From Arthrobacter globiformis (GTDB lineage: Bacteria; Actinomycetota; Actinomycetes; Actinomycetales; Micrococcaceae): a stretch of 64,000 nucleotides of DNA. The notes below the pieces were generated by a model. It worked only from the letters and a program-made list of their open reading frames with translations. It had not been told where the DNA came from and ran no database searches. The stretch is taken from contig NZ_QLNP01000064.1 in assembly GCF_003261175.1 (NCBI RefSeq), forward strand, positions 62,001 to 126,000, given 5' to 3'. Both the position numbers and the translations under genes were made by a program. Shown piece after piece: positions 1 through 64,000 of this stretch (positions within the stretch are counted from its first letter, which is position 1; each line of letters opens with the position of its first letter).

Positions 1-312
1 CTGCGCGGTTTGCGACAGGCGCCGAAGCCGCTCGGCCTTCTGCGGTGAAATCCAGAGGGGGTAGGCGATGAAGAGGTTGTCGACTCCCGCAGCCGCGAAC
101 ACTTCGGCTTCGCCGATGGTGGCGACTGTCAGCCCGGAGGCTCCGGCTGCGATCTGGCGGGCGGCGATTTCGGGAATCTTGTGGGTTTTGGCATGCGGGC
201 GCAGGTTCAGGCCCCGAGCCCGGACGGCTGATGCCATCCGCTCGATGTTCCGGTCGAGGATGTCGACGTCGATCATGATTTCCGGAGTATCGATTTCGTG
301 CGGGATGGTCAC
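1..312 (-). CDS. D-threonine aldolase / D-serine dehydratase-like PLP protein (partial, 3' end off window)
   Basis: Only the first 104 codons are inside the window; the gene runs off the left edge. The N-terminal translation has the block R-P-H-A-K-T-H-K followed by a PEIAARQ-type segment. This is typical of fold-type III PLP enzymes of the DSD1/D-threonine aldolase family, where the lysine binds PLP. The GTG start at 312 is preceded by AGGAGA with an 8-nt spacer. It lies 29 nt downstream of the TetR gene on the same strand, so the two are probably co-transcribed. Substrate (D-Ser, D-Thr or another D-amino acid) cannot be told from this fragment. Confidence 0.72.
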   Translation of the reverse strand, partial: MTIPHEIDTPEIMIDVDILDRNIERMASAVRARGLNLRPHAKTHKIPEIAARQIAAGASGLTVATIGEAEVFAAAGVDNLFIAYPLWISPQKAERLRRLSQTAQ

Positions 313-341
313 TGCCGGCGTCTCCTGGTAGTTGTTCTGGC

Positions 342-938
342 TCAATGCTGGCCCGTCAGCAGGGCAAGAAAGCCCTCAAGCTGCCCCTCCAGGCCGAGTT
401 CCGTCTCGCCCTCCGGAAGCAGCGCGGCCGCGATCTGGGCGCCCAGCAGCATGTTGAGCAGCTGCCCGGCCAGGCTGTCGTCGTCGACGGCGGTACTCAC
501 ATCGCCGCTGTCCCGGGCCTCACCTAGATAGCGCCGGATGGCATCCCGCCACTGCTGCATCGATTCCCGGTGGATCTGCGCCTTGCCGGGGTCGTTGATG
601 GCCTTCTGCCAGAAGGGGATGACGATCCGGGCTTCGTTGATCCGTTCCTCGTCCAACGGGAGCACTTCGACACAGAAGGCCCGCAGGGCCGCCAGCCCCG
701 AAAGCCCCGCGGTCACCTCGGCGATGCGTTCGTTGGTCCGGTTGAAGACGTGGCCGAAGGCGAAGGTCAGCAGCGTGTCCTTGGTGGGAAAGTATGGTTT
801 GAGGGCGCCGTTGGCGAAACCTGCCTCGGTGGCGATTTCCCGCATCGTGGCGCTCTCAATGCCCATCCGGGCGATGATCCGCCAGGTCGCATCCACCAGT
901 TCCAGGCGGCGCTCGTCGTGGTCAACAATCTTTGGCAC
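342..938 (-). CDS. TetR/AcrR-family transcriptional regulator (BetI-like)
   Basis: 198 aa. The N-terminal 60 residues form a TetR-type helix-turn-helix (segment [20 protein letters not shown]), followed by an all-helical ligand-binding domain resembling the BetI-type C-terminal domain, with an FWQKAI motif. It is transcribed divergently from the copper amine oxidase gene and lies directly upstream of the PLP lyase-like gene. The simplest reading is a local repressor of amine or amino-acid catabolism that controls the shared intergenic region. The effector is unknown. Confidence 0.85.
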
Positions 939-999
939 GCGGCCGCTCCCCAGAAAACATTTTCGTCCAAACTCTTGTGAGCCATCTTACGTTCGCTTA

Positions 1000-1017
1000 T
1001 TCTCTACAACTATAGAA
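1000..1017. promoter_or_regulatory. Candidate TetR operator (imperfect palindrome)
   Basis: TTCTCTACAACTATAGAA lies in the 121-bp divergent region between the TetR gene and the amine oxidase. Outer arms TTCT/AGAA are perfect and 6 of 9 positions per arm pair. It is AT-rich against a GC-rich background, as expected for a promoter/operator. Assignment to this regulator is inferred from position only. Confidence 0.35.
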
Positions 1018-1059
1018 AATAAACCATCCGACCCGTCAGGGTCATGGACAAAGGCCGCT

Positions 1060-3009
1060 ATGACGCTCTCCACCACAGAAACAGCCAGCCCGTTCCGCCT
1101 TGCCTCAGCCGCGGAAATCAGCGAGGTGCAGGGCATTCTTCGCTCTGGGGGCCTCCTTGGTCCGGAGAAGCGCATCGCCTACCTGGGCCTCCTTGACCCT
1201 GCCCGCGGAACCGGAACCGGAACCGGAACCGGAACCGGAACCGGTTCCGGAACGGACACGGATCGCCGTTTCCGGGTCTTCATCCACGATGTTTCGGGCG
1301 GCCGGCCCCAGGACATTACTGTCTCGGTCACCAGCGGCACGGTGACCTCCGCCGTCGAACTCGACACCGCTGCCACCGGCGAACTGCCGGTCCTCGAAGA
1401 GGAGTTCGAGGTGGTGGAGCAGCTGCTGGCCACGGACGGGCGGTGGCTGAAGGCCCTTGCCGCACGGAACCTGGACGTCAGCAGGGTGCGGGTCGCCCCG
1501 CTGTCCGCCGGCGTCTTCGAGTACGCGGAGGAGAAGGGCCGCCGGATCCTGCGCGGGCTCGCCTTCGTGCAGGAGTTTCCGGAGGACAGCGCCTGGGCCC
1601 ACCCGGTTGACGGGCTCGTGGCCTACGTGGATGTGGTCAGCAAGGAAGTCACCCAGGTGATCGACACCGGCATCTTCCCCATCCCGGCAGAGCATGGCAA
1701 CTACACCGATCCCGAGCTCACGGGACCGCTCCGCACTACCCAGAAGCCCATCAGCATCACCCAGCCCGAGGGTCCCAGCTTCACGCTGACCGGCGGTAAC
1801 CACATCGAGTGGGAGAAATGGAGCCTGGATGTTGGATTCGACGTCCGCGAGGGCGTGGTGCTGCACAACATCGGCTTCCGGGACGGGGACCGGCTCCGGC
1901 CCATCATCAACCGCGCGTCGATCGCCGAGATGGTGGTCCCGTACGGTGATCCGTCCCCGATCAGGTCCTGGCAGAACTACTTCGACACGGGGGAGTACCT
2001 CGTGGGCCAGTTCGCCAACTCCCTCGAACTGGGCTGCGACTGCCTCGGCGACATCACCTACCTCAGCCCCGTCATCAGCGACGCCTTCGGCAACCCCCGC
2101 GAAATCCGCAACGGCATCTGCATGCACGAGGAGGACTGGGGCATCCTGGCCAAGCACAGCGACCTCTGGTCAGGCATCAACTACACCCGCCGGAACCGCC
2201 GCCTGGTGATCTCCTTCTTCACCACCATCGGCAACTACGACTACGGCTTTTACTGGTACCTCTACCTCGACGGCACCATCGAATTCGAAGCCAAGGCCAC
2301 CGGCATCGTCTTCACGTCCGCATTCCCGGAAGGCGGCTCGGACAACATCTCGCAGCTCGCACCGGGGCTCGGGGCCCCGTTCCACCAGCACATCTTCAGC
2401 GCCCGTCTGGACATGGCCATCGACGGCTTCACGAACCGCGTGGAGGAAGAGGACGTGGTCCGGCAGGCCATGGGCCCGGGCAACGAGCGCGGCAACGCCT
2501 TCTCCCGGAAGCGCACCCTGCTGACCCGCGAGTCCGAGGCAGTCCGGGAGGGCGATGCCCGGACCGGCCGGACGTGGATCATCTCCAACCCCGGATCGCG
2601 GAACCGCCTGGGCGAGCCGGTGGGCTACAAGCTGCACTCCTCCAACCAGCCCACGCTGATGGCCGACCCAGAATCCTCCATTGCCCGGCGGGCCGCGTTT
2701 GCCACCAAGGACCTGTGGGTCACCCGCTACGCCGAGGACGAGCGCTACCCGACCGGAGACTTCGTCAACCAGCACTCCGGCGGCGCGGGCCTGCCCGCCT
2801 ACATCGCCCAGGACCGCGACCTCGACGGCCAGGACATCGTAGTGTGGCACACCTTCGGCCTGACCCACTTCCCGCGCGTGGAGGACTGGCCCATCATGCC
2901 GGTGGACACCGTCGGCTTCAAGCTCCGCCCCGAAGGCTTCTTCGACCGCAGCCCGGTCCTGGCCGTCCCGGCCAACGCCAGCCAGTCCGGCCCCCACTGC
3001 CACGGCTAG
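1060..3009 (+). CDS. Copper-containing amine oxidase (phenylethylamine oxidase type)
   Basis: 649 aa. Oxidatively deaminates primary amines to aldehyde, H2O2 and NH3 using Cu(II) and the self-made cofactor topaquinone. All active-site elements are visible: catalytic base Asp309 (YFDTGEY), TPQ-precursor Tyr393 in the GNYDY motif, copper ligands His442 and His444 (HQHIF) and a third His near residue 603 (THFPR). From memory the sequence closely matches the A. globiformis AGAO enzyme with an 11-residue offset, produced by a Gly-Thr repeat insert near residues 50-65. The start at 1060 was chosen because AGAO begins there and AAAGG lies 5 nt upstream; the frame stays open further upstream but antisense to the TetR gene. 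Confidence 0.95.
1207..1254 (+). repeat. Hexanucleotide tandem repeat (GGAACC) inside amine oxidase gene
   Basis: Six perfect GGAACC units (1207-1242), then GGTTCC and GGAACG. They encode alternating Gly-Thr in the small N-terminal domain, before the DRRFRVF segment. In-frame hexamer units could expand or contract without frameshift. Confidence 0.9.
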
Positions 3010-3017
3010 TTCCCGCC

Positions 3018-3464
3018 GTGGCCGCTGTGCAGCTCCACTCCCGCACGGTCTCTGCGGTGACCGCCGCGTCCTGCGTGGTCCACCTGTGGCTTGTGGCCGG
3101 AAACCACCACGGCCCGTGGCTAAACATCATGATGCTCGCGATGGTCGGGGTTTGCCTGCCGTGCGCCGTGCACCTGTGGCGCGGTGGCCGGGGGCGTGCC
3201 CTGCGCCAGGTGATGGGCTGCGCCCTGGCCATGACTGCCCTGCATGCCGTCTTGTTGCTGGCCGTCCCGGCCTTCGCCGGGGGCGGCGTGTCCGGCCATT
3301 CGCATGCAGGAGCGGCAGCGGCGCCTGGCGCGGGTCCGTTTGGACCGGACGCTGCAGGCCTGCTGGCCATCGTCGTCCTGGAAATTACGACGGCGTTCCT
3401 GGCCGCGACGCTGCTTGCCCGCCTTCGCACCGTCCCCCGGACGGCCGGGCTGGCGGCTCGCTGA
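3018..3464 (+). CDS. Small integral membrane protein, unknown function
   Basis: About 148 aa from a GTG start 8 nt after the amine oxidase stop; a second in-frame GTG at 3027 is possible. Four hydrophobic segments are visible, with a His/Gly/Ala-rich loop (GHSHAGAAAAPG) before the last one. No recognisable enzyme motif. Tight spacing suggests co-transcription with the oxidase. The His-containing loop could suggest metal handling, but that is speculation. Confidence 0.6.
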   Translation: MAAVQLHSRTVSAVTAASCVVHLWLVAGNHHGPWLNIMMLAMVGVCLPCAVHLWRGGRGRALRQVMGCALAMTALHAVLLLAVPAFAGGGVSGHSHAGAAAAPGAGPFGPDAAGLLAIVVLEITTAFLAATLLARLRTVPRTAGLAAR

Positions 3465-3503
3465 ACCGGCAGAATTAAAACAAAAGCAAAGAAAACCCAA
3501 GTG

Positions 3504-3553
3504 AGTAGCAGCACAGGGCGTTCCCAGCGCTGGGAACGCCCTGTGCTGCTACT
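3504..3553. terminator. Bidirectional terminator: perfect 50-bp palindrome
   Basis: Two 25-nt arms with no loop, centred between 3528 and 3529 (CCCAGC|GCTGGG at the core), lie between two convergent genes (ends at 3464 and 3571). There is no long U-run on either side, but the stem is very strong in RNA from either strand. Confidence 0.8.
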
Positions 3554-3570
3554 GAGTTGGGGGCGGAGGC

Positions 3571-4122
3571 TTAAGGCGCCAGCCGGCGGAACTCCGAGCC
3601 AAAATGCACCAGCGGGTCCGCAGACTCGGACGGTTCCGCCCCACTCCCCATCGCCAGCACCTCGCCCACGATTAGCAGGTGGGTGGCCGCAGGGTGGACC
3701 GAGACGGTGCGCAGCTCGAAATAGGCGAGGCAGCCGTCAATGATCGCTGATCCCGTGGCCGGGCCGCGCCGGAACGGCACCTGGGCGAGCAGCCCGTGCA
3801 GCGGCGTCCCCGGACTCGCCAGCCATGTCGCCGTGCCCTGGTGCTTGCCGGACAGCACACTGAGGGCCCAGGTGCCGGCTTCCTCCACGGCTTCGCCAAT
3901 GCGGGACTCCGCGTACAGGCTGACCAGCATGGTGGGCGGGTCGTAGGACACCGAGAGGAAGCCGCTGACCGTGGCAGCGTAGTCCCTGTTCCGCAGTCGG
4001 GTGGAAACCACTCCGACGCCGGCGGTGATGTCCGAACTCAGCCTGCGGTACAGGTCCACGTCGGAATCCGACGGCGGCCGCTCGCCCAACTGCCGTGCGT
4101 CCAGCGGCCCTGAAATTTCCAT
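3571..4122 (-). CDS. Flavin reductase-domain protein (FMN-binding split barrel)
   Basis: 183 aa. The fold signature of flavin reductase-like proteins is visible: a VGVVSTR segment, then AATVSGFLSVSYDPPTMLVSL, and a later ELRTVSVHPAATHLLIVGEVL strand pair. Such proteins supply reduced FMN to partner monooxygenases or act alone as NAD(P)H:flavin oxidoreductases; no partner monooxygenase is adjacent. The start at 4122 (MEISG...) was preferred over 4176 because the extra 18 residues run into promoter-like DNA; neither has a clear ribosome binding site. Confidence 0.75.
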   Translation of the reverse strand: MEISGPLDARQLGERPPSDSDVDLYRRLSSDITAGVGVVSTRLRNRDYAATVSGFLSVSYDPPTMLVSLYAESRIGEAVEEAGTWALSVLSGKHQGTATWLASPGTPLHGLLAQVPFRRGPATGSAIIDGCLAYFELRTVSVHPAATHLLIVGEVLAMGSGAEPSESADPLVHFGSEFRRLAP

Positions 4123-4242
4123 GACGCCATCGTGCCACGTGGGGCCGATGTTAACCCTGTTGACAATGTGGCGCATCCACTACGACTGTGGCGCAGCTAA
4201 CGCAATGGCAACCCAGCATCTGTAAGCCAATGGCCCGCCGTC

Positions 4243-4264
4243 GTTAACCCTCCGTTCACCTCCG
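4243..4264 (+). promoter_or_regulatory. PHO box (PhoP binding site) upstream of pstS
   Basis: Two adjacent 11-nt direct repeat units, GTTAACCCTCC and GTTCACCTCCG, match the actinobacterial PHO-box pattern (GTTCACC direct repeats with 11-nt period). The site is about 120 bp upstream of pstS. This predicts PhoR-PhoP activation under phosphate starvation. Confidence 0.85.
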
Positions 4265-4381
4265 ACCCCAAAACTTGTTACCTGCGGCCCATACCTTCAG
4301 TGAAGGTACAAAAAGTACGAATCTCACGTACGGACGTCTCCGGTCCGCACCGCATCAGAAACCCTGGAAGGGGTACACCCA

Positions 4382-5503
4382 GTGAAGGCACTCCGCTTCG
4401 GCCGCCACGCGGCAATCGCTGTTATCGCCGCTGGCGCACTCGCGCTCACCGCCTGTGGTTCAGACAACGCCACGGGCACCGCCCCGGCAGGCAGCGCCTC
4501 CGCCGCCGGCACCAAGGTCACCGGCACGCTCACCGGCATCGGCTCCTCCGCGCAGGGCGCGGCCATGGACGTGTGGAAGACCAACTTCGCCTCCGCGAAC
4601 CAGGGCGCCACCGTGCAGTACTCCCCGGACGGCTCCGGCGCCGGGCGCAAGGCCATCGTGGACGGTTCGGCTCAGTTCGCCGGTTCCGACGCCTACCTGA
4701 AGGACGAGGAACTCGCCGCGGCCAAGAAGGTGTGCGGCCCCGAGGGTGCCATCGAGATCCCCGTCTACATCTCGCCGATCGCCATTGCCTTCAACCTGCC
4801 GGACATCACCGAGCTGAAGCTGGACGCCCCCACCGCGGCCAAGATTTTCCGCGGCGAGATCGCGAAGTGGAACGACCCCGCCATCGCAGCACTGAACCCG
4901 GACGCCAAGCTCCCGGACCTCGCCGTCACCCCGGTGAGCCGCTCTGACGACTCCGGCACCACCAAGAACTTCACCGAGTACCTCTCCGCCGCGGCTCCCG
5001 ATATCTGGAAGGACAAGGCCGACGGCATCTGGCCGGCATCCCTCAAGGGAGAGAACGCCAAGGGCACGTCCGGCGTCGTCAAGACCGTCACCGACACCCC
5101 GGGCGCCGTGGCCTACGCCGACGACTCCGCCGTTGGCGGAAAGCTGGGCATCGCCCAGATCAAGGTCGGTTCCGAGTTCGTCAAGATCTCCCCGGAAGCT
5201 GCTTCCAAGGCAGTCGACGCCGGCAAGCCTGTTGAAGGCCGCGCAGACACCAGCGGCGCCATCAAGCTCGACCGCACCACCACCGAGGCCGGCGCCTACC
5301 CCGTAGTCCTGGTTTCCTACCACATCGTCTGCTCCACCTACGACAAGCAGGAAACCGTGGACCTGGTCAAGGCTTTCGAGACCTACGTAGTGTCCGAAGA
5401 GGGCCAGAAGGCTGCCGCCGAGTCCGCCAAGTCGGCTCCGATCTCCGCCGCCCTGGCCGAGAAGGCTGTCAAGGCCATTGAAACCATCAAGGTCAAGTCG
5501 TAA
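4382..5503 (+). CDS. pstS: Phosphate ABC transporter substrate-binding lipoprotein PstS
   Basis: 373 aa. Binds inorganic phosphate outside the membrane and delivers it to PstCA. The N-terminus is a lipoprotein signal ending LALTAC, with Cys25 as the lipidation site. The Pst-type phosphate-binding elements are visible: TGIGSSAQGAAMD, YSPDGSGAGRK, FAGSDAYL and SRSDDSGTTKNFTEYL. The start is GTG, preceded by GGAAGGGG with an 8-nt spacer. First gene of pstSCAB, downstream of a PHO box. Confidence 0.97.
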   Translation: MKALRFGRHAAIAVIAAGALALTACGSDNATGTAPAGSASAAGTKVTGTLTGIGSSAQGAAMDVWKTNFASANQGATVQYSPDGSGAGRKAIVDGSAQFAGSDAYLKDEELAAAKKVCGPEGAIEIPVYISPIAIAFNLPDITELKLDAPTAAKIFRGEIAKWNDPAIAALNPDAKLPDLAVTPVSRSDDSGTTKNFTEYLSAAAPDIWKDKADGIWPASLKGENAKGTSGVVKTVTDTPGAVAYADDSAVGGKLGIAQIKVGSEFVKISPEAASKAVDAGKPVEGRADTSGAIKLDRTTTEAGAYPVVLVSYHIVCSTYDKQETVDLVKAFETYVVSEEGQKAAAESAKSAPISAALAEKAVKAIETIKVKS

Positions 5504-5523
5504 CGACTTATCTGTTCGCCGAG

Positions 5524-5557
5524 GTTCCCCGCCCAGCCGCCAGGCAGGGCGGGGAAC
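5524..5557 (+). terminator. Intercistronic hairpin between pstS and pstC
   Basis: A perfect 11-bp stem (GTTCCCCGCCC / GGGCGGGGAAC) with a 12-nt loop lies 20 nt after the pstS stop. No U-run follows. Such a hairpin may partly terminate transcription or protect pstS mRNA, making more binding protein than permease. Confidence 0.7.
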
Positions 5558-5624
5558 TTAGCCGTGTAAAGCGCGGTTTCAGCACGATCCACATTTCTGC
5601 ACCACCAACACCGAAGGGCCGGGT

Positions 5625-6557
5625 ATGACCACCACCTCCCTGACCAGTTCCCGAGGCGCCGGCCGCGCCGGGGACAAAGTCTTCTCCGGAGCGGCCTTGA
5701 CGGCAGGCTGCCTGATCCTTGCCGTTCTTTTCGGCGTGGCGCTCTTCCTTGTCATCCAGGCGATTCCCGCCTTCACCGCCCCCGCCGCGGACATCCAGGG
5801 TGGCGAAGGCTTCTTCGCCTACATCTGGCCGATCGTCATCGGCACCCTCATTGCAGCCATCATCGCCCTGGCCATCGCCACGCCGGTGTCCATCGGAGTT
5901 GCCCTCTTCATCTCGCACTTCGCCCCCCGCGGCCTCGCGTCCGGCCTCGGCTACGTCATTGACCTGCTCGCCGCGATCCCCTCCGTGGTTTACGGCGCCT
6001 GGGGCGCGGCCTTCCTGGCCCCCCAAATTTCGCCCGCGTACGGCTGGCTCGCCGCGAACATGGGCTGGCTGCCCATCTTCCAGGGACCTGCCTCCGCCAC
6101 CGGCAAAACCATCCTGACCGCCGGCATCGTGCTGTCAGTCATGGTCATCCCCATCATCACGTCGCTGTCCCGCGAGATCTTCCTCCAGACCCCCAAGCTG
6201 CACGAGGAAGCAGCCCTCGCACTGGGCGCCACGCGCTGGGAAATGATCAAGATGTCGGTGCTGCCCTTCGCCCGACCGGGCATCATCAGCGCCGTCATGC
6301 TGGGTCTCGGCCGCGCCCTCGGCGAAACCATGGCCGTGGCGCTCGTGCTGTCCTCCGGCGCACTCACCGCCAGCCTGATCCAGTCCGGCAACCAGACCAT
6401 CGCCGCCGAGATCGCCCTGAACTTCCCCGAGGCCAGCGGCCTCAAGGTGAGCACCCTGATCGCCGCGGGCCTGGTCCTGTTCGTGATCACCCTCGCCGTC
6501 AACATGATTGCCCGCTGGATCATCAGCCGGCACAAAGAATTCTCGGGAGCCAACTAA
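5625..6557 (+). CDS. pstC: Phosphate ABC transporter permease PstC
   Basis: 310 aa. One of the two membrane subunits of the high-affinity phosphate importer. About six transmembrane segments; the cytoplasmic EAA loop that docks PstB is visible as EAALALGATRWEMIKMSVLPFARPG. AAGGG lies 6 nt before ATG. Separated from pstS by the hairpin; the next gene, pstA, starts on the base after its stop codon. Confidence 0.97.
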   Translation: MTTTSLTSSRGAGRAGDKVFSGAALTAGCLILAVLFGVALFLVIQAIPAFTAPAADIQGGEGFFAYIWPIVIGTLIAAIIALAIATPVSIGVALFISHFAPRGLASGLGYVIDLLAAIPSVVYGAWGAAFLAPQISPAYGWLAANMGWLPIFQGPASATGKTILTAGIVLSVMVIPIITSLSREIFLQTPKLHEEAALALGATRWEMIKMSVLPFARPGIISAVMLGLGRALGETMAVALVLSSGALTASLIQSGNQTIAAEIALNFPEASGLKVSTLIAAGLVLFVITLAVNMIARWIISRHKEFSGAN

Positions 6558-7670
6558 ATGACCTCCACCCTGACCCCGGTCCGTAAGCGGTCAGCCCTGA
6601 CCAAGGGCCAGCTGCCCAAGTACGCCCCTTACGTGGTCCTGGGCGTCGCGCTGGTCCTCGGTGCTGCCATCCTTGCCCTGATCGGCTTCAACGCCTTCGG
6701 CTGGGGAGTGGTCTCAGCCATCCTGTTCGCCGCAGGACTCGTCGGCTGGAGCGCCGCCGTTGAGGGATCACGCAAGGCCAAGGACAAGCTCGCCACCTGC
6801 CTCGTGGTGGGCGCCTTCCTGGTGGCACTGCTCCCGCTGATCTCCGTCATCTGGACCGTCATGGTCAACGGCATCCCGGGCCTGCTCAACCCCGGCTTCC
6901 TGGGGACCTCGATGAACGGCGTCACCGGCGTGTTCGACAACCGGGCGGCAGAAGGCACCGGGCCGGTCATCGGCGGTATCTACCACGCCCTCATCGGCAC
7001 CCTGCAGATCACCCTGCTGGCCACCGTCATCTCCGTTCCGGTGGGCCTCCTGACGGCGATCTACCTAGTGGAATACGGCAACGACCGCCCGCTGGCCCGC
7101 GCCATCACGTTCTTCGTGGACGTCATGACCGGCATCCCGTCCATCGTGGCCGGCCTCTTCGCCGCCGCGTTCTTCTTCGCGGTGGTGGGGCCCGGCACCA
7201 AGACCGGCGCCGTCGCCGCCGTCGCGCTGTCCGTGCTGATGATCCCGGTGGTGGTCCGCTCCAGCGAGGAAATGCTGAAGATCGTGCCCAACGAGCTCCG
7301 GGAGGCCGCCTACGCCCTGGGCGTCCGCAAGTGGCGGACCATCCTCAAGGTAGTCATCCCGACGGCGATCTCCGGCATTGCGTCCGGCGTCACCCTGGCG
7401 ATCGCCCGGGTCATCGGCGAGACCGCCCCCATCCTGGTGACCGCCGGGTTTGCGACGAGCATCAACAACAACGTGTTCGGCGGGTGGATGGCGTCCCTGC
7501 CAACGTTCATCTACACGCAGATCCTGAACCCCACCTCGCCGTCCAATCCGGATCCGTCGTCGCAGCGGGCGTGGGGTGCGGCCCTGGTCCTCATCATCCT
7601 GGTGATGCTGCTCAACCTCGGCGCCCGCCTGATTGCCCGGGTCTTCGCCCCGAAGACAGGCCGCCGCTAG
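6558..7670 (+). CDS. pstA: Phosphate ABC transporter permease PstA (N-terminally extended)
   Basis: 370 aa, longer than the roughly 280-300 aa of enterobacterial PstA. The extra N-terminal ~70 residues hold two further hydrophobic segments (about 25-45 and 50-68) before the canonical permease core. The EAA loop is EAAYALGVRKWRTILKVVIPTAISG. The ATG directly follows the pstC TAA, indicating translational coupling. Confidence 0.96.
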   Translation: MTSTLTPVRKRSALTKGQLPKYAPYVVLGVALVLGAAILALIGFNAFGWGVVSAILFAAGLVGWSAAVEGSRKAKDKLATCLVVGAFLVALLPLISVIWTVMVNGIPGLLNPGFLGTSMNGVTGVFDNRAAEGTGPVIGGIYHALIGTLQITLLATVISVPVGLLTAIYLVEYGNDRPLARAITFFVDVMTGIPSIVAGLFAAAFFFAVVGPGTKTGAVAAVALSVLMIPVVVRSSEEMLKIVPNELREAAYALGVRKWRTILKVVIPTAISGIASGVTLAIARVIGETAPILVTAGFATSINNNVFGGWMASLPTFIYTQILNPTSPSNPDPSSQRAWGAALVLIILVMLLNLGARLIARVFAPKTGRR

Positions 7671-7755
7671 GCCGGACGCACCTACCAGGCAGCCCATACC
7701 GGCTAGTGCGGCCGGGATCTAGACTTCATTTCATACCAGCAAGTTAAGGAACATC

Positions 7756-8535
7756 ATGTCCAAGCGCATCGACGTCAAAGACCTGAACGTGTACTACGGC
7801 AATTTCCTGGCCGTGGAAGACGTCAGCATCAACATCGAGGCCAAGTCCGTCACGGCTTTCATCGGCCCCTCGGGCTGCGGCAAGTCCACCTTCCTGCGCA
7901 CTCTCAACCGCATGCACGAGGTGCTGCCCGGCGCCCGCGTCGAAGGTGAGGTCCTGCTCGACGGCGACAACCTGTACGGACCCGGCGTGGACCCGGTCAC
8001 GGTGCGGTCCCAGATCGGCATGGTGTTCCAGCGGCCCAACCCGTTCCCCACCATGTCCATCCGGGACAACGTCCTGGCCGGCGTGAAACTCAACAACCAG
8101 AAGATCTCCAAGGGCGAGGCCGATGCCCTGGTGGAACGCTCGCTCCGCGGCGCCAACCTCTGGAACGAGGTCAAGGACCGCCTGGAGAAGCCGGGCTCGG
8201 GACTGTCAGGCGGCCAGCAGCAGCGCCTCTGCATCGCCCGCGCAATTGCCGTGGAGCCGCAGGTAATCCTCATGGATGAACCGTGCTCCGCCCTGGACCC
8301 GATTTCCACCCTGGCCGTTGAGGACCTCATCAACGAGCTCAAGGACCAGTACACCGTGGTGATCGTGACCCACAACATGCAGCAGGCGGCCCGGGTCTCG
8401 GACAGGACGGCGTTCTTCAACATCGCCGGCACCGGCAAGCCGGGCAAGCTCATCGAGTTCGCCGAGACCAGCACCATCTTCAACAACCCGAGCCAGAAAG
8501 CCACCGAGGACTACGTCTCCGGCCGCTTCGGGTAG
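7756..8535 (+). CDS. pstB: Phosphate ABC transporter ATP-binding protein PstB
   Basis: 259 aa, the normal PstB length. Walker A is GPSGCGKST (37-45), the Q-loop VFQRPNPFP is of PstB type, the signature is LSGGQQQRL, Walker B is VILMDEP followed by CSALDPIST, and the switch His is in VTHNMQQ. Hydrolyses ATP to drive import by PstSCA. Last gene of the operon; no phoU follows it directly, although a DUF47 protein lies further along on the other strand. Confidence 0.97.
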
Positions 8536-8540
8536 AACCC

Positions 8541-8686
8541 ATACAGCAACGCGGGGTCACTTATCGTCCAATATCCCCTGAGGAATGGGCGCTAAGTGTC
8601 CCCACCCGCTCCCTAGCCTCGCAAGCTCGGCCAGGGAACCCTGCGGGCGTGGGCCCCCCGCGTTGCTGTATTAAGCGTTGCTGTAT
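8541..8686. repeat. Nested inverted-repeat intergenic element (REP/MITE-like), possible bidirectional terminator
   Basis: ATACAGCAACGCGGGG (8541-8556) is perfectly inverted at 8656-8671, and its end GCGTTGCTGTAT is repeated directly at 8675-8686, touching the pit stop codon. Inside, GGGGTCACTTA and TAAGTGTCCCC form a second, one-mismatch inverted repeat. It fills the whole space between convergent pstB and pit and contains no credible ORF. Confidence 0.7.
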
Positions 8687-9702
8687 CAGACGCCGATCAG
8701 CGGGGAGAGCGCCAGCTCCAGGACGAAGGCGCCCGCGGCGGTGGCTGCCGGCGTCAGGACCCACAGGGACAGGATCCGGGTCACCAGCTTGCGGTGGCTG
8801 GTGGCAAACTGCTGGTTTTCCCCCGCGCCGAGCACGGCCGACGTGACCGTGTGCGTGGTGGACAGGGGCCAGTGCAGCCCGATGGCGCCAATAAACAGCA
8901 GGAGCGCACTGAAGCCTTGGGCCACCACGCCGCGTAGCGGATCGATCCGGGTGAGCCGGTAGCCGATGGTGTGCGAGATGCGCCAGCCGCCGAACAGCGT
9001 GCCCACCGTGATCATCACTGCGGACAGCATCGCCACCCACATTGGAAGCGAGCCGCCGTCGGAATAGCCTGCGGCCAGCAGTGCCAGGATGAGCACTGCG
9101 CTGATCCGCTGACCGTCCTGCAGCCCGTGGCCAAAGGCTACGGCACCGGCGGCGATCGACTGTGCCGCCCGGAACCGCTTGTTGACGACGCTCGGCTGGG
9201 CGTAGCGCGCAGCCCAGGTGACGGGAAAGACCAGCAGGTAGGCGGCAATGAACGCGACAACAGGCGAGAGGGCCAAGGGGAGGACCACCTGGAAGAGGAG
9301 TGACTGGTCCACGCCGCTCACCGAGTTGCCGCCCACCACCGCGCTGGCGGTCCCGGCGCCCGCCAGTCCGCCCACCAAGGCATGCGTGGAGGAGGAGGGA
9401 ATGCCCCGCCACCACAGGAAAATGCCCCAGGCGCACGCACTGGCGAGGCCGGCGGCAATGATGGTCAGACCGCTGTTCCCGGGAGGGAGGGCCACCCAGT
9501 TCTGGCTGATGGCCACCGCCAGTCCGGCACTGAGAAAGGCACCGATGAGGTTGAAAAGGGCGGCCAGCAGGACGGCGATGGTGGGGGTCAAAGCTCGCGT
9601 GCGCACAGCCAGGGCTACGGACGTCGACACATCCCGGAAGCCGTTGATGAAGGCGAATGCCGCGCTGAGGAGCACCACCAGGGCGAAGATGAACAGCGTC
9701 AC
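8686..9702 (-). CDS. pit: Inorganic phosphate transporter, PiT family
   Basis: 338 aa. Low-affinity metal-phosphate:H+ symporter. The N-terminal PiT signature is FINGFRDVSTSVALAVRTRALTP and the inverted C-terminal copy is ATSHRKLVTRILSLWVLTPAATA; about ten membrane segments. The N-terminal copy has GFRD where many PiT proteins have GFHD/GxxDxAN. It starts 2 nt after the DUF47 gene stop, so the two form a pair, as is common for PiT and its PhoU-like partner. Confidence 0.92.
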   Translation of the reverse strand: MTLFIFALVVLLSAAFAFINGFRDVSTSVALAVRTRALTPTIAVLLAALFNLIGAFLSAGLAVAISQNWVALPPGNSGLTIIAAGLASACAWGIFLWWRGIPSSSTHALVGGLAGAGTASAVVGGNSVSGVDQSLLFQVVLPLALSPVVAFIAAYLLVFPVTWAARYAQPSVVNKRFRAAQSIAAGAVAFGHGLQDGQRISAVLILALLAAGYSDGGSLPMWVAMLSAVMITVGTLFGGWRISHTIGYRLTRIDPLRGVVAQGFSALLLFIGAIGLHWPLSTTHTVTSAVLGAGENQQFATSHRKLVTRILSLWVLTPAATAAGAFVLELALSPLIGV

Positions 9703-9704
9703 TC

Positions 9705-10322
9705 TCAGGATTCCTTGACGATGATGCTGCCCACCTGGGTGGCGATCCGGCGCATGTCCTTGGTGACCTCGACCAGCTGGTTGGCGATGTCCCGGTTGCG
9801 GGCATACTGGGCTGATTTCATTTCCTTGAGCATGTCCGCCACCCAGACACGGTGCGTGCGTTCAGCCCGCTTGGCCAGACGCAGGACCTCGATCCAGTAG
9901 TCCTCAAGGTCGTCCAGATTGTTCAGGCGGCGCATTGCATCAGCCGTCAGCTCAGCCTGGCGGCTGATGATTTCCAGCTGGTCGGCCGCGCGCTTCGGCA
10001 GCCGGTCCAAATTGTAGAGCGCCACCAGCTCGGCGGCGGCGTCCAGCTTTTCAATGGCTTCGTTCAGGCTCTGCGAGAGAAAATACATGTCCTCCCGGGG
10101 GAGCGGATTCACAAAACTGGTGCGCATGTGCGTCAGGAGGGCGAAGTGCAGCTCGGCCGACTTTGCCTCGTGGTTGTGCATGTCCTCCACCAGCCTGTGG
10201 TGCTCGGAGGACGGTGCGCCCAGGATTTCCGCCATGGTGGCACTGGCAAAAACGATCTGCCGGGCCAGCTGCGAAAGAAGGTTCAGGCCTGCGGGCTCCT
10301 GGGGAAAAAGGCGCAGCTTCAT
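9705..10322 (-). CDS. DUF47 (PhoU-like) family protein, Pit accessory
   Basis: 205 aa, entirely helical. The pattern MKLRLFPQEP...FFxLLSQLA...HHRLVEDMHNHEAKSAEL matches the DUF47/YkaA PhoU-like family, usually encoded just upstream of pit and thought to modulate the transporter. The E-x3-D-x6-H metal-cluster positions typical of PhoU bundles are recognisable around residues 48-62. The start at 10322 was chosen because the conserved family N-terminus begins there and GGAG lies upstream; the longer reading adds 31 unlike residues. Confidence 0.88.
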   Translation of the reverse strand: MKLRLFPQEPAGLNLLSQLARQIVFASATMAEILGAPSSEHHRLVEDMHNHEAKSAELHFALLTHMRTSFVNPLPREDMYFLSQSLNEAIEKLDAAAELVALYNLDRLPKRAADQLEIISRQAELTADAMRRLNNLDDLEDYWIEVLRLAKRAERTHRVWVADMLKEMKSAQYARNRDIANQLVEVTKDMRRIATQVGSIIVKES

Positions 10323-10435
10323 GAGTACCGGTCTCCGGAGGATCGTCAGGGCGGGACGCCGCGGGAGTTCTTGACTTGACGTCCGAGCCGCAGCTAGACA
10401 GTACTTTACCGGCACCTGCGTTGGGGCATAAAAAT

Positions 10436-10519
10436 GGTGCCGAACCGGATACGCCTCTCGGCGGTAGGCCGCTCTAGGCGGCTAAATGTTGAAGCCCGGG
10501 GGTTTCGCGGTTCGGCACC
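10436..10519. repeat. Intergenic cruciform: 12-bp inverted repeat enclosing a smaller hairpin
   Basis: GGTGCCGAACCG (10436-10447) is perfectly inverted at 10508-10519 and encloses a GCCGC-TCTAG-GCGGC hairpin near 10468. It lies upstream of the DUF47 gene and downstream of the 10579-11238 gene (both minus strand). It could be a terminator for the latter or a dispersed repeat. The rest of 10323-10578 shows nothing else. Confidence 0.55.
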
Positions 10520-10578
10520 GATTTCAGTCTTCTACTTTGGCTGGGTCAAGTCAACATTGACAGATTTCGTCTGATGGG

Positions 10579-11238
10579 TCAGTCAAGCTCACCCAGCCGC
10601 CAGGCGTTGGCGGCGTGTTCCAGGTCCTCTGCGGTCTTGACGAGCAGGTGGGAGTTGCGCGTCAGTTTGCGCGCGTGGCTCTCGTTGGAATGCTCCGCGC
10701 CGTCCGCTAGCGTGGCCTGGCCGAGTGCCACCACGCGGCAAAAAGCGGCGGAGCGCTCCAGCGCAACGTCGAACTCGCCGTCGAAGGCCCCGGACAGGAT
10801 CGCGTCCGCCATGGTCTTCATTTCATCGGCGCCCGGCGGCTCAGCCGCGCCGGCCACCACATGGGAGACCTGGGCGGTGTCCTTGCCGGCCTTGAAATAA
10901 ACGGAGATGCGCTCGGGATCCTGCACCGTTGCCGCACGGAGGGCGTACAGCCGCCACAGCGCGCCGGGCAGTGAGCGGGCCGGGCTTTCCGCCCACATCT
11001 CCGCTATCGCCTCAAGGCCCTGCTCGTCGGCCAGCTTGACCAGCCGTTTGGTGATGACGGGATCATCGCTGTCCCGCCCGTGGCGCACCAGAGCCTGGGC
11101 GGCCAGATGCGCAGCTTCCGAGACGCGCGCCGGGTCGGCGCCGCCTGCGAAAGGTTCGAAATCAATGGGCGCAAAAGGCTTCGGTTTGTGGTGCCGCTCC
11201 GCCCCGCCCGGGCCGCTGGTTCCTGCGTTCTGGCTCAT
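10579..11238 (-). CDS. Conserved actinobacterial hypothetical protein
   Basis: 219 aa, soluble, with a Gly/Pro-rich N-terminal tail and then a mostly helical body (AHLAAQALVRHG, RLVKLADEQGLEAIAEMWAESPARSLPGALWRLYALR). I do not recognise a catalytic motif. Its overall look is that of conserved Arthrobacter proteins of unknown role. It stands alone between the phosphate block and the tRNA gene. Confidence 0.75.
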   Translation of the reverse strand: MSQNAGTSGPGGAERHHKPKPFAPIDFEPFAGGADPARVSEAAHLAAQALVRHGRDSDDPVITKRLVKLADEQGLEAIAEMWAESPARSLPGALWRLYALRAATVQDPERISVYFKAGKDTAQVSHVVAGAAEPPGADEMKTMADAILSGAFDGEFDVALERSAAFCRVVALGQATLADGAEHSNESHARKLTRNSHLLVKTAEDLEHAANAWRLGELD

Positions 11239-11482
11239 GGTCCCACGCTACTCCTGCAGGGAACCGGAATCGAGCGTCCTTTCAGCGCCTGCATTTCCTG
11301 GGAACGGCATCCATCGGGCACCTGCACTCCTTGCTGCCTCCCGGCAAAGACACGTTCGACGACGGCGGCGGGCCGCCGTGCTGAAGTCGCCACCGTCTGG
11401 GGTACAGTATTAAACGTTCAGAAATGGACTGGAACTGTTTCGCGTTTGCAGGCTTTTGTGTCCGCATTCCAGCAGGCAGTTT

Positions 11483-11555
11483 GGGCCTTTAGCTCAGTTG
11501 GTAGAGCATCGGACTTTTAATCCGTGGGTCGTGGGTTCGATCCCCACAGGGCCCA
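11483..11555 (+). tRNA. tRNA-Lys (anticodon TTT)
   Basis: A 73-nt cloverleaf can be drawn: acceptor GGGCCTT/AGGGCCC (one G-T), D-stem GCTC/GAGC, anticodon loop CTTTTAA giving TTT, T-arm GTGGG-TTCGATC-CCCAC. CCA is not encoded. The outermost anticodon-stem pair (27-43) is T-T. Confidence 0.97.
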
Positions 11556-11574
11556 CTCTTTTAGCGAAGAGTGG

Positions 11575-11616
11575 AAAATCCCCGGATTCCTGGCAACAGG
11601 AATCCGGGGATTTTTT
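11575..11616 (+). terminator. Rho-independent terminator of tRNA-Lys
   Basis: An 18-bp perfect stem closed by a GCAA tetraloop, followed by TTTTTT, starts 20 nt after the tRNA. Confidence 0.95.
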
Positions 11617-11647
11617 ATTGGCGCAGGGTTATCGCAAAAAACGGCGG

Positions 11648-13150
11648 CTAGCTCGCTGCCGGCAGGGCGTCCTCCGTGGCCACAATGCCTTGACGCTCCC
11701 GCGCCGGGCAGCCCTGCGGGCCCCTTTCCGCTTCCGGGTAGGCGCCGTTCACGGCCGTCTGCGCTTCCACACCGGCCGTCACGTCCAACCCGAACAGTGT
11801 TTCAAGGGCAGCGGTGTATTCGTCCTGCCGGCCGGCTGCCGCCAGTTCACGCCCCCGCGAGGTTGGCACATGCAGGAGCTGCCGCACTACCCGCCGCAGG
11901 GCGAATTCCACCGCTTCCGCCGTGGCCGTGCAGCCGTGCTGGTTCTTCACCCGTGCCACTTCATCAGCCAGTACCGACTGCATGTGTCCGCGCAGCGCTA
12001 CGATTGCCGGATCCAGAAGCCGCGCCTGCCGGTCCTCCTCGAACCTCAGGGCGGCCCGCCGGACAAGCTCACCGGCCTGGCGGACGACGTCGGTTTGTTC
12101 ACGCGGCGAAGCCAGCCGCACATGCTCCAGCGTGATGAGGTCAAGCCCCGGCAGTTCGCCTACTTCCGGCTCGAAGTCACGGCTCAGGGCGAGGTCGACG
12201 ACGACGAGCGGGGCGGCAGCGCCCTGCCGGAAGCTCCGAAAGTCCTCGGAGCCGAGCCTGGGGCCGCGGCCGCTGCAGCCGATCACCACATCCGCTCCGC
12301 GGACGGCGGCGGGCAGATCCTCGGCGGTGAGGCCGGTGGCGCCCCGGGCTGCCGCGAAGGCCTCGGCCCGTCCGGACCAGGAAAACACGGACACCGCAGA
12401 ACACGCCCTTGCTGCGAGGAGCGCCAGGGTAGAGCCGGCGTAGGCGCCGGTGCCGATGACCACCACGGACAGTCCGGCAAGGTCTTGGGGTCCAAGCTTG
12501 GATAGGACCAGGTCCAGCGCAACGGACACCATAGAGCGGCCGGCCTCACCCAGGGCCGTCAGCGAGCCGACTTCGCGGGCGGCACGGGAGGCCGCCTGGA
12601 AGAGACGGACCAGGGCGCCGCTGGCCGTTCCGTCCTCCTGTGCGGAGGCCAGCGACCGGCGCAGTTGGCCAGCGATTTCGCGTTCGCCCACCACTGCCGA
12701 GTCAAGGCCGGCGCCCACCGAGAAGAGATGCTCAGTCATGGCGGTGCCGGTCAGGCAGTCAAGGGCCCGGTCGAGTTCGTAAGGGGAAACGCCTGAACAT
12801 GTGCTGATGACACGCAGCACGCGCTGCCTGGTGATGTCCGGATCCGCGGCCGGAGCGACATCGCAATAGATTTCGAACCGGTTGCACGTGGCGAGCACGA
12901 CTGCTCCCGCAACGCCGTCCACGTCCGCAATAATGCCCGAAGTAATACGGACGGGTCCCGAACCGAGCCGGGCCAAGAACTCCAGGCCGGATCCCCGGCC
13001 CTCCTCGCCGCCAACCGGTTCGGGACCCCCGTCACCGGACCGGAGAAATGAACCCCGGTCCGGTGTGCGGGCACGATGGGAAACCACAAGAGCAAACTGC
13101 CGTTCTGACGGGGGTAATCCTTTTATGGACCCCCCTGCACCCTGCAACAA
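11648..13150 (-). CDS. hemA: Glutamyl-tRNA reductase HemA
   Basis: About 500 aa. Reduces Glu-tRNA(Glu) to glutamate-1-semialdehyde, first step of C5 tetrapyrrole synthesis. The catalytic Cys is in LATCNRFEIY; GEREIAGQLRRSL matches the conserved GExQI-type block and VVVIGTGAYAG is the NADPH Rossmann loop. The N-terminal strand FALVVSHRART corresponds to the family's LxGxSHRTAP region. The TTG start at 13150 was chosen because GAAGGGGG lies 5 nt upstream and it keeps this strand. A GTG at 13087 would cut into it. It is more divergent and longer than usual HemA (about 420-450 aa), and no other hem gene is adjacent. Confidence 0.85.
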   Translation of the reverse strand: MLQGAGGSIKGLPPSERQFALVVSHRARTPDRGSFLRSGDGGPEPVGGEEGRGSGLEFLARLGSGPVRITSGIIADVDGVAGAVVLATCNRFEIYCDVAPAADPDITRQRVLRVISTCSGVSPYELDRALDCLTGTAMTEHLFSVGAGLDSAVVGEREIAGQLRRSLASAQEDGTASGALVRLFQAASRAAREVGSLTALGEAGRSMVSVALDLVLSKLGPQDLAGLSVVVIGTGAYAGSTLALLAARACSAVSVFSWSGRAEAFAAARGATGLTAEDLPAAVRGADVVIGCSGRGPRLGSEDFRSFRQGAAAPLVVVDLALSRDFEPEVGELPGLDLITLEHVRLASPREQTDVVRQAGELVRRAALRFEEDRQARLLDPAIVALRGHMQSVLADEVARVKNQHGCTATAEAVEFALRRVVRQLLHVPTSRGRELAAAGRQDEYTAALETLFGLDVTAGVEAQTAVNGAYPEAERGPQGCPARERQGIVATEDALPAAS

Positions 13151-13296
13151 TTCGGCCCCCTTCTGCCGCAACGTTCCCCACCCTGTCCTGCCGCGCCGCT
13201 TGGTTGCCGCCCCGGGTGGTGGCCACCGCGAGGTCACCGTTTGCCGGACCGGTCCCGCCAGTGGCCGCCGCTTAGAGGACACTGCCGGTTTGTCGC

Positions 13297-13324
13297 TGGG
13301 GCCAGGCGCCGTTGCCTGGCCCCA
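13297..13324. other. Hairpin in the hemA-lacI divergent region
   Basis: A perfect 11-bp stem TGGGGCCAGGC / GCCTGGCCCCA with a 6-nt loop. The gene-free stretch 13151-13472 (322 nt) holds this hairpin, a possible LacI operator at 13398 and the two divergent promoters; I see no ORF of its own. The hairpin may lie in the hemA 5' leader, but without more structure I do not call a riboswitch. Confidence 0.5.
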
Positions 13325-13397
13325 GAGCCAAGAGACCTTGCAGAAAGGGTGGAGTACCCACCTTGGGAAATTCTTGGCGGGCGGGGCGGCCTGCATT

Positions 13398-13414
13398 CTG
13401 CAACGATGTAGCAG
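13398..13414. promoter_or_regulatory. Candidate LacI-type operator
   Basis: CTGCAACGATGTAGCAG is a 17-bp near-palindrome about 60 bp upstream of the LacI-family gene at 13473. Its central CG and flanking AAC/GTT-like bases resemble LacI-family sites. Autoregulation is inferred. Confidence 0.35.
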
Positions 13415-13472
13415 AGAGGAATACAGCTGAGAGATATACCCCGGGAAAGTGTGCCGTGAAAGGGGGACTTGC

Positions 13473-14480
13473 ATGGCGGTGACAATGAACGATGTTGCCC
13501 GCGCGGCCGGGGTTTCCCTGAAAACCGTGTCGAACGTGCTCAACAACTATGAGTTCATCAGGCCGGCCACCCGGCAGAAAGTGCTGGACGCCATCGCCGA
13601 GCTCGGGTATGAGGCCAACCTGACGGCGCGGAGCCTGAGGTCCGGAAAGTCCCGCATGCTGGGCCTGGTGGTGTCCGACCTTTCCGTGCCCTACTACGCA
13701 GAGCTCGCTTCCAAGCTCATGAGTGCGGCAGCAGCCCGGGACTACCGCGTCCTGGTTGAGCAGTCGGCCGCGACTCGGGCCAACGAACTTGCTGCCCTGC
13801 AGGGATCGCTGAGCCAGCTGACGGACGGGCTCCTGTTCATTCCGCTGGTGCTCGACGCGGACGCTGTGGCCGCTGCCCGGCGCGGTACCAAGCCCCTCGT
13901 GATGCTCGGCGAACACATCGACGACCCCCGGTTCGACCAGGTCACCATGAAGAATGTGGGCGCGGCCAGGGCCGTGACAGCCCACCTGCTGGCGGGAGGC
14001 CGGCGTCGTATCGCAGTGATCGGTGCTTCCCCCGGGGACCGTGTGGGTTCGTCCGGCCTTCGGCTGGCCGGATACCGGGAGGCGCTTGCCGAGGAGGGAA
14101 TCGACTTTGACCCGGCCCTGACGGTGCCGGCCGAATGGCGCCGTGACGGGGGCGCGTCCGCGGTGGCCAGGCTGCTCGAGGGCGGCCAGCCATTCGACGC
14201 TGTCTTCGGACTCAATGACGCCCTGGCCCTGGGTGCCATGCACGAACTGCTGCTCCGCGGGATAAGGGTGCCCGGGGACGCAGCCGTGGCCGGGTTCGAC
14301 GACATCGATGAGGCGCGGTTCTCGTCCCCATCCCTGACCACCGTGGCGCCCGGCATGAACGAGATCGCAGAGCGGTCCGTGCAGCTGCTGATCGACCGGA
14401 TCGAGGGAACCGAGAAGGCCGCCGGGGGCGTGCACGCGGAAGCGGAATTCGAATTGCGAATCCGGGCCTCGGCCCCCTAG
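13473..14480 (+). CDS. LacI-family transcriptional regulator
   Basis: 335 aa. The N-terminal LacI HTH is plain (TMNDVARAAGVSLKTVSNVLNN) with the hinge-helix region following (ANLTARSLRSGKS). The periplasmic-binding-protein-like sugar domain ends in GFDDIDEARFSSPSLTTV. The start at 13473 has AAAGGGGG upstream; an upstream in-frame ATG at 13449 adds eight unlike residues. The regulated sugar genes are not adjacent (a cysteine hydrolase and urease follow), so its target is unknown. Confidence 0.9.
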   Translation: MAVTMNDVARAAGVSLKTVSNVLNNYEFIRPATRQKVLDAIAELGYEANLTARSLRSGKSRMLGLVVSDLSVPYYAELASKLMSAAAARDYRVLVEQSAATRANELAALQGSLSQLTDGLLFIPLVLDADAVAAARRGTKPLVMLGEHIDDPRFDQVTMKNVGAARAVTAHLLAGGRRRIAVIGASPGDRVGSSGLRLAGYREALAEEGIDFDPALTVPAEWRRDGGASAVARLLEGGQPFDAVFGLNDALALGAMHELLLRGIRVPGDAAVAGFDDIDEARFSSPSLTTVAPGMNEIAERSVQLLIDRIEGTEKAAGGVHAEAEFELRIRASAP

Positions 14481-14568
14481 GGCGCGGTGGGGTTTCGCAA
14501 TCCGGGTTTCACAGGGTCCGCGAACGGGTACGTCACCGTCACCGGCACAGTGAAGGAAAGGTGGATCC

Positions 14569-15126
14569 ATGATTGCCCTGCTCGTCATCGACATGCAGAA
14601 CGCATACTTCGAAGCGCCGGAACTGTCAGCCCAGCGGGAGCGGCTGGTCACCTCCTGCAACAGGCTGCTGGAGGGCTTCACCTCCAGCGGACACAAGGCG
14701 CTGCTGGTTGGCACAGAGCATGAGCGCGACAAATCAACGTGGACGCTGAGCATGCTCGACGACGACCAGGGCTTCATTTTCCGCGGCAGCGAGCAGGCGG
14801 AGGCCGTGCCCGGCCTCGCCACCGACGGCCTGCCGCAGCTGAGCAAGACGCGGGACAGCGCCTTTATTGGCACCAACCTGCTGTCCCGGCTGCGGAACTG
14901 GGGCGCCGACGAGGTGGTGCTGGCCGGGGTCTCCACGCACAACTGCATCGCGCAGACCGGAGCGGACGCTTTCGCCCACAACATCCGGGTTACGTACGCC
15001 GAGGACGCCATGGCTTCGGAGGACAGCCAGGATGCCGCGGACATGCTGCGCATCCTGTCCACCACTTACCGCCAGCCGGTCCAGCCGAGCGAGGAGATCC
15101 TGGCCCGGCTCAGCGGCGCACACTGA
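14569..15126 (+). CDS. Isochorismatase-family cysteine hydrolase
   Basis: 185 aa. The catalytic triad is visible: Asp8 (LLVIDMQ), Lys93 (SKTRDSAF) and Cys126 (STHNCIAQT). The family hydrolyses small amides or ethers (nicotinamide, ureidoacrylate, N-carbamoyl compounds, isochorismate). Its place just upstream of ureABC on the same strand suggests an amidase that releases urea, ammonia or a related nitrogen compound, but the substrate is not determined by sequence alone. Confidence 0.85.
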   Translation: MIALLVIDMQNAYFEAPELSAQRERLVTSCNRLLEGFTSSGHKALLVGTEHERDKSTWTLSMLDDDQGFIFRGSEQAEAVPGLATDGLPQLSKTRDSAFIGTNLLSRLRNWGADEVVLAGVSTHNCIAQTGADAFAHNIRVTYAEDAMASEDSQDAADMLRILSTTYRQPVQPSEEILARLSGAH

Positions 15127-15217
15127 GGGCCGGACCTGACACGTCCGAAACGTGGTGGAAACGAATGGGGCCTAGTCTGGGTCCCACGCCGACCCGCCGG
15201 CCGTCGAAGGGATCCCC

Positions 15218-15520
15218 ATGCATCTGCTGCCCCGTGAGCAGGAAAAGCTCATGATCGTGGTCGCCGCCGACCTCGCCCGCAGGCGCCAGGGGCGCGGGCT
15301 CAAACTGAACTACCCGGAAGCCGTGGCCATCATCAGCTACGAGCTGATCGAGGGTGCCCGGGACGGCCGCACCGTGGCCGAGCTCATGAGCTACGGCACC
15401 TCGCTGCTCACCCGCGCCGACGTCATGGATGGTGTGCCGGAGATGATCCACGATGTCCAGATCGAGGCCACTTTTCCTGATGGCACCAAGCTCGTCACCG
15501 TCCACGATCCCATCCGATAG
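15218..15520 (+). CDS. ureA: Urease gamma subunit UreA
   Basis: 100 aa, the standard length. Opens [23 protein letters not shown], then [24 protein letters not shown] and VAELMSYG, all family hallmarks. Structural subunit of the (UreABC)3 nickel enzyme that hydrolyses urea to ammonia and carbamate. First gene of the urease operon. Confidence 0.97.
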
Positions 15521-15527
15521 GGGCGCC

Positions 15528-15877
15528 ATGATTCCCGGAGAGTACGTCCTGCGTCCCGAACCGCTGGTGATTAACCCGGGACGGGAGGCTGTCGACGTCG
15601 TTGTTCTCAACACCGGTGACCGTCCCGTGCAGGTGGGCTCGCACTACCACTTTGCGGAGGCGAACCCGGCGCTGGAATTCGACCGCGGCGCCGCCTATGG
15701 GCGGCGCCTGGACATTCCCGCCGGCACCGCAGCACGGTTCGAACCGGGCGACGGGAAGACTGTCCGGCTGATCAGGCTGGCCGGAAGCCGGGAGGTTTAC
15801 GGCCTGAGCAATGCGGTGAACGGCAGCCTCGGCGACGGCGCGGGCCGGGGCAGCACTGACAAGGACGGGGGCGTCCG

Positions 15878-15881
<4 letters not shown>
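15528..15881 (+). CDS. ureB: Urease beta subunit UreB
   Basis: 117 aa. Shows the UreB segments [30 protein letters not shown] and [15 protein letters not shown]. The C-terminal ~20 residues ([16 protein letters not shown]) are a loose tail. The start at 15528 lies 7 nt after ureA and the last four bases overlap the ureC start (ATGA). Confidence 0.96.
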
Positions 15882-17635
<1,754 letters not shown>

Positions 17636-17643
17636 GAGTTCAG

Positions 17644-18120
17644 ATGATCATCGAGAAAGTCCTCGGCAACCTGCACGACCAACCTGCCGAGTCCTATTCC
17701 GGCCTGCACCGGGAGAAGGTGGTGCTGCCGAGCACCCAGCTGGTCAAACGGATCCAGCGCGTCACCACCGACCACGGCAACGAGATCGGCATCCGGCTTC
17801 CTACCGGATCGGCTGATCTCCGCGACGGCGACGTGCTGCACATCGCCGAAACCAACATGATCGTGGTCTCTGTGCTGCCCACCGACGTCCTGGTGATCGC
17901 ACCACGGACCATCCACGAGATGGGCGTCGTGGCCCACTCCCTCGGCAACCGGCACCTGCAGGCGCAGTTTTTCGATGCAACGTCCGAGTACGGCGCCGAA
18001 GTCATGGTGTGCCAGTACGACCACACCGTCGAGGACTACCTCAAACACGTCGGCGCGCCCTACGACCGCCAGGAACGCGTCATGCCAGAGCCTTTCCGCC
18101 ATGCTGAACACTCGCACTAG
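17644..18120 (+). CDS. ureE: Urease accessory protein UreE (nickel carrier)
   Basis: 158 aa. UreE-type N-terminal domain followed by the metallochaperone domain (ETNMIVVSVLPTDVLVIAP, MGVVAHSLGNRHLQAQF). The conserved nickel-binding His is in GNRHLQ. The C-terminus is only weakly His-rich (HAEHSH), unlike the long His tail of Klebsiella UreE. It overlaps ureF by 20 nt. Confidence 0.95.
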   Translation: MIIEKVLGNLHDQPAESYSGLHREKVVLPSTQLVKRIQRVTTDHGNEIGIRLPTGSADLRDGDVLHIAETNMIVVSVLPTDVLVIAPRTIHEMGVVAHSLGNRHLQAQFFDATSEYGAEVMVCQYDHTVEDYLKHVGAPYDRQERVMPEPFRHAEHSH

Positions 18121-18784
18121 CATCCATCAGCTGGCGCTTAGGCAGCTTACTGATTCCGCCTTGCCTACTGGGGCGTTTGCTCATTCGTTAGGGTTTGAGA
18201 CCTATATCGAGCGGGGGGTCGTTCATGATGAGGAGTCCTTTGGGGTGTGGCTGGCTGCCTTCGTCTCTCAGCAGCTGACTTATTCGGATGCCTTGGCTAT
18301 CCGCTTTTTGTACGAAGGGGTTTCCGTCCTTGAGCTGGATGAGTTGCTTACTGCGCAGCTTTTGCCGCGGCAGGTGCGGGAGGCGAGCGTCAAGATGGGT
18401 GGGCGGTTGATTGAGATCGGTACCGAGGTGTTTCCGTCGGAGGAGCTGGACGCGTACCGGGCGCTGGTGAGCGGGGGCCGGGCCGCGGGCCATCAGCCGC
18501 TGGCGTTCGCCGTCGTCGCCCGCTCACTGGGGGTGCCGCAGGCGGAGGCGATTGCCGCGTACCTTTTTGCAACTGTCACGTCGCTGACGCAGAACGCCGT
18601 CCGGGCCATCCCGCTCGGGCAGAACGCCGGCCAGCGGGTGCTGCGGAAGATGCACGACGCCGTTGCTGCCGCCGTCGAGCGGACCGCCCGCCTCACGCCG
18701 GACGACTTCGGGGCCGTCAGCCCCGGACTGGAGATTTCGCAGATGAGGCATGAGCGCCAGCGTGCCCGCATGTTCATGAGCTAA
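18101..18784 (+). CDS. ureF: Urease accessory protein UreF
   Basis: 227 aa. UreF pattern: QLTDSALPTGAFAHSLGFETYIERGVV at the N-terminus and LTQNAVRAIPLGQNAGQRVL later. It acts with UreD and UreG in nickel insertion. The start at 18101 lies inside the ureE end. The first ~300 nt use many A/T-ending codons (ctt, act, gat, ttt, cat, tcg, tta), after which the operon's usual C/G-ending bias returns. Confidence 0.94.
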   Translation: MLNTRTSIHQLALRQLTDSALPTGAFAHSLGFETYIERGVVHDEESFGVWLAAFVSQQLTYSDALAIRFLYEGVSVLELDELLTAQLLPRQVREASVKMGGRLIEIGTEVFPSEELDAYRALVSGGRAAGHQPLAFAVVARSLGVPQAEAIAAYLFATVTSLTQNAVRAIPLGQNAGQRVLRKMHDAVAAAVERTARLTPDDFGAVSPGLEISQMRHERQRARMFMS

Positions 18785-18811
18785 CTGTGCTTTTTGACTT
18801 AGGAGGACAAC

Positions 18812-19429
18812 ATGGCTGAACCCATCAAGATCGGCGTCGGCGGCCCCGTCGGCGCCGGAAAGACCCAGCTCGTGGAACGGATCACGCGCCATATGAGCAC
18901 GGAGATCTCCATGGCCGCCATTACCAACGACATCTACACGATCGAGGACGCGAAGATCCTGGCCGCCAACGGCATCCTGCCGGAGGACCGCATCATCGGC
19001 GTCGAAACCGGCGGCTGCCCGCACACCGCCATCCGCGAAGACACGTCCATGAACACGGCCGCCATCGAGGAGCTTAAGCAGCGGCACCCCGACCTGCAGG
19101 TGATCTTCGTGGAATCCGGCGGCGACAACCTTTCCGCCACCTTCAGCCCCGAGCTGGTGGACTTCTCGATCTACATCATCGACGTCGCTCAGGGTGAGAA
19201 GATCCCCCGGAAGGCCGGACAGGGCATGATCAAGTCCGACCTCTTCATCATCAACAAGACAGACCTCGCCCCGCACGTCGGCGCAGACCTCGCCGTCATG
19301 GAACGCGACTCCAAGGAATTCCGCGGCGACAGGCCATTTTGCTTCACGAACCTCAAAACGGACGAAGGCCTTGAGCACGTCACCGAATGGATCCGCCGCG
19401 AAGTGCTGATGCTCGACTTGGCCTTATGA
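18812..19429 (+). CDS. ureG: Urease accessory GTPase UreG
   Basis: 205 aa. P-loop [13 protein letters not shown] near residues 9-21, the UreG/HypB switch [10 protein letters not shown], the nickel-binding CPH-equivalent [13 protein letters not shown], and the guanine-specificity NKTDLA. Hydrolyses GTP to drive nickel delivery to UreC. TAGGAGGA lies just upstream of ATG. Confidence 0.97.
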
Positions 19430-20316
19430 GGACGACGGAAGGTCCGCTGGTTGAGCTTGTCGAGACCGTTCAATCACCGGCACCGATGGGGGAGCTTGAG
19501 CTGCAAGTCGTCGCGCGTGCGGGGAAGTCCTTTGCGGCGCACCAATTTCACCGGGGCGCCTTGCGCGTACTGCGACCTCATTACCTCGATGACTCTGGCC
19601 AGGTTTGCTACGTCGTCGTCAATCCTGGCGGGGCGTATTTGGGGGCCGACCTTTACGTCCTGGACGTGGAGGTGGGGGACGGGGCTGACCTGCTGCTCAC
19701 TACCCAGTCCGCGACGAAGATCTACCGGACCCCGGAATCCTTTGCCGAGCAGCGGATGACCGTCCGGCTGGGGGAGGGTTCGCGGCTGGAGCTGGCGCCG
19801 GACCAGGTCATCGCCTACCGGGAGGCCAGCTACCGGCAGAAAACGCACATCACGATGCGGCCGACGTCGAGCCTGGTGATGGCCGAGGTGATCACGCCGG
19901 GGTGGTCACCGGACGGGGCCTCCTTCCGGTACGAGGAGCTGCGGCTCCGCAATGAGATCCACGTGCAGACGGACGGGGGCACCCGGCTGCTCGCATTGGA
20001 CAACCTGCTGGTCCGCCCGCCGCTCGACGACGTTACCGGCACGGGCTTCATGGAGGGCTACAGCCACTTGGGTTCGCTGGTGGTGGCGGACGCGCGCGTG
20101 GACCAGGCGCTCGCCGACGAGCTGCACCAGCTTGCGGAAAAGTTCGACGCCTACACAGGGATCTCGCTCAGTGCCACAATGGACGGAATCACGGCACTGG
20201 TGCTCCGGTCCCTGTCGAACAGCACGGAAAAACTCAATACGCTACTGGGTGGCTGCAGTGGCCTTCTCCGTCAACGCTGGTACGGCCAGGCGCCCCTGAA
20301 CCTGAGGAAGTACTGA
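19426..20316 (+). CDS. ureD: Urease accessory protein UreD/UreH
   Basis: 296 aa. Scaffold that binds apo-urease for UreFG. Family segments [35 protein letters not shown] and GRxxxGE-like [12 protein letters not shown] are present. It overlaps ureG by ATGA. The first 20 residues (with [10 protein letters not shown]) are encoded by a dispersed-repeat-like palindrome, and the conserved part begins at an internal Met at 19486, which may be the ancestral start. A/T-ending codons are enriched in the first ~250 nt, as in ureF. Confidence 0.93.
19449..19467. repeat. REP-like palindrome inside ureD 5' end
   Basis: GGTTGAGCTTGTCGAGACC resembles the GGTTTCGACAAGCTCAACC-type short palindrome that I recall as dispersed in many actinobacterial genomes. 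Here it is in the N-terminal coding extension of ureD. Confidence 0.5.
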
Positions 20317-21371
20317 TGACTACCTTGACCCAGTTCGCCGCCATGTACCGCGAGCGGGAGCAGCTGCCGCTCCGGACGCGCCTGCTGGCCACCTTTTCCG
20401 CGGTGGGCATCCTTCACCTTGCCGCCGTCGTTCTTCTGGTCGCCGGCACTGCAGCGTCGGGGCAGCCGCTGGCGTTCGGACTGGTGCTCACGGCATACCT
20501 GGCCGGCATCAAGCACAGCTACGACTGGGACCACATCGCCGCCATTGACAACTCCACCCGGAAGTTCGTGGCGCAGCGGCAGGATCCCACCAGTGTGGGA
20601 TTCGCCTTCAGCCTGGGGCACAGTTCGGTGGTGATCCTGGCCGGGGCCCTGGTGGTCTCCGGGGTGACGCTGATAGGCAGGTTCATGACCGAGGGCAGCA
20701 CCGGAAACCTGGTCCTTGGGCTGATCGGCAGCGGGGTGTCCGGTCTCTTCCTGCTGGCCATGGGGCTCTTCAACGGGTCTGCGTTTCTCGGCGCCGCCAG
20801 GTCCTACCGGAGGGTTCGGGGCGGTGGAACAGTGCTGCCGGAGGAGCTCGAAGCCAAGGGCTTTGTGGCCCGCCTTCTGGCCCGGCCGCTGTCAAAGGTG
20901 CGGCGGCCCAGGAACGTCTACGTGATCGGCTTCCTGTTCGGGCTCGGTTTTGATACCGCCACCACCATTGGGCTCCTGGTGATGACGACGGCGGCCTCCT
21001 TGGCGGGCGTTTCGCCCGTCGCGCTGCTGGCACTTCCGCTCGCGTTCACCGCCGCCATGACCCTGTGCGACACCACGAACGGCATTGCCATGATGCGGAT
21101 GTACAGGTCGGCCATCCACGATCCCCTGCGAAAACTTGGCTTCAACGCCGTCATCACTGGGCTCTCGGCCCTCTCCGCGCTATTCGTTGCCGTGATAACC
21201 CTCGGCGGATTCTTCAACGCGGCCTTCGGGCTGAAGGACCCTCTCACCGCCTGGCTGGGCGCCATCGATCTGGGCGATGCCGGGCTGCTGCTGGTGGCGG
21301 CATTCCTGGCTCTGTGGGGTGCGGCATCGTTGCGCGGGCGCCGGCGGGCCGTTTCCCAGGCCCGCGCCTAG
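20316..21371 (+). CDS. Nickel/cobalt permease, NiCoT family
   Basis: 351 aa, about eight transmembrane segments. The NiCoT signature in segment II is GIKHSYDWDHIAAIDN (the H-x4-D-H metal motif), with LGHSSVVI and FGLGFDTATTIGLL as the other conserved blocks. Imports Ni2+ (or Co2+) with high affinity. The ATG overlaps the ureD TGA (TGATG), so it is the last gene of the urease operon and most likely supplies urease nickel. Confidence 0.94.
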   Translation: MTTLTQFAAMYREREQLPLRTRLLATFSAVGILHLAAVVLLVAGTAASGQPLAFGLVLTAYLAGIKHSYDWDHIAAIDNSTRKFVAQRQDPTSVGFAFSLGHSSVVILAGALVVSGVTLIGRFMTEGSTGNLVLGLIGSGVSGLFLLAMGLFNGSAFLGAARSYRRVRGGGTVLPEELEAKGFVARLLARPLSKVRRPRNVYVIGFLFGLGFDTATTIGLLVMTTAASLAGVSPVALLALPLAFTAAMTLCDTTNGIAMMRMYRSAIHDPLRKLGFNAVITGLSALSALFVAVITLGGFFNAAFGLKDPLTAWLGAIDLGDAGLLLVAAFLALWGAASLRGRRRAVSQARA

Positions 21372-21429
21372 CCGCGCGAGTCTCGCTCGGCAGCTAGGCG
21401 TACGCCCCAGCTGTCTTAGCTGCGATCTC

Positions 21430-22437
21430 TCAAGCGACCGCGTTAGCCGCCACGTCGTCGGGCGTCGCCGCGTCCTCCGGCAGGTCCGCGAGGAGTTCAG
21501 CCGCCGTGGGCGGGTTGGCTCCCGGGCGGCGCACGGTGATCGCGGCGGCCTTCGAGGCAGTGCGTCCCAAGGTTTCCAGCACTGCCGGCGCCAGGCCATC
21601 CGCTCCCCGCGCCAGGAGCCCGTAGATCAGCGCCGCCATATACGAATCCCCGGCCCCGATGGTATCGGCCACTGCGGACCTGACGGCCGGCACCACCAGC
21701 TGCACGTCCGGAGTGGCCAGCAGCGACCCCTCGGAACCGCGGGTGACCACCGCGAGCCCCGCACCCAGCTCGAGGATGCGCGCCGCTGCGTCCTCCAGCT
21801 GCAGGCCAGGATAGAGCCAGCGGGCATCCTCGTCGCTCAGCTTGACCACGTCGGTGAGCGATACCAGCTCCTCGAAGATAGTCCGGGCCTCGGCATGGCT
21901 GCCGAGGAGTGCCGGGCGGATGTTGGGATCGTAGGTGACCACGCATTCACGGTGCGACTGCTCCAGGAGGGTCCTGACGGCTGCTGCGCCCGGGGCCAGG
22001 AAGGTCGCGATGGAGCCGGTGTGGAGCACCTTGGGAAGGGATGCCGGTGCCACGGGTGGCAGTTCCCAGCGGATGTCGAAGTCGTAGCTGGCCGATCCGT
22101 CGGCGGCCAGCGTCGCCGTGGCTGTGGCCGTCCTGCCCGGTGTCCTCGAACCGGGCAGGAGTGCGACGCCGGCACGCTGCAGGTGCGCCTCGATGGCCCG
22201 CCCGCGGTGGTCGTCGCCGATCGAGGTGAGGAGTGCGGTCCGGATGCCGAGCCGGCCCAGCCCGTAGGCAACGTTCGCCGGCGATCCACCGGGGTGCTCG
22301 ACTGTTCCGTCTGCGGACGCGACGACGTCCACCAGGGCTTCACCGATGACGATGACTTCCGGGCTTGCCGCGCGGGCTTCTGAGTAAGCAGTGCCGGTGC
22401 CGGGGGTGGAGGTTGGATTCACGGTGAGGCCTTTCAT
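21430..22437 (-). CDS. PfkB-family sugar kinase, probable fructokinase
   Basis: 335 aa. PfkB signature 1 (HPGGSPANVAYGLGRLG) and signature 2 (DTIGAGDSYMAAL, with the catalytic Asp) are both present; the N-terminus VIVIGEALVDVV is typical of bacterial fructokinases. Last gene of the sugar-ABC operon, so it likely phosphorylates the imported sugar. The start at 22437 was chosen where the conserved protein begins; the reading frame extends upstream through the hairpin at 22442. Confidence 0.87.
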   Translation of the reverse strand: MKGLTVNPTSTPGTGTAYSEARAASPEVIVIGEALVDVVASADGTVEHPGGSPANVAYGLGRLGIRTALLTSIGDDHRGRAIEAHLQRAGVALLPGSRTPGRTATATATLAADGSASYDFDIRWELPPVAPASLPKVLHTGSIATFLAPGAAAVRTLLEQSHRECVVTYDPNIRPALLGSHAEARTIFEELVSLTDVVKLSDEDARWLYPGLQLEDAAARILELGAGLAVVTRGSEGSLLATPDVQLVVPAVRSAVADTIGAGDSYMAALIYGLLARGADGLAPAVLETLGRTASKAAAITVRRPGANPPTAAELLADLPEDAATPDDVAANAVA

Positions 22438-22441
22438 GGAG

Positions 22442-22473
22442 CCGTCCGCGGGCCGGCTTCGGCCCGCGGACGG
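22442..22473. terminator. Intercistronic GC-rich hairpin between ABC ATPase and kinase genes
   Basis: A perfect 13-bp stem CCGTCCGCGGGCC / GGCCCGCGGACGG with a GGCTTC loop, within the 98-nt gap. No U-run. Probably attenuates or stabilises the message rather than ending it fully. Confidence 0.65.
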
Positions 22474-22535
22474 AGGTGGAGAGTGCTGTGTTGCTGGGTG
22501 CCGCTGGTGTTGCTGGTTTTGGATGGAGCGCCCGG

Positions 22536-23330
22536 TCAGGCCGTGGCGGCGCCCGTCATGATCGCCACGGCGTCGGTCATGCTGTGCGACTGAGGCGTGA
22601 TGGTCGCCGCGCACTTTCCGAGCCGCTGGACGTGGATCCGGTCCGCCACGTCGAACACATGGGGCATGTTGTGGCTGATCAGAATCACCGGCAGGCCCCT
22701 GTCCCGGAGGTCGCGGACCAGTTGCAGGACCTGGTTCGATTCCCGGACGCCGAGTGCCGCCGTCGGCTCATCGAGGACAACCACCTTGGAGCCGAACGCC
22801 GCGGCGCGGGCCACGGCCACAGCCTGGCGCTGGCCGCCGGACAGGTTCTCCACCGGCACTGTCACGTCCTGGAGTGTCGAGATGCCCAGCCGGGTCAGTT
22901 CCTCCTTGGCCTTGCGGCGCATTCCCTTCGTGTCCAGGACACGGAAGAGCTTGCCCAGCGGGCCGGCAAGCCGTTCTTCGCGGCCCAGGAACAGGTTGGA
23001 AGCAACGTCCAGCGCGGGTGAGACCGCAAGGTTCTGGTAGACGGTTTCGATGCCGTGGGCGCGGGCGTCCTGCGGCCGCTTGAAGTGCACTGCCTGCCCG
23101 GACACCTTCAGCTCGCCGGAGTCCGGCACCTCGGCGCCGGTGAGGCACTTGATCAGGGTGGACTTGCCAGCCCCGTTGTCGCCGATGACGGCGAGCACTT
23201 CACCCGGGTAGAGGTCCAGGCTGACGCCGTCCAGGCCCACAACGCGTCCGAAGGTCTTGACGAGGTTCCTGGCCTGCAGGATCGGCTGCCGCACCGCGGT
23301 GCCGGACGGCTGCATTTCAGTGGCGGTCAT
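22536..23330 (-). CDS. Sugar ABC transporter ATP-binding protein (FrcA-like)
   Basis: 264 aa, a single nucleotide-binding domain rather than the fused double domain of RbsA. Walker A GDNGAGKST, signature LSGGQRQAV, Walker B VVVLDEPTAALG and ISHNM are present. The layout SBP-permease-single ATPase-kinase resembles the rhizobial fructose transporter FrcBCA-K. Its ATG overlaps the permease TGA (ATGA). Confidence 0.92.
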   Translation of the reverse strand: MTATEMQPSGTAVRQPILQARNLVKTFGRVVGLDGVSLDLYPGEVLAVIGDNGAGKSTLIKCLTGAEVPDSGELKVSGQAVHFKRPQDARAHGIETVYQNLAVSPALDVASNLFLGREERLAGPLGKLFRVLDTKGMRRKAKEELTRLGISTLQDVTVPVENLSGGQRQAVAVARAAAFGSKVVVLDEPTAALGVRESNQVLQLVRDLRDRGLPVILISHNMPHVFDVADRIHVQRLGKCAATITPQSHSMTDAVAIMTGAATA

Positions 23331-24388
23331 GATTTCACCTTTCGGATCCACTGGTCGATGGACACAGCGAGGATGATGAGGACGCCCACGGCGAGGGTCT
23401 GGTACAGCACGTCCAGTCCCGCCAGGGACAGGCCGTTGCGGAACACGCCCACGATCAGCGCGCCGAGGAGGGAACCCCAGACGGAGCCGCGGCCGCCGAA
23501 GAGGCTGGTTCCGCCAATCACGACGGCGGTGATGGAGTCGAGGTTGAGGTCAACTCCGGCGTTGGGGCTGGCTGCGTTGGTGCGGCCGATCTGGAGCCAG
23601 GCACCCATGGCCAGGACGGCCCCGGCGGCGAGGTAGACGCTCATCAGGACGCGGTTGACTGGAATGCCGGCCAGTCGGGCGGCTTCCTTGTCATCCCCGA
23701 CGGCGTAGACGTGCCGGCCCCACGCGGTCTTGCCCAGGATGAATGCCACGGCGCCATAGAGCAGGAGCATCATGATCACGCCGGTGGAGATGCGCACGGG
23801 GCCCAGCGGGAACGTGCTTCCGGTCCAGGTGAGCAGGCCCGGCATGCTGGAACCGCGGACGGTGGAACCGCCGGAGTACAGCAGCGTGACGGCGATGAAG
23901 ATGTTCAGGGTTCCGAGCGTGACGATGAACGGCGGGAGTTTGAACCTGGTGACGAGGAAGCCGTTGAGGGCGCCTGCCCCAAGGCCCACCACGAGGCCGG
24001 CCAGCAAGGCCAGCGGGCCGGGAATGCCGCTGCCCACGGCCAGCTGCGCCACCACCATGGACGAGAGGATCATGACGGCGCCGACGGAGAGGTCGATGCC
24101 CGCGGTGAGGATGATGAGTGTCTGCGCGATCGCCAGGGTTCCCACCACGGAGACCTGCTGGGTGATCAGCGAGAGGTTTTCGAACCGCAGGAACCGGTCG
24201 TTGAGGAGCCCGAAGACCACCACGGCCACGAGCAGCACAATCGCCGGGCTGAGCGCCGGGTACCGGTGCAGGATGTTGCGGATGCGGCTGAGCGGGGTCT
24301 GGCGGTCGAGGAATTCCCCGGCCAGGTCGGCGTGCCCGGTGGCGGGCGGGCCGGCTGTCTGTTGCTGGGCCATGTTTGCTCCTGTCAT
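23327..24388 (-). CDS. Sugar ABC transporter permease (FrcC/RbsC-like)
   Basis: 353 aa, about ten hydrophobic segments. The RbsC-family core LIILTAGIDLSVGAVMILSSMVVAQL and the loop ARLAGIPVNRVLMSVYLAAGAVLAMGAWLQIGRTNAASPNAG are clear. It starts 6 nt after the binding-protein gene ends. An internal ATG at 24373 is an alternative start. Confidence 0.93.
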   Translation of the reverse strand: MTGANMAQQQTAGPPATGHADLAGEFLDRQTPLSRIRNILHRYPALSPAIVLLVAVVVFGLLNDRFLRFENLSLITQQVSVVGTLAIAQTLIILTAGIDLSVGAVMILSSMVVAQLAVGSGIPGPLALLAGLVVGLGAGALNGFLVTRFKLPPFIVTLGTLNIFIAVTLLYSGGSTVRGSSMPGLLTWTGSTFPLGPVRISTGVIMMLLLYGAVAFILGKTAWGRHVYAVGDDKEAARLAGIPVNRVLMSVYLAAGAVLAMGAWLQIGRTNAASPNAGVDLNLDSITAVVIGGTSLFGGRGSVWGSLLGALIVGVFRNGLSLAGLDVLYQTLAVGVLIILAVSIDQWIRKVKS

Positions 24389-24394
24389 GTCCGG

Positions 24395-25513
24395 TTACTT
24401 GCCCCAGCAGATCTGGGAGGCGTCCGACGTCGTGATGCTCTTGACGCCGTCGGCGGCCTTGTCCGTGACGAGTTCCACGCCGGTGTTGAAGAAGTCCAGG
24501 CCCTCGGAGTTGGACGGCTTCTGGCCGGTCTTGGCGAGGTCGACGATCGCCTTGACTCCGAGCTCGGCCATCTTCACCGGGTACTGCTGGGCGGTGGCGC
24601 CGATGATGCCGGACTTGACGTTGTCAACGCCGGTGCAGCCGCCGTCCACCGATACCACCAGGACGTCCTTCTCCTTGCCGGCGGACTTCAGGGCTTCGAA
24701 GGCACCGGCCGCGGCGGGCTCGTTGATGGTGTAGACGACGTTGATGTTCGGGTTCTTGGCGAGCAGGGTCTCCATGGCCGTGCGTCCGCCGTCCTCGGCG
24801 CCCTGCGAAGCCTGGCTGCCGACGATTTCGTAGTCGCCGCCCTTGCCGCCCGTGTACTTGCCGGTCTTGGCTTCGTCGCCGTTCTTCTTCTTGTCCGCGG
24901 TGTCGATGCCGAGGCCGGTGAGGAAGCCCTGGTCGCGGTTGTAGTCCACCGAGACCACCTTGTCGTCGAACAGGTCCACGAGGGCAATGGTGGCCTTTTT
25001 GCCGTTCAGCTGGGCGGCCGTCCACTTGCCGATCAGCTCACCGGCCGCGAAGTTGTCCGTGGCGAACGTGATGTCCGCGGCGTCTGCAGGGTCCGGCGGG
25101 GTGTCGAGCGCGATGACGAACAGCCCGGCGTCCTTGGCCTTCTTCAGTGCGTCGACCACTGACGGGCCGTTGGGGGTGATCAGGATGCCCTTGTCGCCCT
25201 TGGAGATGGCATTTTCGATGGCCTGGATCTGGGTGTCCTCATCGCCGTCGGCTTTGCCGGCCGCGAGCTTCAGGTCGACGCCGTCGGCCTCGGCAGCTTT
25301 CTTGGCTCCGTCCTGCATGGAAACGAAGAACGGGTTGGACGTGGTCTTCACGATCAGGGAGACGCCGACCTTTTCGGACGAGGAGCCGCCGGTGGTGGAG
25401 GTGGCGGTGGAACTTCCGCCGCAGGCGGTGAGGCTGAGCGTGCCGAGGGTCAGGACTGCGCCGATGGCGAGCAGGCGGTGGGTGACTGTCCGCGGGGCTT
25501 TGGAACTCAACAT
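24395..25513 (-). CDS. Sugar ABC transporter substrate-binding lipoprotein (FrcB-like)
   Basis: 372 aa. Lipoprotein signal with LSLTAC and Cys31, then a periplasmic-binding-protein type I fold (VGVSLIVKTTSNPFFVSMQDGAKKAAEADGVDL, GILITPNGPSVVDALKKAKDAGLFVIALDTP). Binds a hexose outside the cell; fructose is inferred from the adjacent kinase, regulator and fructanase. First gene of the operon, directly downstream of a promoter with a LacI-type operator. Confidence 0.92.
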   Translation of the reverse strand: MLSSKAPRTVTHRLLAIGAVLTLGTLSLTACGGSSTATSTTGGSSSEKVGVSLIVKTTSNPFFVSMQDGAKKAAEADGVDLKLAAGKADGDEDTQIQAIENAISKGDKGILITPNGPSVVDALKKAKDAGLFVIALDTPPDPADAADITFATDNFAAGELIGKWTAAQLNGKKATIALVDLFDDKVVSVDYNRDQGFLTGLGIDTADKKKNGDEAKTGKYTGGKGGDYEIVGSQASQGAEDGGRTAMETLLAKNPNINVVYTINEPAAAGAFEALKSAGKEKDVLVVSVDGGCTGVDNVKSGIIGATAQQYPVKMAELGVKAIVDLAKTGQKPSNSEGLDFFNTGVELVTDKAADGVKSITTSDASQICWGK

Positions 25514-25543
25514 TGAATCTCCTGGGTTTCAGGGCATCTGGTG

Positions 25544-25596
25544 TGCCTGACAACGATGTCAGGCATCATGTAATCAGCGTCACAGGGTAGAGTCAA
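25544..25596 (-). promoter_or_regulatory. Promoter and LacI-type operator of the sugar ABC operon
   Basis: On the minus strand a TTGACT -35 (25591-25596) and TTACAT -10 (25568-25573) are spaced by 17 bp. Just downstream lies the palindrome TGCCTGACA-ACGA-TGTCAGGCA (25544-25565), whose core is GACAACGATGTC. Operator placement after the -10 suits repression by roadblock or occlusion. Confidence 0.75.
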
Positions 25597-25624
25597 GGCA
25601 AATGCAAAGATGAAGGACGGATTA

Positions 25625-26677
25625 ATGACAACGATGTCTAATCGTTACCAGGCCGAGGGGGCCAAGAGCCGGCCCACCATGCGCCATGTGGCGGCGCTGG
25701 CCGGCGTGGGGATCAAGACGGTGTCGCGCGTCATGAACGACGAGCCCGGTGTCTCGGAAGCCACACGGCAGCGTGTACTTGGTGCCTCACAGCAGCTGAA
25801 CTACCAGTTGGACATGGCGGCGGGAAGCCTTAGGCGCGCCGGCCGGCAGACACTCTCGGTTGGGCTCCTGCTGCCGAGCGTTGCCAACCCGTTCAGCAGC
25901 GAGATCCACCGCGCCATGGAGGATGCACTGGCTGCCCGCGGAATCGCGGTCTTCGCAGCCAGCCTGGACGACGACGCCGAGCGCGAGAAGGCCCTGGTGA
26001 CTGCCTTCCTCGGCAGGCGCGTGGACGGACTGGTGCTCACTCCCATCGCCAAGAGCCAGGCATACGTCATTCCCGAACATTCCCGCGACCTGCCCATCGT
26101 GTTCATCGACCGCGAGCCCGTGGGCATCGAAGCGGACGCGGTGGTGACGGACAACGCCGTCGGCGCCGCAAAGGCGGCGACACACCTGATTTCGCACGGC
26201 CACACCCGGATCGCGTACATGGGCGACCGCACCGACATCCAGACGGCCCGGGAACGGCGCCGCGGGTTTACCGAGGAACTTGGCCGGGCGGGCATAGCGA
26301 CCTCCACGGTTCCGGTCCGCGAGGGGCTCCATGATGAGGAGTCGGCGCGTCTGGCCACCCTGGAGCTGCTCCGGGCTGAAGAGCCGCCCACAGCTATTTT
26401 TTCCAGCCAAAACCTGGTGACCTTCGGCGTCATGCGGGCCCTGAAGGAGCTGGGCCTGAACAAGCGCGTCGCCCTCGTGGGCTTCGACGACTTCACCCTG
26501 GCGGACATGATGGAACCGGGTGTGACCGTCATCGCGCAGCACCCGGACCGGATTGGAAAACTGGCCGCCGAGCGCCTGCTGGCCCGGATCGACGGCGACC
26601 ACGGCGCGGCGCAGACCTACGTTGTCCCCTCCGAGCTCATCACCCGCGGCTCCGGCGAGCTCCGCCCGCCTGAATAA
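25625..26677 (+). CDS. LacI-family repressor of the fructose/fructan genes
   Basis: 350 aa. HTH TMRHVAALAGVGIKTVSRVMNDEPGVSEATRQRV, and the sugar-binding domain ends GFDDFTLADMMEPGVTVIAQ. The start at 25625 is preceded by AAGGA with a 7-nt spacer; an upstream ATG at 25610 lacks one. The gene is divergent from the sugar ABC operon and its start codon overlaps a copy of the operator. Two copies of the same 12-mer flank the intergenic region and a third is at the GH32 promoter, so it likely represses all three. Confidence 0.92.
   Translation: MTTMSNRYQAEGAKSRPTMRHVAALAGVGIKTVSRVMNDEPGVSEATRQRVLGASQQLNYQLDMAAGSLRRAGRQTLSVGLLLPSVANPFSSEIHRAMEDALAARGIAVFAASLDDDAEREKALVTAFLGRRVDGLVLTPIAKSQAYVIPEHSRDLPIVFIDREPVGIEADAVVTDNAVGAAKAATHLISHGHTRIAYMGDRTDIQTARERRRGFTEELGRAGIATSTVPVREGLHDEESARLATLELLRAEEPPTAIFSSQNLVTFGVMRALKELGLNKRVALVGFDDFTLADMMEPGVTVIAQHPDRIGKLAAERLLARIDGDHGAAQTYVVPSELITRGSGELRPPE
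25627..25638. promoter_or_regulatory. Second operator copy overlapping the repressor start codon
   Basis: GACAACGATGTC is identical to the core of the operator at 25549-25560 and begins on the G of the ATG. Expected effects are autorepression and, with the other site 78 bp away, possible looping. Confidence 0.7.
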
Positions 26678-26722
26678 TCCCCCAACTACCGACCCCTCAC
26701 AACCCACCCCGACAGGAGAACC

Positions 26723-27016
26723 ATGACCAAGACGCTTTACGCCGAATTCACCGTTAAGCCCGGCAGTGAAGCCCGCGTTGCCGAAATGATGCGTGAACTC
26801 ACCGAGCAGGTGCGCAGCGAGCCCGGCAACCAGCTGTTCCTGCCGTACACCCGGGAAAATAATCCCCGCGAGTACTTCGTGTTCGAGGTGTACCGGGACG
26901 CGGAGGCCTTCCAGGAACACATCACGGCGGACTACGGCGCCGTGTTCAACGGGGAACTCGTGGACCACATCGAGGAGGACGGCTCGGTGCTGACCTGGCT
27001 GCAGCCGGTCCACTAG
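26723..27016 (+). CDS. Antibiotic biosynthesis monooxygenase (ABM)-domain protein
   Basis: 97 aa, the usual length of a YgiN/ABM dimeric alpha-beta barrel. Features: LYAEFTVKPGSEARVAEMMRELTEQVRSEPGNQLFLPYT, YFVFEVYRDAEAFQEH. Members oxidise quinols or aromatic compounds without a cofactor, but many have no proven role. It lies 45 nt after the LacI gene on the same strand with AGGAG upstream, so it may be co-transcribed and sugar-linked. Confidence 0.85.
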   Translation: MTKTLYAEFTVKPGSEARVAEMMRELTEQVRSEPGNQLFLPYTRENNPREYFVFEVYRDAEAFQEHITADYGAVFNGELVDHIEEDGSVLTWLQPVH

Positions 27017-27047
27017 GCCAGATCCAGCGCCGCATCCAGTACACAAG

Positions 27048-27084
27048 AAGGCCGGTGGCCGCAGCATCTGCGGCCACCGGCCTT
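27048..27084. terminator. Bidirectional terminator between ABM gene and GH32 gene
   Basis: A 17-bp perfect stem (AAGGCCGGTGGCCGCAG and its complement) with a CAT loop, flanked by A/T-rich ends, between convergent genes. Confidence 0.92.
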
Positions 27085-27116
27085 TCCATTCGACTGCCTT
27101 ATCCCGACGCCGGTCC

Positions 27117-29777
27117 TTACTTCCTGTTCTTGGCCGGCACCTGCGCGGCCTGGAACATGGACTGGCTGAGCGGCGTGACGGTCAGCGACTTCAGTCGGGC
27201 GGTGCCGCCTTCGGCGAAGAGCGCCACCTGGTTGGCGCCCTGTTCAGGGAAGACCTGGTCCGTGATAGTCCGCAGGCCGTTCTGCGCGAATACCTCCACC
27301 GAGGACCTGTCGACGTAGATGCGCAGTGTCACGTTGCCGCTGGCATCCACGGCCACGGGTGCGGAGTCAACCGAGGTGAAGAGCGGGTGGAAGTCAGTCA
27401 TGCCGGAATTGCTCCGGTCCACATACACCTCGCCCGAGGCCTTGTCGTACCCGATGACTGTCGACTTGCTGCCGTTCCCCAGCACGGTGATTCCGGCCTT
27501 GGCTGCTGAACCGGGGGCGAAGGTCACGTCGATCCGCTGCACATCGCCCGAAGCCGCAGGTGGCAGCACGTGGGTGCCGGCCGGAATGTTCCGCGCCCGC
27601 TTTTCGGCGTAGCTTTCCTTCCCGGCGAGGCCATCCACCTGCTGGACTGCCTTTTGCGTCAGGCGCGGACCGCTGGCCGTCTGCGTCAGCGCCACTTCGC
27701 GCGGCAGGGACATTGCGCTGCGCCAGGGCGACGTTGGAATGTTATTGGCGTAGTCCCAGTTGTTCATCCAGCCGAGCATGATCCGCTTGTTCTGCGGCAT
27801 GTTGCTGAAGGATACGGACGCGTAGTAGTCCCGGCCGTAGTCCAGCCAGTCGTAGGTCTGCACCCGCGGCGTGGCCGGCCGCGGTGAGGCGACGAACTCG
27901 TCCGCCAGGATGTGGCCCCAGCCGAAGCGGTTGTTGTCCACGACGCGGATGCTGGCCTGCTGCCCCTTGAATTCGGAGACGTTCCACGACGCCCAGTCCA
28001 GGACCTCGCTGTTGGCGCCGGTGGCCGTCCTGACCACCTTGCCGTCCACCACGAGGTTGACGGTGGTCTCGTCGGACCGGGGCACAGCGGCCTGGTCCGT
28101 CAGCATGACGTGGTCCAGGGTGAGGTGCCCCCAGCCGCCGGTGGCCTGGTCCACCACCCGCAGCTGTGCCTGCTGTCCCGCGAATTCGGCCACGTCCCAG
28201 CCCTTCCAGTTCAGGGCGCCCGCGTCGTCGCCGGCGAGGCTGCGCACCACGTTCCCGTTCACCAGTAGCTGGACTTCCAGCGTCTGGCCGGAGCCCGCCG
28301 CGCGGTGTCCGCCGCCCACCAGCATGCTCATGAAGTTCCGGTTCAATGTGAACGACGGCGACGTCAGGGTTCCCTGCCTGTCGTCGCCGGGCGCTCCTCC
28401 CGTATCGAACGTGTTGATCCGCTTGGCGCCGATATAGAAGTCGCCGCCGGAGGTTGACGGCTGGAAAGCCGGTGCCAGATCCCCGGTTCCTGTCCACCCG
28501 GCGTCGGCCAGTGTGGAGGCGTCCGGTACCTCGAAGCCGTTGAACAGCAGGTCCCCGGGCGGCGGGGTGTTGTCCAGCTTGTCCGAGACCCGCGGGTGCT
28601 GTCCGCCACCCACGAGGAAGTTGAGGTAGTCGCTGGCTACGGTGAATTGCGGCGAGTTCATCGAGCCCACCGGCCAGTCGCCGTCGTTGAATGAATTGAT
28701 CAGGCCGGCGCCGGCAAAGCCGGTAACGCCGTTCTGCCCGGGGAGCGTGCCGGCCGCGGGTGCTCCGGCGAACGGGCCGCCCTTCGAGTTGCCGGGTCCG
28801 TTGTTCACCGTCCAGCCGCTGTACGTGCCGTCATTGAAGCCTGCCAGGGGAGTGCCCGCGGGCAGTGCGTCACTGGCCTTCGTGGTTTCCGACCTGAAGG
28901 TGGTGCCGTCGAAGTTGCCCACGAAGTACTGCCCGGCCGAGCCTCCCGCCACGCCTCCCGGGTTGATGTTGACCACCATCACCCACTTGACGTTCGCGGG
29001 GTCGCCGTCGACAGCAAGCGGGAACAGGTCGGGGCATTCCCAGAGCCCGCCCGTGGCATTCGCCGGGCCGAATTCGCTGAGCTGCGTCCAGTCCTTGAGG
29101 TTGCCCGACTTGTACAGCACCACCTTGTGCTCGGTGGCCTCCACGGCGGTCATCACCCAGTAGCCGCCGCCGGGGGAGTCGTACCAAAACACCTTCGGGT
29201 CGCGGAAGTTCGCCGAGTTGCGGTTGAGCACCGGGTTGCCGCTGTACTTGGTCCAGGTTTTGCCCTCGTCCAGGCTGTACGCGAGGGATTGGGCCTGCAG
29301 CCCCTTATAGGGAGAGGCGTCCTTGTAGGCACTGGTGAAGATGGCCACCAGGGGAGGGTTCTCCGCCGTGCCGAGGCCGGAGCTGTTGTTCTTGTCCACC
29401 ACGACGCTGCCGGAGAAGATGTCCTGCTGGTCGTCAGTGGCGATGGCCAGCGGTTGCTCCTTCCAGTGCACCAGGTCTGTCGAGGTGGCATGGCCCCAGG
29501 ACATGTTGCCCCACTGGTTGCCGGACGGATTGTGCTGGTAGTAGAGGTGGTAGACGCCCTTGTAGAACACCATTCCGTTGGGATCGTTCATCCAGTTCTG
29601 CTGTGGCGTGTAATGGTAGGCCGGCCGGAACTGCTCGTCGCCGGAGGTCCCGGCCGCCGCCGCTGTTCCTGTTCCGGCCAGTACCCCGGCCAGGCTGAGA
29701 CCTGCCACGGTCAGCGCGGTACATAGCTGTAATCTGCCGAATTTTCTCTGGTGCATAGTGCTGGTATCGCCCTTCAT
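27117..29777 (-). CDS. Secreted GH32 fructan hydrolase (levanase/inulinase/invertase) with long inserted module
   Basis: 886 aa with a Sec signal peptide (hydrophobic 18-40, AAAAG cleavage region). GH32 catalytic residues: nucleophile Asp65 in WMNDPNG, stabiliser Asp193 in FRDP, acid/base Glu247 in WECPD. The usual propeller motif DYGRDYYASVSF appears only near residue 655, because roughly 300 residues are inserted after the fourth sheet region. The insert holds two related units (NFLVGGG/SMLVGGG; NG.VVRSLAG..W.GWDVAEF.GQQA.LRVVD...GWGH). A C-terminal beta-sandwich (VDRSSVEVFAQNG) follows. GAAGG precedes the ATG. Confidence 0.93.
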   Translation of the reverse strand: MKGDTSTMHQRKFGRLQLCTALTVAGLSLAGVLAGTGTAAAAGTSGDEQFRPAYHYTPQQNWMNDPNGMVFYKGVYHLYYQHNPSGNQWGNMSWGHATSTDLVHWKEQPLAIATDDQQDIFSGSVVVDKNNSSGLGTAENPPLVAIFTSAYKDASPYKGLQAQSLAYSLDEGKTWTKYSGNPVLNRNSANFRDPKVFWYDSPGGGYWVMTAVEATEHKVVLYKSGNLKDWTQLSEFGPANATGGLWECPDLFPLAVDGDPANVKWVMVVNINPGGVAGGSAGQYFVGNFDGTTFRSETTKASDALPAGTPLAGFNDGTYSGWTVNNGPGNSKGGPFAGAPAAGTLPGQNGVTGFAGAGLINSFNDGDWPVGSMNSPQFTVASDYLNFLVGGGQHPRVSDKLDNTPPPGDLLFNGFEVPDASTLADAGWTGTGDLAPAFQPSTSGGDFYIGAKRINTFDTGGAPGDDRQGTLTSPSFTLNRNFMSMLVGGGHRAAGSGQTLEVQLLVNGNVVRSLAGDDAGALNWKGWDVAEFAGQQAQLRVVDQATGGWGHLTLDHVMLTDQAAVPRSDETTVNLVVDGKVVRTATGANSEVLDWASWNVSEFKGQQASIRVVDNNRFGWGHILADEFVASPRPATPRVQTYDWLDYGRDYYASVSFSNMPQNKRIMLGWMNNWDYANNIPTSPWRSAMSLPREVALTQTASGPRLTQKAVQQVDGLAGKESYAEKRARNIPAGTHVLPPAASGDVQRIDVTFAPGSAAKAGITVLGNGSKSTVIGYDKASGEVYVDRSNSGMTDFHPLFTSVDSAPVAVDASGNVTLRIYVDRSSVEVFAQNGLRTITDQVFPEQGANQVALFAEGGTARLKSLTVTPLSQSMFQAAQVPAKNRK

Positions 29778-29818
29778 CGCGCGTGCCTTCTGCCCTCCCC
29801 CTAACCGGCGGGCAGGTA

Positions 29819-29870
29819 GACAACGTTGTCAGTGACTGGAACGCTAGGGGATGTCCACAAGACAAGTCAA
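29819..29870 (-). promoter_or_regulatory. GH32 promoter with LacI-type operator
   Basis: Minus-strand TTGACT (29865-29870) and TAGCGT (29841-29846) with an 18-bp spacer. Downstream lies GACAACGTTGTC (29819-29830), a perfect 12-bp palindrome differing by one base from the sites at the sugar ABC promoter. This ties the secreted enzyme to the same repressor. Confidence 0.72.
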
Positions 29871-30010
29871 CGGATTCGGCGGCCGTAAGCCGGCGTTGTG
29901 TCCTAGGCTCTCATGCCCCATTGCGCCAGTGGTCGCGGCGCCGCCCTCGGTCCGGTTGAGGCGGGTTGGCCGGGTGCGGCTTGGAGCCAGCCGTTGTGCC
30001 AGGCGAACCA

Positions 30011-30022
30011 GACACCGTTGTC
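30011..30022. promoter_or_regulatory. Possible distal operator
   Basis: GACACCGTTGTC differs by one base from the GH32 operator and lies 192 bp away. The gene-free stretch 29778-30109 (332 nt) contains this site, the GH32 promoter and operator, and nothing else that I can name. It could be an auxiliary site for looping or belong to the lipoprotein gene. Confidence 0.35.
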
Positions 30023-30109
30023 ACCGTATTACGAAGGCTGAGCCTGGCAGGCGCCGAGGGCAGCCTTCGGCGTCGGACTTCTCCAACCCACCGTTGCTAG
30101 GGTGGGATC

Positions 30110-30448
30110 ATGAAACGCAGCTTCCTCGCCCTGTCCATGCTTCCAGTCTTTGTCCTGCTGGCGGGCTGCGCCCAGGCCGAGGAGGCAGCCCAGAACGCGG
30201 CGAGCTCGGCGGTCTCCCAGGTTGCCAACGCCGCGGCCGAGCAGGTGAAGGGCCAGATCTGCAACCTGATCGAAGACGGCCTGGTCAGCGCCTCGGACAA
30301 GGCGGCACTCGCGGGCCTTGTGGCCGGCGCCGAGACTGCTGGGGTCCCCGCCGAAATCACCGGGCCCCTGCACGCGATAGCCCAGGCCGGCGACCAGGTC
30401 CCCAGCGATTCTGTCCGCGAACTTCAGAAAGCCTGCACAGCTGCCTGA
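30110..30448 (+). CDS. Small secreted lipoprotein, unknown function
   Basis: 112 aa. Signal peptide with lipobox LLAGC, Cys20 lipidated. The mature part is Ala/Glu-rich and helical (EEAAQNAASSAVSQVANAAAEQVKGQICNLIEDG) with two further Cys residues (QICNL and QKACTA). No family recognised. Confidence 0.75.
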   Translation: MKRSFLALSMLPVFVLLAGCAQAEEAAQNAASSAVSQVANAAAEQVKGQICNLIEDGLVSASDKAALAGLVAGAETAGVPAEITGPLHAIAQAGDQVPSDSVRELQKACTAA

Positions 30449-30604
30449 GGCCTGGAACCCACGACACCCACCAGGCTCTCTGCCCGGCGCAGTCAACGTA
30501 GCCTGCAATAATCGGAACCAGCAGTTGCGGGGGCGCTGAAAGCGGCCGGCCGCGACGGGCAGCAGCGTTAGTTTCGGGCCGATTACAGCAGACGAGGCGG
30601 ATAC

Positions 30605-32860
30605 ATGAAGGCTCCCAGCCAGCAGCACGCGACTTCCCCTGAAACACCTTCGCCGGAAACCTCCTCCCGTGAGCCCTCTCCCTCTGAAGCGCCGGCGGGC
30701 AACGGAACGCCGGGAACCAGCGCATCGGTCAATCCCGAGTTGCTGCGCTGGCTGGCAGAGGCGTACGGCGTTGGCACGTCATACCAGGGGTGGGACGGAC
30801 AGCCGCATGACGTAGCGGCTGGCACCCTGATCCGCGTCCTTGCGGCGCTGGGAGTCGACGCCCACACGGACCAGCTCATCGAGCACGAACTGGCCGAGGC
30901 AGAACTGGCGCCCTGGCGCCGTATGCTGCCGCCCGCCGTCGTAATTCAGGAAGGGACGCCGGGGCAGGTGAGCGTCCATGTTCCGCACGGTGCGCCAGTC
31001 CGGATGTGGGCCGTCACCGAGGACGGGCGAGAGCTGGGGGCCGTCCAGGAGGACGTTTGGGTGGAACCCCGCGAGGTGGACGGCACCCTGACCGGCCGGG
31101 CCACATTCGCCGTGCCCCAAAACACCGGCCTGGGATGGCATACCCTGCGCGCCGAGGCAGCCGGAGTGGTTGCGGAGGCCACGCTGGTGGTGACTCCTGC
31201 CAGGCTATCCACAGCGGCCGACCTTGAGCAGCGCCGGGGCTGGGGACTGGCGACGCAGCTTTACTCCGTCCGTTCCAAGCGGTCCTGGGGCGTGGGCGAT
31301 TTTGCCGATCTGGCCGAGCTCGCGGCGGTGGCCGGAGCGCGCGGGGCCGACTACGTGCTGGTCAATCCGCTGCATGCGGCCGATCCCGTGTCGCCTCTGG
31401 AGCCGTCCCCGTATTCGCCGTCGACCCGCCGGTTCTTCAACCCGCTCTACCTGCGGATCGAGGCCATTCCGGAGCTGGCGTACCTGAAGCCGAAGAAGCA
31501 GTCCCTGGTCCACAGCCTCATGAAGCAGGCGCGGAAGCTGAACAAGGACGCCATCAGGCTTGACCGGGACAAGGTCTACTCCGCCAAGCTGGCCGCGCTG
31601 GAGCTGATCTTTGCTGTCCGCCGTTCGCCGTCGCGGCAGCTCGCGTTTGAGGACTACTGCCGCCGGGCCGGCGCGGGCCTGGATGATTTTGCCCTTTGGT
31701 GCGCGATCCGCGAGGATCTCGACGCCGATGACCCGTTCTGGGCCGACCCAACGGCTGCGCTCGGCTCGCCTTTGGCGGAGAAGCTCAGGGCGGAGCTGGC
31801 GGAACGGATTGAGTTCCACCGCTGGCTGCAGTGGCTTTGCGATGAGCAGCTCGAATCCGCCCAGCAGGCGGCGCGCAACGCCGGCATGCGCCTGGGCGTG
31901 GTGAACGACCTTGCCGTCGGCGTGGACCTTCAGAGTTCCGATGCCTGGACGCTGCAGGGCGTCCTCGCACCCGGCGTCAGCGTCGGAGCGCCGCCGGACA
32001 TGTACAACCAGCTGGGGCAGGACTGGCACCAGCCGCCATGGCACCCCACCCGTCTCGCCGAGGCCGGCTACAAGCCGTTCCGGGAGATGCTTGCAACGGT
32101 GCTCCGGCATTCGGGCGGCATCCGGGTGGACCACATCCTCGGCTTCTTCCGGCTCTGGTGGGTGCCGGAAGGGAACTCGCCGGTGGACGGCGCCTACGTC
32201 CGTTTCGACCACGACGCCATGATCGGCATCCTCGCCCTGGAAGCGCACCGTGCCGGCGCCGTGGTGATCGGCGAGGACCTGGGCACGTTCGAGCCGTGGG
32301 TCCGGGACTACCTCGCCGCGCGGGGCATCCTGGGCACCTCGATCCTGTGGTTTGAGAACGACGGCGACGCCCCGCTGCCGCCCGAACGGTACCGGCTGCA
32401 GGCCCTCTCAAGCGTGAACACCCACGACCTGCCGCCCACCGCCGGGTACCTTGCCGGCGACCACGTGACACTGCGCAACGCGCTGGGGCTGCTGGAGCGT
32501 TCTGCCGAGGAGGAGCGCCTGGAGCACAATGCCAAGCTGGAGAAAATGCTGGACCTGCTCCGGCAGCGCGGCCTCCTTTCGGCCAACGATGCCGGCTCCG
32601 AACAGGAACGCATCGAGGCGCTGCACCGACTGCTCGCGCAGACCCCGTCCGTTCTTCTCGGGGTGGCCCTTGTGGACGCGGTCGGCGAACGGAGGGTCCA
32701 GAACCAGCCCGGAACCACCTCGGCCCAGTACCCCAACTGGCAGGTGCCGCTTGCGAACTCCGACGGCGACTCCGTACTGATCGACAGCCTGGAGGCCGAC
32801 GACAGGTTCAACTCCCTGCTCGCTGCGGTCGAGGAGGCCGTGCGGGCTAGCCGGCCGTGA
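30605..32860 (+). CDS. malQ: 4-alpha-glucanotransferase MalQ (GH77)
   Basis: 751 aa. Disproportionates maltodextrins by transferring alpha-1,4-glucan chains. The N-terminal ~60 residues are a Ser/Pro-rich tail, then an actinobacterial beta-sandwich domain, then the GH77 barrel from about residue 205 (RGWGLATQLYSVRSKRSWGVGDF). Catalytic region motifs: GVVNDLAVGVDLQSSDAW, GGIRVDHILGFFRLWWVP, VIGEDLGTFEP and NTHDLPPTAGY. The 250s-loop motif PPDMYNQLGQDW is present. Its 3' end overlaps the convergent GH13 gene by 14 nt. Confidence 0.95.
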   Translation: MKAPSQQHATSPETPSPETSSREPSPSEAPAGNGTPGTSASVNPELLRWLAEAYGVGTSYQGWDGQPHDVAAGTLIRVLAALGVDAHTDQLIEHELAEAELAPWRRMLPPAVVIQEGTPGQVSVHVPHGAPVRMWAVTEDGRELGAVQEDVWVEPREVDGTLTGRATFAVPQNTGLGWHTLRAEAAGVVAEATLVVTPARLSTAADLEQRRGWGLATQLYSVRSKRSWGVGDFADLAELAAVAGARGADYVLVNPLHAADPVSPLEPSPYSPSTRRFFNPLYLRIEAIPELAYLKPKKQSLVHSLMKQARKLNKDAIRLDRDKVYSAKLAALELIFAVRRSPSRQLAFEDYCRRAGAGLDDFALWCAIREDLDADDPFWADPTAALGSPLAEKLRAELAERIEFHRWLQWLCDEQLESAQQAARNAGMRLGVVNDLAVGVDLQSSDAWTLQGVLAPGVSVGAPPDMYNQLGQDWHQPPWHPTRLAEAGYKPFREMLATVLRHSGGIRVDHILGFFRLWWVPEGNSPVDGAYVRFDHDAMIGILALEAHRAGAVVIGEDLGTFEPWVRDYLAARGILGTSILWFENDGDAPLPPERYRLQALSSVNTHDLPPTAGYLAGDHVTLRNALGLLERSAEEERLEHNAKLEKMLDLLRQRGLLSANDAGSEQERIEALHRLLAQTPSVLLGVALVDAVGERRVQNQPGTTSAQYPNWQVPLANSDGDSVLIDSLEADDRFNSLLAAVEEAVRASRP

Positions 32861-35726
32861 TCACGTGCGTGGTGTGGTTGTACCGGAAGGTGACCGGGCC
32901 GCCGTCGTGGTTCAGCACGATGTTGGAGCCGTTGGGCGCGCCGTCCTGGCCGTAGTTTTCATCCCAGGAGCCGTTGATGGCCGCCTTGGATTCGTACGTC
33001 CCGGCCGGAAGGTCGGCCGTCAGTTTCCACTGGCGGTCGGCCGGATCAAAGGCCATGAACGCCGACGGGCAGGCCGGCTGCCAGTCATCCGGGCAGCCCA
33101 TCTCGCTGTTCAGGCTTCCCGCAACGGTGACCGAGTCGGGCTGCGGTGCGGCGCCTACCACCACCGTCCGGACATTGCTCACCACGTTCGATCCGTCGAG
33201 CTTCGCCCGGTACTTCACCTCGGCTCCGTCGGGGAGGCCCAGGGCGGCCAGGTCGTCCATCACGGTGTAAGCCGGCGAGGAATCATCGCTGGAGCCGATG
33301 GCTGTCCACGTCCCGCCAGCGACGCTGCGCTCAAACCGCACGGCATGGCTGGCCTTCCCTGGGTCCGCCGTGGCAACCACTTCCAGGTTCCCCTGGACGG
33401 TGCTGCCCTCGGCCGGCTGCTGGATGGTCAGCAGCGGGTCCGGCACCACGGCGGACCGGGAAGCGCTGACAGACGTGCGGCCGGCGTTGTTCAGGACGAC
33501 CGCCCGGTACTCCACGGCAGTGCCGGGATTCAGTCCCGAAACGTCGTGGAAGACCCGGTAGGGTGCGGTGTCATCGGTGCCCACGCGCCCCCACTTGCCG
33601 CCCGGCGTCCGGGCCTCAAAGGTGACCTCGTAGAACGAGCCGCCGTCGACGTCGGCCGTCACCTGGATGCGGCCGTTGTCCCCGGTCGACGCGCCGGTAG
33701 CCGCAGCCGAAACGGGAGCCTGCAGCGCGACGGCGGGCACCGCTTTCTCGCGGGGTATCCGGCCGGAGGACTGGTAGACGACGGCGGACAGCGGCGGCAC
33801 CGTGACGGTCAACTTGCCGCCGGCTGAGGTCTTGGAGTTTTGGGCAGCTTCGCCATAGATCAGGCTGTAATTGCGTTTGGCGATGTAGGTGGGAACAGCG
33901 GCGGTCTGCGGCTTCTCGCTGTTGTTCAGCGCCACCACGTACTCACGCTGGTCCTTGGCGTCGGTGCGGGAGAAAGCGTAGATGCCCGGTCCATCCGAGG
34001 CGTACCGGTGCTGGTGGGCGCCGTCGCGCAGGGCGGGGTGCTCCTTGGTCAGCTGCGCGAGTTCGCGGATCTTGGCGTAGAGGGGATGCCCGGTGTTGAA
34101 GTTGTCGGCGGCGTGGGTGGCGTCCGTGCCGAGCAGGTCGTCGTCGAGATAGTCGGGCACTTTGCTGGCGAACAGGGTCTGGCGGGCGTCCTGGTCCCCG
34201 CCCGGACCCGTGAAGCCCTGCTCGTCACCGTAGTAGACCACGGGGTTTCCGCGGGAAAAGTACATGAGCGCGTGGGCGAGTTCGTCGCGGGCCACGCGTT
34301 CGGCGTCGTCCGCGTCCGGGTTGTCGGTGCTGATGAAGCTGCCGATCCGGCCCATGTCGTGGTTCCCCAGGAACGTGGGCAACTGGTAGACGTTGGAATC
34401 CGCGTCGGTGTACCAGTCGTCGGCGCCAAAGAAGGTCTCCAGCGCTTTGGCGTTCTGGCTTTTCGAGGCGAAATTGCGCGCTACATCCTGGAACGGGAAG
34501 TCGAGGACCGCCTGCATCCTGTTGCGGGTGGTGAACTGGGAGGTGAAGCTCTTGGAGGTGTCGAAGACCTCGCCGAACATGAAGAACTCGTCCTTGCCGT
34601 GCTCCTTGGCGTAGGCGAGGACGTCCGGCCCGAACTGCTGCCAGAATTCGTCATTGACGTGCTTCATCGTGTCGATGCGGAACCCGTCCACGCCGAAGTC
34701 CCGGATCCACGTCTCGTAGATGTCCGTCATGCCGGCCACGACCGTCGGGTGTTCGGTGAACAGGTCGTCAAGGCCGAAGAAGTCGCCATAGAAGGAGTTT
34801 TCGCCGGCAAAGGTGGTGTCGCCGCGGTTGTGGTAGAGCGTCGGGTCATTGAGCCAGGCCGGAACCTTGAGGTTCTGTTCCGCCGGATCAAGCACCGGCG
34901 TGTACGGGAAAGAGGTCCCGGCGTCGAGCTTGGGGAAGTCCGCACGGCCGGCGAAGTCCCGGTCATCGAAGGCTTTGCCGGTGGCGGTGCGGTACGGCTC
35001 CTTGTCCTTGGAGACGTAGCCGGTGCGGGCGCCCTCCTTGTAGCCGATGACGTCCGCGGTGTGGTTGGTGATGATGTCGAAGTACACCTTCATGCCGTGC
35101 GAGTGGGCCTCGTCGATCAGCGCTTTCAGTTCGGCGTTGGTGCCCAGGTGCGGATCGATCTGGGTGAAGTCCGTGACCCAGTAGCCGTGGTAGCCGGCAG
35201 AGTTGTCCTCGGGCTGGACCGCCTTGTTCTTGAAGCTCGGCGTCAGCCAGATCGCCGTGGTTCCGAGTCCCTGGATGTAGTCGATCTTGTCCAGCAGTCC
35301 GTCCAGGTCTCCGCCGTTGTAGAAGCCCTTGCGGGTGGGGTCGAAGCCGGAGACCATCGGGTCCGGTCCCAGGCCGCCCTGGTCGTTACCGGCGTTGCCG
35401 TTGCTGAATCTGTCCGCCATAACGAAGTAGAAGTTTTCGCCGGTGACGGGAGTGCGGAGCGAATGGGCACCTGTTCCGGGTTTAGCGTCCGACGGCGGGC
35501 CAGGGGTTTTGGTGGGGGCTGCGGCTTGGGCGGGTGCCTTGGGTGGCAGGGCCGCTGTGGTTGGCGAAGCGGCCGTGGTTGGCGTCGCCTGCCCGGGTAC
35601 GGCCGACGCAGCCAGCAGGACGGCTGCGCCCGCTGCCGCCAGAGTTGCCCGGGCGGACTTGGTGGGCGCGCCCGTGCGGCGCGGGGGATTCAGGCGCAGG
35701 AAATTCAGGCGAGGGACGGTGAGCAA
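32847..35726 (-). CDS. Secreted multidomain GH13 alpha-amylase/pullulanase-type enzyme
   Basis: About 959 aa. Signal peptide, Ala/Pro/Thr-rich linker, then a GH13 barrel: NHTADVIGY region I, FRIDTMKHVN with the nucleophile Asp, MFGEVFD with the acid/base Glu, and FLGNHDMGR with the third Asp. After the barrel come a domain-C sandwich, two Fn3-like or Ig-like repeats (both with a RFERSVAGG/TFEARTPGG-type strand), and a C-terminal X25/SusE-like module (GSLNSEMGCPDDWQPAC) as seen in pullulanases and amylases. The TTG start at 35726 was chosen for GGAAGG six bases upstream; the frame is open to 35801. Confidence 0.88.
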   Translation of the reverse strand: MLTVPRLNFLRLNPPRRTGAPTKSARATLAAAGAAVLLAASAVPGQATPTTAASPTTAALPPKAPAQAAAPTKTPGPPSDAKPGTGAHSLRTPVTGENFYFVMADRFSNGNAGNDQGGLGPDPMVSGFDPTRKGFYNGGDLDGLLDKIDYIQGLGTTAIWLTPSFKNKAVQPEDNSAGYHGYWVTDFTQIDPHLGTNAELKALIDEAHSHGMKVYFDIITNHTADVIGYKEGARTGYVSKDKEPYRTATGKAFDDRDFAGRADFPKLDAGTSFPYTPVLDPAEQNLKVPAWLNDPTLYHNRGDTTFAGENSFYGDFFGLDDLFTEHPTVVAGMTDIYETWIRDFGVDGFRIDTMKHVNDEFWQQFGPDVLAYAKEHGKDEFFMFGEVFDTSKSFTSQFTTRNRMQAVLDFPFQDVARNFASKSQNAKALETFFGADDWYTDADSNVYQLPTFLGNHDMGRIGSFISTDNPDADDAERVARDELAHALMYFSRGNPVVYYGDEQGFTGPGGDQDARQTLFASKVPDYLDDDLLGTDATHAADNFNTGHPLYAKIRELAQLTKEHPALRDGAHQHRYASDGPGIYAFSRTDAKDQREYVVALNNSEKPQTAAVPTYIAKRNYSLIYGEAAQNSKTSAGGKLTVTVPPLSAVVYQSSGRIPREKAVPAVALQAPVSAAATGASTGDNGRIQVTADVDGGSFYEVTFEARTPGGKWGRVGTDDTAPYRVFHDVSGLNPGTAVEYRAVVLNNAGRTSVSASRSAVVPDPLLTIQQPAEGSTVQGNLEVVATADPGKASHAVRFERSVAGGTWTAIGSSDDSSPAYTVMDDLAALGLPDGAEVKYRAKLDGSNVVSNVRTVVVGAAPQPDSVTVAGSLNSEMGCPDDWQPACPSAFMAFDPADRQWKLTADLPAGTYESKAAINGSWDENYGQDGAPNGSNIVLNHDGGPVTFRYNHTTHVITAG

Positions 35727-35885
35727 GTTGGACCTTCCGCGAAGCAACGCTGCTTGTCCGGGCGGGGATGCCCGGAATCCGTTGGGTGCCGACTCGGCCA
35801 AGACAAGTCCATTAACCAGCCACAGCTCTTGTGATGAAGCGGTATTGGCAATGACTAATCCTGTATTGGCTATGTCGATTGCGGT

Positions 35886-36929
35886 TTAGCTTGCCACAAT
35901 CAGGGCCGTGGGGGAACCCGCCACGAGGCGGTCAATGGGGCCCTGCGGAAGGCCGGTCTGGGGGTCCAGCCGGAAGGTGGTGATGTCGTGGGAGCGCTCG
36001 TGGGCTACACGCAGCCATTCGCCGTGGACCAGATGGTGGCGGGGCCAGTCGCCGCCGCTGGAGAAGTCGCCGAGCGGGCGAAGCGGACTGCCTTCTGCCG
36101 CCGGTGTCACCTCCAGTACGCTGATGCGGTTGGATCCCCGCACGCCTACATAGGCGAACCGTCCGTCCGCCGACAAGGCAATTTCGGCTGCAGAGTCCCC
36201 GTCCTTCGCGCCGTCGGAGGTAGCGGGACCCTGGCCGACCAGTTCGAACTTCCCTGATGACGGGGCCGCCCGGGCCGCAAAGACCTCGATGGAATACTCC
36301 GAGACCACCAACACCGTTCCATCGGAGTGCTGCACCAGGTGGCGGGGACCGGTGTCCTTCGGGAGCACCACCTCGTGGTCCAGCGCCAGGCCCGTCGCGG
36401 GGACGCGGTTCCACACGCGGAGGAGGTCATGGCCGAGGTCGGTGGTCATGATGCGGCCGTCTGCGAGTACCAGGCTGGCGTGGGCCCGGCTCGGGCGATC
36501 GTCCCGGTGCGGATCACTGGATGGTGCCGCGGGAAGGCGGCGGGCGATGCCGCCGTCGTCCGCCAGGTCGTACAGCAACACCTGGCCGTCGCCCCAGCAG
36601 GCAACGATCAGGAACTTGCCCAGCGGATCGACGGTGACGTGGCAGGCGGCTTCGCCTGCCGGCCAGGGGTCGCCGGCGGCTTCGAGGCCGAACTCTCCCC
36701 GCCGCCGGTACGCCTGGACGGTTTTGGCGTTCTCCCCGACGGCGTAAACCATCGGGAGTTGCCGGTGCACAGCGACGAACGACGGCGAGTCCGCCTTTGC
36801 CGCCGTGCCGCGCCAGGTGAGCGTCCCATCAGCGTTGGCCGATACGGCCCCGATCCCTGCACCGTGGCCGCCGCCGTCCGCAGTGTAGGAGCCTGTCCAG
36901 ATGAGCGTATGGGCTTCGCTGTGGGTCAT
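35886..36929 (-). CDS. Lactonase-type seven-bladed beta-propeller protein (YbhE/6-phosphogluconolactonase family)
   Basis: 347 aa, no signal peptide. Recognisable blades: IWTGSYTADGGGHGAGIGAVSANADGTLTW, ACHVTVDPLGKFLIVACWGDGQVLLYDL, GPRHLVQHSDGTVLVVSEYSIEVF and AEIALSADGRFAYVGVRGSNRISVLEV. The GPRH and DGRFxYVxxRGSN motifs are those of the Pgl family, which opens 6-phosphogluconolactone in some species. No pentose-phosphate genes are nearby, so the exact substrate is open. Confidence 0.85.
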   Translation of the reverse strand: MTHSEAHTLIWTGSYTADGGGHGAGIGAVSANADGTLTWRGTAAKADSPSFVAVHRQLPMVYAVGENAKTVQAYRRRGEFGLEAAGDPWPAGEAACHVTVDPLGKFLIVACWGDGQVLLYDLADDGGIARRLPAAPSSDPHRDDRPSRAHASLVLADGRIMTTDLGHDLLRVWNRVPATGLALDHEVVLPKDTGPRHLVQHSDGTVLVVSEYSIEVFAARAAPSSGKFELVGQGPATSDGAKDGDSAAEIALSADGRFAYVGVRGSNRISVLEVTPAAEGSPLRPLGDFSSGGDWPRHHLVHGEWLRVAHERSHDITTFRLDPQTGLPQGPIDRLVAGSPTALIVAS

Positions 36930-37140
36930 GGTCCCATCCTGCCAATAATTGCTGGATTGGGTGTCGGATAACATGGATTTTTGCAGAGCCAGTCTAGGAC
37001 TGGGAACGTTTGAAATTACGGGAGGTGAGAATAATTCACGCAATTCCAGCTTGGGTTCTTCCTGCCCGCCGCCTTACGGACCGCCAAAGCTAGTCGGACG
37101 TATGCACGGAGCGCCCATCATTCGACCGAAGGACGCATCC

Positions 37141-37962
37141 ATGCCTGTTGAATCATTGCTCTCCCGCTCCACCGTCATCGGCAGGCTGCGCGCCGCCGGC
37201 TGTGTCTTTGCCGAAGATGAAGCGGACCTCCTTCTTTCCGCTGGCCTCGCCCCCAAGGAGCTGACCAACGCCGTACAGCGGCGAGTCGACGGGTTTCCGC
37301 TCGAGCATATTCTCGGCTGGGCGGAGTTTTGCGGCCTGCGGATCAGGGTGGGGGCCGGAGTATTTGTGCCGCGACGCAGGACTGAACTGCTGGTCCGCGA
37401 GGCAGCCGGGCTCCTTGCTGCATCGAGGGCAGGGCCCGCGGAGAGAGCGCCATCGACCCGGCCGGTTGTTGTTGACCTGTGCTGCGGCTCCGGTGCCGCA
37501 GGCACCGCGTTGGCGGCATTGGTCCCGGGGATTGAGGTGCACGCTTCCGACGTCGACCCGGCCGCAGTGCGCTGTGCCCGCCTCAACGTCCTGCCCGCTG
37601 GCGGTGTGGTCCATGAGGGTGACCTGTACGCCGCGCTGCCCGCCCGGCTGCAAGGCAACGTTGACATGCTGGTAGTCAATGCGCCGTATGTACCCACGGC
37701 TTCCATCAGCAGCATGCCCCACGAGGCCCGGGTTCATGAGCCACGGGTGTCGCTCGACGGAGGGCCCGACGGCCTCGACATCCAGCGTCGGGTGATCGCG
37801 GGAGCGGGTGCCTGGCTCAGGCAAGGCGGGCATCTACTCATCGAAACGAGCCGGCGGCAGGCTCCGCATGCAGCCGCGGCCATGGTCAGTGCGGGCTTGA
37901 GCCCTCGGATCGCCACGTCGACTGAGTTGGACGCCACAGCGGTGATTGGGAAGCTGCTCTAA
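37141..37962 (+). CDS. HemK/PrmC-like putative N5-glutamine methyltransferase with NAPY motif
   Basis: 273 aa. The SAM motif VVDLCCGSGAAGTALA and acidic loop ASDVDPAAVRCARLNV are clear, and the N-terminal helical domain matches PrmC (DGFPLEHILGWAEFCGLRIRVGAGVFVPRRRTELLV). The catalytic NPPY that holds the glutamine side chain reads NAPY (VVNAPYVPT). It is therefore likely a paralogue rather than the release-factor methyltransferase. GAAGGA precedes the ATG by 7 nt. Confidence 0.85.
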   Translation: MPVESLLSRSTVIGRLRAAGCVFAEDEADLLLSAGLAPKELTNAVQRRVDGFPLEHILGWAEFCGLRIRVGAGVFVPRRRTELLVREAAGLLAASRAGPAERAPSTRPVVVDLCCGSGAAGTALAALVPGIEVHASDVDPAAVRCARLNVLPAGGVVHEGDLYAALPARLQGNVDMLVVNAPYVPTASISSMPHEARVHEPRVSLDGGPDGLDIQRRVIAGAGAWLRQGGHLLIETSRRQAPHAAAAMVSAGLSPRIATSTELDATAVIGKLL

Positions 37963-38018
37963 GTCTGGAACCTGCTGTCACTTTGGCGCGGACCGACGCC
38001 CATGAAGCTGCTGCCCCT

Positions 38019-40082
38019 TCAAGTTTTGTGGTGGTGGTTTTGTCGGGGTTGTTGGCGGGGGTCGATGTGGGGTGGCGGGATGAACCAGGGGATTCCGTTT
38101 TTGACGCGGATTTTCCACTGTTCTTTGTGGATTAGATGGTGGTGGTGGGCGCAGAGGAGGACGCCGTTGTCGGTGCTGGTGGGTCCGCCGCGGGACCAGT
38201 AGGTGATGTGGTGGGCTTCGCACCAGGATGCGGGGATGGTGCAGTTGGGGAAGGCGCAGCCCTGGTCTCGGGCGTTGAGGGCTTTGCGAATGTGGGACGG
38301 GAAGACCCGCGTGGTGCGGCCGATGTCGAGGATGCGTCCTTCGGAGCCGAGGAGGACGGGGATGATGTCGGCGTCGCAGGCGATTTTGCGGATGGTGGAG
38401 GCGGTGACCGGGCCGGTGTAGGTGAAGGTCCCGCTGCCGGTGGATGTGCTCGCGGGTGCGGTGCCGGGCTGCGCGCGGAACAGGGGTGTGCCGGCCCGGT
38501 TGATGCCCGGCAGGGTGGTGACGGGCCGGCTGCCTGTTAGGTGCTCTGGTGCGCTTGTCTGCCGAGTTTCTGTACCGGGATCCGGCTCCTGCCCGGGTTC
38601 GCTGGTTTGCCAGGCGTCTGCACTTGTTGGCCGTGTGTTGGGTTGGTTTCTGGTGTAGAGGGGGTCGTGGCTGGCGGTGGTTCCGATGCTGTTGAGGAGG
38701 TCCCGGTAGCCGATGGTGACCATGACTTGCGGGCGGAGCCCTCCGGTGGTGGGCAGGGTGCCGGCGGCGAGGGCTGCCTTGGACGCGCCGACGAGGCCGT
38801 CGAGGCGTTGCTGGGCGAGGGTGCGGCGGTCCAGGTCCGGTTCCGGGGCGGGGGCATTGAAGACCGCGTCGGGGTCGACGGGGCCGCTACCCTTGCCGTC
38901 ACTGTCCGTGCCGCTGGTGTCCGGTGTGGTGGTGCGGGGGTTCGTGGCGGTGTTCATGACGGTGGTGAGGACTTCGTATTGGTCGGTGGTGGCGCGGATT
39001 TCGAGGTGGTGGAGGCCGCCGCGTTTGTGGTGGAAGAAGACGCCTTGGCGGTGCCGGAGGTTTTCCTCGGAGGGTTCGGTGCCGTCCTGGTCGAGGGCGT
39101 CGATGCAGCGGTGGGCGATGCGGGTGAGGAAGTCGTGGTCGTTTTCGATCGCGGTTTGGGTAAGGGTGTGTTCCATGTGCGCGATCGCGTCGGGGTCGGG
39201 GATGTGGCGGACCTTGTCCAGGGCGGTGGTGATGGTGGTTGCGACGCGGGAGGAGATGATTCCGGCGGTGAGGGCGGCGGCGGTTTCTTCGCAGGCGGGC
39301 GGCATGGGGCGGCCGGCGAGTCCGGTGCGGGGGAGTGTGGCGTTGGCGAGGGCGAGGCGGCGGCGTGCTTCGGAGGATCTGATCCGTAGCCGGGTGCGGA
39401 GGAAGTCGGCGGTGTTCCGGGATCCGTCATCGGCCGGGGACCAGGTGGTCGCCGCGCGGGCTGGAACCGACTGGGCCGTAACGGAAGCCGAAGCCGGGGT
39501 TTCAGCGCGGGCGGCGATGGCGGCAGTTGTGGTGCTGCCGGAGGTGGCGGCTCCAGCCGTGGCGGTGGCAGCGTTGGAGGGCTGAGCCCCGTGCGCCGTG
39601 GCAGGTTCGGCTTCGGGTGGAGCGCCCCAGCCCGTGGTCCAGCCGGCCGCGCGGCCGGCCGTCTCTGCGGCGTTGATCGCCTCGGTGCGCGTCCGCTCCA
39701 CAGCCGCGGCAGCCTGCAGCTGAAGGTACTCGACGCGACGGGAGAGCTCCTCGGTGAGCTCCGCGAAATCAGCCGCGTCCTGGAAGCTCGCCGCGGCGAG
39801 TTCCTCCGGCGCCGAACTGGTCGCCCTGTCCAGCAGCGCTAGGGATGCCTTCAAATCAGCAGTTGCTGGCGACGACACCGGCGCCTCGGCGGTGAGGCCG
39901 GCGGCAGCACCGCCGCCGGACGTGTCTCTTTTTGGGGCGTCAGAAAGTATAGGAGCGCCGGAAACGGAACCGGCGGAGGGAATGCTGCGAAGCCCGCGGC
40001 CGCGCATTAGAGCAGCGGCCCTGAAGCCGGAGACGTTCGTCCCGGCTGCGGTTTCCGCTCGCTCTTCCCCAATGGCTTCCAT
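38019..40082 (-). CDS. DUF222 (13E12-type) HNH endonuclease-domain protein
   Basis: 687 aa. The N-terminal two-thirds is the helical DUF222 domain (LRTRLRIRSSEARRRLALANATLP). The C-terminus carries an HNH motif: GCAFPNCTIPASWCEAHHITYWSRGGPTSTDNGVLLCAHHHHLIH with paired Cys and His. A low-complexity Thr/Ser/Ala/Pro stretch with several tandem ATT-type runs lies at about residues 160-220. These genes are multicopy and repeat-like in Actinobacteria, with no settled biological role. A decayed partial copy of its 5' end lies directly upstream. Confidence 0.9.
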   Translation of the reverse strand: MEAIGEERAETAAGTNVSGFRAAALMRGRGLRSIPSAGSVSGAPILSDAPKRDTSGGGAAAGLTAEAPVSSPATADLKASLALLDRATSSAPEELAAASFQDAADFAELTEELSRRVEYLQLQAAAAVERTRTEAINAAETAGRAAGWTTGWGAPPEAEPATAHGAQPSNAATATAGAATSGSTTTAAIAARAETPASASVTAQSVPARAATTWSPADDGSRNTADFLRTRLRIRSSEARRRLALANATLPRTGLAGRPMPPACEETAAALTAGIISSRVATTITTALDKVRHIPDPDAIAHMEHTLTQTAIENDHDFLTRIAHRCIDALDQDGTEPSEENLRHRQGVFFHHKRGGLHHLEIRATTDQYEVLTTVMNTATNPRTTTPDTSGTDSDGKGSGPVDPDAVFNAPAPEPDLDRRTLAQQRLDGLVGASKAALAAGTLPTTGGLRPQVMVTIGYRDLLNSIGTTASHDPLYTRNQPNTRPTSADAWQTSEPGQEPDPGTETRQTSAPEHLTGSRPVTTLPGINRAGTPLFRAQPGTAPASTSTGSGTFTYTGPVTASTIRKIACDADIIPVLLGSEGRILDIGRTTRVFPSHIRKALNARDQGCAFPNCTIPASWCEAHHITYWSRGGPTSTDNGVLLCAHHHHLIHKEQWKIRVKNGIPWFIPPPHIDPRQQPRQNHHHKT

Positions 40083-40120
40083 AGGAAAACTATCTCAACA
40101 GGGTCTGACATTTTTGTGAC
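40061..40120 (-). repeat. Duplicated DUF222 leader, copy A
   Basis: Covers codons 1-7 and the leader of the intact gene. It shares GGAAAAC, TCTGACATTTTT and GGCTTC blocks in the same order and spacing with copy B at 40290-40348. Confidence 0.7.
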
Positions 40121-40121
40121 T

Positions 40122-40310
40122 GGGGACACTGCCCGCCGCGAAGCGGGCGGCGGCACCGCCGTCGGACGATGATGTGTCCGCAACGGCGGTGCCGGACCCG
40201 GCAGAAGCCGGTCGCCCTAAAGCGGGCACGCAAGGCAGCAGCGCAGCAGCCAGGCCGGGCACTGCTGCCCGGCCTGGCTGACCGTCCGTGCTCTCCCCGG
40301 TGGCTTCTAT
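40122..40310 (-). pseudogene. Remnant 5' end of a second DUF222/HNH gene
   Basis: The block 40290-40348 is a diverged copy of 40061-40120, the start and leader of the intact DUF222 gene. In the copy the start codon is ATA instead of ATG (40308-40310). The remnant keeps the GCGGTGCCGCCGCC-type Ala-rich coding stretch, then breaks off directly into the leader of the intact gene. This accounts for most of the 353-nt gene-free stretch 40083-40435. Confidence 0.6.
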
Positions 40311-40348
40311 AGGAAAACATTGTCAGGGGGCTCTGACATTTTTAGTTC
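40290..40348 (-). repeat. Duplicated DUF222 leader, copy B
   Basis: Counterpart of copy A. The conserved leader block rich in T (TCTGACATTTTT) may be the promoter/RBS region carried along with each member of this gene family. Confidence 0.7.
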
Positions 40349-40435
40349 TTACCCGCACCGCCCAGGATGCAGGCTCAAGCGGGCTGACAATCGCGGCCGC
40401 CCCGGCGGGAGCCGCTCTGCCCTCGTCGGACCGTC

Positions 40436-40849
40436 CTAACCCTTGCTTTCGTTTAGTGCCGAATCGGATTCAACATCGGAGGTTCCGAGGTTGACGGTCT
40501 CCGGATGCGTGCTGTGGGCGGGCACCTGCCCGCTGTCTGCCGATGTGCCCGCTGCAGACGCAGTGCCGGCAGAAGCGGTGCCAGCGTCACCGGGCTTTGG
40601 TGCATCGCGGTGCATGGCCGAGCCAAGCACGGTTCCTGCCCGGCGCGCGGCTTCAGCCAGTTGGTCAGTGACCTCAGGGGCCTTTTCCTTGACGGCTTCG
40701 GTTGCTGCCGTCACCTTGTCCTGGACCGGCTTGCTGTCCCAGATGCCTGCGGCGCGCGCTTTGAGCTTGTCGTAGGCTGCCCGGCCGGACCTGGATCCGA
40801 GCACGTAGCCTGCAGCGATTCCGGCGCCGAAGAGAAGTTTGGATTTCAT
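40436..40849 (-). CDS. YtxH-like small membrane-anchored protein
   Basis: 137 aa. The N-terminal hydrophobic, Gly-rich segment FGAGIAAGYVLGSRSGRAAYDKLKARA resembles the YtxH/general stress protein pattern. It is followed by a charged helix with Lys/Glu/Ala and a disordered Ala/Ser/Gly tail with three AGTAS-type repeats. Function unknown; stress association is inferred from the family and from the adjacent GlsB-like gene. Confidence 0.75.
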   Translation of the reverse strand: MKSKLLFGAGIAAGYVLGSRSGRAAYDKLKARAAGIWDSKPVQDKVTAATEAVKEKAPEVTDQLAEAARRAGTVLGSAMHRDAPKPGDAGTASAGTASAAGTSADSGQVPAHSTHPETVNLGTSDVESDSALNESKG

Positions 40850-40961
40850 GACGATCTCCTACTCTTGAGGGGGATCTGTACGATTGGTTCGGCCCGGTAG
40901 GGCCTGGGGTAGGAAACCGGCCCCGGGAGTTTTCCCGGAGCCGGTTCCGGCACTGCCCTGT

Positions 40962-41225
40962 CTAGCGGGCCGAGCGCTTGGTAATCATGCCGTAAACGAG
41001 CAGCACGATAAGTGCGCCGCCGATCGCCAGCAGCCAGGTGGACAGCGAGAAGAACTCGTTGATACCGACATTAAAGAGCGCGCTGCCGATGAAGCCGCCG
41101 AGAATTGCGCCAACCACACCAAGCAGAAGCGTGATGAAAATGCCGCCGCCCTGCCGGCCCGGGAGGATGGCCTTAGCAATGGCTCCAGCAATGAGGCCAA
41201 GAATCAGAAATGCGAAAAAACCCAT
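40962..41225 (-). CDS. GlsB/YeaQ/YmgE-family stress-response membrane protein
   Basis: 87 aa with three hydrophobic segments. The family pattern GLIAGAIAKAILPGRQGGGIFITLLLGVVGAILGGFIGSALF is unmistakable ('transglycosylase-associated protein' in older annotation). The biochemical role is unknown. Confidence 0.92.
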   Translation of the reverse strand: MGFFAFLILGLIAGAIAKAILPGRQGGGIFITLLLGVVGAILGGFIGSALFNVGINEFFSLSTWLLAIGGALIVLLVYGMITKRSAR

Positions 41226-41371
41226 CTTTTATCGTTCCTTCTTCATCTAGAGGAGTTACCCGGATTGCCGGGTACGCTTCGTCCTTCTGCTCAATACTAA
41301 TCATGCTTACTATTTATTTGCCAGTCGCTATCCGGTGAGGGGCGCCTGCTGCGCAAGCCGGGGGCCTGCCG

Positions 41372-42202
41372 CTAGTGGCCCTGAACGTCCGAATTTACCC
41401 CTGCCTCGGGGCCTTCATCGAGGGTGCTAATGGCAGTCAGGTCCTCCTCGTCCAGAGCGAAGTCGAAGACGTCGATGTTCTCCTTCATCCGCTGAGGATC
41501 GGAGGATTTGGGGATGGCCACCAACCCCTGCTGTACGTGCCAGCGCAGTACCACCTGGCTGACTGTTTTGCGGTGTTTACCGGCGATTCGTGTCAGAACT
41601 GGCGCGGACAGCAGCCCCGACCCCGCACCCAGCGGGCTGTACGATTCTGTGGCGATCCCGTGCCGCTCGTTGTAGGCGCAGTCCGCGGAGCGGTTTACCG
41701 AGGGGTTGAGCTGGATCTGGTTGACGGCCGGCACTACGTCGGCCTGCCACATCAGCTGTTCAAGATGAGCGGGCTTGAAGTTCGATACGCCGATCGACCG
41801 GACCTTCCCTTCGCCCTGCAGCCGTTCAAAGGTCTTCCAAGTGGAGATGAATTCTCCGCGGCGGGGGAGCGGCCAGTGGATCAGCAGCAAGTCCACGTAG
41901 TCCAGGTTGAGCCGCCTCAGCGAGCCCTCAAGGCCTGCCACAGCCAGATCCCCACCCTGGAACTCGCCGTCCAGCTTGGTGGTGATGAAAAACTCCGTCC
42001 GGTCGAGGCCGCTGTTCCGAATCCCGGATCCGACGCCGGCCTCGTTCCCGTATCGCACGGCGGTATCAATATGCCGGTACCCGGCTTCCGCAGCCCGTAC
42101 GACGGCGTCACTCACCTCCCGGTCGTTCAGCGGACAGGTGCCAAGGCCGATCTGAGGTATCCGGTTGCCGTCATTCAGCGTGATGACTGGTGCTTGTGCC
42201 AT
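41372..42202 (-). CDS. Aldo/keto reductase (2,5-diketo-D-gluconate reductase type)
   Basis: 276 aa, NADPH-dependent carbonyl reductase fold. The catalytic tetrad is Asp46, Tyr51 (DTAVRYGNE), Lys76 (ITTKLDGE) and His109 (LIHWPLP); the cofactor-binding IPKSSDPQRMKEN is near the C-terminus. Monocistronic, divergent from the phosphatidyltransferase gene. Substrate unknown. Confidence 0.93.
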   Translation of the reverse strand: MAQAPVITLNDGNRIPQIGLGTCPLNDREVSDAVVRAAEAGYRHIDTAVRYGNEAGVGSGIRNSGLDRTEFFITTKLDGEFQGGDLAVAGLEGSLRRLNLDYVDLLLIHWPLPRRGEFISTWKTFERLQGEGKVRSIGVSNFKPAHLEQLMWQADVVPAVNQIQLNPSVNRSADCAYNERHGIATESYSPLGAGSGLLSAPVLTRIAGKHRKTVSQVVLRWHVQQGLVAIPKSSDPQRMKENIDVFDFALDEEDLTAISTLDEGPEAGVNSDVQGH

Positions 42203-42339
42203 GCGGAAGAGTCTTTCCTATCGGGGGCAGTTTGCCCAGACCCCGTTTGCTACCTCGCGTGTCCTGGTCTGGCTATCTTCCGAGGTCAAGGCAGGAATGC
42301 TCGTGGCCTCCTGTTGTTACGATGAGCGCAAGGAGGCAT

Positions 42340-43086
42340 ATGCAGGTCTTGCTCGCTAGGCGTGCTCTGGTGGACGTAGCCGTTGCCATGGCTGGTTTCC
42401 TTGTGTCCGGCAGCTGGATCCTGAACGTGGCTGGTGCTGAAGTAACGTACTTCCTTGCCGCCATGGGTGCCGGACTGGCGGTGCTGGGAAATGCCGCAGC
42501 CTCTGTCCTCAGCCGCAAGCCCCTGCTGACGACGGCCGCGGACCGCATTACCCTGATTCGCGCTGTGTTGGTTTCCTGTTGCGCGGCAATAGTGATTCCA
42601 GCGTTGTTCGGCGGAACCGGGCCCGGCGTGCCGGTGGTAGTGCTGGGTGCGGCGGCATTCCTTCTTGACGCGGTGGACGGGGCCGTTGCGCGGCGATTTG
42701 CCTGCGAGAGCCCGGCCGGAGGCCGGCTGGATGTCCAGACCGACGCGGCGCTGGTCCTCGTACTGTCGTGCGCGGCAGTACCAATCGTCGGTCCCTGGGT
42801 CCTGGCCGTCGGACTCATGTGGTACGCCTTCGTAGCAGCCGGATGGTTCCGGCCTGAACTGAAACGAACTCTGCCCGTTAAGAGGCTGCGCAAGGTTATT
42901 GGTGCGTACCAGCCCTGCGCCTTGCTGCTGGCACTCACGCCGGGGGTGCCAGGTGGAATCACCACTGCTGCCGTTGTCCTGGCGCTTGTGGCGCTGCTGG
43001 CTTCGTTTGGCCGGGACGTCGTCGAACTGGAGCAAGGCCACCGGAAGTGGACCGGCCGGCACTCCGGCACCGAACTGGTGAACTGA
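42340..43086 (+). CDS. CDP-alcohol phosphatidyltransferase family protein
   Basis: About 248 aa, six or seven hydrophobic segments. The full family motif DGx2ARx8Gx3Dx3D is met by DGAVARRFACESPAGGRLD followed by VQTD. Enzymes of this family transfer a phosphatidyl or related group from a CDP-alcohol to a second alcohol in phospholipid synthesis; the acceptor is not evident. AGGAGG lies only 3 nt before the ATG at 42340; an ATG at 42322 is an alternative. Confidence 0.88.
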   Translation: MQVLLARRALVDVAVAMAGFLVSGSWILNVAGAEVTYFLAAMGAGLAVLGNAAASVLSRKPLLTTAADRITLIRAVLVSCCAAIVIPALFGGTGPGVPVVVLGAAAFLLDAVDGAVARRFACESPAGGRLDVQTDAALVLVLSCAAVPIVGPWVLAVGLMWYAFVAAGWFRPELKRTLPVKRLRKVIGAYQPCALLLALTPGVPGGITTAAVVLALVALLASFGRDVVELEQGHRKWTGRHSGTELVN

Positions 43087-43224
43087 TGGCAGCCGGCTAA
43101 CCTGAACGGCCTTTGCGCTCGGCGCCGGGCTGGTGCTCTGGACTAACCATGGCTGCGCTGGTAATCCTTGGAGTGGCCCGGCAGGAGAAAATCCTGGCCC
43201 TTCCGACAGCTAAGGATCCAGACC

Positions 43225-43434
43225 ATGAGCGAAATGCCCGCCGATCCGGAGCAGAACCCGACGGACCAGCCTGAGAGCGGTTCACCCCAGGGCTTCCCCT
43301 TTGACCCCAACCAGGACCCGCCCCAGGAGGAACCCGCAGTTCCCCACCAGGACAACCCTGGGCCACCCACCGGCCCGGACGGCGAGCCTGACGAGCCGGC
43401 CCTGGAGGATCCCCAGCGGGCGCCCGCCAAGTAA
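43225..43434 (+). CDS. Small acidic Pro-rich protein, probably disordered
   Basis: 69 aa, nearly all Pro, Asp, Glu, Gln, Gly and Asn (MSEMPADPEQNPTDQPESG...). No fold-forming core. AAGGA lies 8 nt before the ATG. The base composition and clean RBS favour a real gene, but there is no functional hint. Confidence 0.6.
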   Translation: MSEMPADPEQNPTDQPESGSPQGFPFDPNQDPPQEEPAVPHQDNPGPPTGPDGEPDEPALEDPQRAPAK

Positions 43435-43486
43435 GCGGGTGCCCGCCCGAGGGTACCCGAAGCACGCTCGAGGGGGAGCTTCCCTG

Positions 43487-44533
43487 CTAGAAGGGCCGCC
43501 GGACCCAGTCGACGAGCCTGTCGCTCATGTCCATGAACCCGTCGTCCACCACCTGCAGTTCCGGCCGGGAGTCGTACCACTGCACCACTTCCCGCGCACC
43601 GAAGGAAAACGGGATGGTTGCCGAGAACTCCGGAACCAGGGCCTTGATCTTGGAATTGTCGAACACCACGGAGTGTGACCGGTCGCCGAGCAGCCAAGGC
43701 CCGCGGACCGGATCCATGGCCGCGATGGTTTCAGAGGCCACGTGGACCAGTTCCGGCCCGGCAACCCCCGCCGCCTGCGCGAACTGGCGGTAAATCACGT
43801 CCCACGTCAGGAACTCCTCCGAGGTGATGGTGTAGCTTTCACCCACCGCTTGATAGCGGCCGATGAGCCCCACGAAAGCTTTGGCGAAATCACTGCTGTG
43901 CGTGACGGTCCACAGCGAGGCCCCGTCGCCATGCACAACAACAGGCAGACCCGCCCGCATCCGGTGGATGTCGGTCCAGCCTCCCAGCAGCGCGATTTTG
44001 GTCCGGTCGTAGGTATGAGACGGCCGCACCACCGTGACCGGAAAGTCCTCCTCCCGGTACGCCTGCAGCAGGACATCCTCGCAGGCAATCTTGTCCCGGG
44101 AATACTGCCAGTAAGGATTCCGCAGGGGAGTCGACTCCAGGATGGGGAGCCGGGCCGGCGGCTTTTGGTACGCCGAGGCTGAGCTGATGAACACGAACTG
44201 CCCGGTGCGGCCGCGGAACTGCTCCACAGCGGCGCCGGCGTGCTCTGGAGTGAAGGAGATAAAGTCCGCGACGGCGTCGAACTCGCGTCCGCCCAGAACG
44301 TTCCGGACCGCTGCGGGATCGCGGACGTCTGCCTGCAAGATCTCCGTGCCGGCGGGTGCAGGACGGTCTACCGATCTTCCCCTATTAAGCACGGTGACCC
44401 GGTGGCCAAGCTCCGCCGCGCGCGCCACCGCCGCGGCGCTGATCACGCCGGTTCCCCCGATGAACAGCAGCTTCAGCCGCGCGGCGTCCGGAAACTGCCG
44501 CTGCGGGAGCGAAGCATTGGCTGGGCCGCTCAC
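43487..44533 (-). CDS. NAD(P)-dependent epimerase/reductase, extended SDR family
   Basis: 348 aa. Rossmann glycine motif FIGGTGVISAAAVARAAELGH near residues 24-44, then LNRGRS and DVRDPAAV. The active-site region is FISSASAYQKP with a YSRDK Tyr/Lys pair. It overlaps the upstream aldo/keto reductase gene by ATGA, so it is the third gene of an AKR-AKR-SDR operon. A role in sugar or carbonyl conversion is likely; the substrate is unknown. Confidence 0.88.
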   Translation of the reverse strand: MSGPANASLPQRQFPDAARLKLLFIGGTGVISAAAVARAAELGHRVTVLNRGRSVDRPAPAGTEILQADVRDPAAVRNVLGGREFDAVADFISFTPEHAGAAVEQFRGRTGQFVFISSASAYQKPPARLPILESTPLRNPYWQYSRDKIACEDVLLQAYREEDFPVTVVRPSHTYDRTKIALLGGWTDIHRMRAGLPVVVHGDGASLWTVTHSSDFAKAFVGLIGRYQAVGESYTITSEEFLTWDVIYRQFAQAAGVAGPELVHVASETIAAMDPVRGPWLLGDRSHSVVFDNSKIKALVPEFSATIPFSFGAREVVQWYDSRPELQVVDDGFMDMSDRLVDWVRRPF

Positions 44534-45501
44534 CAGGCGTAGTCCTCCGGGGCGGTGCGATGTCCCGGGAAGATGGCATCGAGGCGCTTGAGCGCATCCT
44601 CATTCAGCGGGACGTCCAAGGCCCGGACGGCTGCATCGAGCTGTTCCTGCGTGCGCGGGCCGATGATCGGGGCGGTGACAGCGGGCTGGTGAAGCAGCCA
44701 CGCGAGGGCGACGTCTCCGGGCTCATGGCCCAGTTCCTCCGCGAAGTCCTCATATTCCCGGATCTGGTCGTGGTGGTTCCTCAGCGTTTCTGCCGCCCGC
44801 CCCTCAAGGCGCCGGACGCCGTCGCGCTCCTTTTTCAGCACCCCGCCCAGCAGTCCGCCGTGCAGCGGCGACCACGGGATGATGCCCAGGCCGTACTGCT
44901 GGGCGGCGGGGATGACCTCCAGCTCTACGTTCCGGGTCAGCAGGTTGTAGATGGACTGCTCGCTTATCAGGCCCGTGTAGTTCCGGCGGGTGGCGGCTTC
45001 CTGTGCCTGCGCGATGTGCCAGCCGGCCAAGTTGCTGCTGCCCGAGTAGAGGATCTTGCCCTGCTGGACAGCCACTTCGATGGCCTGCCAAATCTCGTCC
45101 CACGGCGTGTTCCGGTCCACGTGATGGAACTGGTAGATGTCGATGTAATCAGTCTGGAGCCGCTTGAGGCTGGCATCGAGTGCCCGCCGGATGTTCAGGG
45201 CGGAAAGCTTGGACTCGTTGGGTCGGTCCGTCATAGTGCCATAAAGCTTGGTGGCCAGCACAGTGCGTTCGCGGCGCTCGCCGCCCTTCGCGAACCAGCG
45301 GCCGATGATTTCCTCGGTCCAGCCGCGGTGCTCGGTTCCGCCATAGACGTTGGCAGTGTCAAAGAAATTGATGCCTGCCCCGTGGGCGGAGTCCATGATG
45401 GCCTGCGCGGCGGATTCCTCGGTTTGCGGGCCGAAGTTCATGGTACCGAGGCAAAGCCGGGAAACCTGCAGGCCCGAACGGCCCAGATGCGTGTACTGCA
45501 T
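44530..45501 (-). CDS. Aldo/keto reductase (AKR, YhdN/Kv-beta-like)
   Basis: 323 aa. The N-terminus QYTHLGRSGLQVSRLCLGTMNFG is typical of the larger AKRs. Tetrad: Asp48 and Tyr53 (FFDTANVYGG), Lys in VLATKLYG, His in YQFHHVD. The C-terminal NADP site is APIIGPRTQEQLD. Second gene of the AKR-AKR-SDR operon, 19 nt after the first. Confidence 0.93.
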   Translation of the reverse strand: MQYTHLGRSGLQVSRLCLGTMNFGPQTEESAAQAIMDSAHGAGINFFDTANVYGGTEHRGWTEEIIGRWFAKGGERRERTVLATKLYGTMTDRPNESKLSALNIRRALDASLKRLQTDYIDIYQFHHVDRNTPWDEIWQAIEVAVQQGKILYSGSSNLAGWHIAQAQEAATRRNYTGLISEQSIYNLLTRNVELEVIPAAQQYGLGIIPWSPLHGGLLGGVLKKERDGVRRLEGRAAETLRNHHDQIREYEDFAEELGHEPGDVALAWLLHQPAVTAPIIGPRTQEQLDAAVRALDVPLNEDALKRLDAIFPGHRTAPEDYAW

Positions 45502-45520
45502 TGGTTGGTTGTCCTTTCGC

Positions 45521-46408
45521 TCAGAGCTGGGAAAAAGCGGCGACGGCGGGATCCGCGCCGATGCGCGACCCGGCCTCCAGCGCCGTGATTGATTCCACGT
45601 CCGCAGCGGTCAGTCGGATCGCCGCTGCCGCGAGGTTCTCCCGCATGCGGGCGGAGTCCGCTGACTTGGGGATGACGATGTTACCGGCGGCCAGGTGCCA
45701 GGCGAGGACAATCTGCGCCGGAGTAGCCCCGCGGGCCTCGGCAAGGCCGGTGACGGCAGACGTGTCCAGGTCCGCGCCCTGCCCCAGCGGGCTGTAGGCT
45801 TCCACCGCGATTCCGTGCGAGCGGCTCTTGGCAGCGAGCGGGGCCTGCTGGAATGTGGGGTGCAGTTCGAACTGGTTAACCGCCGGAACCACCTCGGCGC
45901 CTGCCAGGACCGTGTCCAAGTGCTCCTCCAGGAAATTCGAAACGCCAATGGCGCGTGCCTCGCCGTTGGCGTAAATCTTTTCCAGTTCTTTCCACGCCTC
46001 CGTGTAGAGGCCCTGTGACGGCACCGGCCAGTGGATCAGGTAGAGGTCAAGGAAGTCCAGCCCGAGGTCCTTCCGGCTGTTCTGGAATGCCTCGTGTGCG
46101 TTGCCCTGCTCGCCGTTGCGCAACTTGGTGGTGATAAAGAGTTCCTGGCGGGGGATCCCGGTGGCGGCAATGGCTGCGCCCACTCCCGCCTCGTTCCGGT
46201 ACGCCGCTGCGGTGTCGATGTGGCGATATCCGGCTTCGAGGGCATCCTCGACAATGCGCTGTGTCTCCTCGGGCGGCACCTGGAACACGCCGAATCCCAA
46301 CTGGGGGATGGAAACACCGTTGTTGAGGACGAGCTGCGGGATCTCCAGCTCCTGCGGGGCGGGGCCCTGCCCGGACGCTCGGGGGGTGGAATCTGGGCTC
46401 TGAGACAT
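45521..46408 (-). CDS. Aldo/keto reductase (2,5-diketo-D-gluconate reductase type)
   Basis: 295 aa. Asp65 and Tyr70 (DTAAAYRNE), Lys95 (ITTKLRNG) and His126 (LIHWPVP) form the catalytic tetrad; IPKSADSARMREN binds cofactor. First gene of the AKR-AKR-SDR operon, with AAGGAG upstream of the ATG, and divergent from an XRE regulator. Confidence 0.94.
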   Translation of the reverse strand: MSQSPDSTPRASGQGPAPQELEIPQLVLNNGVSIPQLGFGVFQVPPEETQRIVEDALEAGYRHIDTAAAYRNEAGVGAAIAATGIPRQELFITTKLRNGEQGNAHEAFQNSRKDLGLDFLDLYLIHWPVPSQGLYTEAWKELEKIYANGEARAIGVSNFLEEHLDTVLAGAEVVPAVNQFELHPTFQQAPLAAKSRSHGIAVEAYSPLGQGADLDTSAVTGLAEARGATPAQIVLAWHLAAGNIVIPKSADSARMRENLAAAAIRLTAADVESITALEAGSRIGADPAVAAFSQL

Positions 46409-46554
46409 GCGAATTCTCCTTGCTGCATCACGGCTGGTTCCTTACGAGCCTATGCATCCGGGGCTCATGAGTCAGTAGCTGTGGCTGTCCCTGTTTTTCC
46501 TAGGATTCCCAGTCCTACCTTCGTTGTAGAAAGCAAGCCCAGGCGACGTGCACA

Positions 46555-47508
46555 ATGGAGTCCATGGGTCAGAGCGTCGAGTTCGGCAAGTTCCTCAAGG
46601 CAATGCGGTCCCGACTGAAACCGGAAGAAGCCGGCATCACGGACGGCGCCGGTGCCAGGCGCGTCCCCGGCCTGCGGCGGGAGGAAATCGCCCGCCTTGC
46701 AGGTGTCAGCACGGACTACTACACCCGGCTGGAGCAGGGCCGGAATATCCACCCGTCGCGGGCAGTGCTGGATTCGGTGGCGAGGGCCCTCAGGCTCGAC
46801 GCCGGAGAGCAGGCCCACATGATGAACCTCATGGAACACTGCGCAGAATCGGCGCGCTCGGCGTTGCCGGTCCAGGCAGTCCGGCCGGCGCTGCGCCAGC
46901 TGCTGGAGGCGGTGGGCGACGTGCCCGCGCTGGTCCTGGGGCGGCGCACAGATGTTCTGGCGGGCAACCGAATGGCCTTCCTGCTGTTCGCGGACTTTCC
47001 GGAGCTGCCGGCAAGCGAGCGGAACCTGACCCGCTGGCTCATCCTCGATCCGCGGGCCCGTGAGCTTTTCCGGGACTGGAAAACCGTGGCGGCAGAGGCT
47101 GCCGGGGCCTTGCGGGTGGATGTGGGGAGGCATCCGAACGACGCCCGGGCCAACCAGCTGGTGGGGGAACTTGCCGTGCACAGCGAGCATTTCCGCCAGT
47201 GGTGGGCGGGCCACCGGGTGGCCACGCGTTCGGCGGGCAGCGTCCGGCTCCATCATCCCGCCGTGGGCGATTTGGAACTGCACTTTGAGAACCTGGTCCT
47301 TCCGAATGACGCCGACCAGGTGCTTCGGGTCTATTCGGCCCCGCAAGGCTCCCCGTCCGCGGATGCGCTCACACTGCTGGGCAGTCTCGGCGCGGGCGCC
47401 GCTGCAGAAAGCACTGTTGAAAGCACGACGCCGAAGGAGGCGGCCGCTTCCATCGCACCGGAGGCGGCGGCCCAGGCCGCAAGTAGGCCGAAGCCCGCCG
47501 TGCCCTGA
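46555..47508 (+). CDS. XRE-family regulator with MmyB-like ligand-binding domain
   Basis: 317 aa. The helix-turn-helix RRVPGLRREEIARLAGVSTDYYTRLEQGRNIHPS is of the actinobacterial MmyB type, and the following ~180 residues (VLAGNRMAFLLFADFPELPASERNLTRWLILDPRARELF) match the PAS-like MmyB fatty-acid-binding domain. Divergent from the AKR-AKR-SDR operon, which it probably controls. A downstream ATG at 46564 is an alternative start. Confidence 0.92.
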   Translation: MESMGQSVEFGKFLKAMRSRLKPEEAGITDGAGARRVPGLRREEIARLAGVSTDYYTRLEQGRNIHPSRAVLDSVARALRLDAGEQAHMMNLMEHCAESARSALPVQAVRPALRQLLEAVGDVPALVLGRRTDVLAGNRMAFLLFADFPELPASERNLTRWLILDPRARELFRDWKTVAAEAAGALRVDVGRHPNDARANQLVGELAVHSEHFRQWWAGHRVATRSAGSVRLHHPAVGDLELHFENLVLPNDADQVLRVYSAPQGSPSADALTLLGSLGAGAAAESTVESTTPKEAAASIAPEAAAQAASRPKPAVP

Positions 47509-47677
47509 GCGGCCGCCCGGCACGCCAGCCCCGGGCCAGGCAACGCCGGATACCTGTACTGATGCCCAGCCGAAGGGCGGGATTCTATTCATTCGCCCAT
47601 TGGGCGGGTGTGGCCCGTTTCATAGCCTTGGAGGAGGAACTTCTACCAGCCCTCCGACCCAAGGATGACATTCAACG

Positions 47678-47869
47678 ATGAAACGCATCGCACTGCTTCG
47701 GGAACGCCAGACACCTTCTGCTTCGACCGGAGCCCACTGCCCGGCGTCGGGAATGTGGGCCCCTGCCGACTCGCCGGACGAGGCCCATGCCTTCTTTGAA
47801 GGGCAGGTATTTCCCGCGTTCCGTGGGATTCCGACAGTGTGGCGCCGGAGAGCAAGCGGCCAGGATTAG
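47678..47869 (+). CDS. Small protein with CPxSGxWxP motif, unknown function
   Basis: 63 aa: a short basic start, then HCPASGMWAP and a C-terminal VFPAFRGIPTVWRRR. The CPxSGxW and F-x-P-A-x-x-G-x-x-x-x-W pattern looks like a compact conserved fold rather than random translation. AAGGA lies 12 nt upstream, a long spacing. A strong terminator begins 4 nt after the stop, which supports an expressed gene. Confidence 0.55.
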   Translation: MKRIALLRERQTPSASTGAHCPASGMWAPADSPDEAHAFFEGQVFPAFRGIPTVWRRRASGQD

Positions 47870-47872
47870 GCA

Positions 47873-47915
47873 AGTACTGCGGCGCCGGCTGAACCTCAGC
47901 CGGCGCCGCAGTACT
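47873..47915. terminator. Bidirectional terminator
   Basis: A 20-bp perfect stem with an ACC loop (arms 47873-47892 and 47896-47915), between the small gene above and the convergent dodecin gene. Confidence 0.92.
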
Positions 47916-47952
47916 GGTTCCGCTACGCCCGGTGAAACCGGGTATTGCTATG

Positions 47953-48165
47953 TCAGTCCCGCTCCAGGCGGAACCCGAGCTTGAGGGTGACCTGCCAGTC
48001 CGCCACTTGACCGTTCTCCAGGTGGCCGCGGACCTCCTTGACTTCGAACCAGTCCAGGTTGCGCAACGTCTTCGCGGCGTCGGAAATGCCGTTACGGACG
48101 GCCGCGTCGATGCCTTCGGTCGAGGTTCCGACAATTTCAGAAATGCTGTAGGTGTTATTAGACAA
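47953..48165 (-). CDS. Dodecin (flavin-binding dodecameric protein)
   Basis: 70 aa, the usual length. YSISEIVGTSTEGIDAAVRNGISDAAKTLRNLDWFEVKEVRGHLENG matches the family; Trp39 is the residue that stacks on the flavin isoalloxazine ring. Dodecins buffer free flavins or CoA-type ligands. Monocistronic. Confidence 0.95.
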   Translation of the reverse strand: MSNNTYSISEIVGTSTEGIDAAVRNGISDAAKTLRNLDWFEVKEVRGHLENGQVADWQVTLKLGFRLERD

Positions 48166-48262
48166 CTTCGCTCCTCGTGATCGCCATCGATACCCGGCTG
48201 CGGGCCGTTCCTGCAGAGTATCGGACGCGGCGCCCGGGGACTAGGCTTCGCGTTGACTCATG

Positions 48263-49590
48263 GAAGATGCCCGCGTAGGGGTATTCGAAGAATCATTTGA
48301 GAATGCCCGCGAAGCGGCGTGTCCGCCGGGGTGGTGTTTGCCGCTTCGGCATTGTGAGCCATGGAGCTTTCGATGAGTGAACGCAGGGCTGTCACGAAGG
48401 TCATCGCCACCCGCTATGCCCGGGCCGACCGGGCCGGGAAGAAGCAGATTCTCGATGAGCTGTGCGCGACGACGGGATGGCACCGCGATCACGCCCGCAA
48501 GGCGCTGCGGCAGGCGCTGGTACTGAAACCGGTGCGGGCCAGGGAGCCACGGCCGCCGCTGTACGGGGACGCAGTGGTCGAGGCCTTGCGGTTCTGTTGG
48601 GCGGTCCAGGGAACGCCCTGCGGCCGGCTCCTGGCGGCGGCGCTGCCGGACCTGGTACCGCGCCTGCGACGGTTCAACGAACTCCGCATCGATGCCGCCA
48701 CGGCCGCGCAACTGCTGAAAATTTCGCCGGCGACCATCGACCGCAGACTCAAAGCCGACCGGGCGAAACTCGAGCCCCGCGGCCGGTCCCACACCAAGCC
48801 CGGAACGCTGCTGAAGGACTCCATTCCGGTCCGGACCTGGGCCGAGTGGGACGACGCGGTGCCCGGATTCGTCGAGATCGATCTGGTTGGGCACGAGGGC
48901 GGCAACAACCAGGGCGAGTTCTGCTTCACCCTTGATATCACTGACATCGCGACCGGCTGGACCGAAACCCGGTCGGTGCGGAACAAGGCCCAGAAATGGG
49001 TTTTCGCGGCCATCAAGGACGCCACGGCCGCGTTCCCGTTCCCGATCCGGGGGATCGATTCGGACAACGGCTCGGAGTTCATCAACTGGGAGCTCTACCG
49101 CTGGTGCGAGCACGAAAAACTGACCTTCACCCGGTCCCGGTCCGGGAACAAGAACGACGGCGCGCACGTCGAGCAGAAGAACTGGCACGTCGTCCGGCAG
49201 ACCGCCGGTTACCACCGCTACGACACACCCGGTGAGCTGGAACTGCTGAACCGGATCTGGGAGCTCCAGCGGCTGCTGACCAACCACTTCGGACCCCAGC
49301 AAAAACTCCTCACCAAAACCCGGACCGGCGCGAAGATCACCAAGACCTACGACGCGCCCGCCACCCCGTACCAGCGGGTTCTGGCCGACACCGGCACGGT
49401 CACTAAAGCCACCAAGGCTCGTCTGAAACGCGAAAACCGGCCACTGAACCCGGCCGCCATCCAACGCCAGATCCAGGCCCTCTGCAGAGAGCTCCTGACC
49501 CTGACCACCGCAAAACAAGGCGCCAGGAAGCAGCCCGTCATCCGGGCAAAATCAGATGATTCCACGAATCAACCCAGGCGGGCATCTTGA
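48263..49590 (+). mobile_element. Insertion sequence with ~45-bp imperfect terminal inverted repeats
   Basis: Length about 1.33 kb with one transposase. The left end GAAGATGCCCGC and, on the other strand, the right end TCAAGATGCCCGC continue with matching blocks (GG, ATTCG, GAATCAT, TGA, TGCCCG) over about 45 bp. CATG directly flanks both ends (48259-48262 and 49591-49594), a likely 4-bp target duplication, itself palindromic. The right end interrupts the GntR gene's stop codon. Confidence 0.85.
48361..49590 (+). CDS. DDE (rve-domain) transposase, IS1202/ISNCY-like
   Basis: 409 aa. N-terminal HTH-type region (ATTGWHRDHARKALRQAL and KISPATIDRRLK), then the RNase-H-like integrase core with acidic triad Asp in EIDLVGHEGG, Asp in GIDSDNGSEF and Glu in HVEQKNW. 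Family naming is tentative. The stop codon is formed by the last three bases of the element. The gene is intact, so the element may still be active. Confidence 0.9.
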   Translation: MELSMSERRAVTKVIATRYARADRAGKKQILDELCATTGWHRDHARKALRQALVLKPVRAREPRPPLYGDAVVEALRFCWAVQGTPCGRLLAAALPDLVPRLRRFNELRIDAATAAQLLKISPATIDRRLKADRAKLEPRGRSHTKPGTLLKDSIPVRTWAEWDDAVPGFVEIDLVGHEGGNNQGEFCFTLDITDIATGWTETRSVRNKAQKWVFAAIKDATAAFPFPIRGIDSDNGSEFINWELYRWCEHEKLTFTRSRSGNKNDGAHVEQKNWHVVRQTAGYHRYDTPGELELLNRIWELQRLLTNHFGPQQKLLTKTRTGAKITKTYDAPATPYQRVLADTGTVTKATKARLKRENRPLNPAAIQRQIQALCRELLTLTTAKQGARKQPVIRAKSDDSTNQPRRAS

Positions 49591-50303
49591 CATGATTCCT
49601 CGGGGGCTTCCAGCACGTAGCTTCTGAGGTCGCTGAGGGTCTGCTGCATGTGGGCGTCCATGGCATCGCGTGCCTGCTGTGGATCACGGGCGGCCAGAGC
49701 CTCGTAGATGTTCTGGTGGTGCCCGATCGCATGCTCCTGAATATCCTGCACCTTCGAGGTTTCGGTCCGTCCCTTTTCGAGAACGCGGTGCAGGGGTTCG
49801 AAGACGACGGCCACAAAGACGTTTTCAGACGCCTGCAGTATCTGGTCATGGAAAGCCAGGTCGGCGGCAACAAAACGCGCCACGTCATTGTTCTGGTGGG
49901 CCTTCCGCATGTCCGCCACGCAGCCCCGAAGGCCTTCAAGCTCGGCATCGGTAATGCGCTGTGCCGCGAGCTCGCAGGCACCCGTTTCCAGCATCCGGCG
50001 CAACTCGATCAGCTGGACCGCCGCGGCCGGGCCGTTCTGCCCCTCGGAAGTGGCTCGCAGCACTGCCTCGAGAGACGACCACCGGTTCAGGGGGTTCACG
50101 AACGTGCCGCGGCCCCGTTCCACGCTCAGGATGCGTTGCGCCTCGAGGGTCTTCATCGCCTCCCGCACTGTCATGCGGCTGACGTCGTGCCGCGCGCTGA
50201 GTTCCAGTTCCCCCGGCACGCTGCTGCCCGGTGGAAACTCGCCGGAGATGATGCGGTCAAGGAGTTCGTCGGCGACGACGCCCACCAATGATTTGCGTGC
50301 CAT
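49569..50303 (-). CDS. GntR-family regulator, FCD subfamily, with IS-derived C-terminus
   Basis: 244 aa. The winged helix is at 1-70 (LSARHDVSRMTVREAMKTLEAQRILSVERGRGTFV) and the FCD helical domain follows, with metal/ligand residues in AFHDQILQAS and AIGHHQNIYEAL. The last seven residues (CQDARLG) are encoded across and inside the IS right end. Before insertion the frame would have ended in TCA-TGA, giving about 237 aa, so the protein is probably still functional. Divergent from the DUF1537 operon. Confidence 0.92.
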   Translation of the reverse strand: MARKSLVGVVADELLDRIISGEFPPGSSVPGELELSARHDVSRMTVREAMKTLEAQRILSVERGRGTFVNPLNRWSSLEAVLRATSEGQNGPAAAVQLIELRRMLETGACELAAQRITDAELEGLRGCVADMRKAHQNNDVARFVAADLAFHDQILQASENVFVAVVFEPLHRVLEKGRTETSKVQDIQEHAIGHHQNIYEALAARDPQQARDAMDAHMQQTLSDLRSYVLEAPEESCQDARLG

Positions 50304-50397
50304 TTCTTCCGTTCAGCGTCTATGGCCTTCCAGCCGGGGTACCTGCAAAGTGTACTTGCACACGAGCTGTGCGTTATGCCACACTAGCACCAAACAC

Positions 50398-50414
50398 CAG
50401 ATGTCTGACATCTG
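50398..50414. promoter_or_regulatory. GntR/FCD operator
   Basis: CAGATGTCTGACATCTG is a perfect 17-bp palindrome (8-bp arms, one central base) lying between the regulator and the DUF1537 gene. The TGTcTGACA core fits the GT-N(2-3)-AC spacing of GntR/FCD sites. The position 41 bp before the kinase start suggests repression of that operon. Confidence 0.75.
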
Positions 50415-50454
50415 ACAATGATCACAAGACAGTTTCGACACAACGGAGTGCACA

Positions 50455-51930
50455 GTGCCCCTCGAATCCGACGTTCTGGCCGCCTTTCCCGCCGAACTCC
50501 AGATCCCTTCCCGGCAGGTGGCCAACGCTGTGGCGGCCACGGCTGCCACGTCCCCGCGCGTCCTCGTCGTGCTCGACGACGATCCCACCGGCACGCAGTC
50601 GGTGGCGGATCTTCCTGTGCTCACCAGCTGGGAAGTGGAGGACTTCCGGTGGGCTCTCCATCAGGGTAAGCCAGCCGTTTACGTGCTGACGAACACCCGC
50701 AGCCTTGACCCGGCAGAAGCGGCTGAACGCAATGAAGAAGTGGTGCGCAACGCCCTCGCCGCTGCCCGGAACGGCGAAGGCGAGGTAAAGCTCGGTTTCG
50801 TGAGCCGCAGCGACTCGACCCTCCGCGGACACTTCCCCCTGGAACCTGACGTCATTGCCGCGACGGTGGCAGCCGAAAGCGGTGACTCAACGGACGGCGT
50901 CGTGATGGTTCCGGCATTTCCCGACGCCGGCCGCATCACCATTGGCGGCGTGCACTACACACGTGGCCCGGAGGCCGGCGAGCTGGTCCCCGTTGCCGAG
51001 ACCGAATTCGCCAAGGACGCCACCTTCGGCTTTGCCAATTCCGAGATGGCCAAGTACGTGGAAGAGAAGTCGCAGGGGCGGTTTGCCGCGGACTCCGTGA
51101 TCGTGCTGGACCTGAACATCATCCGCGCCGGTTCCGCCACCGGGCAGGCTGAGGTGTCGGCCAAGGCAATCGCAGACGCGATCGAACCCGCCACGCAGTC
51201 CACGCCCATCGTGGTGGACATCGTCACGGAAAACGACATGCGTGCCCTGGCGCTGGGCCTGGAGGAGGCTGAACGCCGCGGCAAGAAGCTGCTGTACCGG
51301 GTTGGCCCGCCGTTCATGCGCGCCCGGATCGGCCAGGACATCAGGCCTGAACTCAGCGGCGAGGAAGCGTACGCGGGCAACACCCCGTCCGAAGCCGGCG
51401 GCCTGGTCGTCGTCGGCTCCCACGTGGGCGTGACCACCCGGCAGCTCAAGGTGCTCACGGACCGGCACAGCAGCGCGCGCATTGTGGAGATCGACGTTGA
51501 AAAGCTCCTTAGCGAGGAGGCAGCCGCGTACCTCGACCAGACGGTGGACACGGTCGTGGAGGCCCTGCGCGGCGGTGACGTCATTGTCCACACCAGCCGC
51601 CTGCTCATCAAGACCGATGACCCGGCCGAAAGCCTGCGGATCGCGCGCACCGTGTCCGCCGCCGTCGTCGCCGTGGTGAACCGGACGCTGAAGACCTTCC
51701 CGCCGCGGTTTGTCATCGCCAAGGGCGGCATCACATCGTCGGATGTTGCCGCGCACGGGCTGGAGATCCGGCATGCGATCGTCCGCGGGCCTATGCTGCC
51801 CGGCATCGTGAGCCTGTGGGAGCCGGTTGACGGCCCTGCCAAGGGGATCCCGTACATCGTTTTTGCCGGCAACGTCGGCGATGACGAGTCACTCGCCCAG
51901 GTCACCAGCAAGCTCAGCAACACTTTCTAA
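50455..51930 (+). CDS. DUF1537 four-carbon acid sugar kinase family protein
   Basis: 491 aa. N-terminal acid-binding domain (VLVVLDDDPTGTQSVADLPVLTSW, SRSDSTLRGHFP) and a C-terminal nucleotide-binding domain (GGLVVVGSHVGVTTRQL, FVIAKGGITSSDVA, LPGIVSLW). Characterised members (OtnK, LtnK, DtnK) phosphorylate 3-oxo-tetronates or threonates. The GTG start has CGGAG 6 nt upstream. First gene of the operon with a 3-hydroxyacid dehydrogenase and a class II aldolase. Confidence 0.93.
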   Translation: MPLESDVLAAFPAELQIPSRQVANAVAATAATSPRVLVVLDDDPTGTQSVADLPVLTSWEVEDFRWALHQGKPAVYVLTNTRSLDPAEAAERNEEVVRNALAAARNGEGEVKLGFVSRSDSTLRGHFPLEPDVIAATVAAESGDSTDGVVMVPAFPDAGRITIGGVHYTRGPEAGELVPVAETEFAKDATFGFANSEMAKYVEEKSQGRFAADSVIVLDLNIIRAGSATGQAEVSAKAIADAIEPATQSTPIVVDIVTENDMRALALGLEEAERRGKKLLYRVGPPFMRARIGQDIRPELSGEEAYAGNTPSEAGGLVVVGSHVGVTTRQLKVLTDRHSSARIVEIDVEKLLSEEAAAYLDQTVDTVVEALRGGDVIVHTSRLLIKTDDPAESLRIARTVSAAVVAVVNRTLKTFPPRFVIAKGGITSSDVAAHGLEIRHAIVRGPMLPGIVSLWEPVDGPAKGIPYIVFAGNVGDDESLAQVTSKLSNTF

Positions 51931-51952
51931 TCCCACTTTCCTGGAGAACACC

Positions 51953-52861
51953 ATGACCTCGAATTACACAGTCACCGTCCTCGGACTGGGCGCCATGGGA
52001 CTGCCCATGGCTACCCGCCTCGCCAGCCAGCTGACCGTCCACGGCTTCGACATCGCCGAACCGCGCCTGCGCCTCGCCGAGGAATCCGGCGTGAAGACCT
52101 TCGCTTCCGCCCGGGATGCGGCCCAGGATACCGACGCCCTGCTGCTCGCCGTGCGCAACAGCGAACAACTCGACGACGTCCTGTTCGGCGGGAACGGCGT
52201 GGCCTCGGTGCTGAAGCCGGGTGCCGTCGTCATCCTGACCAGCACCGTGGGCACGGAGGCCATCCCGTCCACCGTCGCCCGCCTGGCCGAGTTCGGCGTC
52301 GGGCTCGTGGACGCCCCGCTGTCCGGCGGCCCCAAGCGCGCCGGCGAGGGCGACCTGCTGATCGTCGTCGGAGCCGAACCCGCTGCGCGGGAATCGGCGC
52401 GGCCGGTCTTGGAGCTGCTCGCCTCCACCCTGACTGTGGTCGGCGACAAGCCCGGTGACGGGCAGGCGCTGAAGACCGTCAACCAGCTGCTGTGCGGCAT
52501 CCACATCGCGGCGGCCGCGGAGGCCATGGCGCTGGCCGACGCGCTGGGCCTGGACCAGGCGAAGACCCTCGCCGCCCTTGAGGCCGGGGCCGCCGGCTCC
52601 TTCATGCTCTCCAACCGCGGCCCGCGCATCCTGGAGGCCTACACCGAGGAAGGCGCCGAGGTGCTAAGCCGCCTGGACATCTTCGTCAAGGACATGGGCA
52701 TCGTGGGCAAGGCCACGCGCAGTGCTGGCCTGGCGACGCCCGTCGCCGCCGCCGCCGAGCAGCTGTACCTGTTGGGCCAGGCCCACGGGCTGGCCGCTGC
52801 CGATGACTCCGCCGTCATCAAGGTGGTTGCCCCCACCAAGCGCACCTCCGGGGAAGGCTGA
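51953..52861 (+). CDS. 3-hydroxyacid dehydrogenase (6-phosphogluconate dehydrogenase-like; LtnD-type)
   Basis: 302 aa. NAD-binding VLGLGAMGLPMATRLA near residues 8-22, substrate loop DAPLSGGPKRAGEGDL, and the catalytic Lys in TVNQLLCGIHIAAAAEAM-type helix context with a downstream FVKDMGIVGKA. Likely oxidises a tetronate at C2 or C3 to the oxo-acid for the kinase upstream. It overlaps the next gene by TGATG. Confidence 0.9.
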   Translation: MTSNYTVTVLGLGAMGLPMATRLASQLTVHGFDIAEPRLRLAEESGVKTFASARDAAQDTDALLLAVRNSEQLDDVLFGGNGVASVLKPGAVVILTSTVGTEAIPSTVARLAEFGVGLVDAPLSGGPKRAGEGDLLIVVGAEPAARESARPVLELLASTLTVVGDKPGDGQALKTVNQLLCGIHIAAAAEAMALADALGLDQAKTLAALEAGAAGSFMLSNRGPRILEAYTEEGAEVLSRLDIFVKDMGIVGKATRSAGLATPVAAAAEQLYLLGQAHGLAAADDSAVIKVVAPTKRTSGEG

Positions 52862-53730
52862 TGCGGGCACAGCTCGACGATCTGGTGGTCTCCGCCCTCA
52901 AACGGGGGTCGGCCGTGCCGGCGTTCACCTGCTACGACTTCACCACGGCCCTGGCCGTGGTGAGCGCCGCGGAGGAAGCAAGGCGCGGTGTCATCCTGCT
53001 GGTTGCACCCAAGACCGCCGCCACAGGCAACGGGCTAAGGCTGATCTCGGCGCTCCGGGGCCTGGCGGACGCCGCGTCCGTGCCGGTTGCCGTGCAGCTC
53101 GACCACGCCGCAGACCTCGATGTCATCACTGCCGCCGTCGCCGCGGGCGCGGACTCTGTCCTGGCCGACGGCTCAGCCCTGCCGTACGAAGAGAACATCG
53201 GGTTGGTGTGTGCAGTGCGGTCCGCGCTCGAGGCCCAGGGTCATGCCGGCGTGGTCCTGGAAGCTGAACTGGGCGGCCTGGCCGGTGACGAGGACAAGGC
53301 GTTCGGCGCGGAAGGCGACGGGGCGGGCAACGAGGTTGCCGGGCTCACCGACTCCGCCCAGGTGGAGGACTTCGTGGCACGGACAGGCGCGCAGCTGCTC
53401 GCCGTGGCCGTGGGCAACGTCCACGGAAAGTACAGGGGCGAGCCGCGCCTGCGCTGGGATGTCCTGCAGGACATCGCCGTGCGGACGCACATCCCGCTGG
53501 TGCTCCATGGTGCCTCGGGCATTCCGGCGGATGAACTGGCCAAAGCCCCGGCCATGAATGTGGGCAAGGTCAACTTCAACACTGAACTCCGCACCGGCGT
53601 CCTCGCCACGCTCGAGGAGCAGATTCCCGCGCACCGGGCCGACGGCGAGAACCTGCAGGGGCTACTCACCCGCTGGAACGCCGCCGCGAAGGACTTTGGC
53701 GCGAGCACACTGGCGATCCTTAGCCGCTGA
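52861..53730 (+). CDS. Class II (fructose-bisphosphate-type) aldolase
   Basis: 289 aa. Zinc-binding His residues: His82 (LDHAAD), His188 (GNVHGKY) and His216 (LHGASGI); Glu in LEAELGG and the C-terminal VNFNTELRTG also fit the FbaA/KbaY family. Probably cleaves or rearranges the phosphorylated oxo-acid made by the two upstream genes. Known tetronate operons more often carry an OtnC-type aldolase/adducin protein here, so the reaction may differ. Confidence 0.88.
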   Translation: MRAQLDDLVVSALKRGSAVPAFTCYDFTTALAVVSAAEEARRGVILLVAPKTAATGNGLRLISALRGLADAASVPVAVQLDHAADLDVITAAVAAGADSVLADGSALPYEENIGLVCAVRSALEAQGHAGVVLEAELGGLAGDEDKAFGAEGDGAGNEVAGLTDSAQVEDFVARTGAQLLAVAVGNVHGKYRGEPRLRWDVLQDIAVRTHIPLVLHGASGIPADELAKAPAMNVGKVNFNTELRTGVLATLEEQIPAHRADGENLQGLLTRWNAAAKDFGASTLAILSR

Positions 53731-53732
53731 CG

Positions 53733-53798
53733 GGAGTTCTTGTCCGCGTATCGCGACTTCGGGAGCCCTTTGGCGGCCAATATGTGGACAAAAACTCC
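53733..53798. other. Weak inverted repeat after the aldolase gene
   Basis: GGAGTTCTTGTCCGC (53733-53747) is inverted with two mismatches at 53784-53798 and separated by 36 nt. It could terminate the operon, but the loop is long. Confidence 0.35.
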
Positions 53799-53874
53799 AG
53801 ACCTCACATAAAGGGCAAGTTGGCGCACAATGGAAACTACAACGACGTAAGCGAGTTCCAGTGGTGGGGGCGCC

Positions 53875-55188
53875 ATGAAGAATTCCACGGAACCTGCAGC
53901 GGGAACGGATAGTGCCCGGCCCGCCCGGGACCTGGCCATCGATTTCGCGCGCCTGGTCTGCCTCGCCCTGGTGGTGGTGGGGCACTGCATGATGACCAGC
54001 CCGGTGCTGCACCCCGACGGTACTGTCACCACGGAAAACACCCTGGCCGAGCAGGACTGGTTCGAGCCGGTCATCTGGGTCTTCATGGTGATGCCGCTGT
54101 TCTTCGTGGTCGGAGGCATCACCGGGGCACGGTCCTGGCTCCGCATGCAGGCGCGCGGCGGCAGCGGCTTTGAGTTTATCCAGTCCCGGCTGCTGCGACT
54201 GGTCCGTCCGGCGGCAGCGCTGCTGGCGGTCATGTTCGTCGGGCTCTGGGGCGCGCTGCTGGCCGGCGTGGATCCGCAGGTGGTGCAGCTGCTGGCCAGC
54301 GGGGCCGGCATGCCGCTGTGGTTCCTCGCGGCCTATCTGGCGGCCCAGCTGAACATTCCGCTTCTGGTGGGGCTGCACCGGCGTGCCCCGTGGCTGACGC
54401 TGCTGGGCCTGGTGGCCCTCGTGGTGACGGTTGACTGCTTCCGCGGGGCTTTCCCCACGCTCGCGAACATCAACATGGTGTTCGTGTGGTGCGCCGCGCA
54501 GCAACTCGGGTTCTTTATGGCGGACGGTTGGCTGGACCGGTGGAGCAGGTCGCAGCTGGCAGGGCTGATCGCGGCGAGCAACCTGCTGATGCTCGTTCTG
54601 GTGGTGCTCGGCCTGTACCGGGACAACATGCTGGTAAACCTGAATCCACCCAACCTTAGCCTGTTCCTGCTGGGTATCTCGCAGGCGGCGGTGCTGCAGC
54701 TGTCCCGGCCACTGCTGAACGCACTGGCCAACGTGCGCTGGATCCGTGCCGTGATGGTCGTCGTCGGCCGGCATGCGATGACGGTCTACCTTTGGCACCT
54801 GCCGCTGCTGGCCGCCATGACCGGACTGCTCCTGCTGACCAATTTCCCCCAACCCGCCTCGGGCAGCGCGGAATGGTGGTGGTCACGCCCGCTCGTTTTC
54901 ATCGGAGTGGTCCTCCTCCTGCTGCCGGCGGTCCTCCTGTTCGGGCGGCTTGAGGATCGGCCGACGCCGGCCATGCACTCGCGCGGCCGGGCGCCGGGCG
55001 CTGTGGTGACCGCCGTCGTCGTCGTTTTTGTCCCGGTGGCAGACGCCGCCGTCAACGGCCTGACGCTGGGACTTCTGGGCGGCGGGGCCGCCTGCTTCGT
55101 CCTGGCCGTGCTGTTGCTGGGGCGCGTTCCCGCGCGCGGAATTCGACCATTGCCAGCACAGCCATTAAGTGCCAATGTCGAACCATGA
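53875..55188 (+). CDS. Acyltransferase-3 (OafA/NodX) family membrane protein
   Basis: 437 aa, about ten or eleven transmembrane segments. The N-terminal ARDLAIDFARLVCLALVVVGHCMMTSP includes the family catalytic His in VVGHC; FFVVGGITGARSWLRMQ follows. Such proteins O-acylate sugars or lipids at the membrane; the acceptor is not evident. The stop overlaps the following GNAT gene (ATGA). Confidence 0.87.
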   Translation: MKNSTEPAAGTDSARPARDLAIDFARLVCLALVVVGHCMMTSPVLHPDGTVTTENTLAEQDWFEPVIWVFMVMPLFFVVGGITGARSWLRMQARGGSGFEFIQSRLLRLVRPAAALLAVMFVGLWGALLAGVDPQVVQLLASGAGMPLWFLAAYLAAQLNIPLLVGLHRRAPWLTLLGLVALVVTVDCFRGAFPTLANINMVFVWCAAQQLGFFMADGWLDRWSRSQLAGLIAASNLLMLVLVVLGLYRDNMLVNLNPPNLSLFLLGISQAAVLQLSRPLLNALANVRWIRAVMVVVGRHAMTVYLWHLPLLAAMTGLLLLTNFPQPASGSAEWWWSRPLVFIGVVLLLLPAVLLFGRLEDRPTPAMHSRGRAPGAVVTAVVVVFVPVADAAVNGLTLGLLGGGAACFVLAVLLLGRVPARGIRPLPAQPLSANVEP

Positions 55189-55538
55189 CCGAGAACACGA
55201 CAGCCGCCGAGGACCAATTCACCCCGGACGTCACCACCTTCCGGAATGACGCGCTCCACCGCTACGAATTGCACGTGGGCGGGCAGCTGGCGGTGGAGGT
55301 CAGGTTCGAAGACAAGCCTGGGCACGTGGACTTCATCCACACCCAGACATCCGAGCAGTTCCAGGGCCACGGTCTGGCCAAGGTGCTGATCCACTTCGCC
55401 CTCGACGATGTTGTGGCGGCGGGGAAGCGGATCATCCCGCACTGCCCGTTCACGGCCCGCTACCTCCGCAAACACGAGGTGTACACGCAGTGCATCGACT
55501 GGCCGGAGGCGGCCGCGCCCAAGCTTCTGGGCACCTGA
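55185..55538 (+). CDS. GNAT-family N-acetyltransferase (YidJ-like, short)
   Basis: 117 aa. Short GCN5-like domain: VRFEDKPGHVDFIHTQTSEQFQGHGLAKVLIHFALDDVVAAGKRIIPHCPFTARYLRKH. The acetyl-CoA loop is QGHGLA and the CPFTARYLRKH end is the YidJ/Gcn5-related hallmark. Translationally coupled to the acyltransferase above. Confidence 0.9.
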   Translation: MTENTTAAEDQFTPDVTTFRNDALHRYELHVGGQLAVEVRFEDKPGHVDFIHTQTSEQFQGHGLAKVLIHFALDDVVAAGKRIIPHCPFTARYLRKHEVYTQCIDWPEAAAPKLLGT

Positions 55539-55688
55539 AGCACCCCACGCCGCAGGGTCCCCACAAGCCGTGAACCGCGGTACTTGTGACCGCGGGGACA
55601 TTTCCGTACGATCGGGCGAGGGCTATGCAGTTGGCCTTCGGACTCTCTATTTTGGGGATCTCTTTGAACAACTGCGTGTGCCGGGGCG

Positions 55689-56030
55689 ATGACTGACGAC
55701 CCGATGAACGAAGAAGCTATGCCCGAAGACGTAGCCGCCGGTCCCGTGACGGACGAAGAGCTGCGCCGTCTTCTGGACGGATGCCTGAACGAGGCCGTGG
55801 ACCCGGCTGCAATCCTCGCGGCGATGCCGGATGCCGAGTTGGGCCGTCTTGCCGATGGGCTGTACCGGCACTTGGACACTCCCAGCCCTGCTTTCGGTGC
55901 GCGGTTCTGGTATGTCCAGGTCAGCGAGGAGCTCCGTCTGCGACACCTTGGCTCGTACCAGTCGGCCGCCATTGTTCCGGGCGCCATCGCTGCGGCGGGC
56001 CCGGTGGCGAGCGAGGTCCCGGCCGGGTAG
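55689..56030 (+). CDS. Hypothetical protein
   Basis: 113 aa, acidic, mostly helical. Not recognised. Features: MTDDPMNEEAMPEDVAAG start and VTDEELRRLLDGCLNEAVDPAAILAAMPDAELGRLADGLYRHL. Three ATGs occur near the start; 55689 was taken as the first, with no strong RBS. Coding bias fits the other genes. Confidence 0.55.
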   Translation: MTDDPMNEEAMPEDVAAGPVTDEELRRLLDGCLNEAVDPAAILAAMPDAELGRLADGLYRHLDTPSPAFGARFWYVQVSEELRLRHLGSYQSAAIVPGAIAAAGPVASEVPAG

Positions 56031-56068
56031 GTACGGGCGCTTAAGTGTCAGTTCGCGCTAGGTGGGGA

Positions 56069-56551
56069 TTAGGGCGGCGGGGACTGCTTTGCCCCGTTCC
56101 GTTGCCAATTCTTCCGTTGCCATTGCGCCGCGTGCCAGAAAAGCAGGCCAAGGGCTCCGACGAGCCCGGCGAAAAGGATCTGCGGCGCGAACGTGATCCA
56201 CATGTAGCTGACGGGCATGACCTGCGGCTCGGTGCCTGAATTCAGTGATTCCTGCGCGAGCGTGAAGACTCCGAAGGGCGACACCAGCAGGATCGCCACG
56301 AGAACCCACAACGCCGCGATGAATGGGTTCACGGTGAGGCGGCTCCGCTGCCCGAAGTCCGCCGCCTCGTAGGGTCCAGCGCCCGGTTGTACCGGCCCGA
56401 AGCCCGGCTTCGCAAATTCTTGCCTGCCCTCGCCCGCCATTGAAGGGCCCAGGCGGCCGTCCCCGGCAGGCCTCATGCGCCCGTATCCGGTGGGATTTCC
56501 CTGCGGATCGACTTCCCGAAAATTGATCGGATCATGCTCACTGCCGGACAT
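56069..56551 (-). CDS. Hypothetical membrane protein with disordered N-terminus
   Basis: 160 aa. About 70 residues of Gly/Pro-rich disordered sequence, then two transmembrane helices (FIAALWVLVAILLVSPFGVFTL and WITFAPQILFAGLVGALGLLFWHAA) and a basic tail. Typical of small actinobacterial membrane proteins of unknown role. Confidence 0.7.
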   Translation of the reverse strand: MSGSEHDPINFREVDPQGNPTGYGRMRPAGDGRLGPSMAGEGRQEFAKPGFGPVQPGAGPYEAADFGQRSRLTVNPFIAALWVLVAILLVSPFGVFTLAQESLNSGTEPQVMPVSYMWITFAPQILFAGLVGALGLLFWHAAQWQRKNWQRNGAKQSPPP

Positions 56552-56751
56552 GTCCCCCTGCTTCCTGCTGCAGTCGACGCCTAGTGCCAGAAACTCTACT
56601 CCGCCCGCCCCGCCCTGTCCCCGCAGTGGCGCCCGCCCTGTCCCGGGTTGGGCATTATGTGCCGTTCGGCCGCGCCGGGAAAGTCAATGACCCCGGATAA
56701 CAAAGAAAATTACCCGGATCTGCGCGGCTCTTGGAATTACATCATGGAAGT

Positions 56752-56788
56752 TTGACTAAAAGGTTTACCTAAGTAAGGCTGTGCTTGC
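56752..56788 (+). promoter_or_regulatory. Putative promoter with DtxR/IdeR-type iron box for desABCD
   Basis: TTGACT (56752-56757) and a possible TAAGGC -10 are spaced by 16 bp. Overlapping them, CTAAGTAAGGCTGTGCTTG read on the other strand matches about 13 of 19 positions of the TTAGGTTAGGCTAACCTAA iron-box consensus, with the better match in one half. Fe2+-dependent repression is expected for a siderophore operon. Confidence 0.5.
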
Positions 56789-56840
56789 TTGGTGCTGTTG
56801 CTGGTGCCGGCTGCATATCCCACCGAAAAAAGGATGAACT

Positions 56841-58508
56841 ATGACGCTGCTGCCCGACGTGGACGAGCCACGCACGGACTTCGAGGCCGAAACCGGAGTT
56901 GAGGCCCAAAACCCGTACGCCCAACACGCCGGCCCGGCTGCTTCCAGCCTGGACTTCGGGGCCGGCATCGAACTCGCCCTCGCCGCCAGCAACCAGCTGT
57001 TCAATGCCCGGAATGCCCCGCGCTACGTGGCCCAGGTGCTGCAGGGTGTCAACGCTGTGGCCACCAAACTCGAACGGACCTCGCAGCCGTTCACCGGCGT
57101 CGGCCCGGCCGAGATGAAGCGCCGCGTGGCGGCCGTGGACCTGGAGCGGCCGCTGCCGGATACCGCGGCAGCCCTCGAGGAGCTGCAGGACACCTACCTG
57201 CGGGACGCCGTGTACTTCCATGATGCGAAGTACGCCGCACACCTGAACTGCCCGGTCGTCATTCCCGCCCTGGTGGGCGAGGCCGTGCTCTCGGCCGTGA
57301 ACTCGTCCATGGACACCTGGGACCAGAGCGCAGGCGCCACCATGATCGAGCGCCGCCTCATCGACTGGACGGCAGAGCGGCTCGGACTGGGACACGCGGC
57401 CGACGGCGTGTTCACGTCAGGCGGCAGCCAGTCCAACCTGCAGGCACTGCTTATTGCCCGCAACCACGCGGTGGCCAGGCTGCGGCAGGAGCGGGCGAAC
57501 GAGGGGCTGCGCCTGCCGCTGCTGCTGGAGAAGCTGCGGATCTTCACCTCGGCGGACAGCCATTTCAGCATCCAAAAGTCGGCCTCCATGCTCGGGCTGG
57601 GGTTCGACGCCGTCGTGTCCGTCGCCTGCGCGGCGGACCACCGGATGGATCCGGCCGCTTTGGCCAGTGCGTTGGCTACGGCCCACGACGGCGGCCTGAT
57701 TCCCATGGCGGTTGTGGGTACCGCGGGGACCACTGACTTCGGCGCCGTGGATCCGCTGACCGACCTCGCCGCCCTGGCCGGAGCCTACGGTGCCTGGTTC
57801 CACGTTGACGCCGCGTACGGCGGCGGGCTCATGGTCTCCAACCGCCACCGACATCTCCTGGACGGCATCCGGCTGGCGGACTCCGTCACGGTGGACTTCC
57901 ACAAGACCTTCTTCCAGCCGGTCAGCTCCAGCGCGCTGCTGGTCCGCGAGGGTGCAATGCTGCGCCACGTCACCTACTACGCCGACTACCTGAACCCGGA
58001 AACCGCTGCCCGCGCCGAGATCCCCAACCAGGTGGACAAGAGCATCCAGACCACGCGCCGGTTCGACGCCCTCAAGTTGTGGCTCACGCTCCGGATCATG
58101 GGCGCCGCTGCCGTTGGCGCGCTGCTCGACGAGGCGATCGACCTGGCGGCCCGGGTGGGCTCGGTACTCGCTGCCGACAATGACTTCGAGCTGGCGGCCG
58201 AACCCCAGCTGAGCACGCTGGTTTTCCGGTACCGTCCTGTCCTGGCAGACGGAACAAGGCTGTCTGAGGACGCGGCCGACGAGCTGAATCCGGCCATCCG
58301 CGCGGCCGTGTTCGCGTCCGGCCAGGCTGTCGTGGCGGGCACTAAGGTTGCCGGACGGCACTACCTGAAGTTCACGCTGCTCAACGCCGAGGCAACTCTC
58401 GAGGACATCGGCGAGATCATCGGCCTGCTTCGAGGCTCCGGCGAAAGCCTGCTCGGAGCCGGTCTCCGGGGTGCCGGCTCCGCCGCGCGGACGGCGGCCC
58501 AGGCATGA
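56841..58508 (+). CDS. desA: PLP-dependent lysine/diamine-precursor decarboxylase DesA
   Basis: 555 aa. Group II decarboxylase fold: [10 protein letters not shown] with the PLP-stabilising Asp, and [21 protein letters not shown] with the PLP lysine. In desferrioxamine synthesis DesA turns lysine into cadaverine; ornithine to putrescine is possible. First of four genes that each overlap the next by four bases. The first ~50 residues are an acidic extension before the conserved domain. Confidence 0.9.
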
Positions 58509-59866
58509 GCACGGCATCATCCAGCACCCCTGCATGGAGCACCCCAGGCAAGGGCCGCGTTTACGACTTCGCCGGGATCGGCGCCGGGCCCTTCAACCTG
58601 GGGCTCGCCGCGCTAAGCGAACCGGTTGAAGGCCTGGACGGCGTATTCCTCGAGCGCCGCGAATCCTTCGACTGGCATCCCGGCATGATGCTGGAGCCTG
58701 CCCACCTGCAGGTGCCGTTCATGGCGGACCTCGTGACGCTGGCGGATCCCACCTCACCGTACTCGTTCCTGAACTTCCTCAAGCAGACCGGGCGGCTCTA
58801 CCGCTTCTACATCCGCGAAAACTTCTACCCGTTGCGGGCCGAGTACAACCAGTACTGCCAGTGGGTTGCGGGCCAACTACGTTCGGTCCGGTTCGGCGCG
58901 GACGTCACCGAGGTGACTTACGACGACGGCGTGTACACGCTTGCGGTGGACGGCCCGGCCGGGCCGGAGGTGCTTCGTACGCGCCGGCTGGTGCTCGGCA
59001 CCGGAACATCGCCCTACATCCCGGAATCATGCCGCGGGATCCTGGAGTTCGGGGGAACGGTCCTCCACAACGCGGACTACCTGGCGCGGAAGAGCGAACT
59101 CCAGCAGCGGCGCAGCATCACCATCGTCGGCAGCGGGCAGAGTGCGGCAGAGATCTACTACGAACTGCTTCAGGACATCGACGTGCATGGGTATCAGCTC
59201 AACTGGGTCACGCGCTCAGGCAGGTTCTTCCCGCTGGAGTACACCAAGCTCACCCTGGAGATGACCTCGCCGGAGTACGTCGACTATTTCCACGGGCTCC
59301 CGCAGGACCGGCGCGACGCCCTCATCCGGAGCCAGAAGAACCTCTACAAGGGCATCAACTCCGAGCTCATCGATTCGATCTACGACCTCCTGTACACCAA
59401 GAGCCTCTCCGGCATGGTGGACACCCGGCTGCTCACGCATTCGACCGTGACTGGTGCCGCCTGGAACGCCTCCACCGCGTCCCACACGCTGGAGCTGTCC
59501 CACGGGGAGCAGGGCTCGGACTACTCGCTGGAGACGGAGGCGGTGGTTCTGGCCACCGGATACGCGTACCATGAGCCGTCGTTCCTGGCCGGCGTGCAGG
59601 AGCGCATTGCCCGTGACGGCGCTGGAAGGTTCGCCGTGCAGCGCAACTACAGCACCGGCGTCGAACCCGGCGAAATCTTCGTGCAGAACGCGGAACTCCA
59701 CACCCACGGTTTCGTCACGCCGGACCTCGGCATGGCCGCCTACCGGAACTCGTGCATCCTCCGGGAAATCCTGGGTAGTGAGGTCTATCCGGTGGAGCGC
59801 AGCATCGCTTTCCAGGAGTTCGGCGCGCCCTCTGCAGTATCTACGAGCATAGAGGTGACCGCATGA
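58505..59866 (+). CDS. desB: Amine N-hydroxylase DesB (lysine N6-monooxygenase family)
   Basis: 453 aa. FAD motif [15 protein letters not shown] near residues 23-37, NADPH motif [16 protein letters not shown] near 200, and the C-terminal [11 protein letters not shown]. Family enzymes N-hydroxylate a terminal amine (cadaverine here by context). It overlaps desA and desC by ATGA. Confidence 0.94.
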
Positions 59867-60426
59867 GTTTCACGTTCCGGTGCGTCGACGCCGTCGCCGA
59901 CGCGCCACTCATCCACAGCTGGGTCACCCGCCCGTACGCCTCCTTCTGGGGGATGCTGAGCGCGACGCTTGAGGACGTCGTGGAGGAGTATTCCAAAGTC
60001 CAGTCCAGCGGCCATCACCACGCGCTGCTGGGGATCGACGACGGCGTCCCCGCCTTCCTGATGGAGGAGTACCTGCCGGAGTCGTCGCCGCTCTCGGCCG
60101 TCTACGCCGTCCAGCCCGGCGACATCGGCATGCACCTGCTGGTCGCACCGCCGCAGGGAACGCCCCGACCTGGGTTCACGGCCGGCGTCATGGAGTCCGT
60201 CCTGGACCGGCTCTTCCAAAAGCCCGGCGTGGAGCGCGTGGTGGTGGAGCCCGACGCCCGAAACACCAAGATCCACGTCCTCAACACGCGGCTGGGCTTC
60301 GAGCCCGCCGGCGAGGTGACCCTTCCGGACAAGCAGGCCCTCCTGAGTTTCTGCACGCGCGAGTCGTTCCACTCGGCCCGCACCGCCCGTTCCTCTACCC
60401 CGAATAACCAGGGAGCATCACTGTGA
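59863..60426 (+). CDS. desC: Acyl-CoA N-hydroxydiamine acyltransferase DesC (GNAT/IucB type)
   Basis: 187 aa. Siderophore-acetyltransferase pattern: [43 protein letters not shown] and [27 protein letters not shown]. Acylates the N-hydroxy amine, with succinyl- or acetyl-CoA, to form the hydroxamate. Middle gene of the coupled set. Confidence 0.92.
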
Positions 60427-62270
60427 CCACCCTTGAACTTGAAACTGCCCTGACCGCAGGCAACGCGGCACCCCACCTCACTCCCGAACGCTGGGCTGCT
60501 GCCAACAGGCACCTGGTCCGCAAGGCGCTCGCCGAGTTCTCGCACGAGCGGATCCTGGTTCCGGAAGCGGTGGGTCACCATGACAGGAACAGCGACGGCG
60601 GGTACCGGGTCCGCAGCGATGACGGCACCGTTGAATACCGCTTCTCCGCCCGGATCCTGCAGCTGGACCACTGGTCCGTCGACGCGGCTTCCATTACCTG
60701 CAGCCGCGACGGCCAGGACGCCCCGCTGGACGCGCTGTGCTTCATCACCGAACTTTCCGGCACCCTCGGCATCCGCCAGGAGATGCTCCCCGTCTACCTT
60801 GAGGAGATCAGCAGCACGCTCTCCAGCCATGCGTTCAAGCAATGGGTGGGCCAGCCGTCGTCGGCCGAACTGGCGGCCGGCGTGACCCGCGGAGCGGACG
60901 CAGCCACGGACTTCCAGGCGATTGAACGCAGCATGATCGAGGGGCATCCGTGCTTTGTGGCCAACAACGGCCGGCTGGGCTTCGGAATCGGTGACTACCG
61001 CGCCTTCGCCCCCGAGACCGGAGCCCCGGTGCAGCTGGTGTGGATCGCGGTGCACCGCAGCAAGGCTGTCTTCACCTCCAGCGCAGGCCTGGACTATGCC
61101 GCCCATCTCGAAGCCGAACTGGGGACTGGCGCACTGGCGTTCTTCGACGCCGAGCTCGGTGCCCATGGCCTCGACCCGGCGGAGTACTTCCTGATGCCGG
61201 TGCATCCATGGCAGTGGGAGAACAAGCTGACGGTCACGTTCGCGGCCGAGATCGCGCAACGGCACATCGTCCACCTCGGGATCGGGGCCGACAGCTACCA
61301 GGCGCAGCAGTCCATCCGCACGTTTTTCAACACCACGGCGCCGGACAAGACATACGTGAAGACAGCCATGTCGGTCTTGAACATGGGGTTCATGCGCGGG
61401 CTGTCGCCGCAGTACATGAAGGCAACGCCGGCGATCAATGACTGGCTCCAGGATCTGATCGCCGGTGACGAGGCGCTCCAGGGCAGGGGGCTCGCCATGA
61501 TCCGCGAAGTGGCGGCCATTGGCTATCACAACGGCTATTACGAGGCAGCCGCCGTGAAGGGCTCACCGTACCGCAAGATGCTGTCCGCGCTGTGGCGGGA
61601 GAACCCGCTGCCGCTGCTCAGGGACGGGCAGCAGTTGGCCACCATGGCCTCGCTCCTGCACGTCGACGCCGCGGGCAAGCCCATGGTGTCGGCGCTGATT
61701 GAGCAATCGGGGCTGGAGCCTGGCGCGTGGCTGCGGCAGTACTTCGAGACGTACCTCGTGCCGCTGGTGCACTGCCTGTGCCGCTACGAGCTCGCGTTCA
61801 TGCCGCACGGCGAGAACGTGATCCTGGTCCTCGAGAACGGCGTGCCCGTCCGCGCCGTCATGAAGGACATCGCCGAGGAGATTGTGGTGATGGGGGACAG
61901 GCTTGACCTGCCCGAAGCGGTGGCCAGGATCAAGGCGGACATACCCGACGGCGACAAGGTCCTGTCCATCTTCACGGATGTGTTCGACTGCATCTTCCGT
62001 TTCCTTGCCGCCCTTTTGGAGGAAGACGGCGTGCTCAGCGGCGAGGAGTTCTGGCGCACGGCGGCGGCAGCGGTTCGTGACTATCAGAGTGAGCACCCGG
62101 AACTGGCGGACCAGTTTGCCCGCCACGACCTGTTCGCCGCCGACTTCGAGCTGTCCTGCCTGAACCGGCTGCAGCTGCGCAACAACCAGCAGATGCTCGA
62201 TCTGGCAGACCCGTCCGGCGGGCTGCAGAAGGCGGGCAGGCTCGCGAATCCCCTGGCCAACTTCGCCTGA
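60423..62270 (+). CDS. desD: NRPS-independent siderophore synthetase DesD (IucA/IucC family)
   Basis: 615 aa from a GTG that overlaps the desC TGA. IucA/IucC motifs: HPCFVANNGRLGFG near the nucleotide site, MPVHPWQWENKL, SIRTFFNTTAPDKTYVKTAMSVLNMGFMRGLSP, and HGENVILVLENGVPVRAVMKD, then the FhuF-like end. Joins and cyclises N-hydroxy-succinyl-cadaverine units. There is only one synthetase, which favours a desferrioxamine-type product over a citrate siderophore needing two. Confidence 0.94.
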   Translation: MTTLELETALTAGNAAPHLTPERWAAANRHLVRKALAEFSHERILVPEAVGHHDRNSDGGYRVRSDDGTVEYRFSARILQLDHWSVDAASITCSRDGQDAPLDALCFITELSGTLGIRQEMLPVYLEEISSTLSSHAFKQWVGQPSSAELAAGVTRGADAATDFQAIERSMIEGHPCFVANNGRLGFGIGDYRAFAPETGAPVQLVWIAVHRSKAVFTSSAGLDYAAHLEAELGTGALAFFDAELGAHGLDPAEYFLMPVHPWQWENKLTVTFAAEIAQRHIVHLGIGADSYQAQQSIRTFFNTTAPDKTYVKTAMSVLNMGFMRGLSPQYMKATPAINDWLQDLIAGDEALQGRGLAMIREVAAIGYHNGYYEAAAVKGSPYRKMLSALWRENPLPLLRDGQQLATMASLLHVDAAGKPMVSALIEQSGLEPGAWLRQYFETYLVPLVHCLCRYELAFMPHGENVILVLENGVPVRAVMKDIAEEIVVMGDRLDLPEAVARIKADIPDGDKVLSIFTDVFDCIFRFLAALLEEDGVLSGEEFWRTAAAAVRDYQSEHPELADQFARHDLFAADFELSCLNRLQLRNNQQMLDLADPSGGLQKAGRLANPLANFA

Positions 62271-62346
62271 GCTGCGCCACCGGGAGGGGCTGATCCCTGC
62301 GGCACCGCGGGGCTGTTTCTGCGTGCCGCGGGCTTAGGCTGTTGCC

Positions 62347-63150
62347 ATGACGCCCAACACCGCCAGACCCACAGCCCTCGTCACCGGCGCCACCGCAGGA
62401 CTGGGCGCAGAATTCGCCCGCCAGCTCGCCGAACAGGGGAACAACCTCGTGCTCGTGGCCCGCGACACGGCACGGCTGCAGGCCACAGCAGACGAGCTGC
62501 AGCGGCGGTACGGAACCACGGCTGAGGTGCTGACCGCGGACCTGACCGACGACGGCGGCGTGGCCGCCGTCGTCGGACGCCTTTCCGACCCCTCACGGCC
62601 GGTGGACATGCTGGTGAACAACGCCGGGATCGGGCTGCTGCACAACTTCGACGAGAACCCGATCGAGGATGAGAAGAAGCATCTGAGGCTGCACGTGCAG
62701 ACTGCCATGGAGCTCAGCCACGCCGCCCTCCAGGGCATGCTGGCCCGCGGTTCCGGCCGGATCATCAACGTTGCCAGCGTGGCGGCTTTCCTGCCCCGCG
62801 GTTCCTACTCGGCGGCGAAGGCGTGGCTGCTCAGCTTCAGCCGCTGGGCGAACCTCGCCTACTCCCCCCGCGGCGTGAAGGTGACCGCCGTCTGCCCCGG
62901 CTTTGTCCACACCGAGTTCCATGACCGGATGGGGATGGACAAGTCCGTGGCCCCGGGCTGGACGTGGCTGCGGCCGGGCCGAGTGGTCCGCGAAGCACTG
63001 GCGGACAATGAGCGCGGGAAGGCTGTTTCCATCCCGACCAAGCGCTACAAGGTGCTGGCCGCCGCCGCCCGCGTGGTGCCGGACAGGTTTACGGCAGGGC
63101 CGCCGCGCCGGCCGCAGGAGCCGGGCGTCGGTTCCGGCGCGAGCGGATAA
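62347..63150 (+). CDS. Short-chain dehydrogenase/reductase
   Basis: 267 aa. TGATAGLGAEFARQLA cofactor motif (15-30), NNAG at about 93, Ser of the INVASVAAF strand, and YSAAKAW with catalytic Tyr/Lys. Classical SDR of the broad acyl- or steroid-reductase type; substrate unknown. The 3' end overlaps the convergent FUSC-like gene by 62 nt. Confidence 0.92.
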   Translation: MTPNTARPTALVTGATAGLGAEFARQLAEQGNNLVLVARDTARLQATADELQRRYGTTAEVLTADLTDDGGVAAVVGRLSDPSRPVDMLVNNAGIGLLHNFDENPIEDEKKHLRLHVQTAMELSHAALQGMLARGSGRIINVASVAAFLPRGSYSAAKAWLLSFSRWANLAYSPRGVKVTAVCPGFVHTEFHDRMGMDKSVAPGWTWLRPGRVVREALADNERGKAVSIPTKRYKVLAAAARVVPDRFTAGPPRRPQEPGVGSGASG

Positions 63151-64000
63151 GCACCACCACGAGGATTCCGGTGCCGGCACCGACCACGGTTTCGACGGCG
63201 CGTTCGGTGATGAGCACTTGCGGGTCTGCCGGGGCCGCCAGCTGGGTCATTAGCAGGATGACCGGAGTGAACCAGACCATGGCCAGCCCGTAGTGCCGGG
63301 TCATGAACAGCTCTGTGCCGAACTGGAAGACGATCACCAGCAGCGCCAGCACCGCGGCCTCCGCTCCCGGGAAAAAATGCAGCGGAGCCCAAGGCCCCGG
63401 AAAAAGTACGACGGCGACCAGCACCAGCCCGAGGAACGTCCCCATCATCCTGTGGATGCCGCGGTGGACGCTGCTGGGCAGGTCCGCGCCGGCGAGCGGA
63501 ACCGCGGCGGCGGCCATCGCCCAGTGCGGGTGGCCGCTTCCGGTCAGGAGGCCAATGGTGCCGGCGGCCCCGACGGCCAGCACATAGCGGGCCGCGTGTG
63601 TTGCCGCGTGGCGCCGGAAAGTTCCGTTGAGGCGGACTGCCGGACGGACCGCGCCGGGCTGCCAGGCCCTGCCGCGGACCCAGCCGCCGAATCCCACCAG
63701 CAAGGAGAACGCCGCGGCGCCGCCGGCGATAAGCAGGGCAACATACCAGGGCACGGGGGTGGGAACGGATGCGCAGGCGCCCAGGGCGAGGATCCCGAAG
63801 AAAGGGCCGTTGGGCCGGAGCCGCACCTTATCAGAATAGACAGACCCCACGCCCGCCAGCAGGGCTTCGATGCCAACGAGCCACCAGGAGTGCAGGCCGT
63901 TGACCGACAGGACCACGCCCACGGTCACGCCGGACAGCAGGACCATTGCCGCCTGGAGCTGATGGGTGAGCCGGAGCTGGTGCGGCTCGGAACGGCCGTA
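63089..64000 (-). CDS. FUSC/aromatic acid exporter-like membrane protein (partial, 5' end off window)
   Basis: At least 303 codons, open to the right edge. About eight hydrophobic segments; the central SSVHRGIHRMMGTFLGLVLVAVVLFPGPW resembles the conserved R-x-x-GT-x-x-G block of FUSC/YccS proteins. A late second module (ITERAVETVVGAGTGILVVVLI) ends in a basic tail. Possible efflux or membrane-integrity role by family only. Confidence 0.7.
   Translation of the reverse strand, partial: YGRSEPHQLRLTHQLQAAMVLLSGVTVGVVLSVNGLHSWWLVGIEALLAGVGSVYSDKVRLRPNGPFFGILALGACASVPTPVPWYVALLIAGGAAAFSLLVGFGGWVRGRAWQPGAVRPAVRLNGTFRRHAATHAARYVLAVGAAGTIGLLTGSGHPHWAMAAAAVPLAGADLPSSVHRGIHRMMGTFLGLVLVAVVLFPGPWAPLHFFPGAEAAVLALLVIVFQFGTELFMTRHYGLAMVWFTPVILLMTQLAAPADPQVLITERAVETVVGAGTGILVVVLIRSRRNRRPAPAAGAAALP

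Follow-up and report, generated by a model that had tools for sequence, protein, structure and literature searches.

A predicted autoregulated LacI-type regulon of fructan and fructose use in Arthrobacter globiformis

Introduction

Among the LacI-family regulons surveyed by Ravcheev et al. (2014, PMC4052901), FruR and BfrR are listed for fructose and fructo-oligosaccharides, and 72% of the studied regulators are given as autoregulated in the available sections of that survey. By their descriptions in the accessible parts of the source papers, the regulons of BfrR and FruR in Bifidobacterium (PMC4746261), listed for fructo-oligosaccharides and fructose, are likewise actinobacterial, and SacR1/SacR2 of Lactobacillus plantarum (PMC7419226), a different genus, are likewise local repressors of fructo-oligosaccharide metabolism. 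The frc fructose locus of Sinorhizobium meliloti (PMC10433430) serves as a comparison system, and the available part of that paper mentions no fructanase or levansucrase.

The locus described here resembles the local LacI-family regulons of the survey, as far as its available text describes them, in the even palindrome with central CG, the small size of the regulon, the autoregulation and the sugar genes. Unlike the norm of the same text, the Arthrobacter operator overlaps, in nearly all orthologues, the start codon of the regulator gene itself; since less than 1% of the LacI-family sites there lie within coding regions, this position is an uncommon arrangement, though autoregulation itself is common. 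The regulation is thus of a familiar kind with some unusual layout. The terms "Arthrobacter" and "Micrococc-" are absent from the main text of the survey (PMC4052901).

No description of this regulon or of its motif in Arthrobacter was found in our search of the literature, which lay outside RegPrecise and the supplements of papers. RegPrecise has a Micrococcineae collection, in which an entry for the regulon is possible.

Results

The window, which is the whole stretch of DNA analysed, comprised 64,000 nucleotides of A. globiformis (contig NZ_QLNP01000064.1, positions 62,001 to 126,000), and the four palindromes of the original prediction stand in it where that prediction had placed them. The sequence GACAACGATGTC is found at 25549-25560, within the longer imperfect palindrome TGCCTGACAACGATGTCAGGCA, and again at 25627-25638, overlapping the ATG at 25625, while GACAACGTTGTC, a perfect 12-bp palindrome, lies at 29819-29830 and GACACCGTTGTC at 30011-30022. 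The even symmetry and central CG of LacI/GalR operators are present in these predicted sites, for which the sequences suggest the consensus WGACAACG(A/T)TGTCW. With one mismatch allowed, the motif gave 10 strand-matches in the window against 1.17 expected, with a maximum of 5 in 100 shuffles, and no site within two mismatches of the 14-mer was found in the window beyond these four, named O1 to O4 below (given without a strand).

The original prediction would have failed if the motif were common away from sugar genes, and a scan of the whole genome (4,880,416 bases) left it standing. Six distinct places match GACAACGNTGTC (8 strand-matches; 3 for the reversed-pattern control), consisting of the four window sites, C65:62043 near a GH68 gene and C31:70865; outside the locus there was thus a single further perfect palindrome, which precedes a levansucrase gene, and one start-codon match with non-palindromic flanks. 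The 14-mer TGACAACGTTGTCA with up to two mismatches occurs at 16 places (reversed control, 8): four in the locus, one at GH68 and the other 11 in other parts of the genome. Nine of the ten off-target places with a locus lie inside a predicted reading frame, the frames being chosen by third-position GC and the eleventh place (C75) being left out. With one mismatch the 14-mer has only three places in the genome, all at O1, O3 or GH68. The match at C31:70865 carries an exact GACAACGATGTC that overlaps the start of a gene judged by eye to be hydantoinase-like, and was taken as a probable chance occurrence.

Conservation was followed in a same-genus sample of 61 genomes, the own genome included, with at least 76% identity defining an orthologue, and in 58 named loci, mostly from Arthrobacter with some from Pseudarthrobacter, Paenarthrobacter, Glutamicibacter and Agromyces. 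Many of the named loci come from the same genomes and offer a larger view, not an independent sample, and the relatives are akin to one another, so that the counts are not independent events. Orthologues of the repressor were found in 23 of the 61 genomes (25 copies), and O1 and O2 were both kept in all 25 copies, 77-79 bp apart. In the named loci O1 was kept in 55, O2 in 57 and both in 54, with a spacing of 77-80 bp in these 54 and of 67 bp in three others. The latter (L217, L218 and L231; one named Glutamicibacter and two Arthrobacter sp.) are similar to one another and have a degenerate O1 with 2 mismatches, and O2 was degenerate in L229, a distant metagenome-assembled genome. At the family level, the protein was present in 12 of 197 genomes and 5 of 32 genera (E 1e-90 or better); in eight of nine additional loci from this sample, neither site differed from the 14-mer at more than 2 positions, and in the remaining locus, the most distant at 52% identity, one site was kept. 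Phylogenetic footprinting supports the three promoter and regulator sites, in agreement with the single autoregulated regulon that had been proposed from the sequence. The proposed count of three sites was too low, as a GH68 site lies outside the window and the palindrome at 30011 looks like a real auxiliary site. The regulon appears to be larger than first described, with the GH68 and 30011 sites added and probably the gene for an ABM-domain protein as well. Stray sites with 2 mismatches were seen inside genes in L085 and L087.

The proposed regulator is the LacI-family protein encoded at 25625..26677 on the plus strand. It contains the LacI helix-turn-helix domain (PF00356, 56.4 bits; cut-off 27) and a periplasmic-binding-like domain (PF13377, Peripla_BP_3, 108.2 bits; cut-off 26.5), and reached no NCBIfam cut-off, the nearest models being ribose repressors. 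Its score was 144.7 against a required 389.55 bits for TIGR02417 (fruct_sucro_rep, the D-fructose-responsive factor) and 188.4 against 382 bits for the ribose repressor RbsR (NF047341). The operator O2 (TGACAACGATGTCT, 25626..25639) overlaps the start codon of this gene and is at the same time upstream of the frcB -35 box. A Shine-Dalgarno-like AAGGA (25613-25617) stands 7 nt before the outer NTG codon, and the arrangement NTGACAACG-NTG-TC at O2 gives two in-frame NTG codons. The position of O2 within the first codons of the gene could also reflect a conserved coding sequence (M-T-T-M-S-N-R) and not an operator, but this is very unlikely in view of the pattern of substitution. The outer start codon was TTG in 33, ATG in 16, GTG in 8 and CTG in 1 of the 58 named loci, and codons 3 and 4 also vary in some loci, while the palindrome stays; in three Agromyces loci the residues change and the palindrome persists. 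The Thr codon ACA after the outer start was kept in 57 of the 58, although ACA makes up only 163 of the 1203 Thr codons in the repressor genes, those 57 included. Since the start codon varies and a less-used codon is kept, the constraint at O2 is on the DNA, and the regular spacing between O1 and O2 argues in the same direction for O2 as an operator.

Downstream of the repressor, after a gap of 45 bp, lies the gene of a small ABM-domain protein of 97 residues (26723..27016, plus strand; Pfam ABM 51.6 bits, cut-off 23.1), which is probably co-transcribed with it. In nearly all orthologue loci the ABM gene comes after lacI, and the residues that are invariant across 14 sequences included Y6, H66, Y71, N76 and W92. 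By analogy with frcS of Sinorhizobium, the protein may be a fructose mutarotase. An ABM gene was also seen near pfkB in L108 and L109, the loci of LacI relatives with 41-44% identity.

On the other side of the repressor, an importer-kinase operon is encoded on the minus strand. It consists of an FrcB-like substrate-binding lipoprotein (24395..25513; Pfam Peripla_BP_4 155.5 bits), an FrcC-like permease (23327..24373; BPD_transp_2 133.3 bits) and an FrcA-like ATPase with a single ABC domain (22536..23330; ABC_tran 111.8 bits) of a sugar ABC importer, followed by a PfkB-family sugar kinase, probably a fructokinase, whose start is uncertain (21430..22437; PfkB 135.9 bits). In the frcB promoter, the -35 box TTGACT (25591..25596, minus strand) was present in 59 of 59 upstream regions, namely the window and the 58 named loci, and the -10 box TTACAT (25568..25573, minus strand; 17-bp spacer) in 43 of the 59. 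The operator O1 (TGACAACGATGTCA, 25548..25561) lies just downstream of this -10 box, and its core begins 7 nt after the box in 47 of the 59 regions; a site over about +1 to +14 would be in a classical position for repression. An additional TGTGA-N6-TTACA at 25569-25584, covering the spacer and the -10 box, was seen in 49 of the 59 regions and resembles a CRP/GlxR site. The FrcB-like gene adjoins lacI in 23 of the 25 same-genus copies; in the other two (L104 and L105) the importer gene was not found beside lacI, pfkB stood there instead, and O1 and O2 were still kept.

The identity of the transported sugar was less clear from these proteins. The importer has the expected domains but scored below every sugar-specific NCBIfam cut-off, and neither importer nor kinase reached any NCBIfam cut-off, so that the term fructose rests on the context of GH32, GH68 and the kinase. 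An alternative, which we consider unlikely, is that the regulon is the same and the transported sugar and inducer are not free fructose but, for example, a fructo-oligosaccharide, phosphorylated fructose, or another monosaccharide such as ribose or psicose. The closest named models of the binding protein, for allose and ribose binding proteins, agree with this alternative, as do the nearest models of the repressor and the many ribose and allose binders among the solved relatives of the binding protein, which are of low similarity; the scores of these models were far below their cut-offs, however. Fructose is favored by the GH32, GH68 and fructokinase-like PfkB genes, which share the sites or the operon, and the nearest solved structure to the kinase is the PfkB fructokinase 7fca (E 5.7e-54), with 117.7 bits to the NCBIfam fructokinase model, below its cut-off of 450.

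The third unit under the predicted operators is a secreted GH32 fructanase of the exo-inulinase/levanase type (27117..29777, minus strand; start at 29777 or at an inner ATG near 29756), convergent with the lacI-ABM pair. The enzyme contains both GH32 domains (Pfam Glyco_hydro_32N 323.5 and 32C 117.8 bits) with a long insert between them and, by eye, a signal peptide, and its best solved relative is the exo-inulinase 8i12 (E 1.1e-189); the substrate is a prediction. Its -35 box TTGACT (29865..29870, minus strand) was found in the upstream regions of 17 of 18 relatives, the exception being L092, whose region was shown centred on its auxiliary site. The -10 box is TAGCGT in the window (29841..29846, minus strand; 18-bp spacer) and, by eye, TAGCGT, TACCGT, TAGTGT, TAGAGT and others in relatives. 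The operator O3 (AGACAACGTTGTCA, 29818..29831) lies between the -10 box and the start codon and begins at about +4. An inverted repeat TTGTC-N4-GGACA (29852-29865) was also observed between the -35 and -10 boxes; relatives have it too, the 49%-identical GH32 loci among them, some copies carrying a mismatch, and it is possibly the site of another regulator.

Counting only the best GH32 match per locus, the site was present at all 18 same-genus loci with a GH32 gene and in 47 of the 48 named loci with the GH32 start inside the locus, the exception (L207) being a 49% match. It was kept where the GH32 gene has the opposite orientation (L094, L096, L098 and L100) and at GH32 genes of 49% identity (L102 and L103). 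Seven of the 25 same-genus loci had no GH32 gene, among them L105, a contig of 3.9 kb. The search for GH32 genes outside such loci covered one genome (G049), and there a GH32 gene elsewhere had a site 54 bp upstream. At position 7548 of L093 a GH32-type operator was seen although no GH32 gene was found there and its neighbours have one, which has the appearance of a site that outlasted its gene. Beyond pfkB, at the far end of L087 (12133-13593) and L095 (11920-13380), a further GH32 gene was seen that is only distantly related (31-41% identity in the matched segments), and no operator was found for it in the fetched stretches.

The auxiliary operator O4 (AGACACCGTTGTCA, 30010..30023) lies 192 bp upstream of O3 and also precedes, by about 87 bp, a gene for a small lipoprotein (30110); such a gene was not detected in L091 and L092, where an O4-like site is present. 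A second site with at most one mismatch, 66-203 bp upstream of the main site, was found in 13 of 48 GH32 upstream regions, the window included, whereas Markov resampling gave a mean of 0.04 regions and at most 1 in 300 runs; several of the 13 loci are close relatives. Eleven of these 13 sites read GACAACGGTGTC on the GH32 strand. At 10.5 bp per turn, the distances between auxiliary and main operators tended to share one helical phase, a signal that is weak for these distances by themselves, with a Rayleigh p of 0.057 (8 distances), 0.081 with one distance per presumed clade (7 distances) and 0.008 when the O1-O2 spacings of 78 and 67 were added to the 8. Helical phasing or looping of the paired operators is only suggestive from these values, since the distances were grouped by hand post hoc and come partly from kin.

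The scan with the motif alone led to a second fructan enzyme on another contig, which counts as a success of the original prediction. C65:62043 carries AGACAACGTTGTCA, identical to the GH32 site over all 14 bases. About 205 bp further downstream is the ATG of a gene whose product contains a GH68 domain (Glyco_hydro_68, 460.3 bits; cut-off 27) and has the levansucrase 1w18 as its best solved match. In the four GH68 promoters that were aligned, the spacer between TTGA[AG]C and TA[GC]CG boxes, which were assigned by eye, is taken up by the operator. The operator was found upstream of GH68 in 4 of the 15 orthologue genomes examined and in none of the 15 genomes without an orthologue, with 14 of the 44 GH68 matches left out of the scan as they had no locus. 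By its distribution, the site seems limited to a lineage, and GH68 would join the regulon in some genomes only. About 50 bp upstream of the GH68 operator another palindrome with the look of a LacI operator, GTAAGCGCTTGC, is conserved in the four aligned sequences (L116, L112, L113 and L115), and from this sequence the levansucrase gene may have a second LacI-family regulator.

The number of sites tracks the presence of the regulator. With at most one mismatch, the 14-mer had 53 matches in the 23 orthologue genomes (2.3 each, at least one in every genome) and 27 in the 38 genomes without an orthologue (0.71 each), and the reversed-pattern control had 17 in the 23 orthologue genomes (0.74 each); the totals were summed by hand from the per-genome counts. 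From among the matches listed, 20 stretches were viewed by eye. Five of the ten from orthologue genomes were at GH68 or GH32 and five, all with a single mismatch, were away from fructan genes (L123, L126, L127, L130 and L131). No obvious fructan gene was seen in the ten from genomes without an orthologue, one of which (L128) had its site at a gene that was LacI-like in a family search.

These counts bear on the explanation that some other LacI-family protein of the genome, and not the neighbouring one, binds the palindromes. Candidates exist, as at least 33 places in the genome match the repressor (33 of 50 candidates scored), and LacI-family operators resemble one another: in G009, TGACAGCGTTGTCA stands 36 bp before a different LacI-like gene, and CGACAACGTTGTCA was seen upstream of the relatives with 41-44% identity in L108 and L109. 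We regard this explanation as very unlikely, because sites are more numerous in genomes holding the orthologue, all 25 copies have O2 on the start of the repressor gene itself, and 23 of them share the recognition helix GVGIKTVSRV, which reads GVGTKTVSRV in the remaining two. Within the own genome, the protein next in similarity (C53, 41% identity; L110) has no site within 2 mismatches in the surrounding 14 kb, and the confinement of the one-mismatch places to O1, O3 and GH68 is also in favor of the neighbouring repressor. Two paralogues share its recognition helix. The 74%-identical one (L106, G036) has one weak site with 2 mismatches (585), upstream of a different importer gene, and for the 55% one (L107, G028) no site was found in the fetched 14 kb.

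Discussion

The same site at several operons of one pathway and at the gene of the regulator, kept in relatives, is the pattern of a local autoregulated sugar regulon. It is very probable that a local LacI-type repressor of fructan and fructose use acts via O1, O2, O3, probably O4, and the GH68 site. Direct observation covers the sites themselves, how far they are conserved, where they lie with respect to promoter-like boxes and that they occur together with the regulator, and the steps from binding onward are modelled by analogy on the LacI family. Gene context points to the 25625-26677 protein as the binder and to fructose as the sugar and inducer.

In the proposed mechanism, this protein would bind WGACAACG(A/T)TGTCW as a dimer. 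At O1 it would sit on the transcription start of the frcBCA-pfkB operon, which runs from 25513 to 21430. Bound to O2, over the start codon of its own gene, it would repress that gene and the ABM gene. Its place at O3, where O4 probably assists, would be immediately downstream of the GH32 promoter, and at the GH68 site it would sit between the -35- and -10-like boxes of the levansucrase gene. Paired operators might cooperate or loop. In the absence of inducer the repressor would block the frcBCA-pfkB, lacI-ABM and GH32 units and, in some genomes, GH68. Fructose would be set free from sucrose, levan or inulin by a basal level of levansucrase or fructanase and taken in by the importer and kinase, and fructose or a phosphorylated derivative would then release the repressor and induce the whole set, more repressor included.

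A more complete circuit of levan turnover can be imagined, in which GH68, GH32, uptake, mutarotation by the ABM protein and phosphorylation are all co-induced by fructose, the paired operators form helically phased repression loops, and O2 (NTGACAACG-NTG) comprises both candidate start codons of the repressor. We put this forward as a tentative extension that is probably not correct in full; if true, the O2 operator and the translation start would evolve as one element.

Many Arthrobacter genomes encode this repressor, for which a function is proposed here, together with an operator code for fructan use in soil actinobacteria that can be tested. The model predicts one signal for both levan synthesis and levan breakdown, at least in the lineage where GH68 carries the operator, and such a shared switch matters for the storage of extracellular fructan by these bacteria and for its recovery. 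The stretch adjoining the locus (30605-35801) encodes a 4-alpha-glucanotransferase (GH77) and a large alpha-amylase that contains an X25 domain.
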